Below, piece after piece: positions 1-64,000 of a stretch of 64,000 nucleotides of DNA. The stretch comes from Pycnopodia helianthoides. Its lineage: Eukaryota > Echinodermata > Asteroidea > Forcipulatida > Asteriidae. The notes under the pieces are model-generated. The model worked only from the letters and a program-made list of their open reading frames with translations. It did no database searches and was not told the DNA's origin. Position 1 is the first letter of the stretch; every line of letters starts with the position of its first letter. The stretch is taken from contig CM063246.1 of NCBI GenBank assembly GCA_032158295.1, positions 4,435,371 through 4,499,370 on the forward strand. The letters are read 5' to 3'. Both the position numbers and the translations under genes were made by a program.

Positions 1-414
1 GAATAACGTAAACGTGTTTTAGTTCACCACAACATGATTCACCTAATCTGTCACGTAAAAACATTTAAACACAAAACCCATAAAATGGTGTTTACACACA
101 AATGCTGAAAAACTAATACAGCATCCCTACACCACAATGTTTTCCCTGGGGGCAGGGAGGGGGAAAAAATACAACATGTAAAAAGTAGGTTACAAGAGTT
201 TTGCAGTAATGCACACAGCAAACGGCTCACACAAGTCTAAATATAAAGTACAACATAATATATCATATGGTAATTATTACTTTTTCTCAAAAAAATATTT
301 TCAGTTAGGCTGCAAAATGGCGGCTGCCAAAAGTAGCGATGAGTGCTGCTTAACATTTGAATGGTCACGAGAAACACAGACACAACACAACATGATGCAG
401 TGACACTGCCTATT
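1..414. other. AT-rich non-coding stretch
   Basis: No gene or repeat is recognised. A short AAAATGGCGGCTGCC string near 315 resembles a YY1-type site (AAGATGGCGGC) but nothing else there looks like a promoter. The 64-codon open frame across it is low-complexity and has no splice context. Confidence 0.5.
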
Positions 415-560
415 TAAATCAATGTAAGACCAGCTGCGGCTACGGCTACCTGCTGCTGTTGATTGCTAAGGGGCAGTCTATACTTTAATGCATGTTAACA
501 TGGTTCTCAAGCCAAAGCCACAGCCCAGACTCAAACCAACCTTACCCAAACTGAGGTTGG
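415..560. repeat. GGCTACGG-type foldback repeat, degraded copy
   Basis: The segment opens with a GCGGCTACGGCTACC run and later carries AAGCCAAAGCCACAGCCCAG. This echoes the GGCTACGGCTACGGCT and AGCCGTAGCC arms of the fuller copies near 31.0, 44.5 and 49.8 kb. It also shares the phrase about a TTTAATGCATG stretch with the 31.0 kb copy. I read it as an old fragment; ends and duplication are not visible. Confidence 0.4.
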
Positions 561-649
561 AAGGAAAAACAAACAGTCTTGTCCTAATGTAATGGAACTA
601 AAATTCATTAGTCAAGCTGGCTTTTACCTACAAGACAAAAAACATTACT

Positions 650-671
650 GCAGCAGCAGCAGCAGCAGCAA
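650..671 (+). repeat. (GCA)7 trinucleotide microsatellite
   Basis: Seven uninterrupted GCA/CAG units. In one frame this reads as polyserine within a 145-codon open frame, but that frame runs on into a MITE and has no gene support, so I treat it as a plain microsatellite. Confidence 0.85.
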
Positions 672-1008
672 ACTAAAGGGTCTTTTCCAAACCCAGGCTT
701 GGGGCTCGACTGGCTCCACCTTGGGGCTCCATCATCAATTTTGGAGCAGTGTGCATTTTGCATGGTGCTTCAATACCAATGGACTCCTTGCATACGCTGC
801 CATCGATGAGGTCAAACACTGCAAATGGCACACGTGTACGCACCACGTACAACTCTCAGCCAATGACAGGTCTTTATTGACCTCAATGAGGGCGCCGCTT
901 GGGCTCATGATGTCATATGCAAGGGGTCTATTAGAGCCAAAAGACCAGAAGCCGGAGCCCAGGTTTGGGAAAAAGCCCTCTATAGCCTTCCCACTTAATA
1001 CAACACAA
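672..1008. mobile_element. MITE with GGGTCTTTTCC-type terminal inverted repeats
   Basis: The left end (AAGGGTCTTTTCCAAACCCA) and the reverse complement of the right end (AGGGCTTTTTCCCAAACCTG) match over about 35 bp, and GGGGCTC / GGGCTCC follow on each arm. No transposase frame fits between them, so this is a non-autonomous element of about 335 bp. A CTA/TA next to both ends could be a short target duplication. The ends resemble the elements at 30.27 and 48.6 kb. A PIF/Harbinger-like origin (3-bp duplications) is inference. Confidence 0.6.
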
Positions 1009-1009
1009 A

Positions 1010-1416
1010 AATATTCCTTTGTCTTCTAGTTTCCTTTCAAAACAAAATCTGAAATGCACGTACTTACTTATTGTTACAAGTTGTTTTCCCAAATTGTAAT
1101 GAATTTAATGACCACAGTTGACAGTACATATAATCAGGGAATTTGTTTCCGTGCATGACACTGAAGAGAGGTCGTCTCATGTCACATTCAGCTCTAAAAA
1201 TCAATGTGCTAATGTGTGTCCATGTAATCTAGATTTACACATTGCACATAATGCTTCCGTGTTCTGCAGATCTTTCCCGTTGTTATTTATAGGCGTGAGG
1301 GAAATTCCCTCGGAAAATGTTCACAAAAGAACAGAATCTTTGTAAATGGTTTCAAAACATGGCCAAGTTTCAATACACGGACACATTAAGATAAGGGTTT
1401 GTCTCAAATTTGGGGG
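1010..1416. other. Non-coding stretch, nothing recognised
   Basis: Mixed-composition DNA without repeats that I can pair elsewhere in the window and without splice-flanked open frames. Confidence 0.4.
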
Positions 1417-1430
1417 TTATGTTATTTTAA
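1417..1430. repeat. Left target-site duplication of foldback tRNA element
   Basis: TTATGTTATTTTAA is repeated exactly at 1615-1628, on the other side of the tRNA-derived foldback. Fourteen bases and AT-rich content fit LINE-type retroposition. Confidence 0.8.
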
Positions 1431-1614
1431 TTTTGGGTTGGAACAAAGGAATTTTGAAAAGAGCGGAACTTGAACCTGCGACCTCCGGATTAACAACCCG
1501 ACGCTCTACCAACTGAGGTCGCAGGTTCAAGTCCCGCTCCAGTCAATTTTTCTTTGTTCAACCCAAAATGATTTAGAATTTACCCAGTCAGTTTCCCTTG
1601 TGGTTTATTATTTC
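1431..1614. mobile_element. Foldback tRNA-derived element (family T1), solo copy with 14-bp TSD
   Basis: The left arm is a minus-strand copy of the T1 tail start and tRNA-like body (about 1456-1517, ending at the A-box part). It is fused directly to a plus-strand T-arm, acceptor end and long tail (1518-1614, ending GTGGTTTATTATTTC). Arms GAGCGG..CTTGAACCTGCGACCTC and GAGGTCGCAGGTTCAAGTC are complementary, so the transcript or single strand would form a hairpin. Exact 14-bp repeats flank it. The tRNA part is broken (no intact D-arm/acceptor pair) and cannot make a normal tRNA. The same layout at 6.15 and 17.7-19.6 kb shows this is a family trait. Confidence 0.85.
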
Positions 1615-1628
1615 TTATGTTATTTTAA
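1615..1628. repeat. Right target-site duplication of foldback tRNA element
   Basis: Exact copy of the 14 bases at 1417-1430, directly after the TTTATTATTTC tail end. Confidence 0.8.
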
Positions 1629-2189
1629 GTGACACTTTGCAAGTTAATGTATTGAATGCCAAATGAAAAAAAAAACTTGTTCCTTTAACCATGGAGAACT
1701 GGCTTGAATCAAAGTAGGAAAACATTTATTGAGTACAAAAGCAAGGGCCAAACCTACAACATACATGTACAGCGTATAATATGCTTTGTTGTTTTTTTAA
1801 AGCCTATTAAATAAAAATCTCACTGGTTTTCACAGAGTTTAACAAATCAGATTTAAAATAGGAACAATGTCTTCCCTAATATATGCAGTGTAAATATTAC
1901 ATAAATTATGCAAATGAACAATAGCCATGTCTACCATGTGTACATGGTACACACATTCTCAATTAGTACGTCTGGCTTCTTACCCTGCTTGTGTTATATA
2001 TAATATAAAAAAATTAAAAAAAAGGATCCAGGCTATTTGGCTCATAAATGAGGATTGCCAATGCAAACATGCCCAGCAGCCAAGAAACCATAACGCTCAA
2101 GGCCACCCACTGGAACAACATTATTGAAAAAAAATGCTGGTTGATATTAGTGTAGGGTATACTTACTTTTAAAAACACCACCACTTTGT
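1629..2189. other. Non-coding stretch, nothing recognised
   Basis: AT-rich with short A and T runs. I see no paired repeat ends and no splice-flanked frame. Confidence 0.4.
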
Positions 2190-2507
2190 GACAATTTGGG
2201 TTTATTAATTTGTTGCTCTTTTGTTTTACAGGTACTCATCAACTTATGTCTCCTTGTGTAATAAACTGAATGTGTCAAGATTTAGGCTGTGTCCACAAAA
2301 AAAAATGGATAGACAACGACTTTGCTTCGACTATTTGGTCATCATTTTTTTACAATTGGGGCTTATTCATTTGTTGTTCTTTTGTTTTACAGGTACTCAT
2401 CAACTTCTTTCTCCTTGGGTTTGAAAAACATAAATTTAAAAAAATGCGTCCAGATTTTGGCCTTGTCCAAAATAAAGGATGGACAACGATTTCACTTTAG
2501 CTATTGA
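2190..2507 (+). repeat. Tandem duplication, 161-bp unit, two diverged copies
   Basis: The string TTGTTTTACAGGTACTCATC starts at 2221 and again at 2382, and the surrounding sequence (CAATTTGGG..TTATT, later GATAGACAACGA versus GATGGACAACGA) lines up across about 155 bp. Each copy contains a pyrimidine run plus TTTTACAG, which looks like a splice acceptor. It is followed by frames that do not stay open identically, so a duplicated decayed exon is possible but unproven. Confidence 0.75.
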
Positions 2508-2559
2508 GGGTAACTTATTTCAACCATCACACAGGTTTCATCATCTACCATTGCTCAGA

Positions 2560-2905
2560 ACAACTACAAACCAATATTGACAAAGAGTCCAATTTTATAA
2601 AGCTGTTAAGCAGGAGATATTTCGCTAAGCACAAAAGTTTGCGGGGCGCCAGTTGCAACAGTGAGAAAAGCTTCTCATGGCGAAGAGCAAATTTTGTGCT
2701 TAATACCAATTTGGTAAATAAAGAAGTCAGGCTCATGGCAAAATTAACAAAGCACAAAACAATTGTGCTTTAAATACAAGATAAAGGTTACCAGCCAAAA
2801 TAACATGCCATATATGCACTGTTTGTAACTGGTCCCTTTTTTTTTTGCCTTAGCAATTTTTTTTAAAGCGCTATTGTCTGCTTAAATTAAGCAAGTAATT
2901 GGGCT
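2560..2905. repeat. Palindromic GCTTAAGCAG repeat, degraded and interrupted copy
   Basis: Elements of the family are seen in order: AATTTTATAAAGCTGTTAAGCAG, GCTAAGCACAAAA, TTACCAGCCAAAATAACATG, a CTGGTCCC stretch, TTAGCAATTTTT and CTGCTTAAATTAAG..AATTGGGC. The copy is longer than its relatives because unrelated sequence (about 2640-2750) lies inside. Confidence 0.6.
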
Positions 2906-3274
2906 CAGTTTTAAGGAGTTGGGCCAAGGGGGTCGTAGATGGAGAGTGATATTAACAGATGAACCCACGAAGGAAATCATTTCCACTTTACTCCATGTAA
3001 CCATTCTCAATACAAGCTTGCACCACTACCCAGGCACTACTGCACACATTTCCATCTGTGTGGGTTTTTTTCTGTTTTTTTTTTTTCCCTTCCCTCTCCT
3101 GCAGTGTGTCATAAATAACTGTGCGATATTTATAAACACAGGGAGCTGAGTTCACCCCTATTGGCCCTGATGAATGGAGACTGGGTTGACCTTGTGGACC
3201 TCCATCAGCAAGAGGCACACTCCCTGCACCTGGCTGGCACGTGCCAGTCTTGGCTGGCCCTGCTAGAGGGTTTC
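2906..3274. other. Non-coding stretch, nothing recognised
   Basis: Unique-looking sequence with one T-rich run near 3065-3090; no convincing gene or repeat. Confidence 0.4.
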
Positions 3275-3540
3275 AGACATTCTTAAAGGTGCAACCTCAC
3301 TAGTGGCCAGAAAATACACGGCTGGCCATTGTGTTGTGGGAGGTTTTAGACTTTCTTAAAGAGGCTGTTCCTCAGTAGTGGCCAGAAAATACATGGCAGG
3401 CCATTGTGTTGTGGGAGGTTTTAGACTTTCTTAAAGAGGCTTTTCCTCAGTAGTGGCCAGAAAATACATGGCAGGCCGTGGTGGGAGGTTCCAAACTTTC
3501 TTAAAAGAGGCAACCTCACTATTTGCCAGAAAATACTACC
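3275..3540 (+). repeat. Minisatellite, 75-bp unit, about 3.4 copies
   Basis: GTGGCCAGAAAATACA begins at 3303, 3378 and 3453, giving a 75-bp period, and a shortened fourth copy (TTGCCAGAAAATAC) follows about 69 bp later. Each unit also holds TTGTGTTGTGGGAGGTT and ACTTTCTTAAAGAGGC. No open frame is conserved between units. Confidence 0.85.
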
Positions 3541-4924
3541 GGCAACCACAACTTAAAACTCCTTCCAACAAACACTGCTAAATCTACACGCAAATTTGTA
3601 AAAACTTGTTTTAGCACTGACTTCATCACTTCATAAATTAATTACAGACGCATTCCAAAATATCCGTTATCGGTGAAACTTTCCCACTTGAAATTCTTAA
3701 TCTTTGACTCCCCATGAAATTAGCTGCCTACTTGTAAATAAACAGCTCTGTAAACAATCATGCATTCCAAAAAAACAGAGGCGTCAATGCCCTTTCCAGC
3801 TTGTGAGTTTACATTCTAAGCCAAAACAAGTGTTGCAGATTAGAACTAGCTCAGGAAAAAGCTCCTTTTAAGGGCTTTTAATTGAGCTGAGCTGAGCAAG
3901 AATATGTTTTAAATGTTCATCAATTCAATGATCTTATCCCACAAAAGAAAGACTGTTCTCAATACATACAGAGATATGGGGGTCCATTGGAAAACTGCAC
4001 GAAGGTCATTCATTAAAGACAAACATGACCATTTACTAAATTGGTTTCAGGCCAAAAACAATGTTGTTCAACACAATTTACAACATCTTCACCGTCATTG
4101 ATAAGAACTTTTTCTCAAATCCAAGCCAAAGATAATGTTTTCTCAAAAGTCTTCCAGAGACACCAGGAAACATTTTGCTTGATCAAATGATGTCATATTA
4201 AAGAAATAAGAAAAGGAAAACATTTTTTTAAACGCAGTGTCCTTGTCTTTTTGCTTTCTCAATGCCATTGAAGGAATATTTCCGATGTTCCGGAGTAAAA
4301 GGTTATCTTTTCGTCACGACAATTTTGTAATTATTGATTTTGTTTTCAAAAAGAAACACAAAACAAAATATGAGTCAAGTCGGATACAATCGCTGTTACA
4401 TCCTTAATTATTACAATCACTTATAAACCATTGATCAGTTCAATGCTTTACTTCTAAATACAGAAATTAAAATCAGAGCTTTTTGTAATAGAAACTTGCT
4501 TTGCGTTGGTGCTTTTTTATTTATTTTTTTATTTTTCCACTTTTCCCTCTTCTCTTTAAGCGTGAATTTTATCCGCAGATAAAGACCTACAATTTGAAAC
4601 CAAAGTCAAATTGGTTACAGAAACAAATATATTTATATAATAAAATACCCCAAAAAGTTTAAATCCATTTTCCAAATCAGACCCTCCCTTTAAGGACAAC
4701 ACAAACCAGATTAAATTTGGTGGTGGGGGGGGGGGGGGAGGAGGAGGAAGGTGGATAAAATACCTTAACCTGGTAGACAAAGACCACCAGTAACATGTGA
4801 ACTGTTAAGACCATAAAAACTTACAACAGACTAGCCAGCTGGAGGGGGTCTAGCTACATGTATAGTAAGTAGGTCTTTAGCTTAGAAAAGAAAAACAGCA
4901 TTTGCTTTTGGCTGATGGCTAGGT
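3541..4924. other. Non-coding stretch with poly-G tract
   Basis: AT-rich unique-looking DNA. It contains a G-run of about 15 at 4724-4739 beside GGAGGAGGA, which is G-quadruplex-prone and error-prone in assemblies. No gene is seen. Confidence 0.4.
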
Positions 4925-5284
4925 TTAAAGGCAGGGTATACTTTTGGTAATTTGTCAAGGACTAGTATCCTCACTTTGTGTATCCCCAACATAGATATAC
5001 ATAACAAACCCCTGTGAAAATTTGGGCTCAATTGGTCATCGTAGTTGTAAGAAAATAATGAAAGAAAAACCACCCTTGTTGCATAGGAATTGTGTGCTTT
5101 CAAATGCCTCAGATTCAAATATTTTTTTGTGAGAATTTATCTCTTCTCAAAACACCATTACTTCAGAGGGAGTCGTTTCTCACAATGTTTTATACAATCA
5201 GCAGCTCTCAGGTGCTCCATACAAGTCAGTTTTTATGGTAATGTATTTCTTGAGTAATTACCAAAAGTATCCACTGCCTTTAAG
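4925..5284. mobile_element. MITE with TTTAAAGGCAG-type terminal inverted repeats
   Basis: The left end is TTTAAAGGCAGGGTATACTT and the reverse complement of the right end is TTTAAAGGCAGTGGATACTT, both followed by TTGGTAATT. About 350 bp lies between, with no transposase. The internal phrases CCTGTGAAAATTTGGGCTC and ACCACCCTTGTTGCATAG recur in the copy at 17.25-17.63 kb. TTAA at both ends would suit a piggyBac-like origin, which is inference. Confidence 0.75.
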
Positions 5285-5730
5285 GTAGGGTCATGGATTG
5301 GTGCAGACTCCAAAAATTAATGACCTTTAAAACTTACATCTTGGTGAGAAGCACTGCAGCTGTTGATAGTATAAACCATTTTGAGAAAGGATTCCCATCG
5401 AAGTAAATATTGTTTGGATAAATTTTTCACCCAAAAACATTTGAATCTGAGAAACGATTCATGCATTAATTGTTTCTCATATTTCTGAGGATTGGTGTAC
5501 GTTCTTGAATGCTGCGGCCAGAGATGTGGTTGGTACCCGCTGTCACCTCGCTAAACATGGATGGATTGACATTCTTGTGAAAATACAGTGACAGATTTTT
5601 GCTGTTTTTCTCAGCAAGTAGACACTGTATTCAGTTGAAACATGCGACTTTTATTGTACCTTTTGTTATAGAATTTCACCTATAAATCAGCATTACGTAG
5701 ACAAAAACCAATCTATGACCCTACTTTACA
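5283..5730. mobile_element. Second MITE of the same group, abutting the first
   Basis: The left end TTTAAGGTAGGGTCATGGAT and the right end (reverse complement TTGTAAAGTAGGGTCATAGA) are inverted repeats followed by TTGGT. Internal phrases CACTGCAGCTGTTGATAGTA and GATTCATGCATTAATTGTTT relate it to the 25.9 and 63.1 kb copies. It starts where the previous MITE ends, sharing TTTAA. Confidence 0.7.
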
Positions 5731-6146
5731 AGGGAAGGATGGTAGAAAAAAAATCTGACAAAGGTTAGAACTGATTCCATTCTATTCCGTTACAAAGACA
5801 ATTAGTCCGTTCCAAAGACTTGCAACAGCCACAGGAAGGGACTCAGCAGTCATGTCTATGCATATGAACAGTTCATCCAAAGTGCCAATTACCCCCATTT
5901 TTGTTTAAATGTTAAAGTGCTCAAGAAGTTCTGTTTTGAATGTTGAAATTCTCCTTTTTGACGACAGTGAATTCCTTCTTTGCATTTACAATGTACTACT
6001 CTCCCTCAGTGCCTTGTCCCTGTTCCCTTTTCCCCGAAGTGCTGCCACAGTGATTTTAAAGACAAAGTAGAGGACTGGTAGTTTTTAACAGAAAGAAATT
6101 TGAATCAATCAGAAAGCTCACTCTGGTTATTATTCATATATCAATC
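5731..6146. other. Non-coding stretch, nothing recognised
   Basis: Unique-looking sequence without repeats I can pair. Confidence 0.4.
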
Positions 6147-6489
6147 AATAAACCACAAGGGAAACTGACGGGTAAATTTTTTATAATTTGGGGGTGAACA
6201 AAGAAAAATTTACTTGAACCTTACCTATGCGACCTCTGGATTACTCACCTCACCACCGAGCTAGCTATCTCAAGTTTCCTAAGTTGTAAACTTGGTGTGA
6301 TCCCTGGCTATGTGGCAGTTACAGGTTGAATGGCTTCTGACTGGCACCCAAAACCATGCCCAAACAAAGACATTGAAAAAATAGGGGAACCGCCAACATG
6401 TGGGCTAGATAGCTCTGTTGGTAGAGCGCCGGCACGTTAATCAGTGGGTCGCAGGTTCAAGTCCCGCTCTAGTTATAAAATTGTAATGA
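6147..6489. mobile_element. Foldback tRNA-derived element (family T1), diverged copy
   Basis: Left arm: minus-strand long tail (AATAAACCACAAGGGAAACT) followed by a decayed minus tRNA-like body (about 6211-6270). Then comes the T1 spacer in plus orientation (GTGTGATCCCTGGCTA..GAATGGCTTCTGAC) and a plus tRNA-like gene at 6403-6474. This is the same tail'-tRNA'-spacer-tRNA order as the centre of the 17.7-19.6 kb array. The plus tail is cut soon after the tRNA. TTATTATT occurs on both sides, too short to call a duplication. Confidence 0.8.
6403..6474 (+). tRNA. tRNA-like gene, family T1, one helix broken
   Basis: Seventy-two nucleotides from GGCTAGA to TCTAGTT form a seven-pair acceptor (with G-T pairs), and GCTC/GAGC forms the D-stem. 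The B-box GGTTCAAGTCC is intact. The anticodon region reads CGTTAATCAG and no longer pairs with CCGGC, so decoding is unlikely. The next T-run is weak, so it may not terminate cleanly. Confidence 0.5.
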
Positions 6490-7980
6490 TTATTATTAAG
6501 TTCACACCAGTACCAATCTTCCAGACAACTGTATTTCCATCTGGGATACTGAAAAGACCTCATTTAAAGACCCCCAAATCAATGTTCCTTTTTTAAATTC
6601 AACTAAATTCAATTCAATAGAACAGTTATTCCCACACCTAAAACAAAAAATTAGAAGATATCCATGGAAGCAAAGTCAAAGGATGATAAGACAAGGTTGG
6701 AGTGGCCTTTGGAAACACGTAATCTGATACTAAACCAGAAGTTAATTTTTATTGCATGTGTGTGTACTTTTGTATGCACAAGTACATGGAAAAACACAAT
6801 TGTTCTTTTTGTTGTTTTTTTGCTGTTTTTTTTTTTGGGGGGGGGTTGTCTTTTTTTGTTGTCTTCAATTAAACTGTGGCCACCTACAATCTGATAACAT
6901 TTTTGCAGGTTTGTTGTTAGTGTATGGTGACAGCTAGTGGATGGGAACGAATTTAATCCACACACAAAAAAAGCCCAAACAAACAAACAAAAACTAATGC
7001 CTTAATAAGTAATCACGACTGCACAGTGCACATCAATTGGGTGTTTCATAAAATCACTCGCTATGGTACTCAGACAATCCTCTCCCAAAATAGACTAGCC
7101 TAAGTATGTGCATTAAAACAAACCTAATCTTTGGTAAGTTCTGCGATTGAAGCCACCGTGGAAATTTTTACAGTTTGTTTTTAAGTGTACCCTGAATTTT
7201 TTTTACGACAAAACGTACGGCAGAAACTTAATTGAGTCACAACAACTAAATTTAATGTAGGTGCTGCATTTTTAAACGAGTGCTGTACCACCACAATGGA
7301 ACAAATGCATGTACCAGCATCTATGAGGAAACGATAGCAAATTCAAACATACAAAGGCACTGTCAATAATTAACTTCTAATTTTTAATCTTTTTGTTAAA
7401 AGTGTTTTAATGATGAGAACAATATGGGAGGAACGTATGAATTTGATGTAGATACACACCTATTCCAAATGCATGCAGTCAACTTAACTGATTGGATCAA
7501 TTGACCACACATGCTATTTACACATATAAAGTTCATGGCTGCATGAGTAATTACTGTAAAATATACTGGAAGAATTTCTGCCTATATTTCAAGTTGCCAA
7601 GAATCATAAAAAGAAAAAAAAATCCAGAAATTATCCCAACATAGTCATCACTACTGTTGTCTGTTTGTAAACTGCTAAAGTGACATGTACTTTCCAGCCC
7701 TATAGAGTTACAGTCAAAGCTTTTTCATGGCCCAATCTGTCACAATGCCGCTTTGTTTCTTCAAAGTAGATGTACTACATTAAAATTTTGAACCGAACCA
7801 CCACCTTGAAAGCCTTCAGAAGTACGACTAGACAATGAGATTTCTTTCTCAGCTAAAGCCCACACACGCACACGTACACACACACACAAAAAGGGAAATT
7901 TGTCTCTCCTTGCCTTTTCATAATCCAGTTTTATGTGGGTTTATAATGTGATTAATTATTGTGGCAGTGTATCTCTATTC
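6490..7980. other. Non-coding stretch
   Basis: AT-rich unique-looking DNA with a T/G run at 6826-6847 and a short CA-rich tract near 7860-7888. No gene is recognised. Confidence 0.4.
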
Positions 7981-8200
7981 TTCTACACGTTAACGCTCAC
8001 GCTGCAGCGTCTGATTGAGTTACTCATCTTTGATGCGAGGGACTAGACCCCGAGGGAGTCCGGTCCATGCACGCATGCACACCGTAAATGCCCCGCGATA
8101 AATTGCGGCCGCCGCAAAAAAATTCCATTTTGCTCCCCCGATGTCATGAGATTACAGCGCTCTTCAATTTCCTAATACACATTTTAAGAGGGAAAAATCT
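7981..8200. other. GC-balanced island, candidate regulatory element
   Basis: It stands out from the AT-rich surroundings and lacks repeat relatives in the window. It includes GAGGGACTAGACCCCGAGGG and the near-palindrome TTGCGGCCGCCGCAA. Function as an enhancer or conserved element is inference. Confidence 0.3.
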
Positions 8201-11200
8201 TCTAAAGGAAAATTAAAAAACGGCCTTGGAAAAAAAATGGAGCATCGATACAAGCAGATGAAAATTGAAACCTCTTGTTAGTAATCATGCATAATTTTTT
8301 TTGTTTTCTGTTATTTTGCTGTGTTTTTCTTTTCTAGTTCAAATGGGTAATCTTGCGAAAGGAAAGTACATACATGTAGATGAAAATTTGAAACCTCCAT
8401 ATATACACCTGGCAAGGGGCCATTCAGCACAATCGATGTTTAAAAATTTCAACCCATATCTTCCATATAGTTATTTATTTCTGTTGCGTGTCAGGTTTAC
8501 TCTTTGATGTTTTTATCAATTCGATGTAATTCATGCTTTCCTTTTTTTGCTGTTTTTAATTGCAATTCATAAGCAATTCAGCATTTAGCTGCAATTCATG
8601 TTGTTTTAAAATAAACCATCATGAAATAAATAAAAAAATTCTTTGAAATTGTGGGCGGGTCGATCAAAAGAATTAACTGAAATTGAAAAATTCAGTTTTC
8701 ACTTCAAATTAAAGAGAAACTAATTTTAAAGGGGAAATAATACACTGAGGCCTCTTCCTGATTGTCTGTCATGCCTGTGCTGTCCATTGTTATCGGTCAG
8801 CCTTGTTTTGATAGCCAGCCTCCATGCCGCCCAGTGGGGAGATGGCCTGGATTTTCTCTTCTGTTTCACTAACAAAGTTTCACGCTGGAAGCCATGAAAA
8901 GCCATTGAAAGTTCCTGAGCCGATGGAGCATTAATCTATCAAATTTCTGCCTCATTCGAAGCATTACTTTGTTCTTCAGTGGTACAAAATGTTTTAATAT
9001 TGACTATTCAGAATGGCCCTATAGATTTAAAAGTGTTTAATGAACATTCTTGATGAGGTATGGAAATGGCGACAAAAGAAGTCTTTGGTTTCCTGAAAGT
9101 TTGTTCTTTTGATGTCATTTAATTATATAGGGCCTACTGATAATAAATGTAGGAAACACAATTTCAAACTTGAAGTATAGTTAATATTGATTTTTTTATT
9201 ATAAGTTTGAGAAATTTCTTTTAGAGTTTAAAAGCAAAAAAGGGCTTTCAAACTTGCATAATTATAACCCCAAACTGAAAGATTGAGCAGTAGCATTTAT
9301 GTATGCAAAAAATAACAGTTTCTTGGGGTAAGTAATTATCAGCAGACCCCATCGAGCAAACAAGATTTTCACTCCGCGTGGCCGGCTGATAAAGCTACAC
9401 ACCTTTGGGGCTGTTTGCCTGAATATCTCGGTCATATATCACACATTATAAGAGGATGTATCTGTGTATTATCTACATCAGGGTATAATGGCCGCAGCGT
9501 TAAGCCATGGATAGTGGAGTGTTTGTTTAGGCAGATATGCCTGTATGCATGAATCGCTGATTGTGATACAAACATCTCAGTGTATGCTTAGGTGAGTTGG
9601 CAGGGTTCAGACCCTTGACATTGTCGTGCGCAACAAAATTGAAAATGGTTGACGACGACGCAAATTTGGACACCAACATGTACTTACCCACAAAAAAAAA
9701 AATTGGGGGGGAAAATGAAACAACAATTGAAGGGGGGTGTATAGACTGAGATTAAATATTGACCGAGTAGAGGACGATGAAATTAAACGGTTGTTTGATC
9801 AAAGGGATAAGGATGGTCGGGCGAAACAGATGATAAAATTGGCATGAGCGAAATAACTTAAAACAGAAACCATCAAACCATTCAAAAAGAGAAAAATGCC
9901 TTTTGATATATGTTTCAGTAAAAATGGTTTGGTAAAGTAGGTAATGGTCCACCCAGGTTTTTTTTCTCACGCCTTAATATATTTAAATGAGTTGGGATCA
10001 ACTACGAGTTCATGTAGCACGGAATGACGTCAAATGCCATTTTTGTAATTCGATTTTAGTGTTTCATTCTGACTTTGTTTGATTTCATATGTTATGTACA
10101 ATGTGAATTCTTCACATTACATGGAGATATAACAAATGGTACATGTATTTATAGTAAAAATTATTTACCATGCATATAAATTGTCTTTCAATCACTTCAT
10201 TTGGGGGAAGTTTTTTTTTTTCACACAGAAGAACACACTTTTCAAGAGGTGATAACAAACAAAATTTACAATAAATCACAATGTGAAATGTGCAATAACA
10301 ATGAAAAAATTGTCATGTAATTTATTTCTCTGCTATATAATTAAAACCCTACCAGCTTTGTTATCGATACAAAAAATACTTCATGGCTTTTTGGTAGGGG
10401 GGGGTGGCAACATTTTCTTAGATGCAGCGTTAAAACCACAAAAGATCATGGATGTGGATTGGGGGGAGGGGGGGGGGGTTCCAACCAGCAATAAATGTGA
10501 CCTTACAACCCTAATTTCCACACTCTTGCCTGCAAACATCTCTGCGAGACACCTTTCCGTTACCGAACCAGCCCTCTAAAATTAAACATTGATTTTTATT
10601 TGGTCACATGAAACCCCTCGCAGGTACGAATTCACATCACGTAGTCTGGAATAAGACTTAAAGCCACCTGCCGAAACTAGAACAAAAACACACTTCCTAT
10701 TTTTCCCCTTTTTCTCTTTCCCTCTTTATATTGTTTCCTTCGAAACCCAAATCACCTGGAAATGCAATCCGTTCCAAGGATACTAAAACACTGTTTCTTT
10801 ATCAGAGAGGTGGATTTATCAGAACTGTCCAGTTTATAAGAATCTTGGCTTCGGCGCTAGTGTTACTCCCCGTGTTAGAATTACTTTAAGATGCAGAGGG
10901 GTGCTTGGGGTGAATAACTAGTGTTACATGTTTGTTATCTTTATAGATTGTTCCCAATAAACGCCATCTTTACAGGCAATATGGGTTTTGGCTCGGAGCT
11001 GTGTCAAGCGTTCTAATTTTTTTCCGCAGTTAAGTGGTTCACCGACCAATCATGGAAGGAATTTGATAAAACTCCTGCGTGCCGCATTTTCGTAAAACGC
11101 TGAGTTGTGCGTTTGAAAAATGATATAATTGCAAGTTAAGATGGCTTACTACACTGAATGTCATGATACTAATAGCCTTTGCATGGTTCAGTACTTTTCA

Positions 11201-11555
11201 ACATTCTGAAAGCTAAAAAAAAAAATTTCACCCGAGTCCTCAAACCTTCAATTTTATCTTTGTTGAGAAAGACAATTTCCATCTTAATTTTTTTTAATTT
11301 TTTTTTTTACAGAAGTTCTATTATTTTGAAAGGGCGCCATCACCAAGAAAGGGCTTTGGAAGCAAAAACCACAATGCTAAGTTGCATCCCTTAAAACTCA
11401 AATCTTTTACACCCCTGACTAAGATGTGCATGAGAATTCATACCAAAAAAAACTGACACCCAAATTATCTTTACACCACTACTGTACGATATCTTTAATC
11501 AGAACTGACAATTCCCCAATACCCCCCCCCTTTCTCAAGATACCCGTCACTGCAG
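8201..11555. other. Non-coding stretch with two GC-balanced islands
   Basis: Islands at about 8750-8960 and 9340-9600 are non-repetitive and more GC-balanced than their flanks, as conserved non-coding elements often are. G-rich tracts at 10396-10407 and 10460-10479 could form quadruplexes. I see no exons. Confidence 0.3.
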
Positions 11556-11957
11556 ATGGCTTAATATTCTGCCACGCCATCCCCACTTCTTGGCAAATTG
11601 TCAGCAACCCATTGATCGAGCGCTGTAACACGACACCACCACCGCTGAGTGACACGGATAAAGACGGTGGGACACATAGCTAGTTCCTTTTTCCTTCGTG
11701 TGCGATAGCCGGGGAGATCGCAGGCCAGCGTAGGGGCCCCTGCGTAACAAGACACTCATTTACCAGCAGTGGGGGAGATTAAAGGTGCACAGATGACCCT
11801 CTCTCACCCTAAATTTTTTTTAAGTGGGCAATCCAGACAGGCATCTAGTGGTGGAGAACCCTCAAGATCTCTAGCGGAGTTGAGGTTTTTCCGGAATTGG
11901 GATCTGGATTTTGATGGAGAATTCAAAGACTACATCAGAGAGATTTTGACAGACTAA
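11556..11957. other. Non-repetitive island with open frames on both strands
   Basis: The segment has frames of about 64 codons on each strand. The plus frame ends DLDFDGEFKDYIREILTD then stop, which looks protein-like by eye, but no splice acceptor precedes it and I recognise no family. Either a conserved regulatory element or a decayed exon fits; the sequence alone does not decide. Confidence 0.25.
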
Positions 11958-12583
11958 TTAAGAGACCGCTCAAGAAGGGTCCGTGTAGTACATGTAAGTG
12001 GTCACTATACTCAGGTTCTGTCTAAGGCTGGGGCTTACGGGTAGTGGGTGCTTTGTTCAAAAGGCACCGATGAAAGCGAACATGTAGTGGCCTTGTGTGG
12101 ACGAGTACTCACCACCACACAGACACATTCTGTACAAATGTCATGGAGAATTTACACTTTGGGATGCGCCATGTTTGTCAGGAGAAGCCATTGAGTCAAA
12201 GTCTCCAACCTATGCAATAAATCTCCAACTAGAGAATTTCAAAGCAAAAAGAAGTGACCTTGTCAAATTTTTGTGAACATCTAACATCCATAAATCTTGC
12301 ATTTCAGCATAATACGGCAGGACAATATGAACATTGTGAAAAACCTGGGTGTCTTTTTGTGTGTGGATTGTGATACACCAGCTGGTGTACCATCAATCAC
12401 GTCATCCAGAAAATCACAGGTAACCAAATTCTGTCATATATCATCAGGATTTGTTGGTGTTTTTTTTATTTTTTTTAATTTATTGCTATTTCTTTTATTC
12501 CGGTCAGCTTTTCAAAAAGATTATAAATTCATTCCAGACTACAAGTTTTAAAATGAAATATCAACAACAGATAGTTCATGAGG
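11958..12583. other. Non-coding stretch, nothing recognised
   Basis: Mixed composition, no paired repeat ends, no convincing exon. Confidence 0.35.
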
Positions 12584-12910
12584 GTTGTGGCCGAGCGGTC
12601 TAGTATACTGTATGCAAGTTCTGTCGTTCACAGAGTGTGGATTGGAATCGCTGCCTAGCCGGTCACGATGCTCGTGTCCTTAAGCAAGATACTTTACCAA
12701 AATTGTTTTGTCATTCCGATGGGAAGTAAAGCCCATAGATCCTGTGTGCTAGGATAGGTAGAGCACGTAAAAGAGCCCAAAACACGAATCAGGGAAAAGT
12801 AAGGGGTTTACCTCAGTGTTTCTGGTTCAGAGGAGGCACCTTTGTCTACAGGTTTCCTCAGGTTGATGAGTTACGGTGATTAAGATTGCTTTTGAGGCAT
12901 GCATCCTTGG
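12584..12910 (+). mobile_element. SINE with tRNA-Leu/Ser-like head (family T3)
   Basis: The head begins GGTTGTGGCCGAGCGGTCTA, the A-box of a long-variable-arm (class II) tRNA, with a decayed B-box (GGATTGGAATCGC). The body CGTGTCCTTAAGCAAGATAC..GATGGGAAGTAAAGCC..TGTGTGCTAGGATAGGTAGA follows. The same head and body occur on the minus strand at 53.33-53.60 kb. Bodies of this kind are widespread in invertebrate and deuterostome SINEs; the exact named family cannot be fixed without a library. Confidence 0.75.
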
Positions 12911-15900
12911 TTTTATTGCCAGAAATTATAATAACAATAATAACAGTCCCAAATCCCAAATATAAATCTCATGAAGTTGACATCATTTCACATCAATCAG
13001 GCCCACTAAACTATGTGCGCGAGTGTCACGACCACAAGCTGCAGCTATTATTTCACAGCCAAGTGCACGTAAAGCACAGAGAAGGCTCCTCCCCACCGAA
13101 AAAAAAGAAGAAGAAGGAAACATAATCTGGATTCCTTCCCAATAAATTACACAAATCAAAGATGATAGAACTTGGTCTCTCAATTTAAAGCACAAAATTC
13201 AATCTGTCAACTTGTTTGAAAACAGGTATGTGTTTGAGCGCTATAAGGGACAACGCATGGGTTATGTGCAGAGAGACCGGGCTTCCTGCTCTGCAGCCCT
13301 ACTCAGTCATAGTAATCACAAATTTCGTAGCGTTTCCTTGGAGTATGTCAGATTGATCTGTTTCCAGGATACTACCATTTTTAAAGGTAAAATGAGAGTC
13401 ATTTCACTTCAACTAACTTTTAGAATAAATTCAAAGGAGTAAATCAGTAACCTTTGACTTTTTGAGAAGTGCGATGTCTGCTCAGATTACATCTTTTTTT
13501 TAGACAACTGATAACCGCAAAAAAAATAATTCCATAAATTCGTCGAGTTCAAAATTTTGCATATATAAATCAATTTTAAAAATATTGCAGTTATGCCACA
13601 TGTACATCAATTGATATTTCGGCTGGTAACTTGACTCTGCTAAGCAAAACGTCCATACTGAACAATTTTACACGCTCCTTGAGGGCGGGCGCAGGTTATG
13701 TTTGCCTCCCCGACTGATTAATTGCTTTCTATTGACATTGATTTTGACTCAAACGTCGAAAATGAATCTTCAAGAGTTTTGATAACGTGCGGAAGCACTC
13801 ATTGAGCAAAACAAAGACCTCTTCCGAAGTGCATTTAGTATCCCTTGATTCTTGTAAAGTATGCAGCCGCATCCAGACATGTTACTCCTAATGATGTGAA
13901 CAGACCTACCCGCGTATTGGATGACACTCAAAGTGCACCAACCCTGGGAAGTGTCCGTGAAGCCACACAAACGGGGAGGTCTGGCAATCCAACACAATGC
14001 CGGGGGTCTCCTTTACATGATGTCGGTTCTCTCTACGCTAACTGCCACTTCCCACACATTGTACTGTCCACAGTACAAAACAAGCAAGTTTTTTTTTTTT
14101 TGTTTTTTTTTTTTTTTTTCCCTCCTCTCTCCTAACACTTCTCGACAATAAAATCAAGTGCTATGTCAATCTCGCTTCGGAATCAAACATTCCCAGTTCT
14201 CCCCCTCCTTTCGTGCTTTACATTTTAAGTACTGTACATCACTCTCTACGCTCCTAGTCCAACACAGAGCGGGTGGCACACACCGCGATAACCCTCCATT
14301 ACATTCTAAATTTTGCCCACCTGACAAAGAACAATATTTTGTCCCGCTCTTCAGGGGTTTAACAGTCGGGCAGAACACAACAATCTAAACTCTTCCACGG
14401 CGTTTCCAGAGCCACCAACCCAAACAGTTCTTATTTGACTTCCCCGATTTCCCCCAACTGACAAAGAAAATATTTTTCACCATCCTTTGCGTCCACCGCA
14501 TGACGTCTTGGCGATAGCACTGTCAACAGTGTGCTTTCCACTTCCCAAGTCTAGATTTTGAAAACAGAACAATACTTTAGACGAGGACACACGATACTAC
14601 TATGTACATGCATGAGGGCGGCAAGGAGGAGGAGCAAGACGAGTATATGCCAGCAGCAGGTACAGCGTTTACAGAGAGATCTCTGCTTGTAACCCAAGAT
14701 CAGATACAACCAGTAGCTGACGCAGGAGAAGGCATAGATAGTTCAGACACAGAAGTTGCAGGTACATCCGTGTACATGTCGAAGTAATAGGCTTTTAACA
14801 GTCATTTCTCTTAGCTAAAGGACGACAATGTTGCAGGTGGGGGCTGGAACAGACTGAGGGTTGTAAAATTATGCACACGTGTACAAATTAGCTAAATTTT
14901 TATTTTGTTGTTGTTGAAATTTCTTACGCTAAGGTTACAAATAGATGTGGACTGGTTCTTTGTTTAAAAAAAATGTTTATTTGTGAATTGAGCACTCGAC
15001 AAAGCTAGTTGTGATGATTGCCAAGAATGGACGAATAATTGCTTGTGACAAATCAGCGGAACAGCGGTCTCTGATCCTCATTCAGTCATTAGTGTTTAAA
15101 TAAAATGCTAGAAGTGGATGCCAATCTCATGAGACTATATAAAGAAGCGCTGCCCCGCTCTTCTGAGCTGCCAAACTTGAACGTGTGCACGAGTATCTCA
15201 TTACAAATATCAAGAACAAAAGGGGAAAAAAAAGAAAGAACAACCCCCAACGATGGCGAAATCAAAGTCATGATTTCGCATCGTAAGTATTGAGTACAGC
15301 ACACACAACAGACAAAAAATACACATAGTTTGTGTGAATACAGGCATCGTTAATGTAGTGCGTGCCTGGATACATGTTCGGCATCCTGACCGTTACGAAG
15401 ACTAAAAGTGGTTACACGTTCTAAGTAGAGTTCATCATACTAAGTGATAGCCTGTGTATCAATGTCACGATTTCCCCATCTTTAATGAATTTCCACGGTC
15501 AATTTCCGACGGGATAATGGAAGTCCCTTTGCAAGGAATTATCTAAATGCCTAAACAATTTTGATCAAGGGGGGGGGGGGTCCTGGTCGTCGCCCTGGTT
15601 TGACGAAACAGTGCGGGCAATGCGGAGACACGTTTTCCCATATGCAAGAGTCTTCCGTTAAGTTGTGTAAACGTAGATTATGCATGATCTGTGTTGGCCG
15701 TTAGACCATTAGATCGTCCACTGAATCAATGTTTGTAGAACACATATGTCATTTTGATGGATGTGAAAAGGTACCGAAAGAAACGGTGTCTCAAAGTTGT
15801 TGATCTTTCACTAAAAGAAATTATAGAGTCAGGGCATCCTCTTCAATCGGAACGAATTCCTTTGAGACTGTGTTTTAAACAGAAGTCTTCAAAATGTGAA

Positions 15901-16671
15901 CATTTCCCTGAGCACTTCAGATTCTTGAGATAGGTTATACCCAATGAATTCTTCTTGACTGCGGCTAAGCAAAATGTGATGTCACAACACGAATCGCTAT
16001 GGTGATTTACATGGAAACTCGTCTTCAGGTGAATCTCAGCTCTCCGTGCAATCGAGCACCAGGCTCAGTATACTTTCAAACCAGCTGAAAAATTATTCTG
16101 TTGCATCGTTATCGAGGTATAACAGCCTGCTTCACAGGCAACCACTTCAGGTTTGTCTTTTCTTCAGGGAACAGTAGCCTTTAATTTTTTGGTCAGGTAC
16201 ACATATGTAATCAAGAATGCTGGATCCGTGATGTCATTTGCCGTAAATGGCTTGAGAGACCGAGGAGTAGACTTCTTTACAAAAGACCCCTCTAAATTGT
16301 AACATTTATTTAAGGAAGCAATTTACTTTAACGTTGGATTTATTACTTTGGATGAAACTATAGTCTGTAGCCCGTTTAAGTGCTTCACAGAAAATAGGAA
16401 GTAGACCAACGGAAGCGACACTGCGCATTCTGGTATACATGTAATTGGAAAAAATTAATAAATTATTAAATTTTTCACGATCACTTAATAATAGTTAAAA
16501 CTAAATTTTATATAGAGTTTTATCTACGGGCGTCTCAAAGCGCTTATCATTATTTTTTTCCAGACAGGTTTTTGAAGTTTATGAACGACGAGACTCATTT
16601 ATGTAAAAGCTATTTAGTGTTAAAAAGGTGCTGCGGCGCTTTCAGCAGCCACTGCCAGCAAACCCCATCTC
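12911..16671. other. Non-coding stretch
   Basis: Unique-looking DNA with homopolymer T tracts (14088-14120), a G-tract at 15570-15581 and no paired elements. A 61-codon acidic frame at 14602-14787 lacks convincing splice sites on its left side and is not called. No gene is recognised. Confidence 0.35.
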
Positions 16672-17106
16672 TTAACCCTAACAGACTAGACCCTTGGGTA
16701 AACATACTGCCCAAATCCTTCAATATCCTTCGGATTAAAGTGGTAATAAACCTAAAGTGCCCAAATCCTTCAATATCCTTCAACTTATTGTAAGTATACA
16801 TATTAGCCCAATCCTTCAAAATCCTTTTGAGACAGAAGTTAGGGAGTCAAAAAATGTCAAAAAAGCCCAAAACCTTCAGAATCCTATTTTGGCTAAGCTG
16901 CATAATACATAAAACCTTCAAAATCCTCCTATGTAAAAACAGCCCGGTAGCGCAAGTCCTGCGAAATCCTACCCTAACAAAAACTCATTTTAGCCCAAAG
17001 CCTTCGAAATCCTCCTGTGTTGCAGATCCCTAATAGCCCAAATCCTTCACAATCCTGCACTTTGGCAATGAGGATATTGTAGGACTTGGGTTCTTTAGGG
17101 TTAATA
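16672..17106. repeat. Array of CCTTCAAAATCCT motifs at about 43-bp spacing between inverted ends
   Basis: A motif close to AGCCCAAATCCTTCAAAATC recurs with its CCT core at 16717, 16767, 16813, 16873, 16915, 16958, 17001 and 17044. The last four intervals are 42-43 bp. A ninth copy is inverted (17071-17090, AGGATATTGTAGGACTTGGG). TTAACCCTAA at 16673 and TTAGGGTTAA near 17096 form a perfect 10-bp inverted pair around the cluster. Between motifs the DNA is not conserved. It looks like a small element with an eroded minisatellite core. Confidence 0.65.
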
Positions 17107-17248
17107 GTGCTAAGTGTAACTGGGTTCTTTTGTGTGCATTACGTACGGTGTTGTTCCCAGTGGTAAAAAGGATATGCAGTTCTTAATCCCTTTTAAAAAA
17201 ATTTTAAACACAAGGGGTCTCTCAACTTTTAAGTGATCATAAAATCAC

Positions 17249-17630
17249 TTTAAAAGCAAGGTATACATTTGGTAATTGTCAAAGACTAATCCTCACTTGG
17301 TGTATCCCAACATGTGCATAAAATAACAGACCTGTGAAAATTTTGGGCATGGAAGTTGCAAGAAAGCAATGAAAGAAAAAACACCCTTGTTGCATAGAAT
17401 TAGAATGGTGTTCTTTCAGATGCCAGAGAAAGGCTACATGCCTGAAGCCTCCCTCAGGCTTCAATTTTGGGGTGAAAAATTACCTCTTCCTCTAAAACTA
17501 CATTACTTCAAAGAAGGTTGTTTCTAACAATGTTTCATAATATCAACAGCTCTCCAGTGCTCTTTACCAAGTAAGTCTTTATGGTTATTCATTTTTGGGG
17601 TAATTACCAAAGGTATACCCTACCTTTAAA
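17249..17630. mobile_element. MITE of the TTTAAAGG group
   Basis: Left end TTTAAAAGCAAGGTATACAT, right end reverse complement TTTAAAGGTAGGGTATACCT, each followed by TTGGTAATT. Interior phrases match the 4.9 kb copy (CCTGTGAAAATTTTGGGC, ACACCCTTGTTGCATAG). It abuts the next MITE at a shared TTTAAAGG. Confidence 0.75.
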
Positions 17631-17687
17631 GGCCCTGTACACTATTGGTAAGATCGAAAAACACAATGTTCACAGATTCACACATAA
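17625..17687 (+). mobile_element. Left part of a MITE split by the tRNA array
   Basis: TTTAAAGGCCCTGTACACTA opens a MITE whose remainder lies at 19638-19917, beyond the array. The terminal sequence pairs with the right end (reverse complement TTAAAGGTATTGTACACTTT). Joining the two parts across one copy of the 14-bp repeat gives an element of about 340 bp, the usual length of the group. This dates the array insertion after the MITE. Confidence 0.75.
17674..17687. repeat. Left target-site duplication of the tRNA array
   Basis: AGATTCACACATAA occurs here and exactly again at 19624-19637. It lies within MITE sequence, so it is a duplication of the target, not part of the array. Confidence 0.85.
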
Positions 17688-17714
17688 TGATTTCGGGTTG
17701 AACAAAGAAAAATT

Positions 17715-17786
17715 GACTAGAGCGGGATTTGAACCAACGACCTCCGGTTTAACGTGCCGGCGCTCTACCAACTGAGCTATCTAGCC
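17715..17786 (-). tRNA. tRNA-like gene 1 of the array
   Basis: The 72-nt gene folds as a full cloverleaf. Acceptor GGCTAGA pairs with TCTAGTC (seven pairs, one G-T), the D-stem is GCTC/GAGC, and the anticodon stem is CCGGC/ACCGG with one mismatch next to the loop. The T-stem is GTTGG/CCCGC with one mismatch. Internal promoter boxes are intact: A-box TAGCTCAGTTGG and B-box GGTTCAAATCC. The body most resembles tRNA-Lys, but the anticodon position reads GTT (Asn) and residue 33 is C where tRNAs nearly always have U. A TTTTT terminator follows two bases after the 3' end. Pol III transcription is plausible; decoding is doubtful. Confidence 0.6.
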
Positions 17787-18030
17787 CTATGTTGGCGGTC
17801 TCCCTATTTTGTCAATATCTTTGTTCGGGGGTGCCTGTCAGAAGCCATTCAACCGCAAACTGCCGTGTAGCCAGGGATCACACCCAGGTAACGATACAAC
17901 CTGGGAAGCGGCAGACAGGGGATCACCTTAAGGGGATGCGACTTTTTATATCAGATATCAAATAATAAACCACAAGGGAAACTGACTTGGTATATTTTTT
18001 AAATGATTTCGGGTTGAACAAAGAAAAATT

Positions 18031-18102
18031 GACTAGAGCGGGATTTGAACCAACGACCTCCGGTTTAACGTGCCGGCGCTCTACCAACTGAGCTATCTAG
18101 CC
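18031..18102 (-). tRNA. tRNA-like gene 2 of the array
   Basis: Same sequence as gene 1 by eye, 316 bp further on, with the same downstream TTTTT. Confidence 0.6.
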
Positions 18103-18345
18103 CTATGTTGGCGGTCTCCCTATTTTGTCAATATCTTTGTTCGGGGTGCCTGTCAGAAGCCATTCAACCGCAAACTGCCGTGTAGCCAGGGATCACACCC
18201 AGGTAACGATACAACCTGGGAAGCGGCAGACAGGGGATCACCTTAAGGGGATGCGACTTTTTATATCAGATATCAAATAATAAACCACAAGGGAAACTGA
18301 CTTGGTATATTTTTTAAATGATTTCGGGTTGAACAAAGAAAAATT

Positions 18346-18417
18346 GACTAGAGCGGGATTTGAACCAACGACCTCCGGTTTAACGTGCCGGCGCTCTACC
18401 AACTGAGCTATCTAGCC
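18346..18417 (-). tRNA. tRNA-like gene 3 of the array, at the centre of symmetry
   Basis: Same sequence as gene 1, 315 bp from gene 2. It lacks its own leader: its 5' side runs straight into the leader of the opposite-strand gene 4, which makes the head-to-head junction. Confidence 0.6.
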
Positions 18418-18533
18418 AGGTTGTATCGTTACCTGGGTGTGATCCCTGGCTACACGGCAGTTTGCGGTTGAATGGCTTCTGACAGGCACCCCCGAACAAA
18501 GATATTGACAAAATAGGGAGACCGCCAACATAG
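18418..18533. other. Central spacer between divergent tRNA-like genes
   Basis: This is one plus-oriented leader (AGGTTGTATCGTTACCTGGG to ACCGCCAACATAG). It serves as loop of the giant inverted repeat and as shared upstream region of genes 3 and 4. Diverged versions stand upstream of the tRNA bodies at 6.29-6.40, 39.0 and 43.36 kb. That is unusual for a SINE, whose tRNA head normally forms the 5' end. Confidence 0.75.
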
Positions 18534-18605
18534 GGCTAGATAGCTCAGTTGGTAGAGCGCCGGCACGTTAAACCGGAGGTCGTTGGTTCAAATCCCGCTC
18601 TAGTC
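18534..18605 (+). tRNA. tRNA-like gene 4 of the array
   Basis: Plus-strand copy of the same gene. Terminator TTTTT at 18608-18612. Anticodon position GTT at residues 34-36, C33. Confidence 0.6.
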
Positions 18606-18849
18606 AATTTTTCTTTGTTCAACCCGAAATCATTTAAAAAATATACCAAGTCAGTTTCCCTTGTGGTTTATTATTTGATATCTGATATAAAAAGTCGCAT
18701 CCCCTTAAGGTGATCCCCTGTCTGCCGCTTCCCAGGTTGTATCGTTACCTGGGTGTGATCCCTGGCTACACGGCAGTTTGCGGTTGAATGGCTTCTGACA
18801 GGCACCCCCGAACAAAGATATTGACAAAATAGGGAGACCGCCAACATAG

Positions 18850-18921
18850 GGCTAGATAGCTCAGTTGGTAGAGCGCCGGCACGTTAAACCGGAGGTCGTT
18901 GGTTCAAATCCCGCTCTAGTC
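18850..18921 (+). tRNA. tRNA-like gene 5 of the array
   Basis: Starts 316 bp after gene 4 and is the same by eye, with the same leader and terminator. Confidence 0.6.
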
Positions 18922-19165
18922 AATTTTTCTTTGTTCAACCCGAAATCATTTAAAAAATATACCAAGTCAGTTTCCCTTGTGGTTTATTATTTGATATCTG
19001 ATATAAAAAGTCGCATCCCCTTAAGGTGATCCCCTGTCTGCCGCTTCCCAGGTTGTATCGTTACCTGGGTGTGATCCCTGGCTACACGGCAGTTTGCGGT
19101 TGAATGGCTTCTGACAGGCACCCCCGAACAAAGATATTGACAAAATAGGGAGACCGCCAACATAG

Positions 19166-19237
19166 GGCTAGATAGCTCAGTTGGTAGAGCGCCGGCACGT
19201 TAAACCGGAGGTCGTTGGTTCAAATCCCGCTCTAGTC
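19166..19237 (+). tRNA. tRNA-like gene 6 of the array
   Basis: Starts 316 bp after gene 5 and is the same by eye, with leader and terminator. Confidence 0.6.
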
Positions 19238-19481
19238 AATTTTTCTTTGTTCAACCCGAAATCATTTAAAAAATATACCAAGTCAGTTTCCCTTGTGGTT
19301 TATTATTTGATATCTGATATAAAAAGTCGCATCCCCTTAAGGTGATCCCCTGTCTGCCGCTTCCCAGGTTGTATCGTTACCTGGGTGTGATCCCTGGCTA
19401 CACGGCAGTTTGCGGTTGAATGGCTTCTGACAGGCACCCCCGAACAAAGATATTGACAAAATAGGGAGACCGCCAACATAG

Positions 19482-19553
19482 GGCTAGATAGCTCAGTTGG
19501 TAGAGCGCCGGCACGTTAAACCGGAGGTCGTTGGTTCAAATCCCGCTCTAGTC
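19482..19553 (+). tRNA. tRNA-like gene 7 of the array, last unit
   Basis: Starts 316 bp after gene 6. Its tail ends early at GTTTATTATT, immediately before the right target duplication. Confidence 0.6.
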
Positions 19554-19623
19554 AATTTTTCTTTGTTCAACCCGAAATCATTTAAAAAATATACCAAGTC
19601 AGTTTCCCTTGTGGTTTATTATT

Positions 19624-19637
19624 AGATTCACACATAA
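19624..19637. repeat. Right target-site duplication of the tRNA array
   Basis: Exact repeat of the 14 bases at 17674-17687. Confidence 0.85.
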
Positions 19638-19917
19638 CTTACATGATTTAAAGTAAGTAATGGTAGAAAGGGTTCCTTAAAATATTTCTGCCTTAAATGC
19701 TATTGTTTCTGAGAAACGAGTAAAACAATAGTAATTATCGCGCACGATAATTTGAAAAAACAGAAAACACATAAGATCTCTTTTCACTATTTTCTCGTGA
19801 CCTCGATGACCAATTGAGCTCAAACTTTCACAGGTTTGTTTTTTCATGCGTATGTTTAATCACACAAAATGTGGACACTGATTTTGAGCTGTTACCAAAA
19901 GTGTACAATACCTTTAA
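19638..19917 (+). mobile_element. Right part of the MITE split by the tRNA array
   Basis: It continues the element begun at 17625. It contains the group phrases TTTTCACTATTTTCTCGTGA and TTTCACAGGTTTGTTTTTTC, shared with the 29.1 and 50.1 kb copies, and ends GTGTACAATACCTTTAA. Confidence 0.75.
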
Positions 19918-22900
19918 GCCTACATGTAACATCTAGTACCACAGGTATAAATAGGTCTGCAAGTACTCCAAGTCAAGAGCAGTATGCATTATACACATTG
20001 GCTTTCAACATTATTCCTGCAAATAGTAGCCCATGATCCATTTTACAGCAACCCGGTTATTGTGTACGTAACGAGTGGTGGAACCTTTGTACCAATGATC
20101 TGAGAGCCCTTGGCTTTATTCGGATAGTAATTGCTTCATATCCAATAAAATTATAACTGCTCAAAATAGTCATGATGGATGTATTCGGGCAATAAGCGGG
20201 GATGAAATTTAATGTACATGTACATCAGTTGAACGATTTCCCTTGTAATAGCGTACAAATGGCGTAGCAAAATGATACGCAAAATACATCAGTTGCTACT
20301 CAAAAATCATCATTTTGATGCTCAATTTTAGCATTCAGTGAGCATAAAACAAAATCAGTCAACAGTTTTGGCTGTGCAGAATTGTTGTATAAGAATCCTT
20401 CCCTGTACATGCACTATAATAATATATGGATTTATAAAGCGCACATTCTATAGCGCTACAGTAATAGATGTAAATAGATGTATGATTAAACATTGCAAAA
20501 ACATTGTGAGAAACTAGACACAGTACGCTCGTGTTAAAGAACAGTGTCTTCAGTTCCGTTTTGAAAGTTTCCAGAGAAACAATTTTATTTGTGGCAGGCC
20601 AATGCTACCTTTGAGCAAATTTTATCAGAGTTGCTTTGCACAATCATTTGCTAAGCACACAACAATCTTGCTTAGTACCAGAAACAGGTTATCAGCCACA
20701 ATATCAGACAAAGTAGAATTGATCGAGAATGGGTTCCGTTCCATGGAAAGCTTTGCTCAGTAGATACAATTTTTTAAGCACTATTGAGCACTGGTTTTTA
20801 ATTATTAAATTGTTAACAAATATATATATTTTTTTTCATGTGGAGAAAATTTAACAGTTGGTCACAATAAGATGAAAATACACCAGAAAACAGAACAATG
20901 AATTCCTGTCAAAAAGCTAAAAAGAAGCGACATCTTGTCTTGAATGTTTAAAATGTTCAAAACAAACGGAAAATTTTAGGTCATTGAGAACATAAACACA
21001 GTTCCTTATTGAGACTCTATTCTACATACTTGGTCAAAACCATCCATTCACGAATTATGCTCACTCTTGAAATAAATTAATCAAATATATGGCAGTTATA
21101 TTACACACTATATGAAATGTCATAACTACAAGGGAAAAAATCTGGGAAAAAATTCCAGCCGGTAACAGCAGGGGATTTATCAAGAGATTGGCTGCAATCA
21201 GCCGCCGGAAACAAAAGAAACAAGACGGGTTAGGAATTAACATAATCTATCAATTTTGGAATCAAATTTTCAGATAAACGGATTTGTTACACAAATATTT
21301 TTTTTTTATTTTTTTTTTTTTTACCATATGGTTGAATTGACTGCTGTATAAAATCGGCATGTGGTTACTTTAGATTTTTGTTTCCTTTCAATTTTAGCAG
21401 ACACATTATGTACTAAGTAGGTTTGGTTTGATGTGTTTGTTCAGTTGTTCTTTTGTTTGGAGGCACAATAGTGAGGTGTAAACTGCGGTTGCACGTGCTG
21501 AAGTAAAAAGCAGATGTTAATTTTATTTTCCTCTCTCGAAGATAAACTGGTGCAATGCACCAATAAACATGTAATTATGTTGAATCATTTCAGCAAACAC
21601 AATGGTAAAAACCACTGAAAGTACATGTACAAGAAATATCCAGACAAGAGAACAATGTTGGGTTCAAATCCTTCCTGTAAATCCGCAGGATTAAAAAGAG
21701 GCGGACAACGTAGAGGACAAACGAAGCAAAACAATAACACTAGAAAGGGTTTTAAAATTCATTCAATAGACCAATCTTGATCAAACTTTGAATGAAAAAC
21801 GGTGTAAGAAGCTAAATGAATCTTTTATAGGGTCATATGCTGGGGTCAAATATTCAAACTGAAATTTCTCCAAAAGTAGAAGAATTAACATTCTGAGAAT
21901 TCGTGGCGAGAGAGAGGCTTACTTTGCAATTCTTTTTTTTTTTTTCCTGGACCGTGTGATTTTTGTTTTGAAGTGAACTTATTTCTTATTATGGTGGGGG
22001 GGGGTCTCTCATTTGAGCAGATTAAGGTTTGTTCGTAAGGCACTATGCAATACAACTTTATTATTGTTACTATTTTAAATATTTTTTTGTTTTTTTGGTG
22101 GTTTATTTTTTACACATGCAATTGTTCAAGTCAAATATTCAAAAGACACGTTCACAAACATTACAATTAATCTTCCAACTTCATGTTGATGTTTCATTGT
22201 TTATTCTTTCAAAGACAATGTTTTTTGTTATGTTTTTTAATAGTGATCAAAACAGCGCCCCCAAAATCATTTAAGTACAGTTTTTATGCATTCACCAAGT
22301 TAAGGTATTATGCAAACCCACTCCAACTCTTTGAATTTAAAAAAAAAAAAGATTTTTGTAAACAAATATTTTTGTGGAGGTGCTGTTTTTCCTCCACAGC
22401 TGCATTAATGAACAGTCAAGACCTTTTCCAATGCATAGATTGGTATTTCTCAGGTAATTGTTCGATCGTACTCTAAAAATTGCGGAATAAATTTCCCCCT
22501 TCGCCTCGGGGGCTTCTGGGCATGCCGGATGAGACTTCAGACAGTACAGGCACCTTTACCGGCATCTCATTAAAGCCTCGACCAATCAGTTCTCATTATC
22601 TAAATGTCACATGTTTCATTTCGACGAATCAAGTCCCTTAATACTGGGCTCCGGAGGGGATCAAAGGCATACATATGTAAGACAATCTGTAACTGGTCAG
22701 TTGCCCCCTAAATCACAAACTGAAACTCGTTTAAAATTCTAGTGATGCACAAATTGTTCTTGCTACGAGCACTCAGGTTTTGTTACATATACATGGAGAT
22801 GAAGCAGCCATATTATTTTTACATCTTTAAAGGGTATTTGAAAATATGGGTAAACATCAATTTCCATTTTGTATATTTATGTAAAGGGAGAAATGGTGAA

Positions 22901-23571
22901 AAATCTTCTTCTTTTTTATTTATTAAAAGCTTGGTTGTTTAAAATCTTGATTGTTGCAAGCTTTTTTCAATTTATTTTTTTCATTCTGTTTATTAATTTT
23001 TGAAAACTAATTTTGTGCAGTTTAGCCTTGTACTTATTTCACCAGTTTAAAGAGATAAATATATCCACAAAATCTCTGGTTGGTTTACAATTGTTAAATA
23101 AACAACAACAACAAAACAAAACACACATAACCAGTACACACCTCTTTGTCTTAAAAAAAAAACAAGTATAATTACCTGTGTGCATTGCACTGTAGGTTTA
23201 TACATGATATACTTCTTAATTAAAAATATAAATCAACACAAAATTAAAATTGAGCTTGTCCGAGCAAGGAACGCTACATAGCCTTTATTCCCTTTAAGGA
23301 AAAATATTATGCAAAGTAGTGGTTTTCATATCACGCCGGAGGCAATGCTTAGTGGCTCATAGCACAGGCTCCTCACTTAGCAAAGGCTGGAATATTGTCC
23401 AATATTATTTACCCTGACGGATAACGCATGTTGTCGCTAGTTGCTCAACCAGATCCTGGTCTCCCACTCTTGTCTTCGGGGTAGGGTTTTACATTAATAC
23501 GAGGCATCTCCTATTATACACATTAGCGGAAGTGTGGGAGGATCTCTGGCATGTTTGTTGTTTACAGCGCG

Positions 23572-23572
<1 letters not shown>
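19918..23572. other. Non-coding stretch with repeat fragments
   Basis: A TTTATAAAGCGCACATTCTA fragment at 20432-20460 resembles common invertebrate repeat tails. A GCTTAAGCAG-family fragment spans about 20600-20710 (GCTAAGCACA, AGGTTATCAGCCACAATA). T-tracts at 21296-21322 and 21930-21945 and a G-tract at 21995-22004 are also seen. No exon is recognised. Confidence 0.4.

Positions 23573-23611
<39 letters not shown>
23573..23611. repeat. (GA)n microsatellite
   Basis: About 19 GA units followed by an A-rich run. The complementary frame is polySer-Leu and is not a gene. Confidence 0.9.
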
Positions 23612-23615
<4 letters not shown>

Positions 23616-24945
23616 AAGACTTAATCATTATTTTATTGATGTCGTTGGAAAGTAGGGTCGCGGGTAAATTATAGGGAGGGGTCGTTATCATTGTGGTGAT
23701 GTTGTTATGCCGGTGGCTAGGAAGGTCGTCGTCGTGTGTGGCTGGCTTGGTTTGATGTCCAACTCCATGAAGTTCAATATCCAGAACAACAAATCAAGCT
23801 ATTTTTTTTCCTAATTCAAGGTCATTTTTTGAATAATTGTTTGTGAACAAAACAAGGTTTTTCAAAGACAGTCGATTGTAAACTAAAGCTGATTTGAGTA
23901 GCAATCTTCCCTGACATAATTTTGCATTCGTGAGAGCTTTATTCATGTTATTAGAGAGGTGTGAATTTTGAAAGGGTACATTGCATGTACATGTACAAGT
24001 CAAGTTGCTTCCTGACTGCACAATGTCTACATGTATAAGTAAACCAAGAAATTCAGTTTTTGTTATTCTACAAAAACTAAATGTTCGTGAATGATGTCAT
24101 CAATGATGATGTCATTTTACCCTTCAGCTTGAAATTGTAGCTTTTTAGTAGTTCTTCTTTTCAACAAGGTCAAATTGGAGTCAAACCTGTGTTCCATTTG
24201 TTAAGTTTCTTCCGATGATGTATAGATTGTAAAACTCCACTGTTTGGTTCTGGGGTATAATTTTTTTTTCAAATATTGAACTTTGATTTCACAGAATTCA
24301 ATACCTGATGATGTCCTCCGGAATTCAATACCTGATGATGTCATCATGACATCATTGTTGCATGTACATTAAGTCAAGTTACTTCTCGAATGTAGAGTCC
24401 ACATGCATGTGTAAGTAAATTAATCTTACATTTTTTGCAGATGACTACTTTGGAGGCTGCAAAGAGTGGTGGGGTTGTTTTGATTTTTTAATTGCCCTCA
24501 ACATTTGTAGATTATCTTTATTCAACTATATAACTATTCCTCTGATTGAAAGAGATTTGTAAATTATGCTGAAAAAGCAGAATTTTCTGTTATCCCTCCT
24601 GGCAAAATGTCACATAACTAAATATGCACCAAGAAGACTACAGGTCGCATGGATCCTTTTAAGACTCAAAATTAATGCTTCATGAGTACAAAGTGAACGT
24701 TCTGGACAAGTTGGTTTGATGACCGTCAAGCATAGCGCACTTTGAAAGAGCGCTCGAAATAAACGTATTCTTGACAAAAAGGGAAACCTTTTTGCATCTC
24801 GCTGATGCCTGAAGCAAGTATTGAAAATGTTACACGACATTCAAGAGGGGATTAATGTATTCCAATCTGGTTCAACACGATTGAAACGTCAGTTCCGTCT
24901 CAACGGTTCCCTCACAATGCCACAAGCAAGGACGGGAAAACAGAA
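23612..24945. other. Non-coding stretch with a short duplicated phrase
   Basis: GAATTCAATACCTGATGATG occurs twice, about 29 bp apart, near 24295-24345. No gene is recognised. Confidence 0.4.
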
Positions 24946-25060
24946 CCTCAAAACAAAGCGCTTAGAGACTTTCTCTGAAGATGTTGGGCGCTGTATAAAA
25001 ACAGTTGTTATTATTCTTATTACTATCATTATTATTGTTGTTATTATTATTATTATGAAC
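24946..25060 (+). repeat. Repeat tail with (ATT)n
   Basis: AAAGCGCTTAGAGACTTTCT..GGGCGCTGTATAAA followed by ATT-rich repeats is a tail type common in marine invertebrate repeats. A 97-codon frame runs through it and is an artefact. Confidence 0.6.
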
Positions 25061-25899
25061 AAACAACCTGAGAAAAAGATAAACAAACTCTTTTTTACCA
25101 GTGTTTCAAACTAAAAGACACCTTCTCATCTCTCACAAAATTTCAAATGTTGATTTGTATTTCAAATGAAATGTACATTAGAAAAATACTCATTATTTGC
25201 CATTTTACTTTTCAGATCTTTTCAGGAATCAGACATTTCTGGGGTAACCATTTCTGTGCCATCTCTCTAAACAGTGTCAATAAATGCTGCGCCTTGTCCG
25301 AAGAAAAAAGCTTGTACAAGAATCTGGAATCTTCCAATTCAGCATAATTACATATTCCTCCAAAAAATGTGTCGAGACGGGGGGGGGGGGGGGGGGATTG
25401 TGTTATATTTCCACGCTTCGATTACTGATGTCGGCACAGTAACCACACCCGGACTGTAATTTGTGTAATAGATCAATATTGCCTGTTAACTAGATATCGG
25501 TTGTCAGACGGCATGGAAAAGTGTGCACCAATGACCAGAATAAATGAACAGCCTGCCAGCATCCCACCATGGTTATAAAGTACCTAGAAATCTGGAAAGA
25601 TAAAAACGGTCTACTTGTAATTGTTGCTATTCAACATTGGTAACCCTGAGGAAACTAAATGTGAGCTTCATCACCAAGCGATCTTTTTTTTGTATCTTTG
25701 TTTTGTCAACATTTGACTGATTTACATCTCTGTGTGGTGGTAGTGTCTTACTGAGTGTCCCAATTTTACCTAGAGTCTCCAGCTCAGTCTGGTTTCGGGC
25801 TTTTGTTGCTTGTTCCTGCTGTGGCATTTTCGTATAGCATTTATTAATTAGGGGAGGGAGTCAGTGCACAACAACACCACACAGTTATTTAGTAATACA
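25061..25899. other. Non-coding stretch with poly-G tract
   Basis: A G-run of 17 at 25380-25396 is the main landmark. A minus-strand ATG followed after 58 bases by a donor-like GTAAAA (25827 to 25770) is noted but not called. Confidence 0.4.
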
Positions 25900-26219
25900 T
25901 GTATGGCAATTACTCCAAAAATTAATTACCATAAAAACTCACTTGGTAAGAGGCATCGCAGCTGTTGATAATGTATAACGTTTTGAGAAATGATTCCCTT
26001 TTAGAGAAAGGGATTCACAAAAATATCAATCTGAGTAACGTTTCATGCATGAAACATTTCTCAGATTGTGTATTCCAATTACAAATTATTCTTCCTGTGT
26101 TGACATAACCACTCCAGATTTTTGGCGATATCTCAAAAATGCTACAACCTCTTGAAATTAAATTTTCACAGGTTAGTTTTGTTGTTCCAAAAAACCAAAG
26201 GAATACTTTGCCTTTAAAA
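25900..26219. mobile_element. MITE of the TTTAAAGG group, left end eroded
   Basis: It holds CATCGCAGCTGTTGATAATG, the core palindrome AATGTTTCATGCATGAAACA (in reverse sense) and the right end TTTGCCTTTAAA. The same core sits at about 63.33 kb. The left terminal repeat is not clear. Confidence 0.6.
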
Positions 26220-26874
26220 CCAAGAAGGCCCACTTGCTCCAAGGAACTATTTCCCTCCTTTTCTGTTTGCATCAATCTCACTCAAGGCCACACAGAGGTG
26301 AAGTGCCAAAGTACTGGCACAACTCTATCTACTATACTGTACAGTCCTTTATAAGTAAACACTAGCAAACAGAGGGAAAAGTGTATAGAACAAGTTTTTC
26401 TTCTCTTTATCCTCCATTGTCACCTGTAACTATCAACATTGCCATTTCACTTTTTTTGGGGGGGGGGGACTTTTATTCACCAAATACAACAATTTACATG
26501 ACCTGTTTGCCCCCTTCTTGAAAGCTTTTTCTGCTCACAAACTGATGTAATAAATGTAAAGGACGACTGCGCACGGTCACCCAATGAATCACAGGGGTTA
26601 TGGGAAACCGTGTGAATCTTTAGAAAGAAATCAAATGCGAGAAATCCATGCCTCTTACATTTGTACATGTATGCTTTAACATAAAGATGATTTGGATACA
26701 AGGGCTGCTGAATTAGTTCATGCGTGTGTGTCAACAAAGTAGATTCCCGCCTTTTACACAGTGTGTTCATTTTATGTTGTGTTGCCTTAAGTCCTTTTTG
26801 TTCCTAATGGAAGTTTAAACAGAAATTCCCCCCAGCCCGGTTTACACTTAAAGGTGAACGACCTTTGTAAGAAC

Positions 26875-27078
26875 TTGGCCTATAGTTTCATAGATGTTCA
26901 GAGCTGCAGAAAATTGCTTAACAAATTTCTGCTGAGCAATGATCAGCAGGAAACCAGTCGCAAATGGTACACATGACGTGGTATTTGGGCTAGAAACCTA
27001 TTTCTGGTAAGCAAAACAACTTTGTGCCTTGCTAATTTTTGAACTTAAGCAGCTTTATGAACTTGGACCCTGGGCCTG
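26875..27078. repeat. Palindromic GCTTAAGCAG repeat copy
   Basis: ACTTGGCCTATAGTTTCATAG..GAGCTGCAGAAAATTGCTTA on the left and CTTAAGCAGCTTTATGAACT..GGACCC on the right are inverted. ATGACGTGGTATTTGG and the CTGGTAAGCAAAAC stretch lie between. Confidence 0.65.
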
Positions 27079-27379
27079 ATGTTTTTTATTATTAAGTAAC
27101 ACATAAGACCTTCATTGGCATGAACAAAACTTGTTTGAAAAAAAAACTTCTAGCCAAATGAGTAAGAGTTGGAAATGTCAGCTACAATTTACTGTCAGTG
27201 TGATATCAAACCAGGTTTAAGAATAAGCTGTCCAAGTTTGCTGCGAACTGACGAGGGCATCAGAATTGCTCCTTTAAAACACTCAAAATATTGTTAAGAC
27301 TGAACAATTAGGCCATCAAATTACAACTTTATTAACAATACAAAATAGTCATAACTTATTTATTTGTTTATTCTGGTTG

Positions 27380-27630
27380 TGAAGCCAAGAATTCTCAGAA
27401 GAGTGGACTATACAACCCCCTGGAGAGAAGACAAAGCTAGAGGACAGGGAAGGGAATTTAGCCATAGACCTGGGGGGAAAACCCCAGAGAATTATTCCAG
27501 GGCCAGGGAAAACCCATGCCACCAGGTAGGGACTGAAAACCCAAGCCACACAGTGCCCCAGGCAGGAATCAAACCGGGGTCCTAGAGGTAGAAGGCGAGG
27601 GAAAGATACCACTACGCCAGCCCCCAACCG
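27380..27630 (-). mobile_element. SINE with tRNA-like head (family T4)
   Basis: On the minus strand the head reads GCTGGCGTAGTGGTATC with B-box-like CGGTTTGATTCC, followed by the body GGGTTTTCAGTCCCTACCTG and GCATGGGTTTTCCCTGG. The same body phrase (CTTCAGTCCCTACCTGATTG) occurs at 45.38 kb. The head is degraded. Confidence 0.7.
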
Positions 27631-28939
27631 CCTACTTATTCTACTTCTTAGTGCCCCACATAGTGTGTGTTATAAAGCGCAAATTCAAAGGAAAATTAGA
27701 ACACTCAGATAAACTGTTATCCCATACCATGTACACTTAAAAAAAAAAAATTTGAATAACAAATCCGGTTCGGCCGTTCTCTAATATAGTGGAGCAATGC
27801 ACACAAACCATTTAGTTTATTAGCTGTTCCGAACATTCAGTCCGAACAGCTTTTGAAATCGTCAAGATTTTTATTTATTGTTGTTATTTTTTCTGTGCAT
27901 AACCGGCAGACAGTGATGAAGAGTGAGGTTAAAGTGACTCTGTCTAACTGTCGTCAACCCATATGCTATTGATATCATCACAGGATGGAAGTGAGGAACT
28001 GTCATGACCTTATTCCACAGATGATCCTGTCTGGTTCAAATCAAAGGACCAAGTGTCCTCTACCCTTTTCCCCCGGGGGAAAAAAGAAACTTGACATTTG
28101 ACAAACGGAAATGCTACAGGAAAGAAGAAAAAAAAATATATTGAAGATCAACTTCTTTAAACTGTCAGAAATATTGAGAAGAATGACTTTTGATGTAAGG
28201 CGTGCACGGGAAGCAGAAGGCATATGCATTTACAATAGTCTGTTCTTTTAATTAAATGCATGAACTTTTGTGGCCAGTGGCGGCGGATGTGGAAATCGTT
28301 ACGTTTCAAAAGGAAATTCGCAGGAATTAATCAAAATTAATTCATGATTTCCGCTCCCAAACTTTTCTGGATCATGTGTACTTCTCAGGTGATTGGGAAA
28401 CTAAGATTTGTTTTTACGAGAATTGCATAACTTAAATCCTTGATTCTGATTGGTCGATAAATACCAACAAGAGTGTGATGTAAACCTAAGTTAAACGTTG
28501 GCCCAGATCAAACCCTTTTCTGTAACGCGCCATTTAAGATGCGTGTCAAGTATGCTTGAACATAAAATATATCACGTCGGCGGACATGGATCTTGAACAT
28601 GAACTGTAACTCAAATCAAATATGGAATACGTGTGAAGTTTCAATATATTATACTAATAATTACGTTTATGTGATAGCATTTGAAAACCTCTTTTCACTG
28701 TTTGTCTGCATTTGAGGGGAAAAAAAGCTTGTATCCCCAAGAAATGCAAATTTCACTACGACGTCGTGGGTCCACGGCACAAATTACATTCAACATGAGT
28801 CAATTTATTCTAATTAAATATACACTTTTAACTCAGTGTCCCATTATGGCCACTCCATACCTCATCAGGACCCCATCAGGGTGTTACTTTGATCACATAA
28901 AAAACCCTTGTGGCCGGTTAGTCAGCTTAAAGGTATTAT
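27631..28939. other. Non-coding stretch
   Basis: It includes a GATTCTGATTGGTCGATAAA phrase near 28443 that resembles GGTCGACCAATCAGAATCGA at 48.42 kb in inverted sense, so a faint shared repeat is likely. No gene is seen. Confidence 0.35.
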
Positions 28940-29092
28940 GCAGCATTGGTTAAAACAAAAAGAAATCCACCATTGTTTAATTTTAGTCTGAAAGCTTACT
29001 GATTATGAAGTTCATACTAGAACCATTTTTTCTCTGTGAATTATGCCCCTCTGAAATGAAGTCATATGTGAGAAAACTGTATCTGAAAACCT

Positions 29093-29494
29093 TTAAAGGA
29101 ACATTACAGAATTGGTTTTTGCTAACAAAACAGTTGCTGGCAGTGTATTAAGCACTTTATGTAATCCACCATATACATAAACTGACAAACCTGTAGAAGT
29201 TTGAGATCGTTCGGCCATCTGGGTCACGAGAAAATAGTGAAAAACCGAATACACATTTGCATGAAATCATATCGATTCATCAAATGAATAAAACGCTCAC
29301 TGAGCGATAAACTCCAATCGGAAAATTAGTTTATTCATTTCTCATCAAATATGGCATTTCAGACAAAAATATTTCAAGGGATGTTTTCTACTATTATCAT
29401 CATTAGACCATGTAAGTTTTATGTAAATCTGTGATCAAAAAGTATATTTTACAAGTTTGTTTCTTACCAATTCTGTAATGTTCCTTTTAAAATG
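29093..29494. mobile_element. MITE with TTTAAAGGAACATTACAG ends
   Basis: Ends TTTAAAGGAACATTACAGAA and (reverse complement) TTTAAAAGGAACATTACAGA are near-perfect inverted repeats, each followed by TTGGT. A same-family copy in the opposite orientation is at 50.11-50.50 kb, sharing CACTATTTTCTCGTGACCCA (inverted here) and the ends. Clear, fairly young element. Confidence 0.85.
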
Positions 29495-29639
29495 CCTCAG
29501 CTGATATCGGTTTGACAACCAAAATTGAGGACAATGCAGTGTTTAATTACTTCATGGACTTGTATATGGTTGATCACACAAAACATGAACACTGTCTGCG
29601 ACTATTATGTCAGCTCAACCTTACTACTAATCCTGTATA

Positions 29640-30070
29640 ATACATCTAAGTACACAAACAGGGCTCAAATTTGGTGAACAAATCCACAAGACAACAGGGC
29701 ATGTAGCTCAAAATCTTTAGCAGGCTTGTGAAAGTTTGTGCAAGCTCGTTTGATGTACATGTAGGTGTGTATTAAGTCTGAATTGGAAGGAACAAGACCG
29801 TCGCCGAGCTTGTCCAGTCATGGGCTTACTTGCCAAAAAGCAAAAAAAAACAATGGCCTTGGGCCTGCTGCCCAGAGTAAAATGCCTTGATACATGTACA
29901 TCATTGGTGTTTGGGAAAAATAGATTTATTCTAATCAAGTAAAATATTTGGTCCTTGGAAAAAAGGTAGGATACAAAAGCTGACCTACCTGTACACATGA
30001 CGGGCTTTAATTGACTTTTTAGGCTATTTAATCCTAATTTTTCAGATTTTTTCCCAGGGCAAACAATTGG
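29640..30070. repeat. Interspersed repeat shared with 42.82-42.95 kb
   Basis: TTGGAAAAAAGGTAGGATAC..AAGCTGACCTACCTG..CGGGCTTTAATTGAC here matches TTGGAAAAAAAGCGGGAACA..AGGGCTGACCTACATG..AGGCTTTAATCGGC near 42.83 kb. The class of repeat is unknown. Confidence 0.55.
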
Positions 30071-30204
30071 CCATCATGCCTGTCTAATACTATAGATTTC
30101 AACAAAAACACAGCAAACTATAAACAACAACAAAATCAGTGTTTATACACATTTTTGAATGTATCATTGAAAAGACCAAAAAGTTCTTTTAAAATGCTAA
30201 AATG

Positions 30205-30620
30205 ACCTTTAGGAGATAGCCTGTTAGTCTGATAAATAAAACAAGTAATGTACATGTATGGGAGCACTTCTAGGTCCTTTTGAAATCACGGCTTCTGTCA
30301 GTCATTTTGAAAACATAGGATTACAATACAGGGCTTCAAACAGGCAGATGGAGCCTAAGCCAGAGCCTAAGCCTAAGCCTAAGCCTAAGCCTAAGCCTAA
30401 GCCAGAGCCTAAGCCTAAGCCAGAGCCTAAGCCTAAGCAGAGCCTAAGCCTAAGCCAGAGCCTAAGCCTCAGCCAGAGCCTAAGCCAGAGCCTAAGCCTA
30501 AGCCAGAGCCCAAGCCTTGGCTTTCAACAAGAGCTAGTAAGACCATAATAGTTTATACACAAAAGTCTGCATGAGCTTTCATAGGAACAACTACTTCATC
30601 AGATCGTTGGTGTTTGAGAG
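30205..30620. repeat. Repeat interrupted by a CCTAAG-bearing MITE
   Basis: The left part (GATAGCCTGTTAGTCTGATA..GAGCACTTCTA, to 30271) and the right part (GTAAGACCATAATAG..AAAGTCTGCATGAG, from 30538) together match the uninterrupted repeat at about 53.72-53.88 kb (CCCTGTTAGACTGATAGATA..AAGATTGCATGAG). The pair defines the inserted element between them. Confidence 0.65.
30272..30537. mobile_element. MITE with amplified CCTAAG core
   Basis: The left end GGTCCTTTTGAAATCACGGC resembles the left end of the 48.6 kb MITE (GGCCCTTTTCAAATTCACGG). CTA stands on both sides. About 165 bp of its interior (30349-30515) is a mixed array of CCTAAG hexamers and AGAGCC units, apparently grown from an original AGAGCCTAAGCC phrase. 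The frame through it (Pro-Lys/Glu repeats) is an artefact. Confidence 0.65.
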
Positions 30621-31024
30621 ATACATGGTACATTCATCTAGTTTCAATGAACACACAGTACACTGTGAACGTTTCAACTAATTGGGTGATCATGTTTCTT
30701 TTAGAATATGCTGAAATAATGTTTTGCCCAAGAACTTTGTGCGAGTTTATTGTGTGCAAAAGATGAAGTCCGCCGATTGAAGAAGACAAAAATGGAGTCT
30801 TGAAATGAACTTCCTCATACACAGCAGAAATATGTAGGAAATATTCCTTGGGAAAACTGGTTTTGGTATCAAGTTGGTAAGAAGTTTAATAGCGTTGAGA
30901 TTTGAATTTGTCAATCGATTTCCACTGCATTACACCTTTAACACACAGTGCTAATGGGGGACTGTATTGACTTGAATCAAAGAGCACTTTTATGCCTGAA
31001 TTACAGACTACTCATGATAATTCA

Positions 31025-31150
31025 CTTAGGCCTAGTCCAAGTTGGCGGCTACGGCTGAGGATAGCCGCATCATCATGCATTAAAGTATAGGGCCTCCTTA
31101 GCAGCGACCTTAGCAACAGCCATAGCCATAGCCGATACGGCCTTGCAGAG
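31025..31150. repeat. GGCTACGG foldback repeat
   Basis: AAGTTGGCGGCTACGGCTGA on the left faces AGCCATAGCCGATACGGCCT on the right; CCTTAGCAGCGACCTTAGCA in the loop recurs at 49.86 kb. Ends AGGCC/GGCCT mark the copy. Confidence 0.65.
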
Positions 31151-31612
31151 TCTTGATCTTTTGCATTAAAGCAACTGTTACGAGTATTGTATTCAGGTAC
31201 ACAACGTGTAATGTTCTGTAAGACTATGTAAACAAATAAAAATAAGTTTGTCAGTCACTCTCTCTCTCTTTGTCCAGAAAAGAAACATACCCCGGTATTT
31301 CATACTACTATTTGAAACGGAACACCAAACAGAATATCACAATTTTTTTCTTTTAAAAAGTGCAGTTACATCTAATAATATTCAATAAATAGATAAACAA
31401 ATAACCCACAAGGTGCATGGAATTTGAAAAAAATATCTCAAAAGAGATGAAAAAAGAGAGATGGTTGGAAGAACAACCTCAAAAGTTTGAAACTCTTGAC
31501 CAATTGATACTATCTTTAAAACTGATTCAGTATTTCAACAATGTTCATAAATTTGGTCATAAATTTCATCATTTTGTTCACCATTTTCATAACATGTGTC
31601 CATAAAATAATG

Positions 31613-31810
31613 TACTGTGTGTGTGTGTGTTACAGCATTACTGCATGAAAAACGTACAAGAAAAACATTTTTGTATTTTCTAATTTCTATTTGTTATTAT
31701 TTTTATTTTTATTTTATTTTATTTTATTATTACTTATTTTGTTTTATTACTATTTAAATTTTATTTTATTTTTTATTTATTTTTTTCTTGGGGGGGGGGG
31801 GGGTGGATTA
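31613..31810. repeat. Simple repeats: (GT)n, (TTTTA)n, poly-G
   Basis: About nine GT units at 31615-31632, then TTTTA/TTTAT-rich DNA from about 31688 to 31788 running into a G-run of about 14 (31789-31802). Low complexity only. Confidence 0.85.
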
Positions 31811-33646
31811 TTTAAAGAGACCCACTGCAATAGCATAATTTTCAAAAACATAAACCAGTGTTTTCATAGGCTTCTAAACGCTTCAGAATGCTCCTTTAAG
31901 GCCCCCATCCTTTTCAAACCAATTAATTATTGTACCCTATTGAGTGGATCATGCATTCAGACAGCCATTAGGCACAGGGTCAAACCGAGTCGCAACAAAC
32001 AATTACCAGATTCAATGTGACGATTTGCCCATAATGCAAATGAAATAACAGCAGGACACAAACACCGCAATAAAGTATCTACATAAACACACACAAAAAG
32101 TACTACGACGATGAAACTACAAGGTGATTGAAGCCTTCGGAAAAAGGCACTGAGGCCGCTCTCCTAATGGACTCATTTGTTTAGATTTTTTCGTCGGTTT
32201 ATCGCGGTTTGAAAAAGATGATCTTGGGAGTAAACAATCCCATTGACTTGCGAGGGCTTTTAAGCAATTGCTAAGTTTATGGAGACTCGTAAGTGGATCG
32301 ATGACCGGAAATCAACTTAAAATTTAACACCCGCGACAGACATCTTTTTTATCAAAAATCGTTGGCAGGTGCCAGACATTTTTTAGTACAACACTCTTCC
32401 CAACAGAAGGTTGGCTTTATTTTGGACAATAACTGCATATAATTACATTCCTTACTGTGCATATTGTTTTGTTACTTCTCATTCTAAATTTAAATTTCAA
32501 CGTTCACTAATAAATGTCCGACAAAGCAACTAAACTTTCCGACTCCGTTTTCTTGAAAACACAATTTTGCACAATAGTTTCTTACAGCCTTCTGCTGAAC
32601 ACATGATGTCATACTATACAATTGCCTTTGAGAAAGACTCTGCTAGGGTCGAAACGTAAGGCCATTTACTATTTTTTCCAACCACAAATTATTGGACTAC
32701 ATCCTCTATCAAAAAATACATCTATTTTGGTTGACTCTTTCAATAAATTAAGAGAATCTGACAGCTTTTTCTGTTATCAACATGAAAATTACAATTAATA
32801 TGCACATTTTGGCTAAACATTGGAACCCTCTTCTTGCTTTGATGCATCTAATTCAAAAATAAAAATCCAGGACAAAAATTTACCTAGACTCGGAGGTGAA
32901 ATCTTTAAAATATTTTCCAGATCAGTTTATTAAATATACTAACGTTAGAAACGGACCAAAATAAGATACCACCCAATTGACATAATACATCATAAATTCC
33001 ATCTCAGAATCCGTTTTAATTATGCATCGGCGACGACACGTACAAGCAAATCATGATCAATAGTGGAAACTCATATCAATGTAGTGAAAAATACGGTCTC
33101 CCTGCAATTCAAGGTCGACCGTTCACACATGACTTAGAAAAACCATCCCTGATCCCTATTTCAAATCTTGGGCAAAACAAATTTCCGCAGGACAGACAGA
33201 AAGAAAAATTCACACGATTGAGGGATTCCATCGTTATCGTAAGGAACATCCCCCTGTATAATGCTACCATGCTGGGGTGGTGCTGCTGCTGCTGCTACGC
33301 TGGCCCAACAGCCATTCACCACACACCACAACACAACCTTCTCATGTATAAACACTTATCGGTATACATGGACATATCTCCACACATACACCGTACACAC
33401 TCGGCCTAGAAAATCTACAACAGACATACACTGTAATGTACATATGATGCTATACAGCGCACAGACAAAGAGAAGTCTGTTACACATTGAGTCATGCTAC
33501 ACACAGACCTCTTATTAATACACACACAGGGTCGACCGGTCAACCTACCCACAGGCACCCCTACACTTGGCCCTCCCCACGATGACAACAATAAAAATCG
33601 TCCGACAAACAGAGAGCACACACAAAGCAAAATGGGGGGTATTTAC
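31811..33646. other. Non-coding stretch with one repeat tail
   Basis: TTTGAGAAAGACTCTGCTAG..GGTCGAAACG at 32629-32658 is a phrase typical of a common marine invertebrate repeat tail (from general familiarity, not verified). A (CTG)5-like tract is at 33283-33297 and CA-rich DNA at 33330-33540. This would be intron 3' of the exon at 33.65-33.73 kb if that exon is real. Confidence 0.4.
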
Positions 33647-33731
33647 CTGGAAAATTCAACGGAGGAGGAAAGTACGGGAAAGGCATCTCCAATCCTGCTG
33701 TCGGGTAGATGTTTCCGTTATTCACGGCCAT
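33647..33731 (-). CDS. Putative first coding exon, unidentified gene
   Basis: On the minus strand AACATGG gives a good start context at 33731. The frame encodes 28 residues beginning MAVNNGNIYPTAGLEMPFPY and then FPPPLNFP, and reaches CCAG|GTAAAT, a strong donor, after 85 bases (phase 1). The peptide is proline- and aromatic-rich and looks like the disordered N-terminus of a nuclear or regulatory protein, but I do not recognise it. The frame remains open a little upstream, with no good acceptor in matching phase, so a first exon fits best. The internal exon at 45.6 kb lies 12 kb upstream on the same strand and also ends in phase 1, so the two could be alternative starts feeding one downstream exon. 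Confidence 0.5.
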
Positions 33732-34145
33732 GTTTATATGTCCAATAGTTAACGTCAGCCTGCTTCACACAAGCAATGTGGAGGCTAGGGCTTGTGGGAG
33801 CTATCGACGAGGCCCCGACACAACACTGTGTGTCTCATGTCACACGGCCAACTTGTGTACAACAGATTATACCCCTGAAGTGTGCTATTGAGTCGCCATT
33901 CAATGGCCGCATCTACATGGCAAAGGTTGGGCCGCCTCCACTCAGCCTGTGGGGGTGGGGATGGGGGGGGGGAGAGTCATAAGCCATGGGACGGGCAGTA
34001 CTCCATCAGCACTGCACATATAGATACAGACCTGATAATACGTCATATTGAGCGTACAAAGCACACCTCTAACGCAATGGATGTGAAGAGCTTGACTGGA
34101 CTGTGCACTATTACACCCACCATTAATCCTATAAGAAGATAATCC
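33732..34145 (-). promoter_or_regulatory. Possible promoter / 5' UTR region upstream of the exon
   Basis: This is the 400 bp 5' of the start codon on the minus strand: mixed composition, non-repetitive, with a G-run near 33960-33971. CATATAAACATG overlaps the start codon and is unlikely to be a TATA box for it. No transcription start can be fixed from sequence. Confidence 0.25.
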
Positions 34146-35339
34146 GCTAACACCAGTGAGTCAGTAATTCTCTCCAGTACACTGATCCGTTTATTTCAGA
34201 CTAGACATATCCAGAAAGGAAAACACAGCCGAATGACAGTAATTTCTGATGGAAAGCGGAATGTTTCAACTTACAAATTGTAAAATGAAGACGGATAAAA
34301 AATAATAGAAATAAACTAACAATTTGACATAAAATAAACACGACCTTGTTTACAGGCACAAAGTGCTGCAACAGGACTACACATGATTTAATCCTGTCTA
34401 AACCTAATCCTCTTTAAGCCTTAATCCCATGAGGGTACACCATTTAAGAGGATTCACTAATCCACGTCTAATCAATTTCTTTGTCAGAAAATCCAGAGTT
34501 TCCTTGCTTAACAAATCACAATGGGCCTTGGCAACAAAATTTACCTCTGTTAATTTTTCCTCTCCCCCCTTTAGTTTAACCAGCATTTCAAAATCCTTGG
34601 TCAAATTACGAAGGCACAAGTCTGTGTTTCACTAAGGACACCATTAATTCCCATGCTTCGCTTCACATTTAAAAAAAAAAAAAGGGGTAAAATCCCTTAT
34701 AAAAGTTCTTAACAAAAATTATACCCCAAATGAAAACAATATTTAACAAAACTCTCTTAAAAAAACCATTTGAACAAGGTGAAAAAAAATTGTAAAATAA
34801 AATGAACAAGTGGGCAAGCAAGCTTTGGCTGGTTTAACTCTTGCTCTGGATTAAACACAAATTTTGATAAGCCGGGGTTAATTTTTAAAGTTGCTGAAAG
34901 CTCAAACATGGAAAAACCCTCCATGGACAAACTAACTGGTCCTCCATGTTGTCTAAAGAAAAGATAATGTTGGCTGTTTCCAAGTATGCTTGGGGCCGAT
35001 CATGATGCCTCTAAAAAATATCTACAAAAGATGTGTGTCAAAAATGTTTAAAAATTAACGCATACATGTCTATGATTTGACCTCAAACAAATGTTTTCAA
35101 AATATTTGTCACAATGTAGCTTGACATTCCAAATTGGTTAACTAATTCAAAAAATTCAGAATTACAAAAATGATATATAGGGCCTATATGACAATAAAGT
35201 CTGTAAAATAAACAAAGTCCTAATTTAAAAGTTATGTAACACCCAATGAGTTAATACTTGAGTGATTATAGAATTGGTTTATCACTTTCTTAAAGCCGAC
35301 TGACAGTTAATCGACAATTCCTTCCTCCGTGAATCATCC
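34146..35339. other. Non-coding stretch, nothing recognised
   Basis: AT-rich, A-runs near 34668-34684; no paired repeats or exons seen. Confidence 0.4.
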
Positions 35340-35640
35340 CATCTACAAACTGACCCACCTTATTGACCCCCCTCCCCCTCCCCCTTCCCTGGATGTCAAC
35401 CACACCTGCCTGGCCAATTAGCAATAGCCATCTGAATGCCACTCAAACAGCAGATGCGCTGCTTCCCGATTGATAAAAAACCGAATGGGGACGATCACCG
35501 ACGCCAAGTCCCTTCACTAAACTAACCCCCCTCCTCAAGGTTAAACCACACCTGTATGGCCTAATGGCACGTGCCATCTAAATACTGTTCGAGCCAGATG
35601 GTCGGTTTCCCAACAGATAAATGGAGGGGGTTGATCAGTG
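35340..35640. promoter_or_regulatory. Diverged 146-bp tandem duplication with Runx/E-box-like motifs
   Basis: Two blocks line up in order: a C-rich tract, AACCACACCTG (35400-35408 and 35546-35554 for CCACACCTG), GCCATCT, a GATAAA, and GATCA..TGACGC near each end. AACCACA matches the Runx consensus and overlaps the E-box CACCTG in both. Retention of motifs while the rest diverges suggests a duplicated enhancer; that is inference. Confidence 0.4.
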
Positions 35641-35739
35641 ACGCTGCTGTGCCGTATACCAACCAATGATGCTTCCTCGGGCATACAGCAGATTCAGTTC
35701 ATGAAAAGGAGACGATTGTATCATAAAGATTGCCACCAT

Positions 35740-35785
35740 CTCTCCCCCACTCTCTCTCTCTCTATCTTTTCTCTCTCTCTCTCTT
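35740..35785. repeat. Interrupted (CT)n microsatellite
   Basis: CTCTCTCTCTCT tracts broken by ATCTTTT; low complexity. Confidence 0.8.
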
Positions 35786-36114
35786 GACAAAACAACCCCC
35801 TGTCTGCTGAGGACGATCATGACGATGATGGCGACGATAGCATTATCATAATGAAGCCTTGACAGCAGATTCTACGGGCTAGAGACTTTACAAGTATTAA
35901 ACATGACAGGGGTTATGAAAGGTGAATTAACGGAATGAGGCATACGGCACATACGCTGTGCTCCAGGGTTAATATGCATCCTTAATGGACGTCTAGGAAT
36001 AAAATTACAAACATGTGCATGTAATCTTTCCGAGGCATCTTTGTTTTTGTTTTTTGATTTGAAGTTGTTAAATATTTATGAGTTGATTCATATTCTCTAG
36101 ATAATAAATACACA

Positions 36115-36285
36115 GGGGCCCAATCTTATAAAGCCGGTAAGCACAAAAACATGCTAAGCACAGACAAATATTGCTCAGCAGGAATAGGTTACCAGCCAAA
36201 ATTCCATAAAGTGTACGTTCTCACGACTGGTGCCCACTCATTTTTTTGCTAAGCAAAGAAGCAGAAATTGGACCCTGAATGAAGA
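36115..36285. repeat. Palindromic GCTTAAGCAG repeat copy
   Basis: GGGGCCCAATCTTATAAAGC opens and AGCAGAAATTGGACCCTGA closes it; AGGTTACCAGCCAAAATTCC and CTGGTGCCCACTCATTTTTT lie inside, in the order seen in the other copies. Confidence 0.7.
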
Positions 36286-36839
36286 GTGTTTAGAAGGGTA
36301 TAAAGATGCCTAAAAGGAATGACAAATCTTGAAAAAAAGTGAAACGTGCCTGCACCATAAGAACAACTTGAGTGACAAATTGGTTATAAGCAAAACTCTG
36401 TTGAGGAAATAAATGTAGATATGGCATGGGCGGGGTAAGAAGTACTCAGTTCGGCAACGTACTTGTGTCTACCCTAGAAGTTGATGATCGGCTTAAATTG
36501 GGTCGTTATTATTAAGTGTGCTTGATTGGGCAAAATTCTTAATTGGACAATGAATGTACGTCCTTGAGATGAGATGATCAAAAAAAAAAAAAACATTTCT
36601 GCCCCAAATCATCCCCAATTCACGATAAATAATCGTAATACATTTTGGTTCTTTTGTTCTAAAATAAAATACGCAGAAACGTTCACAAGTACAACTTTCT
36701 TTAAAAATACACAACAGTAGTTTATTGGAATGTGACTTGTTTTGGAGCAAGATTTATTTTGCCGTAGTAGTTTGAGAAGAAATTAGTCGGCGGGTATTGT
36801 GTAATAAGAGCTGATGTCAGAAAATTAATTGCGAAAGCT

Positions 36840-37125
36840 GAGAAAATAGCCACGCCACACCTAGGGGGAATCTCCTTCCATCTCACACCTTAGGGCGTTC
36901 TCCAGGCCCGGTTCGGCACGGCGATATTTTCCACGAGCGTGTCATAAATGCTCTTTACTGAAGGACAGGAAACACTTCAACGCCCCCGGTTGGGGGGGAC
37001 AGAAGCGAACCGGGGTGACAAATCGCCAAGTGCTACGAGAGGGAGAAAGAGAGATGAGATGAGGGGAAAGAATCTTCTCGCAGTGAGGGGAGGCAAGAAA
37101 TTAAATGGGATTTTTTTTTTTTTTT
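36840..37125. other. GC-balanced island followed by poly-T
   Basis: Non-repetitive, C/G-richer DNA (36850-37100) ending in a T-run of about 20 at 37111-37131. Candidate regulatory sequence; no exon is visible. Confidence 0.3.
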
Positions 37126-37261
37126 TTTTTTCTCCTTCTTCTTTCCCCCACACCCCCCCCGACCCTGAGTTTACGTGACTTCTGATACTTTGGGCGTGTT
37201 TTGTTTATGATGCGTAAGAAGTCACATCACACTTAAAACTGATTCTAATATCGACTTACGA

Positions 37262-37525
37262 AGAAATAATACCTGGCTTAGCAGCTTAGCAGCATAGACA
37301 AGGGGGTTTATATTTAATGGAACGACTAAACCTGCTTAACTGAACAGATTTGTAAGAAATAGTACCTGGCTTAGCAGCATAGACAAGGAGGTTTATATTT
37401 AATGGAACGACTAAACCTGCTTAACTGAACAGATTTGTAAGAAATAGTACCTGGCTTAGCAGCATAGACAAGGAGGTATATATTTAATGGAACGAGTAAA
37501 CCTGCTTAACCGAACAGATTTGCAA
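37262..37525 (+). repeat. Minisatellite, about 85-bp unit, three copies
   Basis: ACCTGGCTTAGCAGCATAGA..AACCTGCTTAAC..GAACAGATTTG recurs three times, ATAGACAAG starting near 37295, 37379 and 37464. Copies two and three differ by a few bases; the first has an extra AGCAGCTT. Recent local duplication. Confidence 0.85.
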
Positions 37526-38437
37526 GGCAGACTGTGCAATAAAATGAATGTGACCCTAGGTAACATAATTTTGGCGAGTGGGGGAGGCAATATTTTACAT
37601 TATTTGTTTTCTGCCATTATTCATATTGTGCGCTATTTTATTTATCCGGGGATTTTGGTAGGTCCACAGCATTTGCCTTTTAAACATTTTATTTTTCCAC
37701 TCTATTGTAAAGTAATTTCCAATGTTTTTTATTGTAGCATTCTTGTCATTTGGCCTGTTGGCCATGAATTGAATGAGAAAAACCAATATAACTCTCTCAC
37801 TTGTTAGTTTACAATTTACTAAATACATCTATGGCATTCGGATAAATCTTTTCATAAGACCATTTGCATTAAACCAATAAGCTGCACAACCAAATTTAAC
37901 CGATGTACAAAGACCAGGTAATACTAAACCCCCTTCGATCTTTACCATTGTAAATAAACCGCCGACGAAAGAAATTCAAGAATACCTCCTCTTACATTTG
38001 CTTCAGTCTATTTAGTGTCATATTGCAGCGATAGTACTGATTATTTGTATGGTGTTGAGCAATCAGTCAAAAGGCAGCTTCAAAATACATGTATTCAAAT
38101 AGCAATCCGCGCTAATGTTAAAAAAAGAAGCTCAGCAGCCAGACCTCCGACAACGTGTTCAGTTCACTAACGTAAGCACGCGTACATGTCCAGGCTTTAT
38201 GTTTACTAGTGTGTACCGACTGTACTAACTGCGGATCTGGCTCGCTGATGCGGCGATTGCGTGATCGCTAGGTGGTGGAATGTTTGTCTGGCATACAGGC
38301 TTTCTGAGCAATAGTGACGTCATTGGTCATTGGTGCGGAGTGCTATTATAAACGTTCATTGTTGTTTGGTGGTTTTTAATTGCTGTCTCTAAAGATGAGC
38401 ACCTACACTAAATTAGACAACTTATCCATTCACAGAG

Positions 38438-38790
38438 ACAGAAACAACTTTCATTCTCTTTCTTTCAAGAGATTGCGGGGATAAGGAATATCATTTGCAG
38501 TTCACCCAACATCAATGTGTGTTTAGCACTGTATACTCAGTACTTTCCCCGAGTCCTGTGAACAAATCCACAGGCATATTACTCTAGAACTGCTAAAATA
38601 TACAAATTGAACTGCCTCTAGCTATCGGCCAATCTCGGTGGTCTAGTGGTAAGACATTTGCTCTAGAATAGCAAAGGTTGTAGGTTCAAATCCCATCAGA
38701 GTAATATGCCTGGGGATTTTCTTGCCGGGATTTGGGAAAGTATTGAGTATGCAGTGCTTAATACACATTGGTGTATGGGTAAAAGCATAC
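38438..38790. mobile_element. Foldback copy of tRNA-derived family T2
   Basis: The left arm is the minus-strand T2 body (TGTGTGTTTAGCACTGTATA..CTCAGTACTTTCCCCGAGTC..CCACAGGCATATTACTCTAG). The right arm is a plus-strand tRNA-like head (about 38633-38705) plus body (AGTAATATGCCTGGGGATTT..AAGTATTGAGTATGCAGTGC). About 35 bp separates them. The fold repeats the head-to-head theme seen in family T1 with an unrelated tRNA. Confidence 0.7.
38633..38705 (+). tRNA. tRNA-like head of SINE family T2
   Basis: TCTCGGTGGTCTAGTGGTAA carries an A-box, and AGGTTCAAATCCCAT a B-box. The acceptor arms (TCTCGGT with AGAGT region) pair only partly. This is a SINE head, not a functional tRNA. Confidence 0.45.
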
Positions 38791-38919
38791 AAAACAAAAT
38801 TCTCTGCTATTAAAGTCAGTGTAAAAAGGCCATTCTGTGTGGATGGGTATAATCACACTGGTGACAATATTCTAACGATTCATTTGCAAAATAATCAAAG
38901 TTACACAAAATTTCCTTTA

Positions 38920-39450
38920 TTTTGGGTTGGGTAAAAAAAAAAAAAAATTGGAGTGGGGTTTGAGCTTGTGACCTTCGAATTAACGTGCCGGCTGAGCCAT
39001 CTAGACCTAATCTTGGCAGTCTCCTTATTTTGTCATATCTTTGTTCGGGGTGCCAATCAGAAGCCATTCAACCCATAACAAATTTCTTCCTTTTTTTTAC
39101 AGAGACGTCAAGAGATGGCCGAGATAAAGAATATTATTCACAGATCACCCACGTACACATCGATGTGTGTTTAGCACTGTATACTCAGTACTTTCTCCGG
39201 GATCACACCCAAATTTACGAGACAACATGGGAAGGAGAGGGATCGACTTAAAGGGATGCTACTTTTTACTTCAAATATCAAGCTATAAACCACAAGGAAA
39301 ACTGACTGGGTAAATTTTAAATAATTTTAGGTTGAACAAAGACAAATTTACAAGAGTAGGATTTGAACCCGCGACCTCTGGATTAACTGGTGCTAAACCA
39401 ACTGAGCCATCTTGCCCTAATGTTGCCAATCTCCCTACTTCAATTTTCTT
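38920..39450 (-). mobile_element. Old tandem dimer of family T1, interrupted by a T2 fragment
   Basis: Two minus-strand units in tandem: tRNA-like bodies at about 38950-39006 (missing the D-loop part) and 39349-39416. They are joined by the same leader and tail found in the 17.7-19.6 kb array (CTTTGTTCGGGGTGCCAATC.., TATAAACCACAAGGAAAACT). About 120 bp of T2 body (39080-39200) replaces part of the leader. Divergence shows that tandem units are an old habit of this family. Confidence 0.75.
39349..39416 (-). tRNA. tRNA-like pseudogene, family T1
   Basis: B-box region (reverse complement GGGTTCAAATCC) and A-box region (TGGCTCAGTTGGT) persist. The anticodon arm has lost bases and the acceptor ends no longer match fully. 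Confidence 0.5.
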
Positions 39451-39479
39451 TCAGTCAAGTTTTAAATGCACTAAAAGCA

Positions 39480-39715
39480 GGGCTTGACTTTTACTCTGGA
39501 CTGCAGGCCCGAGGCCAGTGATTTTAGAGGTGGCCCAATAAACTCATGACTTGACAAGTCTGGCGATCTCGTGTCTTCGTTGCTGCTTTTTTTATCTTCC
39601 TTCTCTCATTTTAATACTGGTCATGTAAAACACATTTCTGGTCTGGTAAACCTTTTGATCTACTACAAGCCCTCCGGTCTTGTTGATTTTCCCCCAAGAT
39701 TTGACCCCTGTAAAG
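39480..39715. repeat. Interspersed repeat shared with 54.70-55.10 kb
   Basis: CAGGGCTTGACTTTTACTCTGGACTGCAGGCCCGAGGCCAGTG-type opening and a GGTCTTGTTGATTTTCCCCC-type close. Both match ACTGGACTGCAAGCCCAAGG and GGTCTTGTGGATTTTCCCCA in the 54.7-55.1 kb copy. Class unknown; no reverse transcriptase is seen. Confidence 0.6.
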
Positions 39716-39889
39716 TCAAAGAGACAGCAAGCCAAGTAGAGCTTACTGCTACTAAAATCAACAACAAAAATATGACCACCCACTGTTATGAGCATTTCCC
39801 AATTTTAAATTTTATGCTACAAAACCAGAGATCTGGAGACCATAGCCTAATTTCATACTGCTTAATGCACACAAAGTAGCTCAGTACAA

Positions 39890-40022
39890 CAAAAATCAAG
39901 CTTACCAGCCAAAATACCATGTCACATGCACAATTTGTGACTGGCATCCTGCTCATTTTTGCTCAGCAGAAAAATTGCTAAGCAATATTTCCTGCTTAAG
40001 CAACTCTATTAAATTGGGCCAA
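39890..40022. repeat. Palindromic GCTTAAGCAG repeat copy
   Basis: AAGCTTACCAGCCAAAATAC..CACATGCACAATTTGTGACT..GCTTAAGCAACTCTATTAAA and TTGGGCC end. A good central and right half of the family. Confidence 0.7.
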
Positions 40023-41819
40023 GGTAATTGCCCCACAATTAGTAACCTTACAAAATGATCTTCTGAATGTCAATATAGTTGATACACATGCAAGAGAGAC
40101 AAAAGGATGCTACTAAAACTAAGTATTTATATTTAAAATAGTCCTTCACAAAAATCAATAAAACAACATAATAATTGGTTTTATATGTCTATCTGCACTG
40201 CCTACCTGCACATTTCATAACATGCGCATCTCCAACCTTACATTTTGAACCCATACAAAACAATTTCAATAAATCCCCAAAACATGCTTCCTGTTCAGGG
40301 ATTATTGGCTAAACAAAATACAAGCCCGGCAAGTTTTTTAACGATCCCTTTAAAGCGTCAAGAATACTGCGTAAAATGTGAAGACAATAGAGGGACAAAA
40401 CAAATGCCAGTCATTCCCATAATACATCCCCGTTGTTAAGCTATCTCCTGGTCACTTGGTTTACACTGTGGCATCATCCAAATCACCAAGGACTGGAGAA
40501 ACAAAATCAATACAGTGCTTCCGCTAAGTCCTTGAGGATAGTATGGTCAGGCTGTGCAGCATAGGAGAGATGAGACAAAGAAAGATTCTTCGAAAAGGAG
40601 AATTTTGAAAACCAGCGATATGAGAGGAATTAGTAGGTCACTGCAGCTGTTCTTTTCATTCTTGTATTGTCATGTCCCCCCTCCCCCCCCCCACCTTCAC
40701 TTTATCTAAAATTATTTAAATCAATAGGAAGAAAGTGACAGTTGACTTAAACCATAATCCAATGAGAAAAGAAAATAAGCAAACAAAACAAAACAAGAGG
40801 TACTAATTTAAGTTTGTTCGCCTGCAATAAAACTACGATCACCCAAACTAAAGCGACAGCATCAGGATGAATGAAACTTAAACATGTTATCTTTAAACAA
40901 CAGCTTAAATAACCCTCTAGCAATCTCCATAGTGTATACAGATATCCCTTATCAGATACCAGCTTTTGATGCTGTGCAAATTATCTAAATGTTGGTCAAA
41001 TGATATCGGGTGGGTGGTAGAAAAAACAATACTGCTATAGAAGGGGAAAAAATGATAATGGTATCAAAATTGTACAGAGAAAGGGGATATCTAGTAGTTT
41101 ACAAAGAGTTCAACAACAGTTCTTTGAAGCTTGTCACCCTTGTCGGCGAGCGGACATGCATGAAATTTGGAAGAGCAAACCAGCCATATGGTGTCACCAA
41201 CTTCTCACTGAATGCTAGACTGAGTATTGCAGTCCTTTATAAAAAAATAAAAAAATTCTTTTACTCTCTCTAAAAACTTCAGTGTATCTTAAACAAAAGT
41301 AGCATTGAACAGACAGCTCTCTACATGTGTGAATGAAAGCTTTGTTTTAAATTTGTCAACAAAATTAAAGAAGAAAATAAAACAAAAAAATGCAGAAAAT
41401 CCTTCAAGCCAACATTGATATTGTGATTTTCATAATACCGAAAATGCAGGAAGACACGGTCTTCATTCCTTCAAAACAGTCACATTTTTATAAAATGCTT
41501 TGCAGTTGTAGAAAATTTGGAGCATAGATTGTTTAATGATGACATTATCCCGTAACTCTCGAAAAACAAATATTACAAGATATTCATTTCAAATCATCAA
41601 AATAGAAAACTACAAAACAAAAGTTGGCAACAGGTAAAGCAAAACCACAGTTTCATTCTCAAGTTAAAAAGAAATCATATGAAATTGAAGCATTATGCAA
41701 GAAAAAAGCAGATCAAGTTATTCGTGGATATAATACACTAATGCATTTCATCATTTCCGTAAACAATGTACTCCCCAGAAACACCCCTAATTGAAGAAAT
41801 CACACAGCCCTAATACCCA
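40023..41819. other. Non-coding stretch, nothing recognised
   Basis: AT-rich, with a C-run at 40677-40691. No paired repeats and no exon. Confidence 0.4.
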
Positions 41820-42075
41820 GACCAGAACTGCAGTAATTGATTGGTCATTATCAGGTGTCTCCTTCATTTGCATAACAAAGAAGGGACAGGTGCAGATTCC
41901 ATTACATGGGATCAGCGGCAGCGTCCATTCAAGCTGCGGGGGTGGTCTGGGTCCTGCAGGGGGAAAGGCTTTAAATGCACTAAATTATGCATTGGCTGTG
42001 TTTACTAGTCAGGTGGAAAGGCGGTTCTTAAGTGCTGATCAATTATTCAGCAGCTGGTGATGTCATACATTCCCT
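41820..42075. promoter_or_regulatory. Candidate enhancer: POU-type octamer and three CAGGTG E-boxes
   Basis: Within 165 bp there are three E-boxes CAGGTG (41852, 41887, 42010) and an ATTTGCAT octamer (41866-41873), plus AATTGATT and GATGTCAT. The segment is non-repetitive and more GC-rich than its flanks. An 89-codon frame crosses it without splice sites, so I favour regulatory over coding. Confidence 0.35.
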
Positions 42076-43265
42076 GCACTCTAATGTTTTGTTTGTCTGT
42101 TTCTATTTACACATTTACACAACCTGAATATAAGTTTACATCATTTTGGAGAGATTTTATTAACACATGAATTAAATGCTCTCCATAAACCACAGGCCAT
42201 GCAGCCATAAACAGACAATAGTGCAGTGCCAATTTGTAAGAGGTTTACTCAATGGCTGTACATAGCTGCATACCAATTTTTCATGTACCCAGCGCTCAGT
42301 AATGAAACATGTATAATTATGTAATTGAACGAAAGAGCTGACGAACGTTGCATTTTTTTAAGGTGTAAACCGTTAGCAATAGCCTATCATGACTTTATCG
42401 TTTAAGAGGAAAGTCAAGTGAAATTTTAAAAATGGCAACTTACATAAACAAATTATGCAAGATAATTTGTTCGAGTTTCACTTTCTAAAAATAATAAAAT
42501 GCCTTCTCTTCGCTAAATCTCTTGGGCCAAATGTTAGAATTAATTTCCCTGAATGCGAAGCAATAAAATAACAATACCATAATCTTCGTCAGGAATTTTG
42601 TTTTTCTTCAATTGCAGATTGCAAATCAATGAATTCTTGCCAAAAATATATTATATTCTTTGTTCTTGCAATTTTCTTTTTGATGTATTTGACGAAGATT
42701 TTTTTAGGAAACAGCCTGTGTATCAATTAAATAGAACGATAAATAGACAGATACAAAATCTTTTGTCCAACCAGAGGGAAACTTGTGTGGCTTTCTGAAA
42801 ATATTTTAACAGGCACGATTTTTGGCCCTTGGAAAAAAAGCGGGAACATTTTGATTGAGTACAAGGGCTGACCTACATGTGGTACAGGCTTTAATCGGCT
42901 TTTCCAGGCTGTCTTATAACAATTTTGCTGATTTGTCGGAGGGTCAAAGAAATTGGAAATTAGACTTAATTAGGAAGAATAAATGTCTGAATAAAATACA
43001 CAGGACTCTACAAGAATAAATCAAACAAATTATTTATATCTGATCATTCCCAACCCCTACATCCAGAATTTGTCACGAACAGTAGAGATACAATAATTTG
43101 TTTTAATTTGTTTTAAATTTTGCTTTCGGAAACAAACAATTACGCAAACTCCCATCCACTTTTCCTAAACTCTGCCAGCTTAAATTTGTTTAAAACTGCA
43201 TTTGGTTGCTCATGTTTTTTTGTGATACAATTGATTATGTTAGGCCCATAGGCTATTTTTAATTT
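42076..43265. other. Non-coding stretch with one repeat
   Basis: Apart from the 42.82-42.95 kb copy of the 29.93 kb repeat, nothing is recognised. Confidence 0.4.
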
Positions 43266-43412
43266 GGGGTTCAACAAGAAAAAAATTGACTAGATCGGAA
43301 CTTCAACCTGTGACCTCCGGAATAGCGTGCTGGCATTCTACCAACTGAGCCATCTAGCCCTAATGTTGGCAGTCTCCCTATTTTGTCAATATCTTTGTTC
43401 GGGGATGCATTT
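43266..43412 (-). mobile_element. Solo minus-strand copy of family T1
   Basis: Short tail (reverse complement TTCTTGTTGAACCCCAAATT), tRNA-like body 43288-43359, then the leader (TAATGTTGGCAGTCTCCCTA..TTGTTCGGGGATGC), which is truncated. No second arm is present. The tail ends at the same place as in the left arms of the 1.43 and 17.7 kb copies. Confidence 0.8.
43288..43359 (-). tRNA. tRNA-like gene, family T1, mildly diverged
   Basis: Seventy-two nucleotides from GGCTAGA to TCTAGTC keep the acceptor, D-stem and A-box (TGGCTCAGTTGG). The B-box is altered to GGTTGAAGTTC, and the anticodon loop differs (CACGCTATT), so transcription is less likely than in the array copies. Confidence 0.5.
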
Positions 43413-44499
43413 ATTTTTTAAATACCACATGCAAAGATCGGTGATGATTTACCCAATACTTAGAGAGGTAAAGGCCAGTTCAGGTATCCAGGAGGAATAA
43501 AACTCTGTAAAAATCATTTTGGAGGATGGTTGATTGTTTTACCCCTCCATGGTTTTACCTACTACTTGTTTTTGTTTTTGTTTTTAAGCCAATATAGAAG
43601 AAAACAAGGGAAAGTGGCTTCAGATAAAACTATGGTGTTCAGAAAAGTTCCCCCAAGTTCAATGCTTCAAAATCAACCACCGAATAAAAGTTTATCAAAT
43701 TAGGTGGTCATGTGTAATGAAAAAAAACTGCATTTTGAAGTATTTCAATTGCCAGGGATTTTAAGTCAAATTTTCTCAAAAAAAAAACCCCAACCACTAT
43801 GTTTTCAAATTATCACCAATTGTGCATCATGCTTTTAGGAAAGAAAATGCACTGCCAGATAAACAAAATTTAAATAAAAATCCAAAGGAAAGGACAAAAC
43901 AACACTATGATCACTGAAATATAAATATTATATATTCCTGATGGCTAACTAACAACAGCCCCCTCTATTGAGCAGTCACGAGTAGATCATTGTGTGAGAT
44001 GTAGGCTAAGCTCCACATAAGCAGCCGGCATAACCTACAAAAGTAGCCTGGACAGAACAAACCACATGAGGGCGGCAGTCAAAAAGGAGAGTTTCTTTAT
44101 AAAAATTATGTACAAATATTCCTGTGTGGAAACAAGATAAAACACTTGTAAAACCATAATCCGGTTCCCACGTGGATAAGCTTTTTGTAGTCGTTTTCGT
44201 TTGTTTCTGCAACAAAATGTTTCATGTAAAATGTGCTTTTTGGATCTCGCCTTCAGTCTTTATGTTACACACAAACAAATGAGGAATACAAATAAATCAC
44301 TTTATTGACAAGGAAAACAATTCCAAGCACTTTAACAGATACTGTGAAAAAATGAAACCGTTGTGAGCAACAGCACAACACAGAATAATTCTTTGCAATC
44401 AATATGTCTCCAAATATTAAGCATTTTGTTACGGTCTGGTCAACTGACAGATGGATCACTGTTTTATAAAAATGTAGAGGAACCATTTGACCTACTACA
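43413..44499. other. Non-coding stretch, nothing recognised
   Basis: AT-rich and A-run-rich; no paired repeats or exons. Confidence 0.4.
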
Positions 44500-44890
44500 T
44501 GTATAGTGTCAAATATTCAAATTGAGTCTATCTACGGCTACGGCTAAGTCTACTGCTGGATCGTCACGTCACAATACCTTGAAGTACGTCCTTAGCGTAG
44601 CCGTAGCCAAAGCCGCCAATTTGGATATGGCCTTAGGCATTGCCCTTATTAAGGGCTTTTGCTGTGGCTATAGCCGGATCGCTGAAAAGGCCTATTCTTC
44701 AGCATTATTGCAACCACCTAAAGCCATAGCTATAGCCAAAGTCATTTAATTCGGACGCAGCCTAAGACTATGGCTGATTGGGGCAGCTTTGTCTACTGCT
44801 GTGGCCATTGGCTATGGATGCAAAGTTGAAGAACTGGTCTTTGGAATGAACTTGCAATAACCACAGCCAAACCCACCAATTGGATGGGAC
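44500..44890. repeat. GGCTACGG foldback repeats, two adjoining copies
   Basis: First copy (to about 44640): TATCTACGGCTACGGCTAAG faces TAGCCGTAGCCAAAGCCGCC..GATATGGCCTTA. Second copy (about 44690-44890): AGGCCTATTC..AAAGCCATAGCTATAGCC faces TTGGCTATGGATGCAAAG..AACCACAGCCAAACCC. Near-identical frames on both strands result from the symmetry and are not genes. Confidence 0.65.
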
Positions 44891-45290
44891 TTTACTTTTG
44901 AACAGGAGTAAAACAAGATGGCTGCCAAATAAAAAAGAATGTCCCATGGTGCGATGGGAGGTGGAGGGCAAGGGCGAGGAGGTAATTCTATACAAAGAGG
45001 AGGATCAGCAAGCCTTGCGCTTAAACTTTTTTGCAAAGTAGTCCACCATGCTAGTAAACTGTGCATTTTACTTTCCACTGGAAGTCTTAGTAGCCCTGAT
45101 TTTTAAACATGTTTTGTCATAAATGTATCTTTCTGATGCAAATGGTAATGATTGCAACCAGTTTATTGGTCAAATAGGTTGCACAGTTTTTAGCAGCCAA
45201 CAGGGCAAGTTGAGCTGTGGTTTTCACTAGCCCATATAGCAGTATTTACTAGACAATGCCGGCGTAGTGTTTAGGGTGCTCCATGATCAG
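44891..45290. other. Non-coding stretch, nothing recognised
   Basis: ACAAGATGGCTGCCA near 44911 is a YY1-like string. No gene. Confidence 0.35.
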
Positions 45291-45538
45291 GGGATCAGGT
45301 TGGCTCAGTGGTTTCCTTTTTCTGCCAACCAACTCAGCGGACCCCGGTTCGAATCTCGACCCGGAGCCTTGCATAGTGGATTCGGGGCTTCAGTCCCTAC
45401 CTGATTGTGTAGGTCCCCCATGTGGGATTTTTTCCTCCCATATCTTAAACTGAGGATTTCTTTAGCATCTCCTCTTCGTCCAGTTATCGACGCTTGCACT
45501 GTCGGATGTGTAACACAATAAACGAAAATTAAAAGGCA
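45291..45538 (+). mobile_element. SINE with tRNA-like head (family T4), beside an exon
   Basis: Head GGTTGGCTCAGTGGTTTCCT with B-box CCGGTTCGAATCTCG, then body CTTCAGTCCCTACCTGATTG..CCCCCATGTGGGATTTTTTC..CTGAGGATTTCTTTAGCATC. It ends about 25 bp from the splice donor of the exon at 45562, inside the intron. Its tail (ATAAACGAAAATTAAAAG) is nearly repeated next to the donor (ATAAACGAAGATTAAACC), perhaps by slippage or priming. Confidence 0.75.
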
Positions 45539-45561
45539 AGATAAACGAAGATTAAACCTAC

Positions 45562-45742
45562 CTGCTGATGCTGGCCGGCTGTTACTGCTACCTGACTTGG
45601 GAGACAAAGATGATTGCACTGAGTCTGGGTTGCCGTGGCAATGCGAGGATGCAAGCTCCCGTTCACCGTCGCTATCGCTATCGATGACGATGACGGACTC
45701 GTTACGCCCGTCTCCATTCTTCCTATCACTGCTTATGGGTTG
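45562..45742 (-). CDS. Internal coding exon with SUMO-interaction-like motif, gene unidentified
   Basis: On the minus strand an acceptor (TTCCTTTCGTTGCAG) precedes, and a donor (CAG|GTAGGTTT) follows, a 181-base segment open in one frame (phase 0 in, phase 1 out; 60 residues). The peptide is hydrophilic and serine-rich. It starts QPISSDRKNGDGRNES, then VIVIDSDSDGE, a hydrophobic core followed by acidic/serine residues typical of SUMO-interacting motifs and casein-kinase-2 sites. It ends in SPKSGSSNSRPASA. This suggests a disordered region of a nuclear regulatory protein. Codon use is richer in GC than the flanks. I cannot name the gene; no partner exon is certain in the window. Confidence 0.65.
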
Positions 45743-45769
45743 CTGCAACGAAAGGAATTAAACCTGTTA

Positions 45770-46210
45770 AGTTGTTTGCTAATTTCAGATTAAAGACGGA
45801 GTTGGTAATCATCGAGGATGGTCTTGGGGGGGGTGGAAAAGTTGAGGAGTTTCAGATTGAAGATAAAGAAATGTGAACATGATAATTCGATTGCATGGCA
45901 AATTTTGTTCATGTTTGGTACTTGTCTACTTGAATTTGATCACTTCACTGCCCAGAGCTTTATGTCACCTCTGATGAGCTAATGAATGGATTTAAATGCT
46001 CATCCAGGACCGCATGAGTGGAATGAGGAGAGGTCTTTGAGTGTGTTGACGATCTCTGCTCTGATACATCCCACTAATGCACCGCCCCAATTGTCAGTAC
46101 TTCATTAGGCATCAGGCCTGGAATTACACACGAAGGCCACGGAGGCCGTCCATTGTGGGCTCTTGGTGGAGAATGGTTTGGCCGTGATGATCTCAGTGGA
46201 CACTCAGATG
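45770..46210. other. Non-repetitive island next to the exon, possible intronic regulatory element
   Basis: It includes CCACTAATGCACCGCCCCAATTG-type mixed sequence and GAAGGCCACGGAGGCCGTCC, unique within the window. Conserved-looking but unproven. Confidence 0.3.
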
Positions 46211-46214
46211 ACCA

Positions 46215-46540
46215 CATTTAAGACAAACCGGTGCATCTAAGACAAACCGGTGCATCTAAAGACAAACCGGCGCATCTAAGACAAACCGACGCATCTAAGA
46301 CAAACCATTGCATCTAAGACAAACCAGCACATCTAAGACAAACCGGCGCATCTAAGACAAACCGGCGCATCTAAGACAAACCGGCGCATCTAAGACAAAC
46401 CGACGCATCTAAGACAAACCAACGCATCTAAGACAAACCAGCACATCTAAGACAAACCGGCACATCTAAGACAAACCATTGCATCAAAGACAAACCAGGG
46501 TATCTAAGAAAACTGGGGCATCTAAGACAAACCAGGGAAT
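46215..46540 (+). repeat. Minisatellite, 19-bp unit, about 17 copies
   Basis: Unit ACAAACCGGCGCATCTAAG with variant centres. The order of variants (GGC, GAC, ATT, AGC, GGC then GGC, GAC, AAC, AGC, GGC) nearly repeats, suggesting growth by multi-unit duplication. The ends are degenerate (AAACTGGGGCATC). Lies in the intron upstream of the 45.6 kb exon if that gene extends here. Confidence 0.9.
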
Positions 46541-47622
46541 GAAAATATCCAGGCATAACCCTAACCTTTCTGAAGCCATAAACACATCAAAACAATGTCA
46601 CACTTCTACTAGCACTGTGGTACCCAAACAAATGTTGACCAAGTTATAATGGCAGAAGTATAGTGACCCAGACTTTAAAGCCATTAGAAAGTGTGCTACA
46701 ACAAAAAGACCAGACCATTGACCCAATTAACCTGACATCATCACCACAACAAAAATCTTGGTTGCGTCAGATTAAGTCATTTTCCCTACATGCTACTTTG
46801 AAATGAACATATTAAACTTTGACCCCTAAAATGGCAGACCATGGGCAGACAGTAGAATCTGAGGTCAATGTGAGGTCAATGCAAGGGATCCGTAAGCTCT
46901 AAGCCTTTAGCTTTGGCTACGGCTTATACACTTAAGCACTGCGGCTGTAGCTGCAGTCATAATCCTGACCGCGACAGTTATTCAATGTAGATTCCTAGCC
47001 TCACAGTACGGATGCAATGAAGCCGAATACACAATAGATTTCACGCGGCACGGATGGAGCAACCATCATGTGATCAATATCTAGGAATTGCTGTGAGAGG
47101 CATTAACGGATAAGCCACCCTTCAATCGCTAAACACAATACAGATCATACGTCATGAAATCAAGACTTGTGGTCTATTTTGTCACGGTCAAGGGCCCCAA
47201 CCAATCTCCATCAACCAATAACGGTATCTGATCAAGAAAAACCCCAGTCTCTTATAGGAAAACTAAAAATCATCTGCCATCAGATTGATGGGTTGCTATG
47301 GCAATGCCACTTGAGACATTAAATATTCATTGATTTTGTTAACAGTACAAATGACAATTAGTGTGCAAGAGGCATGGTGTATTTGTTCAGAGCGAATGGT
47401 CAATGTCGGATTTAGATTGCTAAATTAGAACTTAAAGCTCACTTCATGATGGAACAGGCAACTTGTCAATCTCCAGAGATAAACTTATCACACTGAATTA
47501 ATGTTTTATTTAATTCATATAAAAAAAAACATGGGGTAATTTAAAACTACGGATTTGAGTAAGTGATGTTTGAAGCGAAGAAAAACTATTGTATTTAGTA
47601 AAATTGCGGGTACAACCATGTA
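46541..47622. other. Non-coding stretch with a conserved-looking core
   Basis: A short GGCTACGG-family trace is at 46905-46960 (TTTGGCTACGGCTTATACAC). The segment 47045-47460 is non-repetitive and GC-balanced and looks like a constrained element by composition only. Confidence 0.3.
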
Positions 47623-47804
47623 TGTATAAAACTTTTTGGGGAGGAGTGTTGGTTCTGAGAGAAACCGGTGTGGTCTCAACATTTTAAACAGTACACTCTG
47701 CTCGTCTTCAGGAGACCAAGGAGCAGAGTATACTGTTTAAACCATCGAGACCACACCAGCTCTTCTCAAGACCTGAATACTTCTCCCAAAAGAGTTTTAT
47801 ACAC
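47623..47804. repeat. Long imperfect palindrome, arms about 85 bp
   Basis: TGTATAAAACTTTTTGGGGA at the left faces (reverse complement) TGTATAAAACTCTTTTGGGA at the right. GGTGTGGTCTC and TTTAAACAGTACACTCTGCTC also match across a loop of about 12 bases near 47705-47717. It could be a foldback MITE or snap-back copy; no flanking duplication was found. Confidence 0.8.
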
Positions 47805-47924
47805 AAGTTTACTAGTTACAGTTTTTCTTAGGGATTTGAATATAAAATTTAAAAGAAAAACAGCTGTTTGAGCTGTAGGTAGTTTCTGAAAGTGGAAAAG
47901 GTAGACATGTACATTAGGACACAA

Positions 47925-48072
47925 CAAAATTATGCTTAACAAAATAAGGTTACCAGCCAAAATACCATTTCACATGTATTATCTGTGACTGGTACTCTGT
48001 TAATTTTTTGTTTAACAGTAAATTGTTAAGCACTATTTGCTGCTTAAGGAGCTCTATGAATTTGGGCCCAGG
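47925..48072. repeat. Palindromic GCTTAAGCAG repeat copy
   Basis: AAGGTTACCAGCCAAAATAC..CACATGTATTATCTGTGACT..TGCTTAAGGAGCTCTATGAA and TTGGGCCC end. Confidence 0.7.
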
Positions 48073-48106
48073 TGGTCAGGTGACTGGTCAGGTGACTGGT
48101 CAGGTG
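48072..48106 (+). repeat. 12-bp tandem repeat, three copies
   Basis: GGTCAGGTGACT repeated; each unit contains a CAGGTG E-box, probably incidental. Confidence 0.85.
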
Positions 48107-48109
48107 AAC

Positions 48110-48460
48110 ATTATTAGTTATCACACAAGCGCGAGTGGAATACAGAACAATATAGCACTTCTGCATCCCACGTCCAACGAGGCCGGTGGCCAAGTTGAAT
48201 ATGGGACACAGACGCGCTATATTTTCTGTATTCCACGAGCGAGTCTGCAAAGCAAACTTGATGCACAGACGAACACAATACATGGTGTTGGAACAGCTGT
48301 GCGTTTTGTGTACACATTAGCTTACAATAGCGCAACATACGGAGTTAGAACGGCGCAGTTCGCAGGGTGTGATATGGGCCATAGTGATCAGGTTTATATC
48401 ACACCTCTTGTTGCTAGGGGTCGACCAATCAGAATCGAGGATTCAAGTTTGCTTGAAGAT
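48110..48460. repeat. Element-like segment with internal hairpin and a 166-codon frame
   Basis: CGCGAGTGGAATACAGAACA at 48129 faces (inverted) a GTGGAATACAGAAAATATAG stretch at 48212-48243 around a 55-base loop. The frame (48008-48508) begins in the neighbouring repeat, crosses this hairpin, and has no recognisable domain, so I do not call a gene. TATCACAC appears near both outer ends. Confidence 0.4.
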
Positions 48461-48610
48461 AAATTTTCTTATAAGAAGGAAGATCGTAAGTTTAATGATT
48501 ACTTTTAGTTGTATTTAAAAAACTTTTTATTTACAAACTTTTAAAAAATATGTAAATTTCCGTTTATTTTCGTTTTGCTGTTATTTTTGTTTGATAGTGG
48601 AATCCAGTTC

Positions 48611-48778
48611 ATAGGCCCTTTTCAAATTCACGGCTTCGGCTTCAAAATCGGCTCAGGCTAGCTAGGCTCCCTCAATTATTTTAACTTACGCACGCTTAGC
48701 GGTCAGGGCTTCAGACAAGAAAACTGAGCTTGAAGCCCAATCCAGAGCCAAAGCCGTGGATTCGAAAAGGGCCATAAA
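48611..48778. mobile_element. MITE with GGCCCTTTTC terminal inverted repeats
   Basis: Left end GGCCCTTTTCAAATTCACGG and right end reverse complement GGCCCTTTTCGAATCCACGG match over about 30 bp, and ATA stands on each side as a 3-bp target duplication. CGGCTTCGGCTTC/AAAGCCGTGG follow. About 165 bp, no coding capacity. A 3-bp duplication fits a PIF/Harbinger-like source. Confidence 0.8.
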
Positions 48779-49821
48779 AAGAACACACACAAAAATGGCT
48801 GATGCAAACTGGTTAATAACCAAAATGACCTGTGATATAAATGCACAATAAATTGATAATGGCTTCACGGTTGGACCTATCTAAAGAGACTGAACGAGAA
48901 AGACTCTGTTAAGGCCATTACCAAGTTTCCAAATTAATAAGCTTTCAGGAGAATGTAAATCCTTTTTATTTTATTTTTTCTATCCTTACCAATCATAAAA
49001 TCTACCTTTAAATCAATATTCCACTGGCATTGTGTCCCCTATAAATTGTAGTTAATCATCCTCAGATGAATATGGGTCACGCAAGGGCAGCAAACACATT
49101 GCCAAAGATGATGTAAAAGACTCGAACATTAGATGACCCCATTTTGACAATTTGCATTGTTCCTTATCCTCAATTTGATTCTGATTGTTCGAGTATCGGA
49201 GAGAATCTCAGGGGCACGTTTTGACGGCCCTAAGCCAAGGAGACATACTTGAGCTTCAGGCACAGTGGTTAGACGTTTATGCGAGCTCAATCATACTGCG
49301 ATGATGTACACGCAGTTGTTCTGTTCAAATTGCAACTGAGTGTTGTGTTGGATGATTTCAAAGCGGCGGATTACAAAGTAGCCCAAATTTCCCTTGGAAT
49401 TTGCTCAAATTGCCACTTACAATCAAGTTTAGTTTCTTTTGGGGGTTTTTGTTCAAGTGTTAAAATAAAAAATTAATTTTCTTGGAAACAGATAATAAAC
49501 AGTATATTTTGAGAATATTTCAAGAATATAATTTGTTAAAAACGTATCCTTGATATGAATGTCCCCTCAAAAGAACAATTATAAATGACAAAATAAAGAC
49601 AATACAATTGTAATTCTTAAAAAAAAGATTAACTAGAGACAAAATAATCAACAACATAAATTATTTTCCACATACACAACATGACTATCCACATAACATG
49701 ATAAATTATACAGTGCAATACATTTACTCTTCACTCCCCACATCTGAATGTTGAATGTAAACAGCCCCCTCTGTTGAGCAAAAATAGCCAGCCTTCATCT
49801 GGACTATTTTTCATGAGGTAA
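48779..49821. other. Non-coding stretch, nothing recognised
   Basis: Mixed composition; no paired repeats or exons. Confidence 0.35.
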
Positions 49822-50030
49822 GGCCGTGTCCGTGTAGTTACGGCTACGGCTATGGAAGTACATCCTTAGCAACACCCTTAGCAACAGTCGTAACCGTATC
49901 CGTAGCCGCCAATTCGGATACGGCCTTAGACTGTGGCTAGCTACAGCTGCGGCTGTTGCTATGGGCATCCAACTTGCTTTAATGCTTGTTTATGTGACAA
50001 TCAAGCCACATCCACTCATTCGAACAAGGC
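49822..50030. repeat. GGCTACGG foldback repeat, well preserved
   Basis: AGGCCGTGTCCGTGTAGTTA..CGGCTACGGCTATGG faces ATCCGTAGCCGCCAATTCGG..ATACGGCCTTA. A second inverted partner follows to about 50030 (AACAAGGCCTAAT). Loop phrases CCTTAGCAACACCCTTAGCA match the 31.0 kb copy. Confidence 0.7.
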
Positions 50031-50107
50031 CTAATTTTTTTCGCTGAAAGAGACAGACAGGACATCATTATATTTATGAAGTACACAATTAAATTCCATC
50101 CTCTAGT

Positions 50108-50501
50108 TTAAAGGAACATTACAGAATTGGTAAGAAAAAAACTTGTAAAATGTACTTTTTGATCACAAATTTACATAAAACTTACACGGTCTAATGATGA
50201 TGAGAGTAGAAAACATCCCTTGAAATATTTCTGTCTGAAATGCCATATTTGATGAGAAATGAATAAACTAATTTTCCGATTGGAGTTTATTGCTCAGTGA
50301 GCGTTTTATTCATTTGTTGAATCTATATGATTTCATGCAAATGTGTAATCGGTTTTTCACTATTTTCTCGTGACCCAGATGGCCGTTCGATCTCAAATTT
50401 CTACAGGTTTGTCAGTTTATGTTTATGGTGGATTACATAAAGTGCTTACACTGCCAGCAACTGTTTTGTTAGCAAAAACCAATTCTGTAATGTTCCTTTA
50501 A
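50108..50501. mobile_element. MITE with TTTAAAGGAACATTACAG ends
   Basis: TTTAAAGGAACATTACAGAA on the left and (reverse complement) TTAAAGGAACATTACAGAAT on the right, both followed by TTGGT. It is the inverted relative of the 29.1 kb copy and similar across its whole 390 bp by eye. Confidence 0.85.
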
Positions 50502-51128
50502 TACAAATCCACCGAACAAAAAAAACTTGTGACAAGTTCACAAATAACACAAAACTATTTACTTTTCACTGCAGCAACCCAATTAAGCGATGATGAGTTT
50601 TGTGGTCTTCAAATGCTGTTTAGCGTTGTTTGATTAGTTTTGATTCTCAAGATTTTTCTATTTTGATACCAGATTTGTGAGAATAAGAAAAAAGATACAA
50701 TTTTTACAAACTTGAGTTTTGGGGTAACATCACTTATTTTCTATTAAAACAATCAAAATAACTAATTAAAATCTAAGATGATGTATCCTATCATCGCTTA
50801 GATAATACATTTTTGGGGTAAATAAGTCACAATATGTGGTGGTAATGAATGAAAAAGTAACAGTCACGTTCAACATCTTCTCCTTGAAACTTTTTATTTT
50901 ATTTTTAAATTGGGTCCAACGGCTAGGCCAGAGCCAGTCATGTTACTTTTGTTTAAATGTCATTTACCTGCAGAACTAATAACAGCTTAGGAGTAAAAAC
51001 ATTACGAGTAAACATTGATCTTTTGACAACACAATTTTTGCTTATGTAGTTTGTACTGTACCCGCAGGAAACTAATTTTTTTATCAAAAACATCTTCCCC
51101 ATAAAGATTGGCCTTGAACAGAAAGTGT
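50502..51128. other. Non-coding stretch, nothing recognised
   Basis: AT-rich; no paired repeats or exons. Confidence 0.35.
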
Positions 51129-51512
51129 TTAAAGGCACAGTACACATTTGGTAATGACTCTGAAAATTAATGGCAATAAAAACTTACTTGGTAAAAAGTA
51201 CAGCAGCCTTGGGTAGTACAATGAATTTTGAGAAACTTTTAACTTTGAAGTACTACGGTTATGGAAAATATATCACTTTTTATTCCCCAAAATTTGAATC
51301 TGACGAAACGCTTCTCAGACTGTGTATTCCTATGGGGAATATTCTTCTTGCGTGGAAATATTCCCTCCGGTTTTTCGGTGATATTTCAAAAAACACAACC
51401 ACCTTTTGAAGTGAAATTTTCACATGTTAGTTTTATTGTATGTACCTACATTTATATAGGATTAACACAATCAGTAGGCTCTAATTACGAAACATGTACT
51501 GTGCCTTTAAAA
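51129..51512. mobile_element. MITE of the TTTAAAGG group
   Basis: TTTAAAGGCACAGTACACAT and (reverse complement) TTTAAAGGCACAGTACATGT are near-perfect terminal repeats. Interior phrases (TCTCAGACTGTGTATTCCTA, AAATTTTCACATGTTAGTTT) match the 25.9 kb copy. Confidence 0.85.
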
Positions 51513-51605
51513 CAGATGATCATATTTAATAGATGTTAATTTTTGCATCGGGATAAAATATAATAATATATGGTTTCTGCACATTACAAAATCCACGGTC
51601 GTATC

Positions 51606-51674
51606 ACTCAGTGGGATTCGAACCCATGACCTTTGCCATGCTAGAGCAGATGTCTTACCACTAGACCACCGAGC
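51606..51674 (-). tRNA. tRNA-like head, family T2, isolated
   Basis: On the minus strand: GCTCGGTGGTCTAGTGGTAA (A-box) and GGGTTCGAATCCC (perfect B-box), with GCTCGGT/ACTGAGT acceptor pairing. The T-stem is short and the anticodon arm does not fold cleanly. The usual T2 body is absent, so this is a head fragment or a tRNA pseudogene. Confidence 0.5.
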
Positions 51675-52385
51675 TAGCTTGGTGGCTAGAGGCAGTTCCA
51701 ATCCTATATCCTACAGATGATCATGTTAGAATAATGTGTGACCATGATGGTCAAACCATCATGGTATAATGAAAATTCCCCTTGACTTTCTCATGCTTGG
51801 CTAATTACAAGTTTGTTTTAAACAACATCTTTGTAAAATTTTCACCCATTTTCATTTTTATTTTTTAAATACTTTTGTTTTAATTATTCAACTTAAAATT
51901 ACACGACTGTAGTTAATTGTCTTTTTAAATGTACCAGTAGGTAGTAGGAAAAAACAACAACAACAAAGGACTAAAAAATCAATAAATACACAGTTTATGA
52001 TGGCATAATGTAATAAACTTATACTGTACCTGCAGGAAAATGATAACGGATTTATACAAAAACTGTGTCCTCATGAATGTTTGCCCTTGAACTCTTAAAA
52101 CACGAACTTTCAAAACAGAAAAACTAGACTTTCTCACACTTGGGTGATTTCAGCGTTATTTGACTCCCCAATTGTTGTATATGATTGAAAAACCCTTTTT
52201 TTCTGCCCAACAAAGAAACTGCTGGAATCTCACATTTGGGATAATGTCAGCACGGAGCCCTGGGGGACCAATAAGCCCCCAAATTTACAAAGGCCATGTT
52301 ACCAAGGCTGTTGCTAAGATAAGCCTATACGATTTAATGCAAGTTGACGTCATGATCGAGCCAATATCGTTGCCATAGACTTCAA
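51675..52385. other. Non-coding stretch, nothing recognised
   Basis: Includes GATGGTCAAACCATC, a small perfect palindrome near 51745-51763. No gene. Confidence 0.35.
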
Positions 52386-52389
52386 TTTG

Positions 52390-52570
52390 GACTCTGCCTA
52401 AGCACAGAAAAAGCTTGCGTAGCGCAAATAGGTTACCAGCCAAAATAAAACTGGTGCACACAAAAAAAGCTGCCTGTGATGACCCGCGTTCTCTACTTCC
52501 TGCTTAGCGATTCAATTAGTTTAAGGAACAGTTTTCTTCTAACCTGCTTTAAGAAATTGGGCCCAGGTTG
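52390..52570. repeat. Palindromic GCTTAAGCAG repeat copy, diverged
   Basis: GCCTAAGCACAGAAAAAGCT..AGGTTACCAGCCAAAATAAA..CTTAAGAAATTGGGCCCAGG-like order. Confidence 0.55.
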
Positions 52571-53329
52571 GGTGTTGAGTGATTTAGACTATAGGTTCGC
52601 TACTTGAACATGTGCATGTAGAGCCTCGACTTCATGCTTCATTTATTGTGTTTATGTATCCGTTTGGATGAAAGTGTCATTACATTACCTTGACGATACA
52701 GAGTTATATAGTGCTTCTTTTCACTGCCGTCCCCAATTCGAGGCTGTACACGCAAATGGCTGACCGTGCAAAGGGGGAATGTCTGTGGCTATTGACTGCT
52801 TGGCAACAATGAACAATTGCAGTGACCCAGCTGAAGCTGTAACCATAGCTGCAGCCATAGCAACAGCCGAAGCTATCAAGTTGTACATAGTTTGACTCTC
52901 AGGGTCAAATATAGTAACATGTAGTTGAGGTCACTGCAGAGTGGATCAAGGCCATGTGTACATACCTGAAGGATGTACTTTACAGCACATAAATCTGATT
53001 TAATGTACCACAGCTGTTGACTCAAGTACATTATGAGATAGTTGAATGGTTATACTTGTACAATTCAAGCGCATCGTGGTTCCAAATGCTAAAGTAATTA
53101 CTTTGATTCAAAGACGCTAGTCTAAACGCTAGCACCCTTTTTTTTCCTCTCTCTCTCTGAAGGGTCGCTGTTCAAACTTTTGGCATTGAGCAAGAGGTCT
53201 TAATATTAATAGCACAGTTCTTATATAGCTCTCTATCACAAGCAAGGGTGTTTAAAGCACTCAATATTGTTTTCTAGTTGAGGTGTGTGAAGCTATGTTC
53301 AAAATATAAGACCCATTAATTCACGTAGC
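52571..53329. other. Non-coding stretch with a GGCTACGG-family trace
   Basis: AGCTGTAACCATAGCTGCAG..CCATAGCAACAGCCGAAGC at 52830-52875 is a family fragment. No exon. Confidence 0.35.
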
Positions 53330-53598
53330 ACCATGTAATGGTTTACAAGGTGCTGTGGCGCAATCTGCAGCCAACCATACCAGAACACACCGGGGGATTA
53401 CGATAAGTGTACTGGCTTCTTTAATGTCCATTACACATTACACTGGACCAATGGCTTTACGTCCCATCTGAACGACGAAGCAACAATGGCTAAGTGTCTT
53501 GAGACCAGAACTTGAACCCACACTCTGCTGGTCAGAAACACCAGAGCAGAGCGTGAGTCCAGTGGGCTTGACCGCTCGGTCACGACACGCCACTCAGA
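53330..53598 (-). mobile_element. SINE with tRNA-Leu/Ser-like head (family T3)
   Basis: On the minus strand: head CGTGACCGAGCGGTCAAGCC with B-box-like GTGGGTTCAAGTTC; body AGACACTTAGCCATTGTTGC..GATGGGACGTAAAGCCATTG; end TTGCGCCACAGCACCTTGTA. This copy is longer at the 3' side than the 12.6 kb one. Close to full length (about 270 bp). Confidence 0.8.
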
Positions 53599-53717
53599 CT
53601 GATAGACTGAAGCAATTAACAGCGTCTTTAAAAAAAGGCGTCTTACAGACACAATCATTTCTAGTAGTGACCAGGCAAGAGAATTACACACAAGTTTTTC
53701 AGTTTCATTGACAGTTT

Positions 53718-53885
53718 GGATAGAGATAGCCCTGTTAGACTGATAGATAAATAAGAGAGGGTAGTGGTAGCACTTTAAGACTAACTAAATACAAAAGATT
53801 GCATGAGTTTTCTTGGAAGTAGTTGTTTTTATTAAAGCTCATGCAGATTTTTGTATTCACTAAGTCTAAAAGTGCAGCCTCTATC
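53718..53885. repeat. Uninterrupted copy of the repeat split at 30.2-30.6 kb
   Basis: It holds CCCTGTTAGACTGATAGATA and GATTGCATGAGTTTTCTTGG. It also has its own inverted half (AAGCTCATGCAGATTTTTGT..TAAAAGTGCAGCCTC), so the family is itself a foldback. Confidence 0.6.
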
Positions 53886-54699
53886 ATTTATTGAAAGTTT
53901 TGAAGCTCTTTCTTACTCCATTATAATAGCACTCCACACTAATGGCGTCACTTTTGCTCAAAATACCTTGCCGTCAGATAAACATTCCACCACTGACGCG
54001 ATCGCCGCATCATCAACGCGCAAAACTGCACTAGTAGTATAGTCCGTACACGAGAAAATATAAAACTTTGACATGTGAGCGCGCGTAATGTTAGTGAAAA
54101 TAGGCACGTCTGTCTGATATCTGGGTACTTAGCTTCTATTTAAATAGCATTAGTGCCAAGTGCTATTTAGCTTGGAATATTCATGGATCCAACAGAATTC
54201 GACTCCACACCCAACTAGCGGAGGCCAACAAAATTACAGCCTGTCCCTGTGCAATTGATTATTTTTCAACTAAATGCGTTCAGAATCAATCAAAATCAAG
54301 GTTTTAGCTGTGGAAAAAGTGATGTCCAATTAGACTTAAAACTGAACTAAAAGGCCATTTCTTTCAATGCTGGAGACATTGAACATGTATTTTAGATGAA
54401 CTTGCCACAATTCTGGTTACATCATGACTTATTAAACAACCCTTCCCTCAACTAAATATACACGGTTTGTCGTCGGTTACAAATTACCGATCGTAATTGG
54501 CTAATGGATGTGATATTGTTGTAGTCGGATGGGCAGGCAAGCATAAAGTTTGTGTGAATTTTTAATAGAGTTCTGTTTTCTTTAGTTGCACCACTCTGTG
54601 AATTTAACCTTTCATGTGTGAAACTTGAGAAATGACCTCTGTCTCTCCCCGTCTGACCTTGAGCAATATTCACTTGCTGTGGCCATCTTTTGTCCCTTG
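53886..54699. other. Non-coding stretch, nothing recognised
   Basis: Unique-looking DNA with no exon. Confidence 0.35.
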
Positions 54700-55100
54700 T
54701 ACAGGGCTAGAATTTTACACTGGACTGCAAGCCCAAGGCCAGTGTTTTTAGTGTCAGGCAAGTAAACTCACACCTGGACAAGTCCAGCTGTCTTTTGTTT
54801 TCAAATTCCAAAACTTTGCTTCAGCAAAAAAGATGTCAAAATGTTGAGGACATGAGTCTCATAAATATCTTTAAATTCTGCCGAGTATCAAATTTTACTT
54901 TCCCGTAAGACAAAAGAGATAAATCTTCTCTTAGTGTTTGCTCAAATAAAAACAGTGCCAATGTTAAAACTGTCTTATCCTTCTGTTACTGGTCTTTTCT
55001 CAAACTTGTTTCTGGTCTTTTGAACAAAATTCTGACCCAACAAAAATTCTGAGCTACAAACCCTGCGGTCTTGTGGATTTTCCCCAAAAATTTGCAACCT
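54700..55100. repeat. Interspersed repeat shared with 39.48-39.72 kb
   Basis: ACTGGACTGCAAGCCCAAGG at the start and CTGCGGTCTTGTGGATTTTC at the end match the other copy, which is shorter in the middle. Confidence 0.6.
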
Positions 55101-56208
55101 GTAGTACTTGGGAAAAGGGGTGCTCAAAATCAATGTATGAAAAAGGCACTGGACCTTTTCACCAAGCAGCCACGGTTTGAGTCAATCGTGGAGGTAGGAC
55201 TGGGTCATTTAACCCTCCTACTTTTGGCAATGTTTTCCGTTTATTTGAAGCTGTTCAACTGGACAACTTGTGCACAGAACTCACTTGCGTGTACATGTAC
55301 TAGGTAAATGAATTCACCAAATGGTTATCTTACAGGCTGTCAGCATACTGGAAAATGTAAAATGTCAGACAGTAGGAGGGTTAAACCATGGGGAAAGGAG
55401 CAAGCTCCATAATCAAAACAAATTGTAACTTAATTTGTCTCCATTTTTTAAATGTTGTACCATCCTGTCAAACTGCACGATGAAACAATTTCAGGGAAGA
55501 AAACATAAAATCTTACATTTTATGTGGAGATTGCACTGTCTGATTTGTATCACCTCTCTACATGCAGAGAGGAGTCACATTTAAAATTTGAAATTTTCAC
55601 AATTCTTGATTTTATGTGCTTGTTATTGAGGGTGAAAAAAATCTCAAATGACAATTAGGTATCATTCCAGTCAAGAAATACTTCTGGAATGTATACAAGG
55701 TCACTCTTTTTACAAACAAGCCTAGGACATGGTCTATACCCATGAAGGGACTACCTATTGACATTCAAGCCTTAAAAACAAGAAAAAAAACTGCCAGTGC
55801 CAGCATGACCATCGGTCCAGGCCACATGTGGGCACAGAGCAGTCTCAAGCAGGTCAAGTCCAGCTGTTCTGGGTGGACTGCATGTTGCTCTTCATAAGTG
55901 ACCTCAAACAGGGGACTCTGACCTGATGGTCAGTCCCACATGAATAGTGGGTGCATTGTAGCCTCCATGATTGTAGACAGGGGCAGTCTATACCATACCA
56001 GATATGTGGCAGATGATGCTCCCCAAAATGTCCCAAAAGTTTTCTTCCTCCATGCTTGAACACACTCTTTTCCTTTTACAGAGCAGTACCACCCCCTAAA
56101 ATCCTCTGAGACTCTCAGAACAAAATGAAGACACAATAGGAAGGGGGTGGGCACACCATGTCACACAACGAGCAACAAATGGGGTAGTCCAACAAAACAA
56201 AATGACCA
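55101..56208. other. Non-coding stretch, nothing recognised
   Basis: TTTGGCAATGTTTTCC-type unique DNA. Some frames over 60 codons on the minus strand lack splice context. Confidence 0.35.
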
Positions 56209-56338
56209 ATGTTAAATTTGAACCGGGGATACAGAATATTATTTGGTTTGACCCTAACACCGATGTGCTGTACAGTTACACACGGTGTAAAGGGAAAAAC
56301 CAAACACTATTCTGTTATCCCCGATGTAAATTTAACAT
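56209..56338. repeat. Imperfect palindrome, arms about 58 bp
   Basis: ATGTTAAATTTGAACCGGGG..TACAGAATATTATTTGGTTT faces (reverse complement) ATGTTAAATTTACATCGGGG..ACAGAATAGTGTTTGGTTTT around a short loop near 56266-56275. Its inner phrase GGTTTGACCCTAACACCG also resembles the inverted ACCGGTGTAAGGGTAAAACC at 56.6 kb, so it belongs with the T2-associated repeats there. Confidence 0.75.
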
Positions 56339-56389
56339 CTATAAAATTCTTGCTGTACCCGCAGCTAAAATATAGGATTCTAGCTACCA

Positions 56390-56655
56390 GGCAATCTAGG
56401 TGGTCTAGTTGATAAGACATCTGCTCTAGAATTGGCAAAGGTCGTGGGTTCGAATCCAATCTGAGTAATATGCCTGTGGATTTTTTGTCCACAGGACTCG
56501 GGGGGGGAAAGTACTGAGTATAATACAAATGCTTTGCACACATCGGTGAAAGGGCAAAACCAAATAACAACAACAAAATAGTCAGAACATGACAAAAATT
56601 GTACACCGGTGTAAGGGTAAAACCAAATAATCCCAACAAAATAGTCAGAACATGA
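56390..56655 (+). mobile_element. SINE family T2 copy with a 63-bp tail duplication
   Basis: Head AGGTGGTCTAGTTGATAAGA (A-box) and GTGGGTTCGAATCCA (B-box), then body TGAGTAATATGCCTGTGGAT..AAAGTACTGAGTATA..CACATCGGTG. The phrase AAAACCAAATAAC..CAACAAAATAGTCAGAACATGA occurs twice, 63 bp apart (56557 and 56620). Confidence 0.75.
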
Positions 56656-57419
56656 ATTTTTATTTTTTAAATTGTTTCATTAGACAGTGCAGTCACAGTG
56701 GTACAATCCAACACAACATGATCAGAGGTGCCATCACATGCATACAAGTCTACAAATCAGCCCTCGGTCAGCGAAGTATTAGACAGTGTAAGTCTCGCTC
56801 GTGTTCAAACATTTTTGGGACCACTTTGGCCCCCATGCACATTGCTTTAATGCATTGAAGGAAACAAACTCGCGCACTTTAACAGATCCCAATGTTCGCA
56901 CTAGACTTTCACAGTCCATTTAGCTTAAACAATTTGCATAGGGGTTTTAGCTACAACTTCTAGATAATCTAATTGTGATTTAAATATGGAAGGGGAAATG
57001 AAAACCAGTTTCTTTTTTAACTCAAGGGAAGAACATCTCCTTAATCTTTCCAAATTAACAGCATGAACAAAGGTGGACAATATTAGTAAACGCTTGGAGT
57101 AGTGTGGATATAAAATTGTCAGCACAGGGTTACAGCTTCAGTGAATCTACAAATAAGTGTTATGAATGTGTGCACGTACACGGAATTGTGGGAAAAGCAC
57201 ATTGAACACAAATGTGAAAACACCAGAAGGACTTAATGTCAAGTCTAATTTAAGTGCAAGGACCCTCAAAGGCTATAGTTTAAAACATGCACACACATTT
57301 TTTTCTTCTTTTTCCCCCCGGTGTATATTAATCTTCTGAAGAACAAGGTGCACAGCGCTCGCACGCGATAGTGACATTCATTCATTGATGTAAACAGGCC
57401 TTTTTTATGTGGGTAAAAG
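56656..57419. other. Non-coding stretch, nothing recognised
   Basis: Unique-looking; no exon or paired repeat. Confidence 0.35.
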
Positions 57420-57655
57420 TGGTCCACCCTCATCAACGGAATGCTGGGTGTCAATTTCTCATGCACCGCATAGAAATAATGAAAAAACCTCCAATTATAT
57501 TAACATAGAAAACAGCTGCCGAGTTGGAAAAACGATCCAGCGAAGTCGGCCGAACGTAAATTGCATTATGTTGAATGTCACTGGTATCAACCTGCAAAAC
57601 GGACGGGGCCCGAGAAAACTTGATAATAACAATCATTCACTAATACCCCGCTACA
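57420..57655. other. GC-balanced island, candidate conserved non-coding element
   Basis: Non-repetitive stretch with CGATCCAGCGAAGTCGGCCG and AACGGACGGGGCCCGAG; contrasts with its AT-rich and CT-rich flanks. A 162-codon frame runs through it into the CT microsatellite and is not credible as a gene. Confidence 0.3.
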
Positions 57656-57715
57656 AAGACAAGTTCAATTACAAGACGAAGACATACATGAAGCAGGGTT
57701 TCTCCGTCTTCTTCT

Positions 57716-57718
<3 letters not shown>

Positions 57719-57765
<47 letters not shown>

Positions 57766-57800
57766 TTCTCTCTCTTCTCTCTCTCTCTTCCCCCCTGCCT
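57719..57800. repeat. (CT)n microsatellite, interrupted
   Basis: About 80 bp of CT-rich tract with occasional TT and CC interruptions. Confidence 0.9.
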
Positions 57801-59800
57801 CTCTTTATGGATGGAGACTACGTGGGATACGTTACGCTCTTGGATCATATTTCCCCATCTCTACATCTTCACAATGAAAGATGAGTTTCCAGAATAATGA
57901 AATTGGAGGTGGCGTGCACATCGGTACATGTATGGAGACACATGATACGGTTTGGAATGAGAACCATTCAAGGGAAATGGTGTCACCAGACACCAGTAGA
58001 CGATTGCTCCCCTTTCCAGTCTTCAAACCCTACCTCCACCCACCCCCATTTTTTTTTTCTTTCTAAAAGAGGAATTTTTGTGATAATAAGGGAAGGTTGC
58101 TTCACATGTATTAACAAAAGAAAGAGAACACAAAAAAGCTATGTTTTAACCTAGTTTCTTGAGAATAAATGCAATACTTCTATAGAGAGGTAGAGATCCA
58201 GAAGAACTAGAGCAAACAACAAAATTATTGATAGACCACCTACAAGGTCTTTTTCTCATTCAAGAATTTAACAAAACCAAGGCTGGGAGGAAAAATAATG
58301 GGCGTGGGGGTTGGGGGGAGGTCTGAGGGAGCGGGAAATGGGAGCTGTGGCCCACGTTAATCTCTAAAAAGAATATCATTTGAAATGTTAAAATGCTGTA
58401 CAGTTTTATTTATTTATGTTTTTTTAAAAGCTTAACACTCAATAATCTGTCCTTGTGTTTCCTTAGACCTCTATCTGACAGACCATCCCACCTTTGCCAC
58501 TCCCCTGCACCCAAACATAACATATACTAATGTTCCTTATTGGACACTTTTTCACAACAGTAAATTCCCATGTTTGGTTTTTCTTCACACGTTTCTTGGT
58601 TTTGTGGTGTCCCCCCCCCCCCTCCTCCTGCATGCTCCGTCAATCCGTCAATGCATTCACTCAACCCATTTCTGCCCCCTCTTGTCTTCTTTGACTCTTG
58701 TTTAAACTATTTGTTTAATTATTTATCTAATTTTCCCATTTTATTACATGTATTCATTTATCTACTTGTTAATTGTTCACATATTTCCTTTCATGTGCAT
58801 GTACTTGGTTATTTGTGGTTATTTGTAGTATTTGTATGATTTTGTCTTGGTCAAAACACATATTTGTAATGATAGAAATTAATTGTAAACATTTATTTTA
58901 AAAAAATATGTATACAAAAAATACATCAATTGCAAATTAGCCTTAGCCCTCATTACAACCATTATCCTTTTATATTAAAATTATTAATTGCAAACTGCTG
59001 GAATGATGCCAAATATCCGGGCAGTCAGTGGCCTACTTTTCTCTTTTAATGGAGTAACTTTTAAATGAGGCACAAAAGAAAGAAGAAAAGAAAGAGGAAA
59101 AAAAACGCCTCTGACAAATAACACAATGCTTTAACCCAGAATGAAGGCAATGTATTTGGGCCACAGACACATGTTACACAGACGCCAAATAATGGATACA
59201 AAAAATCACAGCTCCTTGGCCAAAAAGAATGCGGGAGAAGATGTCGATGATAGAAGCCATTGTTAACCATCCCCTCATTGTCCAGGGGACATAGGCTCGA
59301 CCGTATCCCTAAGCCTGCACATTTCATATGCAAATATACAACGGAGCGGACCGACTGTCTGTCCTGCCTGATCGCATTTGAGAATTGAATTGTCATGTCA
59401 GGAACAGCCAGGGTCCTTTAATGTGGCTGTATAGTTTGGGTGAATCAATGCCAGTAACAACGGAGTGTACATGTATCCAGCTTTTGGGGCTTCTACATGG
59501 TGGAGACTCGATATCGCTGTGTGATTGGTCGTGTGGGTATACGTCGTCGTCTCACTGTCAGAGTGGGATTTGTCTGATATGCATCTAACAAGAACTGTGT
59601 TCGTATTGTCTAGGTTTTGCCGAATCTACCCTTTATATTATCAGGGGGACTTTAAAATAATATATCAAGGGATGATAAGATCATTGAAAAAAAAATAAAC
59701 TGAGAACAAACTTAGAATACAATATAGATGGATTGCACATGATGTCATTGACCAACATCTTTAATAAATAAAAACAATGGAAACGTGCTCGCGTGTACGC
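57801..59800. other. Non-coding stretch, nothing recognised
   Basis: G-rich patch at 58295-58345, C-run at 58611-58622, T-rich DNA 58690-58900. No exons or paired repeats. Confidence 0.35.
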
Positions 59801-59900
59801 GCTGCGCACAACTAACTCAGCCAATGATAGCTCTTCACGTGTGCGCGTTTCATCAAAGATGGCGGCCATTGCAGGGGCCTATAACAACATACATAAACAT
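59801..59900. promoter_or_regulatory. Possible YY1/NRF1-type promoter-like patch
   Basis: CGTGTGCGCGTTTC followed by AAAGATGGCGGCCATTGCAG: a GC-containing patch with a strong YY1-type site (AAGATGGCGGCC), which often sits at transcription starts. The ATG opens a 33-codon frame ending in NRTTTTKN that I do not believe is a gene. Whether anything starts here cannot be seen. Confidence 0.25.
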
Positions 59901-61810
59901 GAAATGTGTGCTTCCGATGAACATGTTCAGTGCAACAGAACCACAACAACAAAAAATTGAGAAATAAATAAATGCCTGGATTCAACTGCCTGCTCATCCT
60001 TTTCCATCAAATTTTACAGTCAGTTTCATTTTTATTACTTGAACACACTTTCCCAGTATGAACTGACAGCAACACCGTCTAGTCTACTCAGAGTTTGAAA
60101 TAAACAGCTGACCACAGTCCAGAGTCCAATAATATTAGAATTGGGCCATTAACCCCCAAGCCAGACAAGTCCTACAGTCCAGCGTTTTCTCAAACTCATA
60201 CTTTTTGGAAATTTACAAACAGGGTTCTCCTTAGGAATTTTCCAAACTGTGGGGAATTCTTGAACCAAATTGTAACAGTTTGGGCTAAGCACGCTGAACT
60301 GAAACGATGTCCTTAAATTGTTTTTTTTTACTTAGTGCTTATTTTTGGTTTTCAAAGCCCTACTGTGCAATCTGAGGGATTCTAAATGGTTTCTTTATGA
60401 TTTTTGTGAATTTGATCTGAAGTAAAAATAATTATATAAATTATTTTCTTGTATTTTTGTATTGGGCATCGGTCCTAATTCTCACATATTGGCTTGTGTA
60501 CCAGAAGAACATTGACTAATGTGCACCTCAGCTTTTCAGTTCCTTAGCACCTCTTACAAGTGGAGCAATATTTTCAGTCTTGTAAAAAAATTCATTTATG
60601 GTCCAGTAAAAGTTCTGAGATGCCAGGCATGTAGTCGAGTGGAGATTTTTTTTGGAAATTGGAGCCTCGCTTGTGGTGCCCACTCATCCTATCCATGTCT
60701 TTTTTTGGTCCTGCGATACTGTGATGCACGTCATGAATATCCAATATGTAGATATTAAGATTAATGGAAGGGTACACTTTGTCCGCACTGTCTAGTCGTC
60801 ATGGATATTTCATAAAACTGACTTGTGGAAATATTCCGTCAAAAAATTTATCTTTTTTTATGCTTAAGAAAAAGAGGAAAAATAGAAATCATATTCAGAC
60901 TTCAGACATAAAATTTTCTTGGAAATGACAGCATTGCAGTCTAGACAATTGTTTTCAGGAAAAAAACTATGCCGAGCAGATTTGTACAAGAAAGTAACAA
61001 ACTGTATACTTCTCCCCAGCGCTAAAAAAATAAAATATAACCCATCAAGAAACACTATGCTTCCCAGATCAGACGTATTCAAACACTACCCCCCCCCAAA
61101 AAAAAAGAACAACATCAATTCTAAAAAGGGAGAAACGATTGGAGGTCTACGGGCCTCTGATGTTAAAGAATAACAAATCAAGCAAGGATGTAACCCTCCC
61201 CCTTGCCGTCCAGACCTGTAATCGTGTGTACACAGCCAGCAAACAAGGCACCCCTAACGAGATTCAGTTCATCATCAAGACCCTCCCCCCTTCCTCTTTT
61301 TTCCCCAACTGTTTCCTCTCTTCTTTTTTCCCCTTCTCTCCCCCCCCCCTCCTCCTCCTTTTTTTTTTCCTTTCTGTGAATGCGAGTGTCAATGAAAGGA
61401 TTGAAAACGACGGAGCAAACAGTGGAGCATAAATTCCATTTTGCCTTCCCCGAGAAGTACAGTTCCAAAGTGCAAATCCATGGGCTGCGAACATTTACAT
61501 GAGTATGTCACGGTGTATTTTTTTTTTTTTTTTTTTTGCTCTTCTTGTTTTTATATGTGACACGCCCCGACAGGTTGTACTCATTTCAATCATTCAAAAT
61601 GTCAGAGATATATAACGAGAAAAACAAGCGCAGTGTTTTAAAGGAGGTTTGACAACTTCGGTAAAATCTCTTGTTAAAATTCACTCAGGTCTGTAATGTC
61701 ATTTTTGCAGATGCAAAGCTTCTGTTTTTTGTTGCCGACTAGGAGAAGAGCACTTCCCCCTAAAAATTACAATAACTGAGACTGGAAAAAAAAATTAAAA
61801 ATCCAGGCAA
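59901..61810. other. Non-coding stretch with C- and T-runs
   Basis: C-run 61090-61098, C/T-rich tract 61283-61372, T-run 61518-61538. No exon. Confidence 0.35.
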
Positions 61811-62157
61811 GACCTGGGCTCGATTTCACAAAGCACTAAGATTTAGCTCAAGATGAGTTGTTACCAACTCTCCCTGATTCTGCACAAAATAAACAAAATT
61901 TTCCTTTCCATGTTCTAATCAAAATATTTTGAAAATCTCCCTGATTATGGGAACTTTTGTCCCTATTATGCTGAATGTAATTCTAAAAAATCTCTCTGAC
62001 TGTTGCCCAAATTCTCCCTGATTGCAAGATGCAAATGATGGCAGCCCTGTGTTAGTATTGCCATAGTGATTTGAATTGTCATGTCATACTTTGCATAGCA
62101 GTTAAGATTAATACACAGTAAAGACCAATCTTAGCACTTTGTGAAATCGGTCCCCAG
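61811..62157. mobile_element. MITE with GATTTCACAAAGCACTAAGATT ends
   Basis: CTCGATTTCACAAAGCACTA at the left faces (reverse complement) ACCGATTTCACAAAGTGCTA at the right; AAGATT follows on each. The middle contains AT-rich DNA with repeated TCTCCCTGATT phrases (61870, 61937, 62010), perhaps a nested insertion. Confidence 0.75.
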
Positions 62158-62735
62158 GGACCGTGTTTCATAGGGCTGCATGAAACACAAAATTTTGCTT
62201 AACAAAATTCTGCTTAGGAAAAATAAGCGGGGGGACCAGTCATAAACTGTGCACATGACATGGTACTTTCGGAGGTAACTGATTTTCAGTGAAGCCGTTC
62301 CAATTTGATTAGTTTGTTTACAAATTGCGGCGATTTATTTTGTTGAAAATGTTTTTTTTTTAATCAATTTACTAATCCATACTTTTTTCTTCTTTTTTTT
62401 CGCCCGGCTACAATTCTCAAACATTGGTCAGATTATTTAACAAATAAAATATAATAAGTAGATTTTTTATCAAAAAAACAGGTTGCAAAAAAAACCAAAA
62501 AAAACAAAACAAACATTACGTTTCGATCATGCATAGCGTAGGCCCAGTGGATGTGCTTCACGCCAGGCCGGCCAGCCGGCCGCTCACGGCACACAGTACA
62601 GTTGCGTACGTAAGAGCTAGCTAAAAACTATATGCCTCCCCTCAACCAACTTATATAATTGGAATGGCCTAATCAAAAAGAAATTGTGCTAAGCAATATC
62701 TAGTGCTTAAGCAGCTCTTAAATTAGGCCCAGGAC
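62158..62735. repeat. Palindromic GCTTAAGCAG repeat split by about 390 bp
   Basis: Left part 62158-62285 (CGTGTTTCATAGGGCTGCAT..ATTCTGCTTAGG..CATGACATGGTACTTTCGG) and right part 62676-62735 (TGTGCTAAGCAATA..GTGCTTAAGCAGCTCTTAAA..TTAGGCCCAGG). The DNA between includes GGCCGGCCAGCCGGCC, a GC-rich near-palindrome at 62567-62582. Confidence 0.55.
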
Positions 62736-63114
62736 CAGAGAAATGGGCGGCCAAAAGCCAAGGAAACTACAGTCTACTTTTTTTTTGATGAAATTGTCAC
62801 AGTTTTTATTCTGCTTTTTGAGGTTAATACACTTTTGTTGTACATTAATTTGTCAAACAACATCCATCGACACCTTCAAGAACTCACTTTTGCTTTCTAT
62901 GCAATTTACTGTTTTTCTTGATTGGATTTCCGGAGGGGCGGGGGGGGGGGGGGTCACATCTAGCACATGTTAGAAAATGTTACCATGCGTCACTTTTTTC
63001 TAAAGATGATAATCAGCTAATGAGTTTTTATCGTTGATATGATGACACCTGAAACATAAACTTAAGGAGGACCTCAGTCTGCACAAACACACTAGTACAA
63101 ACAACACTGTGCTT
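62736..63114. other. Non-coding stretch with poly-G tract
   Basis: G-run of about 13 at 62940-62952. No gene. Confidence 0.35.
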
Positions 63115-63528
63115 CTCTTCAAAGGCCAAATATTAATTTGGTTTTTGGAACCGTTCGATTTTTTCAATCCTTTATAACTGTAGATATATCCAATAAAACT
63201 AACCATTGAAAATTTCATTTCAAAAGGTGGTAGGTAGCGTGTGTTTTTTTTTTTTATATCGCCGAAAATCTTGAGCGGTTACGTCCACGCAGTAAGAAAA
63301 ATCCATAACTGGAATACACGATCTTAAAAAATGTTTCATGCATGAAATGTTTCTCAGATTGAATTCTAATTTTGAAAACTTTCTCTAAAACCACATTCCT
63401 TAGAAGGGAATCATTTCTCAAAATGTCGTACATTATCGACAGCTGCAGCGCTTCTTACCAAGTAAGTTTTTATGATCATTAATTTGTTGGGAGTTTATTA
63501 CCAAAGTTATACCTTCCCTTTAAACAGG
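63115..63528. mobile_element. MITE of the TTTAAAGG group, left end diverged
   Basis: Core AATGTTTCATGCATGAAATG and ATCGACAGCTGCAGCGCTTC match the 25.9 and 5.3 kb copies; right end (reverse complement) TTTAAAGGGAAGGTATAACT. Left end near TTCAAAGGCCAAATATTAAT is only loosely matched. Confidence 0.65.
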
Positions 63529-64000
63529 CGTCATACATTAACAAAACAAAGCACACAACCGAACCAGCAAAACGCCTCTAATGTCGCGTGTCAGCTTACA
63601 CATTTTGTTTTATATATTTCCTCAGTTTGCCGAAGAAGAGAAAAAAAGAGAAAAAAAAAAAACAGAAAAAAAAAAAAAAAAAACCTCTTCAGATTTGGTT
63701 TGATTGACGCAGCGCGCGAAGGGGAAAAAAAAGCCCAGGGCGTCAGCGGAGGAAATTACCTGGCTCTCTGACCAGAAGGTCTGGAGAATCCGTGGACTGA
63801 TGGAGGCTAGCTTTGAATATTAGATGATGCTGATTAGGGGGTCCCACCTCTTCCCAGTGAGTGGATTAGTAGATAATGACAAACATATGACTGCACTCTT
63901 CTCTCGTTTTGTAACTGTGTATTTTTTTGTATTTTTTTCTCTCTCTCTTGTCCTCTCGTGAGGCAGATTTTTCCTTGATGTAAAATGATGATTGCTGGAT
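63529..64000. other. Non-coding stretch, GC-balanced in the middle
   Basis: A-runs 63650-63683 then a unique GC-balanced segment (63690-63880). The minus strand offers a donor-like CCAG|GTAATT at 63760 after an open frame that has neither start codon nor acceptor, so no exon is called. Confidence 0.35.

Follow-up and report, generated by a model that had tools for sequence, protein, structure and literature searches.

A tandem array of seven tRNA-Asn(GTT)-like genes lies at positions 17674 to 19637 of the window, by which we mean the whole 64,000-nucleotide stretch of Pycnopodia helianthoides DNA that was analysed. ARAGORN and Rfam each called the seven genes between 17714 and 19554, three on the minus strand and four on the plus strand, and Rfam scored every one of them at 54.3 bits. 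The array interrupts a host MITE and is composed of the following parts, in which unit positions are those of a 316-bp repeat.

17624..17687, plus strand: left part of the host MITE (outer limit approximate), aligned to relatives at 29.4 and 50.2 kb
17674..17687, plus strand: left copy of the 14-bp target duplication AGATTCACACATAA, exact; two occurrences in the window, a single copy in the MITE relatives
17688..17786, minus strand: outer partial unit of the left arm, unit 99-1, with the no-tail end; tRNA-like gene at 17714-17786
17787..18102, minus strand: full unit of 316 bp, 100% identical to the reference unit; tRNA-like gene at 18030-18102
18103..18417, minus strand: unit of 315 bp, one base absent; tRNA-like gene at 18345-18417
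18416..18417: head-to-head junction, at which unit 1 (left) and unit 199 (right) overlap by 2 bp, CC
18418..18533, plus strand: centre of 116 bp, in which the right arm begins with a 5'-truncated unit (unit 201-316)
18534..18849, plus strand: full unit of 316 bp; tRNA-like gene at 18534-18606
18850..19165, plus strand: full unit of 316 bp, the reference unit; tRNA-like gene at 18850-18922
19166..19481, plus strand: full unit of 316 bp; tRNA-like gene at 19166-19238
19482..19623, plus strand: outer partial unit of the right arm, unit 1-142, with the tail end; tRNA-like gene at 19482-19554
19624..19637, plus strand: right copy of the 14-bp target duplication AGATTCACACATAA
19638..19918, plus strand: right part of the host MITE (outer limit approximate), aligned to MITE relatives

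The sequence-only reading had described three minus-strand and four plus-strand units of 315-316 bp arranged as an inverted repeat around a 116-bp centre, and both the gene calls and the unit alignment bore this out: the arms 18143-18417 and 18534-18808 are separated by 116 nt, and the one-base loss at 18103-18417 is the sole difference among the five full units compared. The number of units at the locus is read from a single assembly. It had also proposed that an exact 14-bp repeat brackets the array, with the halves of a MITE on either side. We found two exact matches to AGATTCACACATAA in the window, 17674-17687 and 19624-19637, and none on the opposite strand. When the flanks are joined, they align across the junction with MITE relatives at 29437-29330 (75% identity) and 50160-50267 (72%), both of which have the target once. 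The single target in these paralogues supports its further claim of one insertion event into the MITE with a 14-bp duplication. No ORF of at least 110 aa overlaps the array, and the RT and GIY-YIG frame of an autonomous Penelope-like element (PLE) is absent from it. Viral contigs gave no hit.

Each unit carries an A-box TAGCTCAGTTGG, a B-box GGTTCAAATCC and a T5 pol III stop shortly 3' of the tRNA, so that the terminators noted earlier after every gene were confirmed. The count of seven genes stood, while their length of 72 nt did not, since Rfam gives 73 nt for each and ARAGORN 75 for one. Likewise, "intact" applies to the A- and B-boxes but not to the tRNA itself. The anticodon loop is ACGTTAA, with C33 in place of U33, and there is a C-A mismatch at 31-39 and one mismatch in the T-stem. 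A functional tRNA-Asn would have U33 and a sound anticodon stem, neither of which was found, and the seven units are probably not working tRNA genes. Among 46 family cores, 42 have a run of at least four T within unit 74-91 and 28 were called tRNA-Asn, indicating that tRNA counts in such genomes will be inflated. The tRNA stems held six two-sided standard changes among 966 cells, and five of the six lay in the anticodon stem; so small a number does not demonstrate selection on these stems.

Four other copies of the family were found in the window.

1431..1614, plus strand: older head-to-head copy; an exact 14-bp duplication of its own, TTATGTTATTTTAA, lies at 1417-1430 and 1615-1628
6127..6473, plus strand: older head-to-head copy (limits approximate), right end near unit 71, ends about 160/71
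38936..39416, minus strand: older partial dimer, split by another repeat
43262..43408, minus strand: older family fragment

In the copy at 6127-6473 no 11-bp duplication was found, and its right end lies outside both of the end classes described below. Its centre, with a right arm starting from about unit 185 and a diverged left arm, may resemble that of the array at 17674-19637.

Genome-wide, a 20-nt diagnostic of the unit has 2,853 exact copies in 479 Mb. We parsed 58 loci, the array and 57 others, which included two samples, 38 top-scoring loci and 20 taken by position. The outer 3' ends fell almost entirely into two narrow classes, with 69 of 71 within unit 88-113 (22 ends) or unit 137-157 (47 ends), while the starts of the 45 direct-only copies were scattered over unit 1 to 294. 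At 38 loci outside AT repeats, exact flanking repeats of 11-16 bp were present in 17, compared with 0 of 1,406 mismatched flank pairs used as a control; these 17 include an ATT repeat (L059) and an A/T-only sequence (L048). In the remaining 21 of the 38 no duplication of at least 11 bp was found. L046 and L052, which look like one duplicated locus, were each counted. L039 and L086 have AT runs in their 3' flanks but escaped the (AT)n criterion.

Inverted arms were present in 13 of the 58 loci, and the other 45 were direct-only. All 11 inverted copies that were resolved and lay outside AT repeats had one arm with each end type (11 of 12 if L039 is counted, which has two tail ends, 147/156), and at the observed end frequencies the chance of 11 in 11 is about 1e-4. 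These 11 copies comprise ten of the 58 loci and the window copy at 1431-1614; left out were L035, whose left arm leaves the contig (92/156), L062, whose ends are unclear, L039, whose left flank is masked, and the window copy at 6127-6473. The 11 head-to-head centres that we listed represented 11 different pairs of unit positions, with overlaps of 1-21 bp at five of them, and because no pair recurred, the inversion appears to arise anew at each integration. The array had earlier been suggested to move, or to grow after moving, as a foldback. This found no support: the centres differ, and direct-only arrays were common among the 38 top-scoring loci, with 2 to 7 tRNA units, and 8 in L042, which looks like an array rearranged locally.

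Units differed at a median of 1 site within an array versus 13 between arrays, the latter figure being widened by subfamilies, and many arrays have units identical to those of other arrays. Copying of each array from a single multi-unit RNA would produce this difference but, given the subfamilies and the shared units, so could youth by itself. The near-identity of units noted at first sight does support recency; homogenisation after insertion is possible but not needed. The private/shared count excluded L042. L031 has two alleles, both of which are found in other arrays, and the same holds for L042. This argues weakly against a rolling circle of a single monomer at these two loci.

For comparison with known systems we used excerpts of published accounts. 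As described there, PLEs have head-to-head inverted pseudo-LTRs, an optional short tail on one inverted pseudo-LTR, and duplications of 8-10 bp or none (PMC3846280), and a PLE protein cleaves both strands and extends them, with an internal start and a preference for AT-rich DNA (PMC11167929). The 5' truncation, two end classes, duplications and one-of-each arms of the family correspond to this pseudo-LTR-plus-tail anatomy. Like the Penelope/Poseidon-type PLEs of these accounts (PMC3846280, PMC11167929), the family has tandem or partial-tandem repeats, an inverted head-to-head copy at the 5' side, a tail on one arm, short variable duplications and AT-rich targets; the tandem or partial-tandem pseudo-LTR units, tailed head-to-head arm and variable short duplications expected of a non-autonomous PLE derivative were all found. 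Unlike PLEs, the unit lacks a hammerhead and any RT or GIY-YIG frame but contains a tRNA-like core, its duplications measure 11-16 bp rather than 8-10 bp or none, and the tail, optional in the excerpted PLE description (PMC3846280), followed the one-of-each rule in all 11 resolved copies. With metazoan non-LTR retrozymes, as excerpted, it shares tandem units that are non-coding and roughly 300 bp long, a GC content below 50%, dimers to multimers and duplications longer than 4 bp (PMC7229834, PMC7761336). The defining feature of retrozymes, however, is a type I hammerhead, which the unit lacks, and they are stated in these excerpts to have no motif from which an autonomous partner could be deduced, whereas a candidate PLE partner is in hand here. 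Among the titles and abstract beginnings of open-licence PMC articles we recognised no description of tRNA-bearing PLEs or of this repeat.

The candidate is a young intact PLE in the same genome, PLE-A, which has a 910-aa frame with RT and GIY-YIG as well as a hammerhead whose core occurs in 587 exact copies. An AT run follows the hammerhead in nine of ten PLE-A loci examined, and 20 of the 38 top-scoring unit loci have an (AT)n setting. Furthermore, PLE-A hammerhead sequence was found in the flanks of 10 of these 38 loci, nine times within 135 bp of the array, against an expectation of 0.09, which is somewhat too low because it counts exact copies only, and the ten matches include partial or diverged ones. 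PLE-A is the candidate enzyme for the AT-repeat insertions. Of the 20 loci sampled by position, however, none qualified as (AT)n under our criterion and one (L086) had a PLE-A hammerhead flank, so that the closeness may reflect a shared target and youth alone. At L101, PLE-A itself has left three 256-bp hammerhead units in tandem, 5'-truncated and set in (AT)n. Descent of the unit from PLE-A found no support, as two full-length PLE-A copies showed no significant similarity to it; eight further PLE-A flanks gave one match, a tail piece of 47 bp in L077, which we read as a separate truncated insertion. The two proteins closest to PLE-A match it at 88% over its whole length and at 98% over 81%, and lower matches come from Asterias amurensis (52% over 65%) and Apostichopus japonicus (53% over 72%).

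Taken with this anatomy, we think it likely that the unit is a ribozyme-less, tRNA-bearing, non-autonomous retroelement mobilised by a PLE and that the array represents one insertion from multimeric RNA, probably copied in from an RNA of many units. We infer the identity of the enzyme and the role of the tRNA, as well as the RNA intermediate and the priming on both strands. The template would be a non-coding head-to-tail multimer of the 316-nt unit with its tRNA-like core. PLE enzymes would nick the two strands of the MITE about 14 bp apart, and reverse transcription would be primed on both, starting near unit 99 for the no-tail end or near unit 142-147 for the tail end. Both cDNAs would then extend towards the 5' ends of their RNAs and be joined head to head through short homology or a few extra bases, while a single arm would give a 5'-truncated direct array. 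In the excerpted literature the integration mode of PLEs (PMC11167929) and the enzyme that moves animal retrozymes (PMC7229834, PMC7761336) are open questions. Within this single genome an intact young PLE, hammerhead units of that PLE in tandem, and the tRNA-bearing unit, which has no ribozyme, share insertion anatomy. The one-of-each tail rule leaves a sharp footprint in mirror-image copies, and models of two-strand priming must account for it.

tRNA-derived SINEs take their A and B boxes from a tRNA and reach high copy numbers. The family resembles them in both respects, and its variable 5' truncation, 11-16-bp duplications and overlaps at five of 11 centres would also suit a tandem pol III-transcribed SINE whose multimeric copies were inserted by LINE machinery through twin priming with 5' inversion. 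We nevertheless consider this unlikely. In contrast to such SINEs, the family has multimeric units, two 3' end classes and an internal pol III stop right after the tRNA (a T run in 42 of 46 cores), where a pol III RNA would end before the unit tail, and no poly(A) was seen at the 3' ends inspected. In LINE twin priming the inverted arm has no fixed start place, whereas here it begins in one of two narrow classes. The initial view that this is not a standard SINE arrangement is supported.

Far less probable still is a DNA transposon of the foldback or Mutator type whose inverted arms consist of tandem repeats, like Tetris and Galileo (PMC4079207, PMC3573991). Mirror-image arms within a duplication fit it, but the termini of the two arms differ where such a transposon would have matching ones, copies are 5'-truncated, the duplication length varies, and most loci are direct-only with ragged starts, the listed centres also differing. 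The tRNA-derived pol III promoter within a repeated terminal segment recalls the Helenus TRIMs, which occur in animals and have LTRs of up to 323 bp with tRNA-like sequence (PMC10886601, in part). That a TRIM of this kind turned into tandem arrays is nonetheless very improbable, since the excerpt gives LTR-type integration with 4-5-bp duplications (4 bp in animals) and describes no inverted arms, while this family has 11-16-bp duplications, inverted arms and 5' truncation. Local growth after insertion by unequal exchange, or mis-assembly of a short insertion, would agree with the near-identical units, the single assembly and the rearranged appearance of L042. It too is hardly to be expected, as the anatomy is repeated at many loci with differing unit numbers, centres and duplications.

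Returning to the PLE-mobilised retroelement, it is doubtful, though conceivable, that the tRNA-like core replaces the hammerhead and sets the RNA ends in a multimeric transcript through host tRNA-processing enzymes or as part of an unrecognised self-cleaving fold; if true, the unit would be a ribozyme-free retrozyme. No hammerhead or other ribozyme was among 12 Rfam matches to the unit at E up to 10, and the hammerhead motif CTGANGA was absent from both strands of the reference unit. Rfam alone is insufficient here, having also missed the PLE-A hammerhead. The stability of the whole-unit RNA was unremarkable for either strand (z -0.94 and -1.16). A candidate stem GAACAAAGA/TCTTTGTTC would enclose the tRNA, each of its pairs being able to form in 37-43 of 46 rows; RNAalifold favoured other pairs, and two-sided standard changes amounted to 1 in 414 cells, an almost complete lack of covariation that speaks against a processing role. 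Cuts by tRNA enzymes are expected near unit 1 and 73, not 99, which also counts against it. Such processing would give RNAs whose 3' ends lie near unit 99 and whose 5' ends lie near unit 100. Two observations hint in its favour. The two subfamily consensuses differed at 3 of 136 sites in unit 273-316 plus 1-92, just before the no-tail end, versus 27 of 182 elsewhere, with boundaries picked after viewing the alignment. Direct-only copies started at unit 93-122 in 10 of 45 cases versus 4.3 expected, in a start range chosen by eye and with one duplicated locus in the count.

We found that the insertion at 17674-19637 in the window carries seven tRNA-like genes, three on the minus and four on the plus strand, as the sequence-only reading had described, and that all seven resemble tRNA-Asn(GTT). 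Its claim that the units are almost identical also held, with one missing base as the sole difference among five full units. Furthermore, the exact 14-bp repeat said to bracket the array was located as AGATTCACACATAA at its two edges and nowhere else in the window. The two halves of a host MITE were confirmed on either side: when the flanks are joined with a single target copy, they align to two related MITEs of the window, one at 29.4 and one at 50.2 kb; this is a paralogous empty site, as opposed to an allelic one. Units were numbered from the first tRNA base, with 18850-19165 as reference.

The array and two older head-to-head copies in the window (ranges after minus or plus are unit positions)
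17674-19637, from left end: duplication, then minus 99-1, minus 316-1, minus 315-base unit
17674-19637, right of centre: plus 199-316, then three times plus 1-316, plus 1-142, duplication
1431-1614: older head-to-head copy with its own exact 14-bp duplication, TTATGTTATTTTAA
about 6.1 kb: older head-to-head copy, right end near unit 71

The unit was searched for in the genome that the window comes from, which has 479 Mb in 742 contigs. Scoring 40 of 3,507 candidates gave at least 180 matches. Among the matches listed, 37 array loci were taken, a choice that favours young tandem arrays, and combined with the window array into a set of 38. A further 20 loci were added by position only: the first 21 on contig 1 apart from L047, which was already in the set. 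This gave 58 parsed loci. The exact 20-base sequence of unit 120-139, within the tail, occurred 2,853 times in the genome, compared with 0 for its reversed control.

Among 71 outer 3' ends, 47 lay at unit 137-157 (tail) and 22 at unit 88-113 (no-tail); the other two both belong to locus L062. The no-tail end is near unit 99 in subfamily A and after CAACCCCATAC in subfamily B. Start positions of the 45 direct-only copies ranged from unit 1 to 294 and were mildly over-represented at unit 93-122, an interval picked by eye (10 of 45 compared with 4.3 expected, p = 0.008). The 5' side is truncated to a variable extent, and the 3' ends fall into narrow classes. By the criterion used, which overlooked L039 and L086, (AT)n targets were found at 20 of the 38 top loci compared with none of the 20 sampled by position. 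In 17 of the 38 non-AT loci both edges carried an exact 11-16 bp flanking repeat; two of these, L059, whose repeat is ATT, and L048, with a repeat of only A and T, are weak cases taken singly. The other 21 had no flanking repeat of that length. In 1,406 control flank pairs from mixed loci, 0 had an 11-16 bp repeat and two reached 10.

Inverted arms were present in 13 of the 58 loci. In all ten inverted loci with ends resolved and outside AT repeats, one arm was of the tail and one of the no-tail class, and the window copy at 1431-1614 (left arm ending near unit 96, right arm near 143-145, by eye) brings this to 11 of 11, with a chance of about 1e-4 at the observed end frequencies. Not in this tally are the 6.1-kb window copy, L035, which runs off its contig, L039 (147/156), which has a masked flank, and L062, whose ends are unclear; including L039, it is 11 of 12. 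The array had been proposed to move, or to grow after moving, as a foldback, and this was not supported: the 11 head-to-head centres listed all differ, and inversion is therefore best read as arising at integration, without transport by a moving foldback element.

Centres of head-to-head loci (unit positions)
Array in the window: 1/199
L044: 67/277, 21-bp overlap
L059: 277/70, 18-bp overlap
L064: 263/69, 5-bp overlap
L061: 189/111, 4 extra bases
L063: 37 unassigned bases
L079: 125 unassigned bases

Four older relatives of the family lie in the window, at about 1.4, 6.1, 39 and 43 kb. The 6.1-kb copy does not fit cleanly to the tail/no-tail pattern of inverted copies, which slightly lowered our confidence in a Penelope-like element (PLE)-type reading. 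The search for flanking repeats near its edges gave none above 9 bp. At its centre the right arm begins near unit 185 and the left arm is diverged, and this centre may be similar to that of the array. Other tandem repeats in the window are at 46215-46533 (19-bp x 16.8), 30352-30517 (AGCCTA repeats), 37284-37526 (85-bp x 2.9) and 3269-3536 (75-bp x 3.7).

The median difference between units of the same array is 1 site (102 pairs), compared with 13 sites (3,219 pairs) between units of different arrays, a value widened by the subfamilies, and identical units are common to many different arrays. This is consistent with an array being a copy of one multi-unit RNA, although youth alone could yield the same pattern. 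Locus L031 holds two alleles, both also present in other arrays, so the simplest template, at least there, is something other than one monomer circle. L042 (C9:19842500-19847100), with units 80-99% identical to the reference and some about 300 bp long, is an older or rearranged array.

According to PMC3846280, PLEs carry two direct pseudo-LTRs next to one in inverted orientation, may have a 31-bp tail, and make either duplications of 8-10 bp or no duplication. In PMC11167929, a PLE protein is reported to cut both strands and extend them, to begin within the RNA and to favour AT-rich sites. Animal retrozymes, according to PMC7229834 and PMC7761336, are hammerhead units repeated in tandem, each a few hundred bp long, and their autonomous partner was not deducible. 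Helenus carries a tRNA within its LTRs, and its animal duplications are 4 bp (PMC10886601). Titles and beginnings of abstracts from literature searches yielded no recognised tRNA-bearing PLE-type tandem element. We consider it likely that the array family behaves as a non-autonomous element mobilised by PLEs. The unit itself was classed neither as a PLE, since it has no frame and no significant similarity to PLE-A, a candidate autonomous family of this genome, nor as a retrozyme, since it has no hammerhead.

PLE-A emerged from a GIY-YIG search of the genome (150 of 378 candidates scored), in which most of the matches listed have one identical score; all ten loci examined were PLE-A. Two copies have an open 910-aa frame without stops, and Pfam on one frame found RVT_1 and GIY-YIG. 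The 3' region contains CTGACGAAGGTCCGGTTTGGATCGAAAGC (587 exact genomic copies), which by our own reading fits the minimal hammerhead of PLEs. The pattern was present in 10 of 10 PLE-A loci, followed by an AT run in nine. Rfam gives no score to this hammerhead, so the lack of an Rfam hammerhead match in the unit counts for little; that CTGANGA was not found in the unit is stronger evidence of hammerhead absence. The PLE-A hammerhead sequence also occurred in the examined flanks of 10 of 38 unit loci, at most 135 bp away in nine (0.09 expected, from exact copies alone), and in those of 1 of the 20 position-sampled loci (L086). Given this single locus and the lack of significant similarity between PLE-A and the unit, a different PLE may have moved the older copies.

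At C4:11235700-11237400 (L101), three 256-bp PLE-A units stand in tandem, 5'-truncated and ending in an AT repeat, each with the minimal hammerhead. This is a retrozyme-like array alongside the tRNA-like form, with an autonomous relative present in the genome. At C5:11333100-11334100 (L102), a near-palindrome consists of PLE-A hammerhead ends placed tail-to-tail, with no long AT run between. At C13:15033300-15036300 (L032), a stop-free frame runs from the last tRNA-like unit through an AT repeat into a truncated PLE-A frame; the AT repeat most likely opened it by chance.

The A- and B-boxes reported as intact are present, as is the terminator, a T5 run shortly after the tRNA, which makes a short pol III transcript plausible. 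In the anticodon loop C33 replaces U33, and the anticodon stem has a C-A mismatch. Among the 46 family cores aligned (the reference and 45 distinct others), ARAGORN called tRNA-Asn in 28, tRNA-His in 1 and none in 17. The core is best regarded as the tRNA-like part of a repeat. The tRNA may be a pol III promoter retained by inheritance that plays no role in mobility; alternatively, it may substitute for the hammerhead in generating RNA ends. The subfamily consensuses, which differ at 3 of 136 sites in one stretch compared with 27 of 182 in the other (Fisher p = 7e-5, boundaries picked post hoc with the alignment already seen), could hint at such a substitution, and the near absence of covariation counts against it. 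A second tRNA-bearing repeat with mirror arms lies at 38501-38783, where a tRNA-Ser(AGA)-like gene at 38633-38703 stands between inverted arms that are about 85 bp long and 80% identical; its relatives in the window are at 51588-51698, 56379-56573 and 39157-39195.
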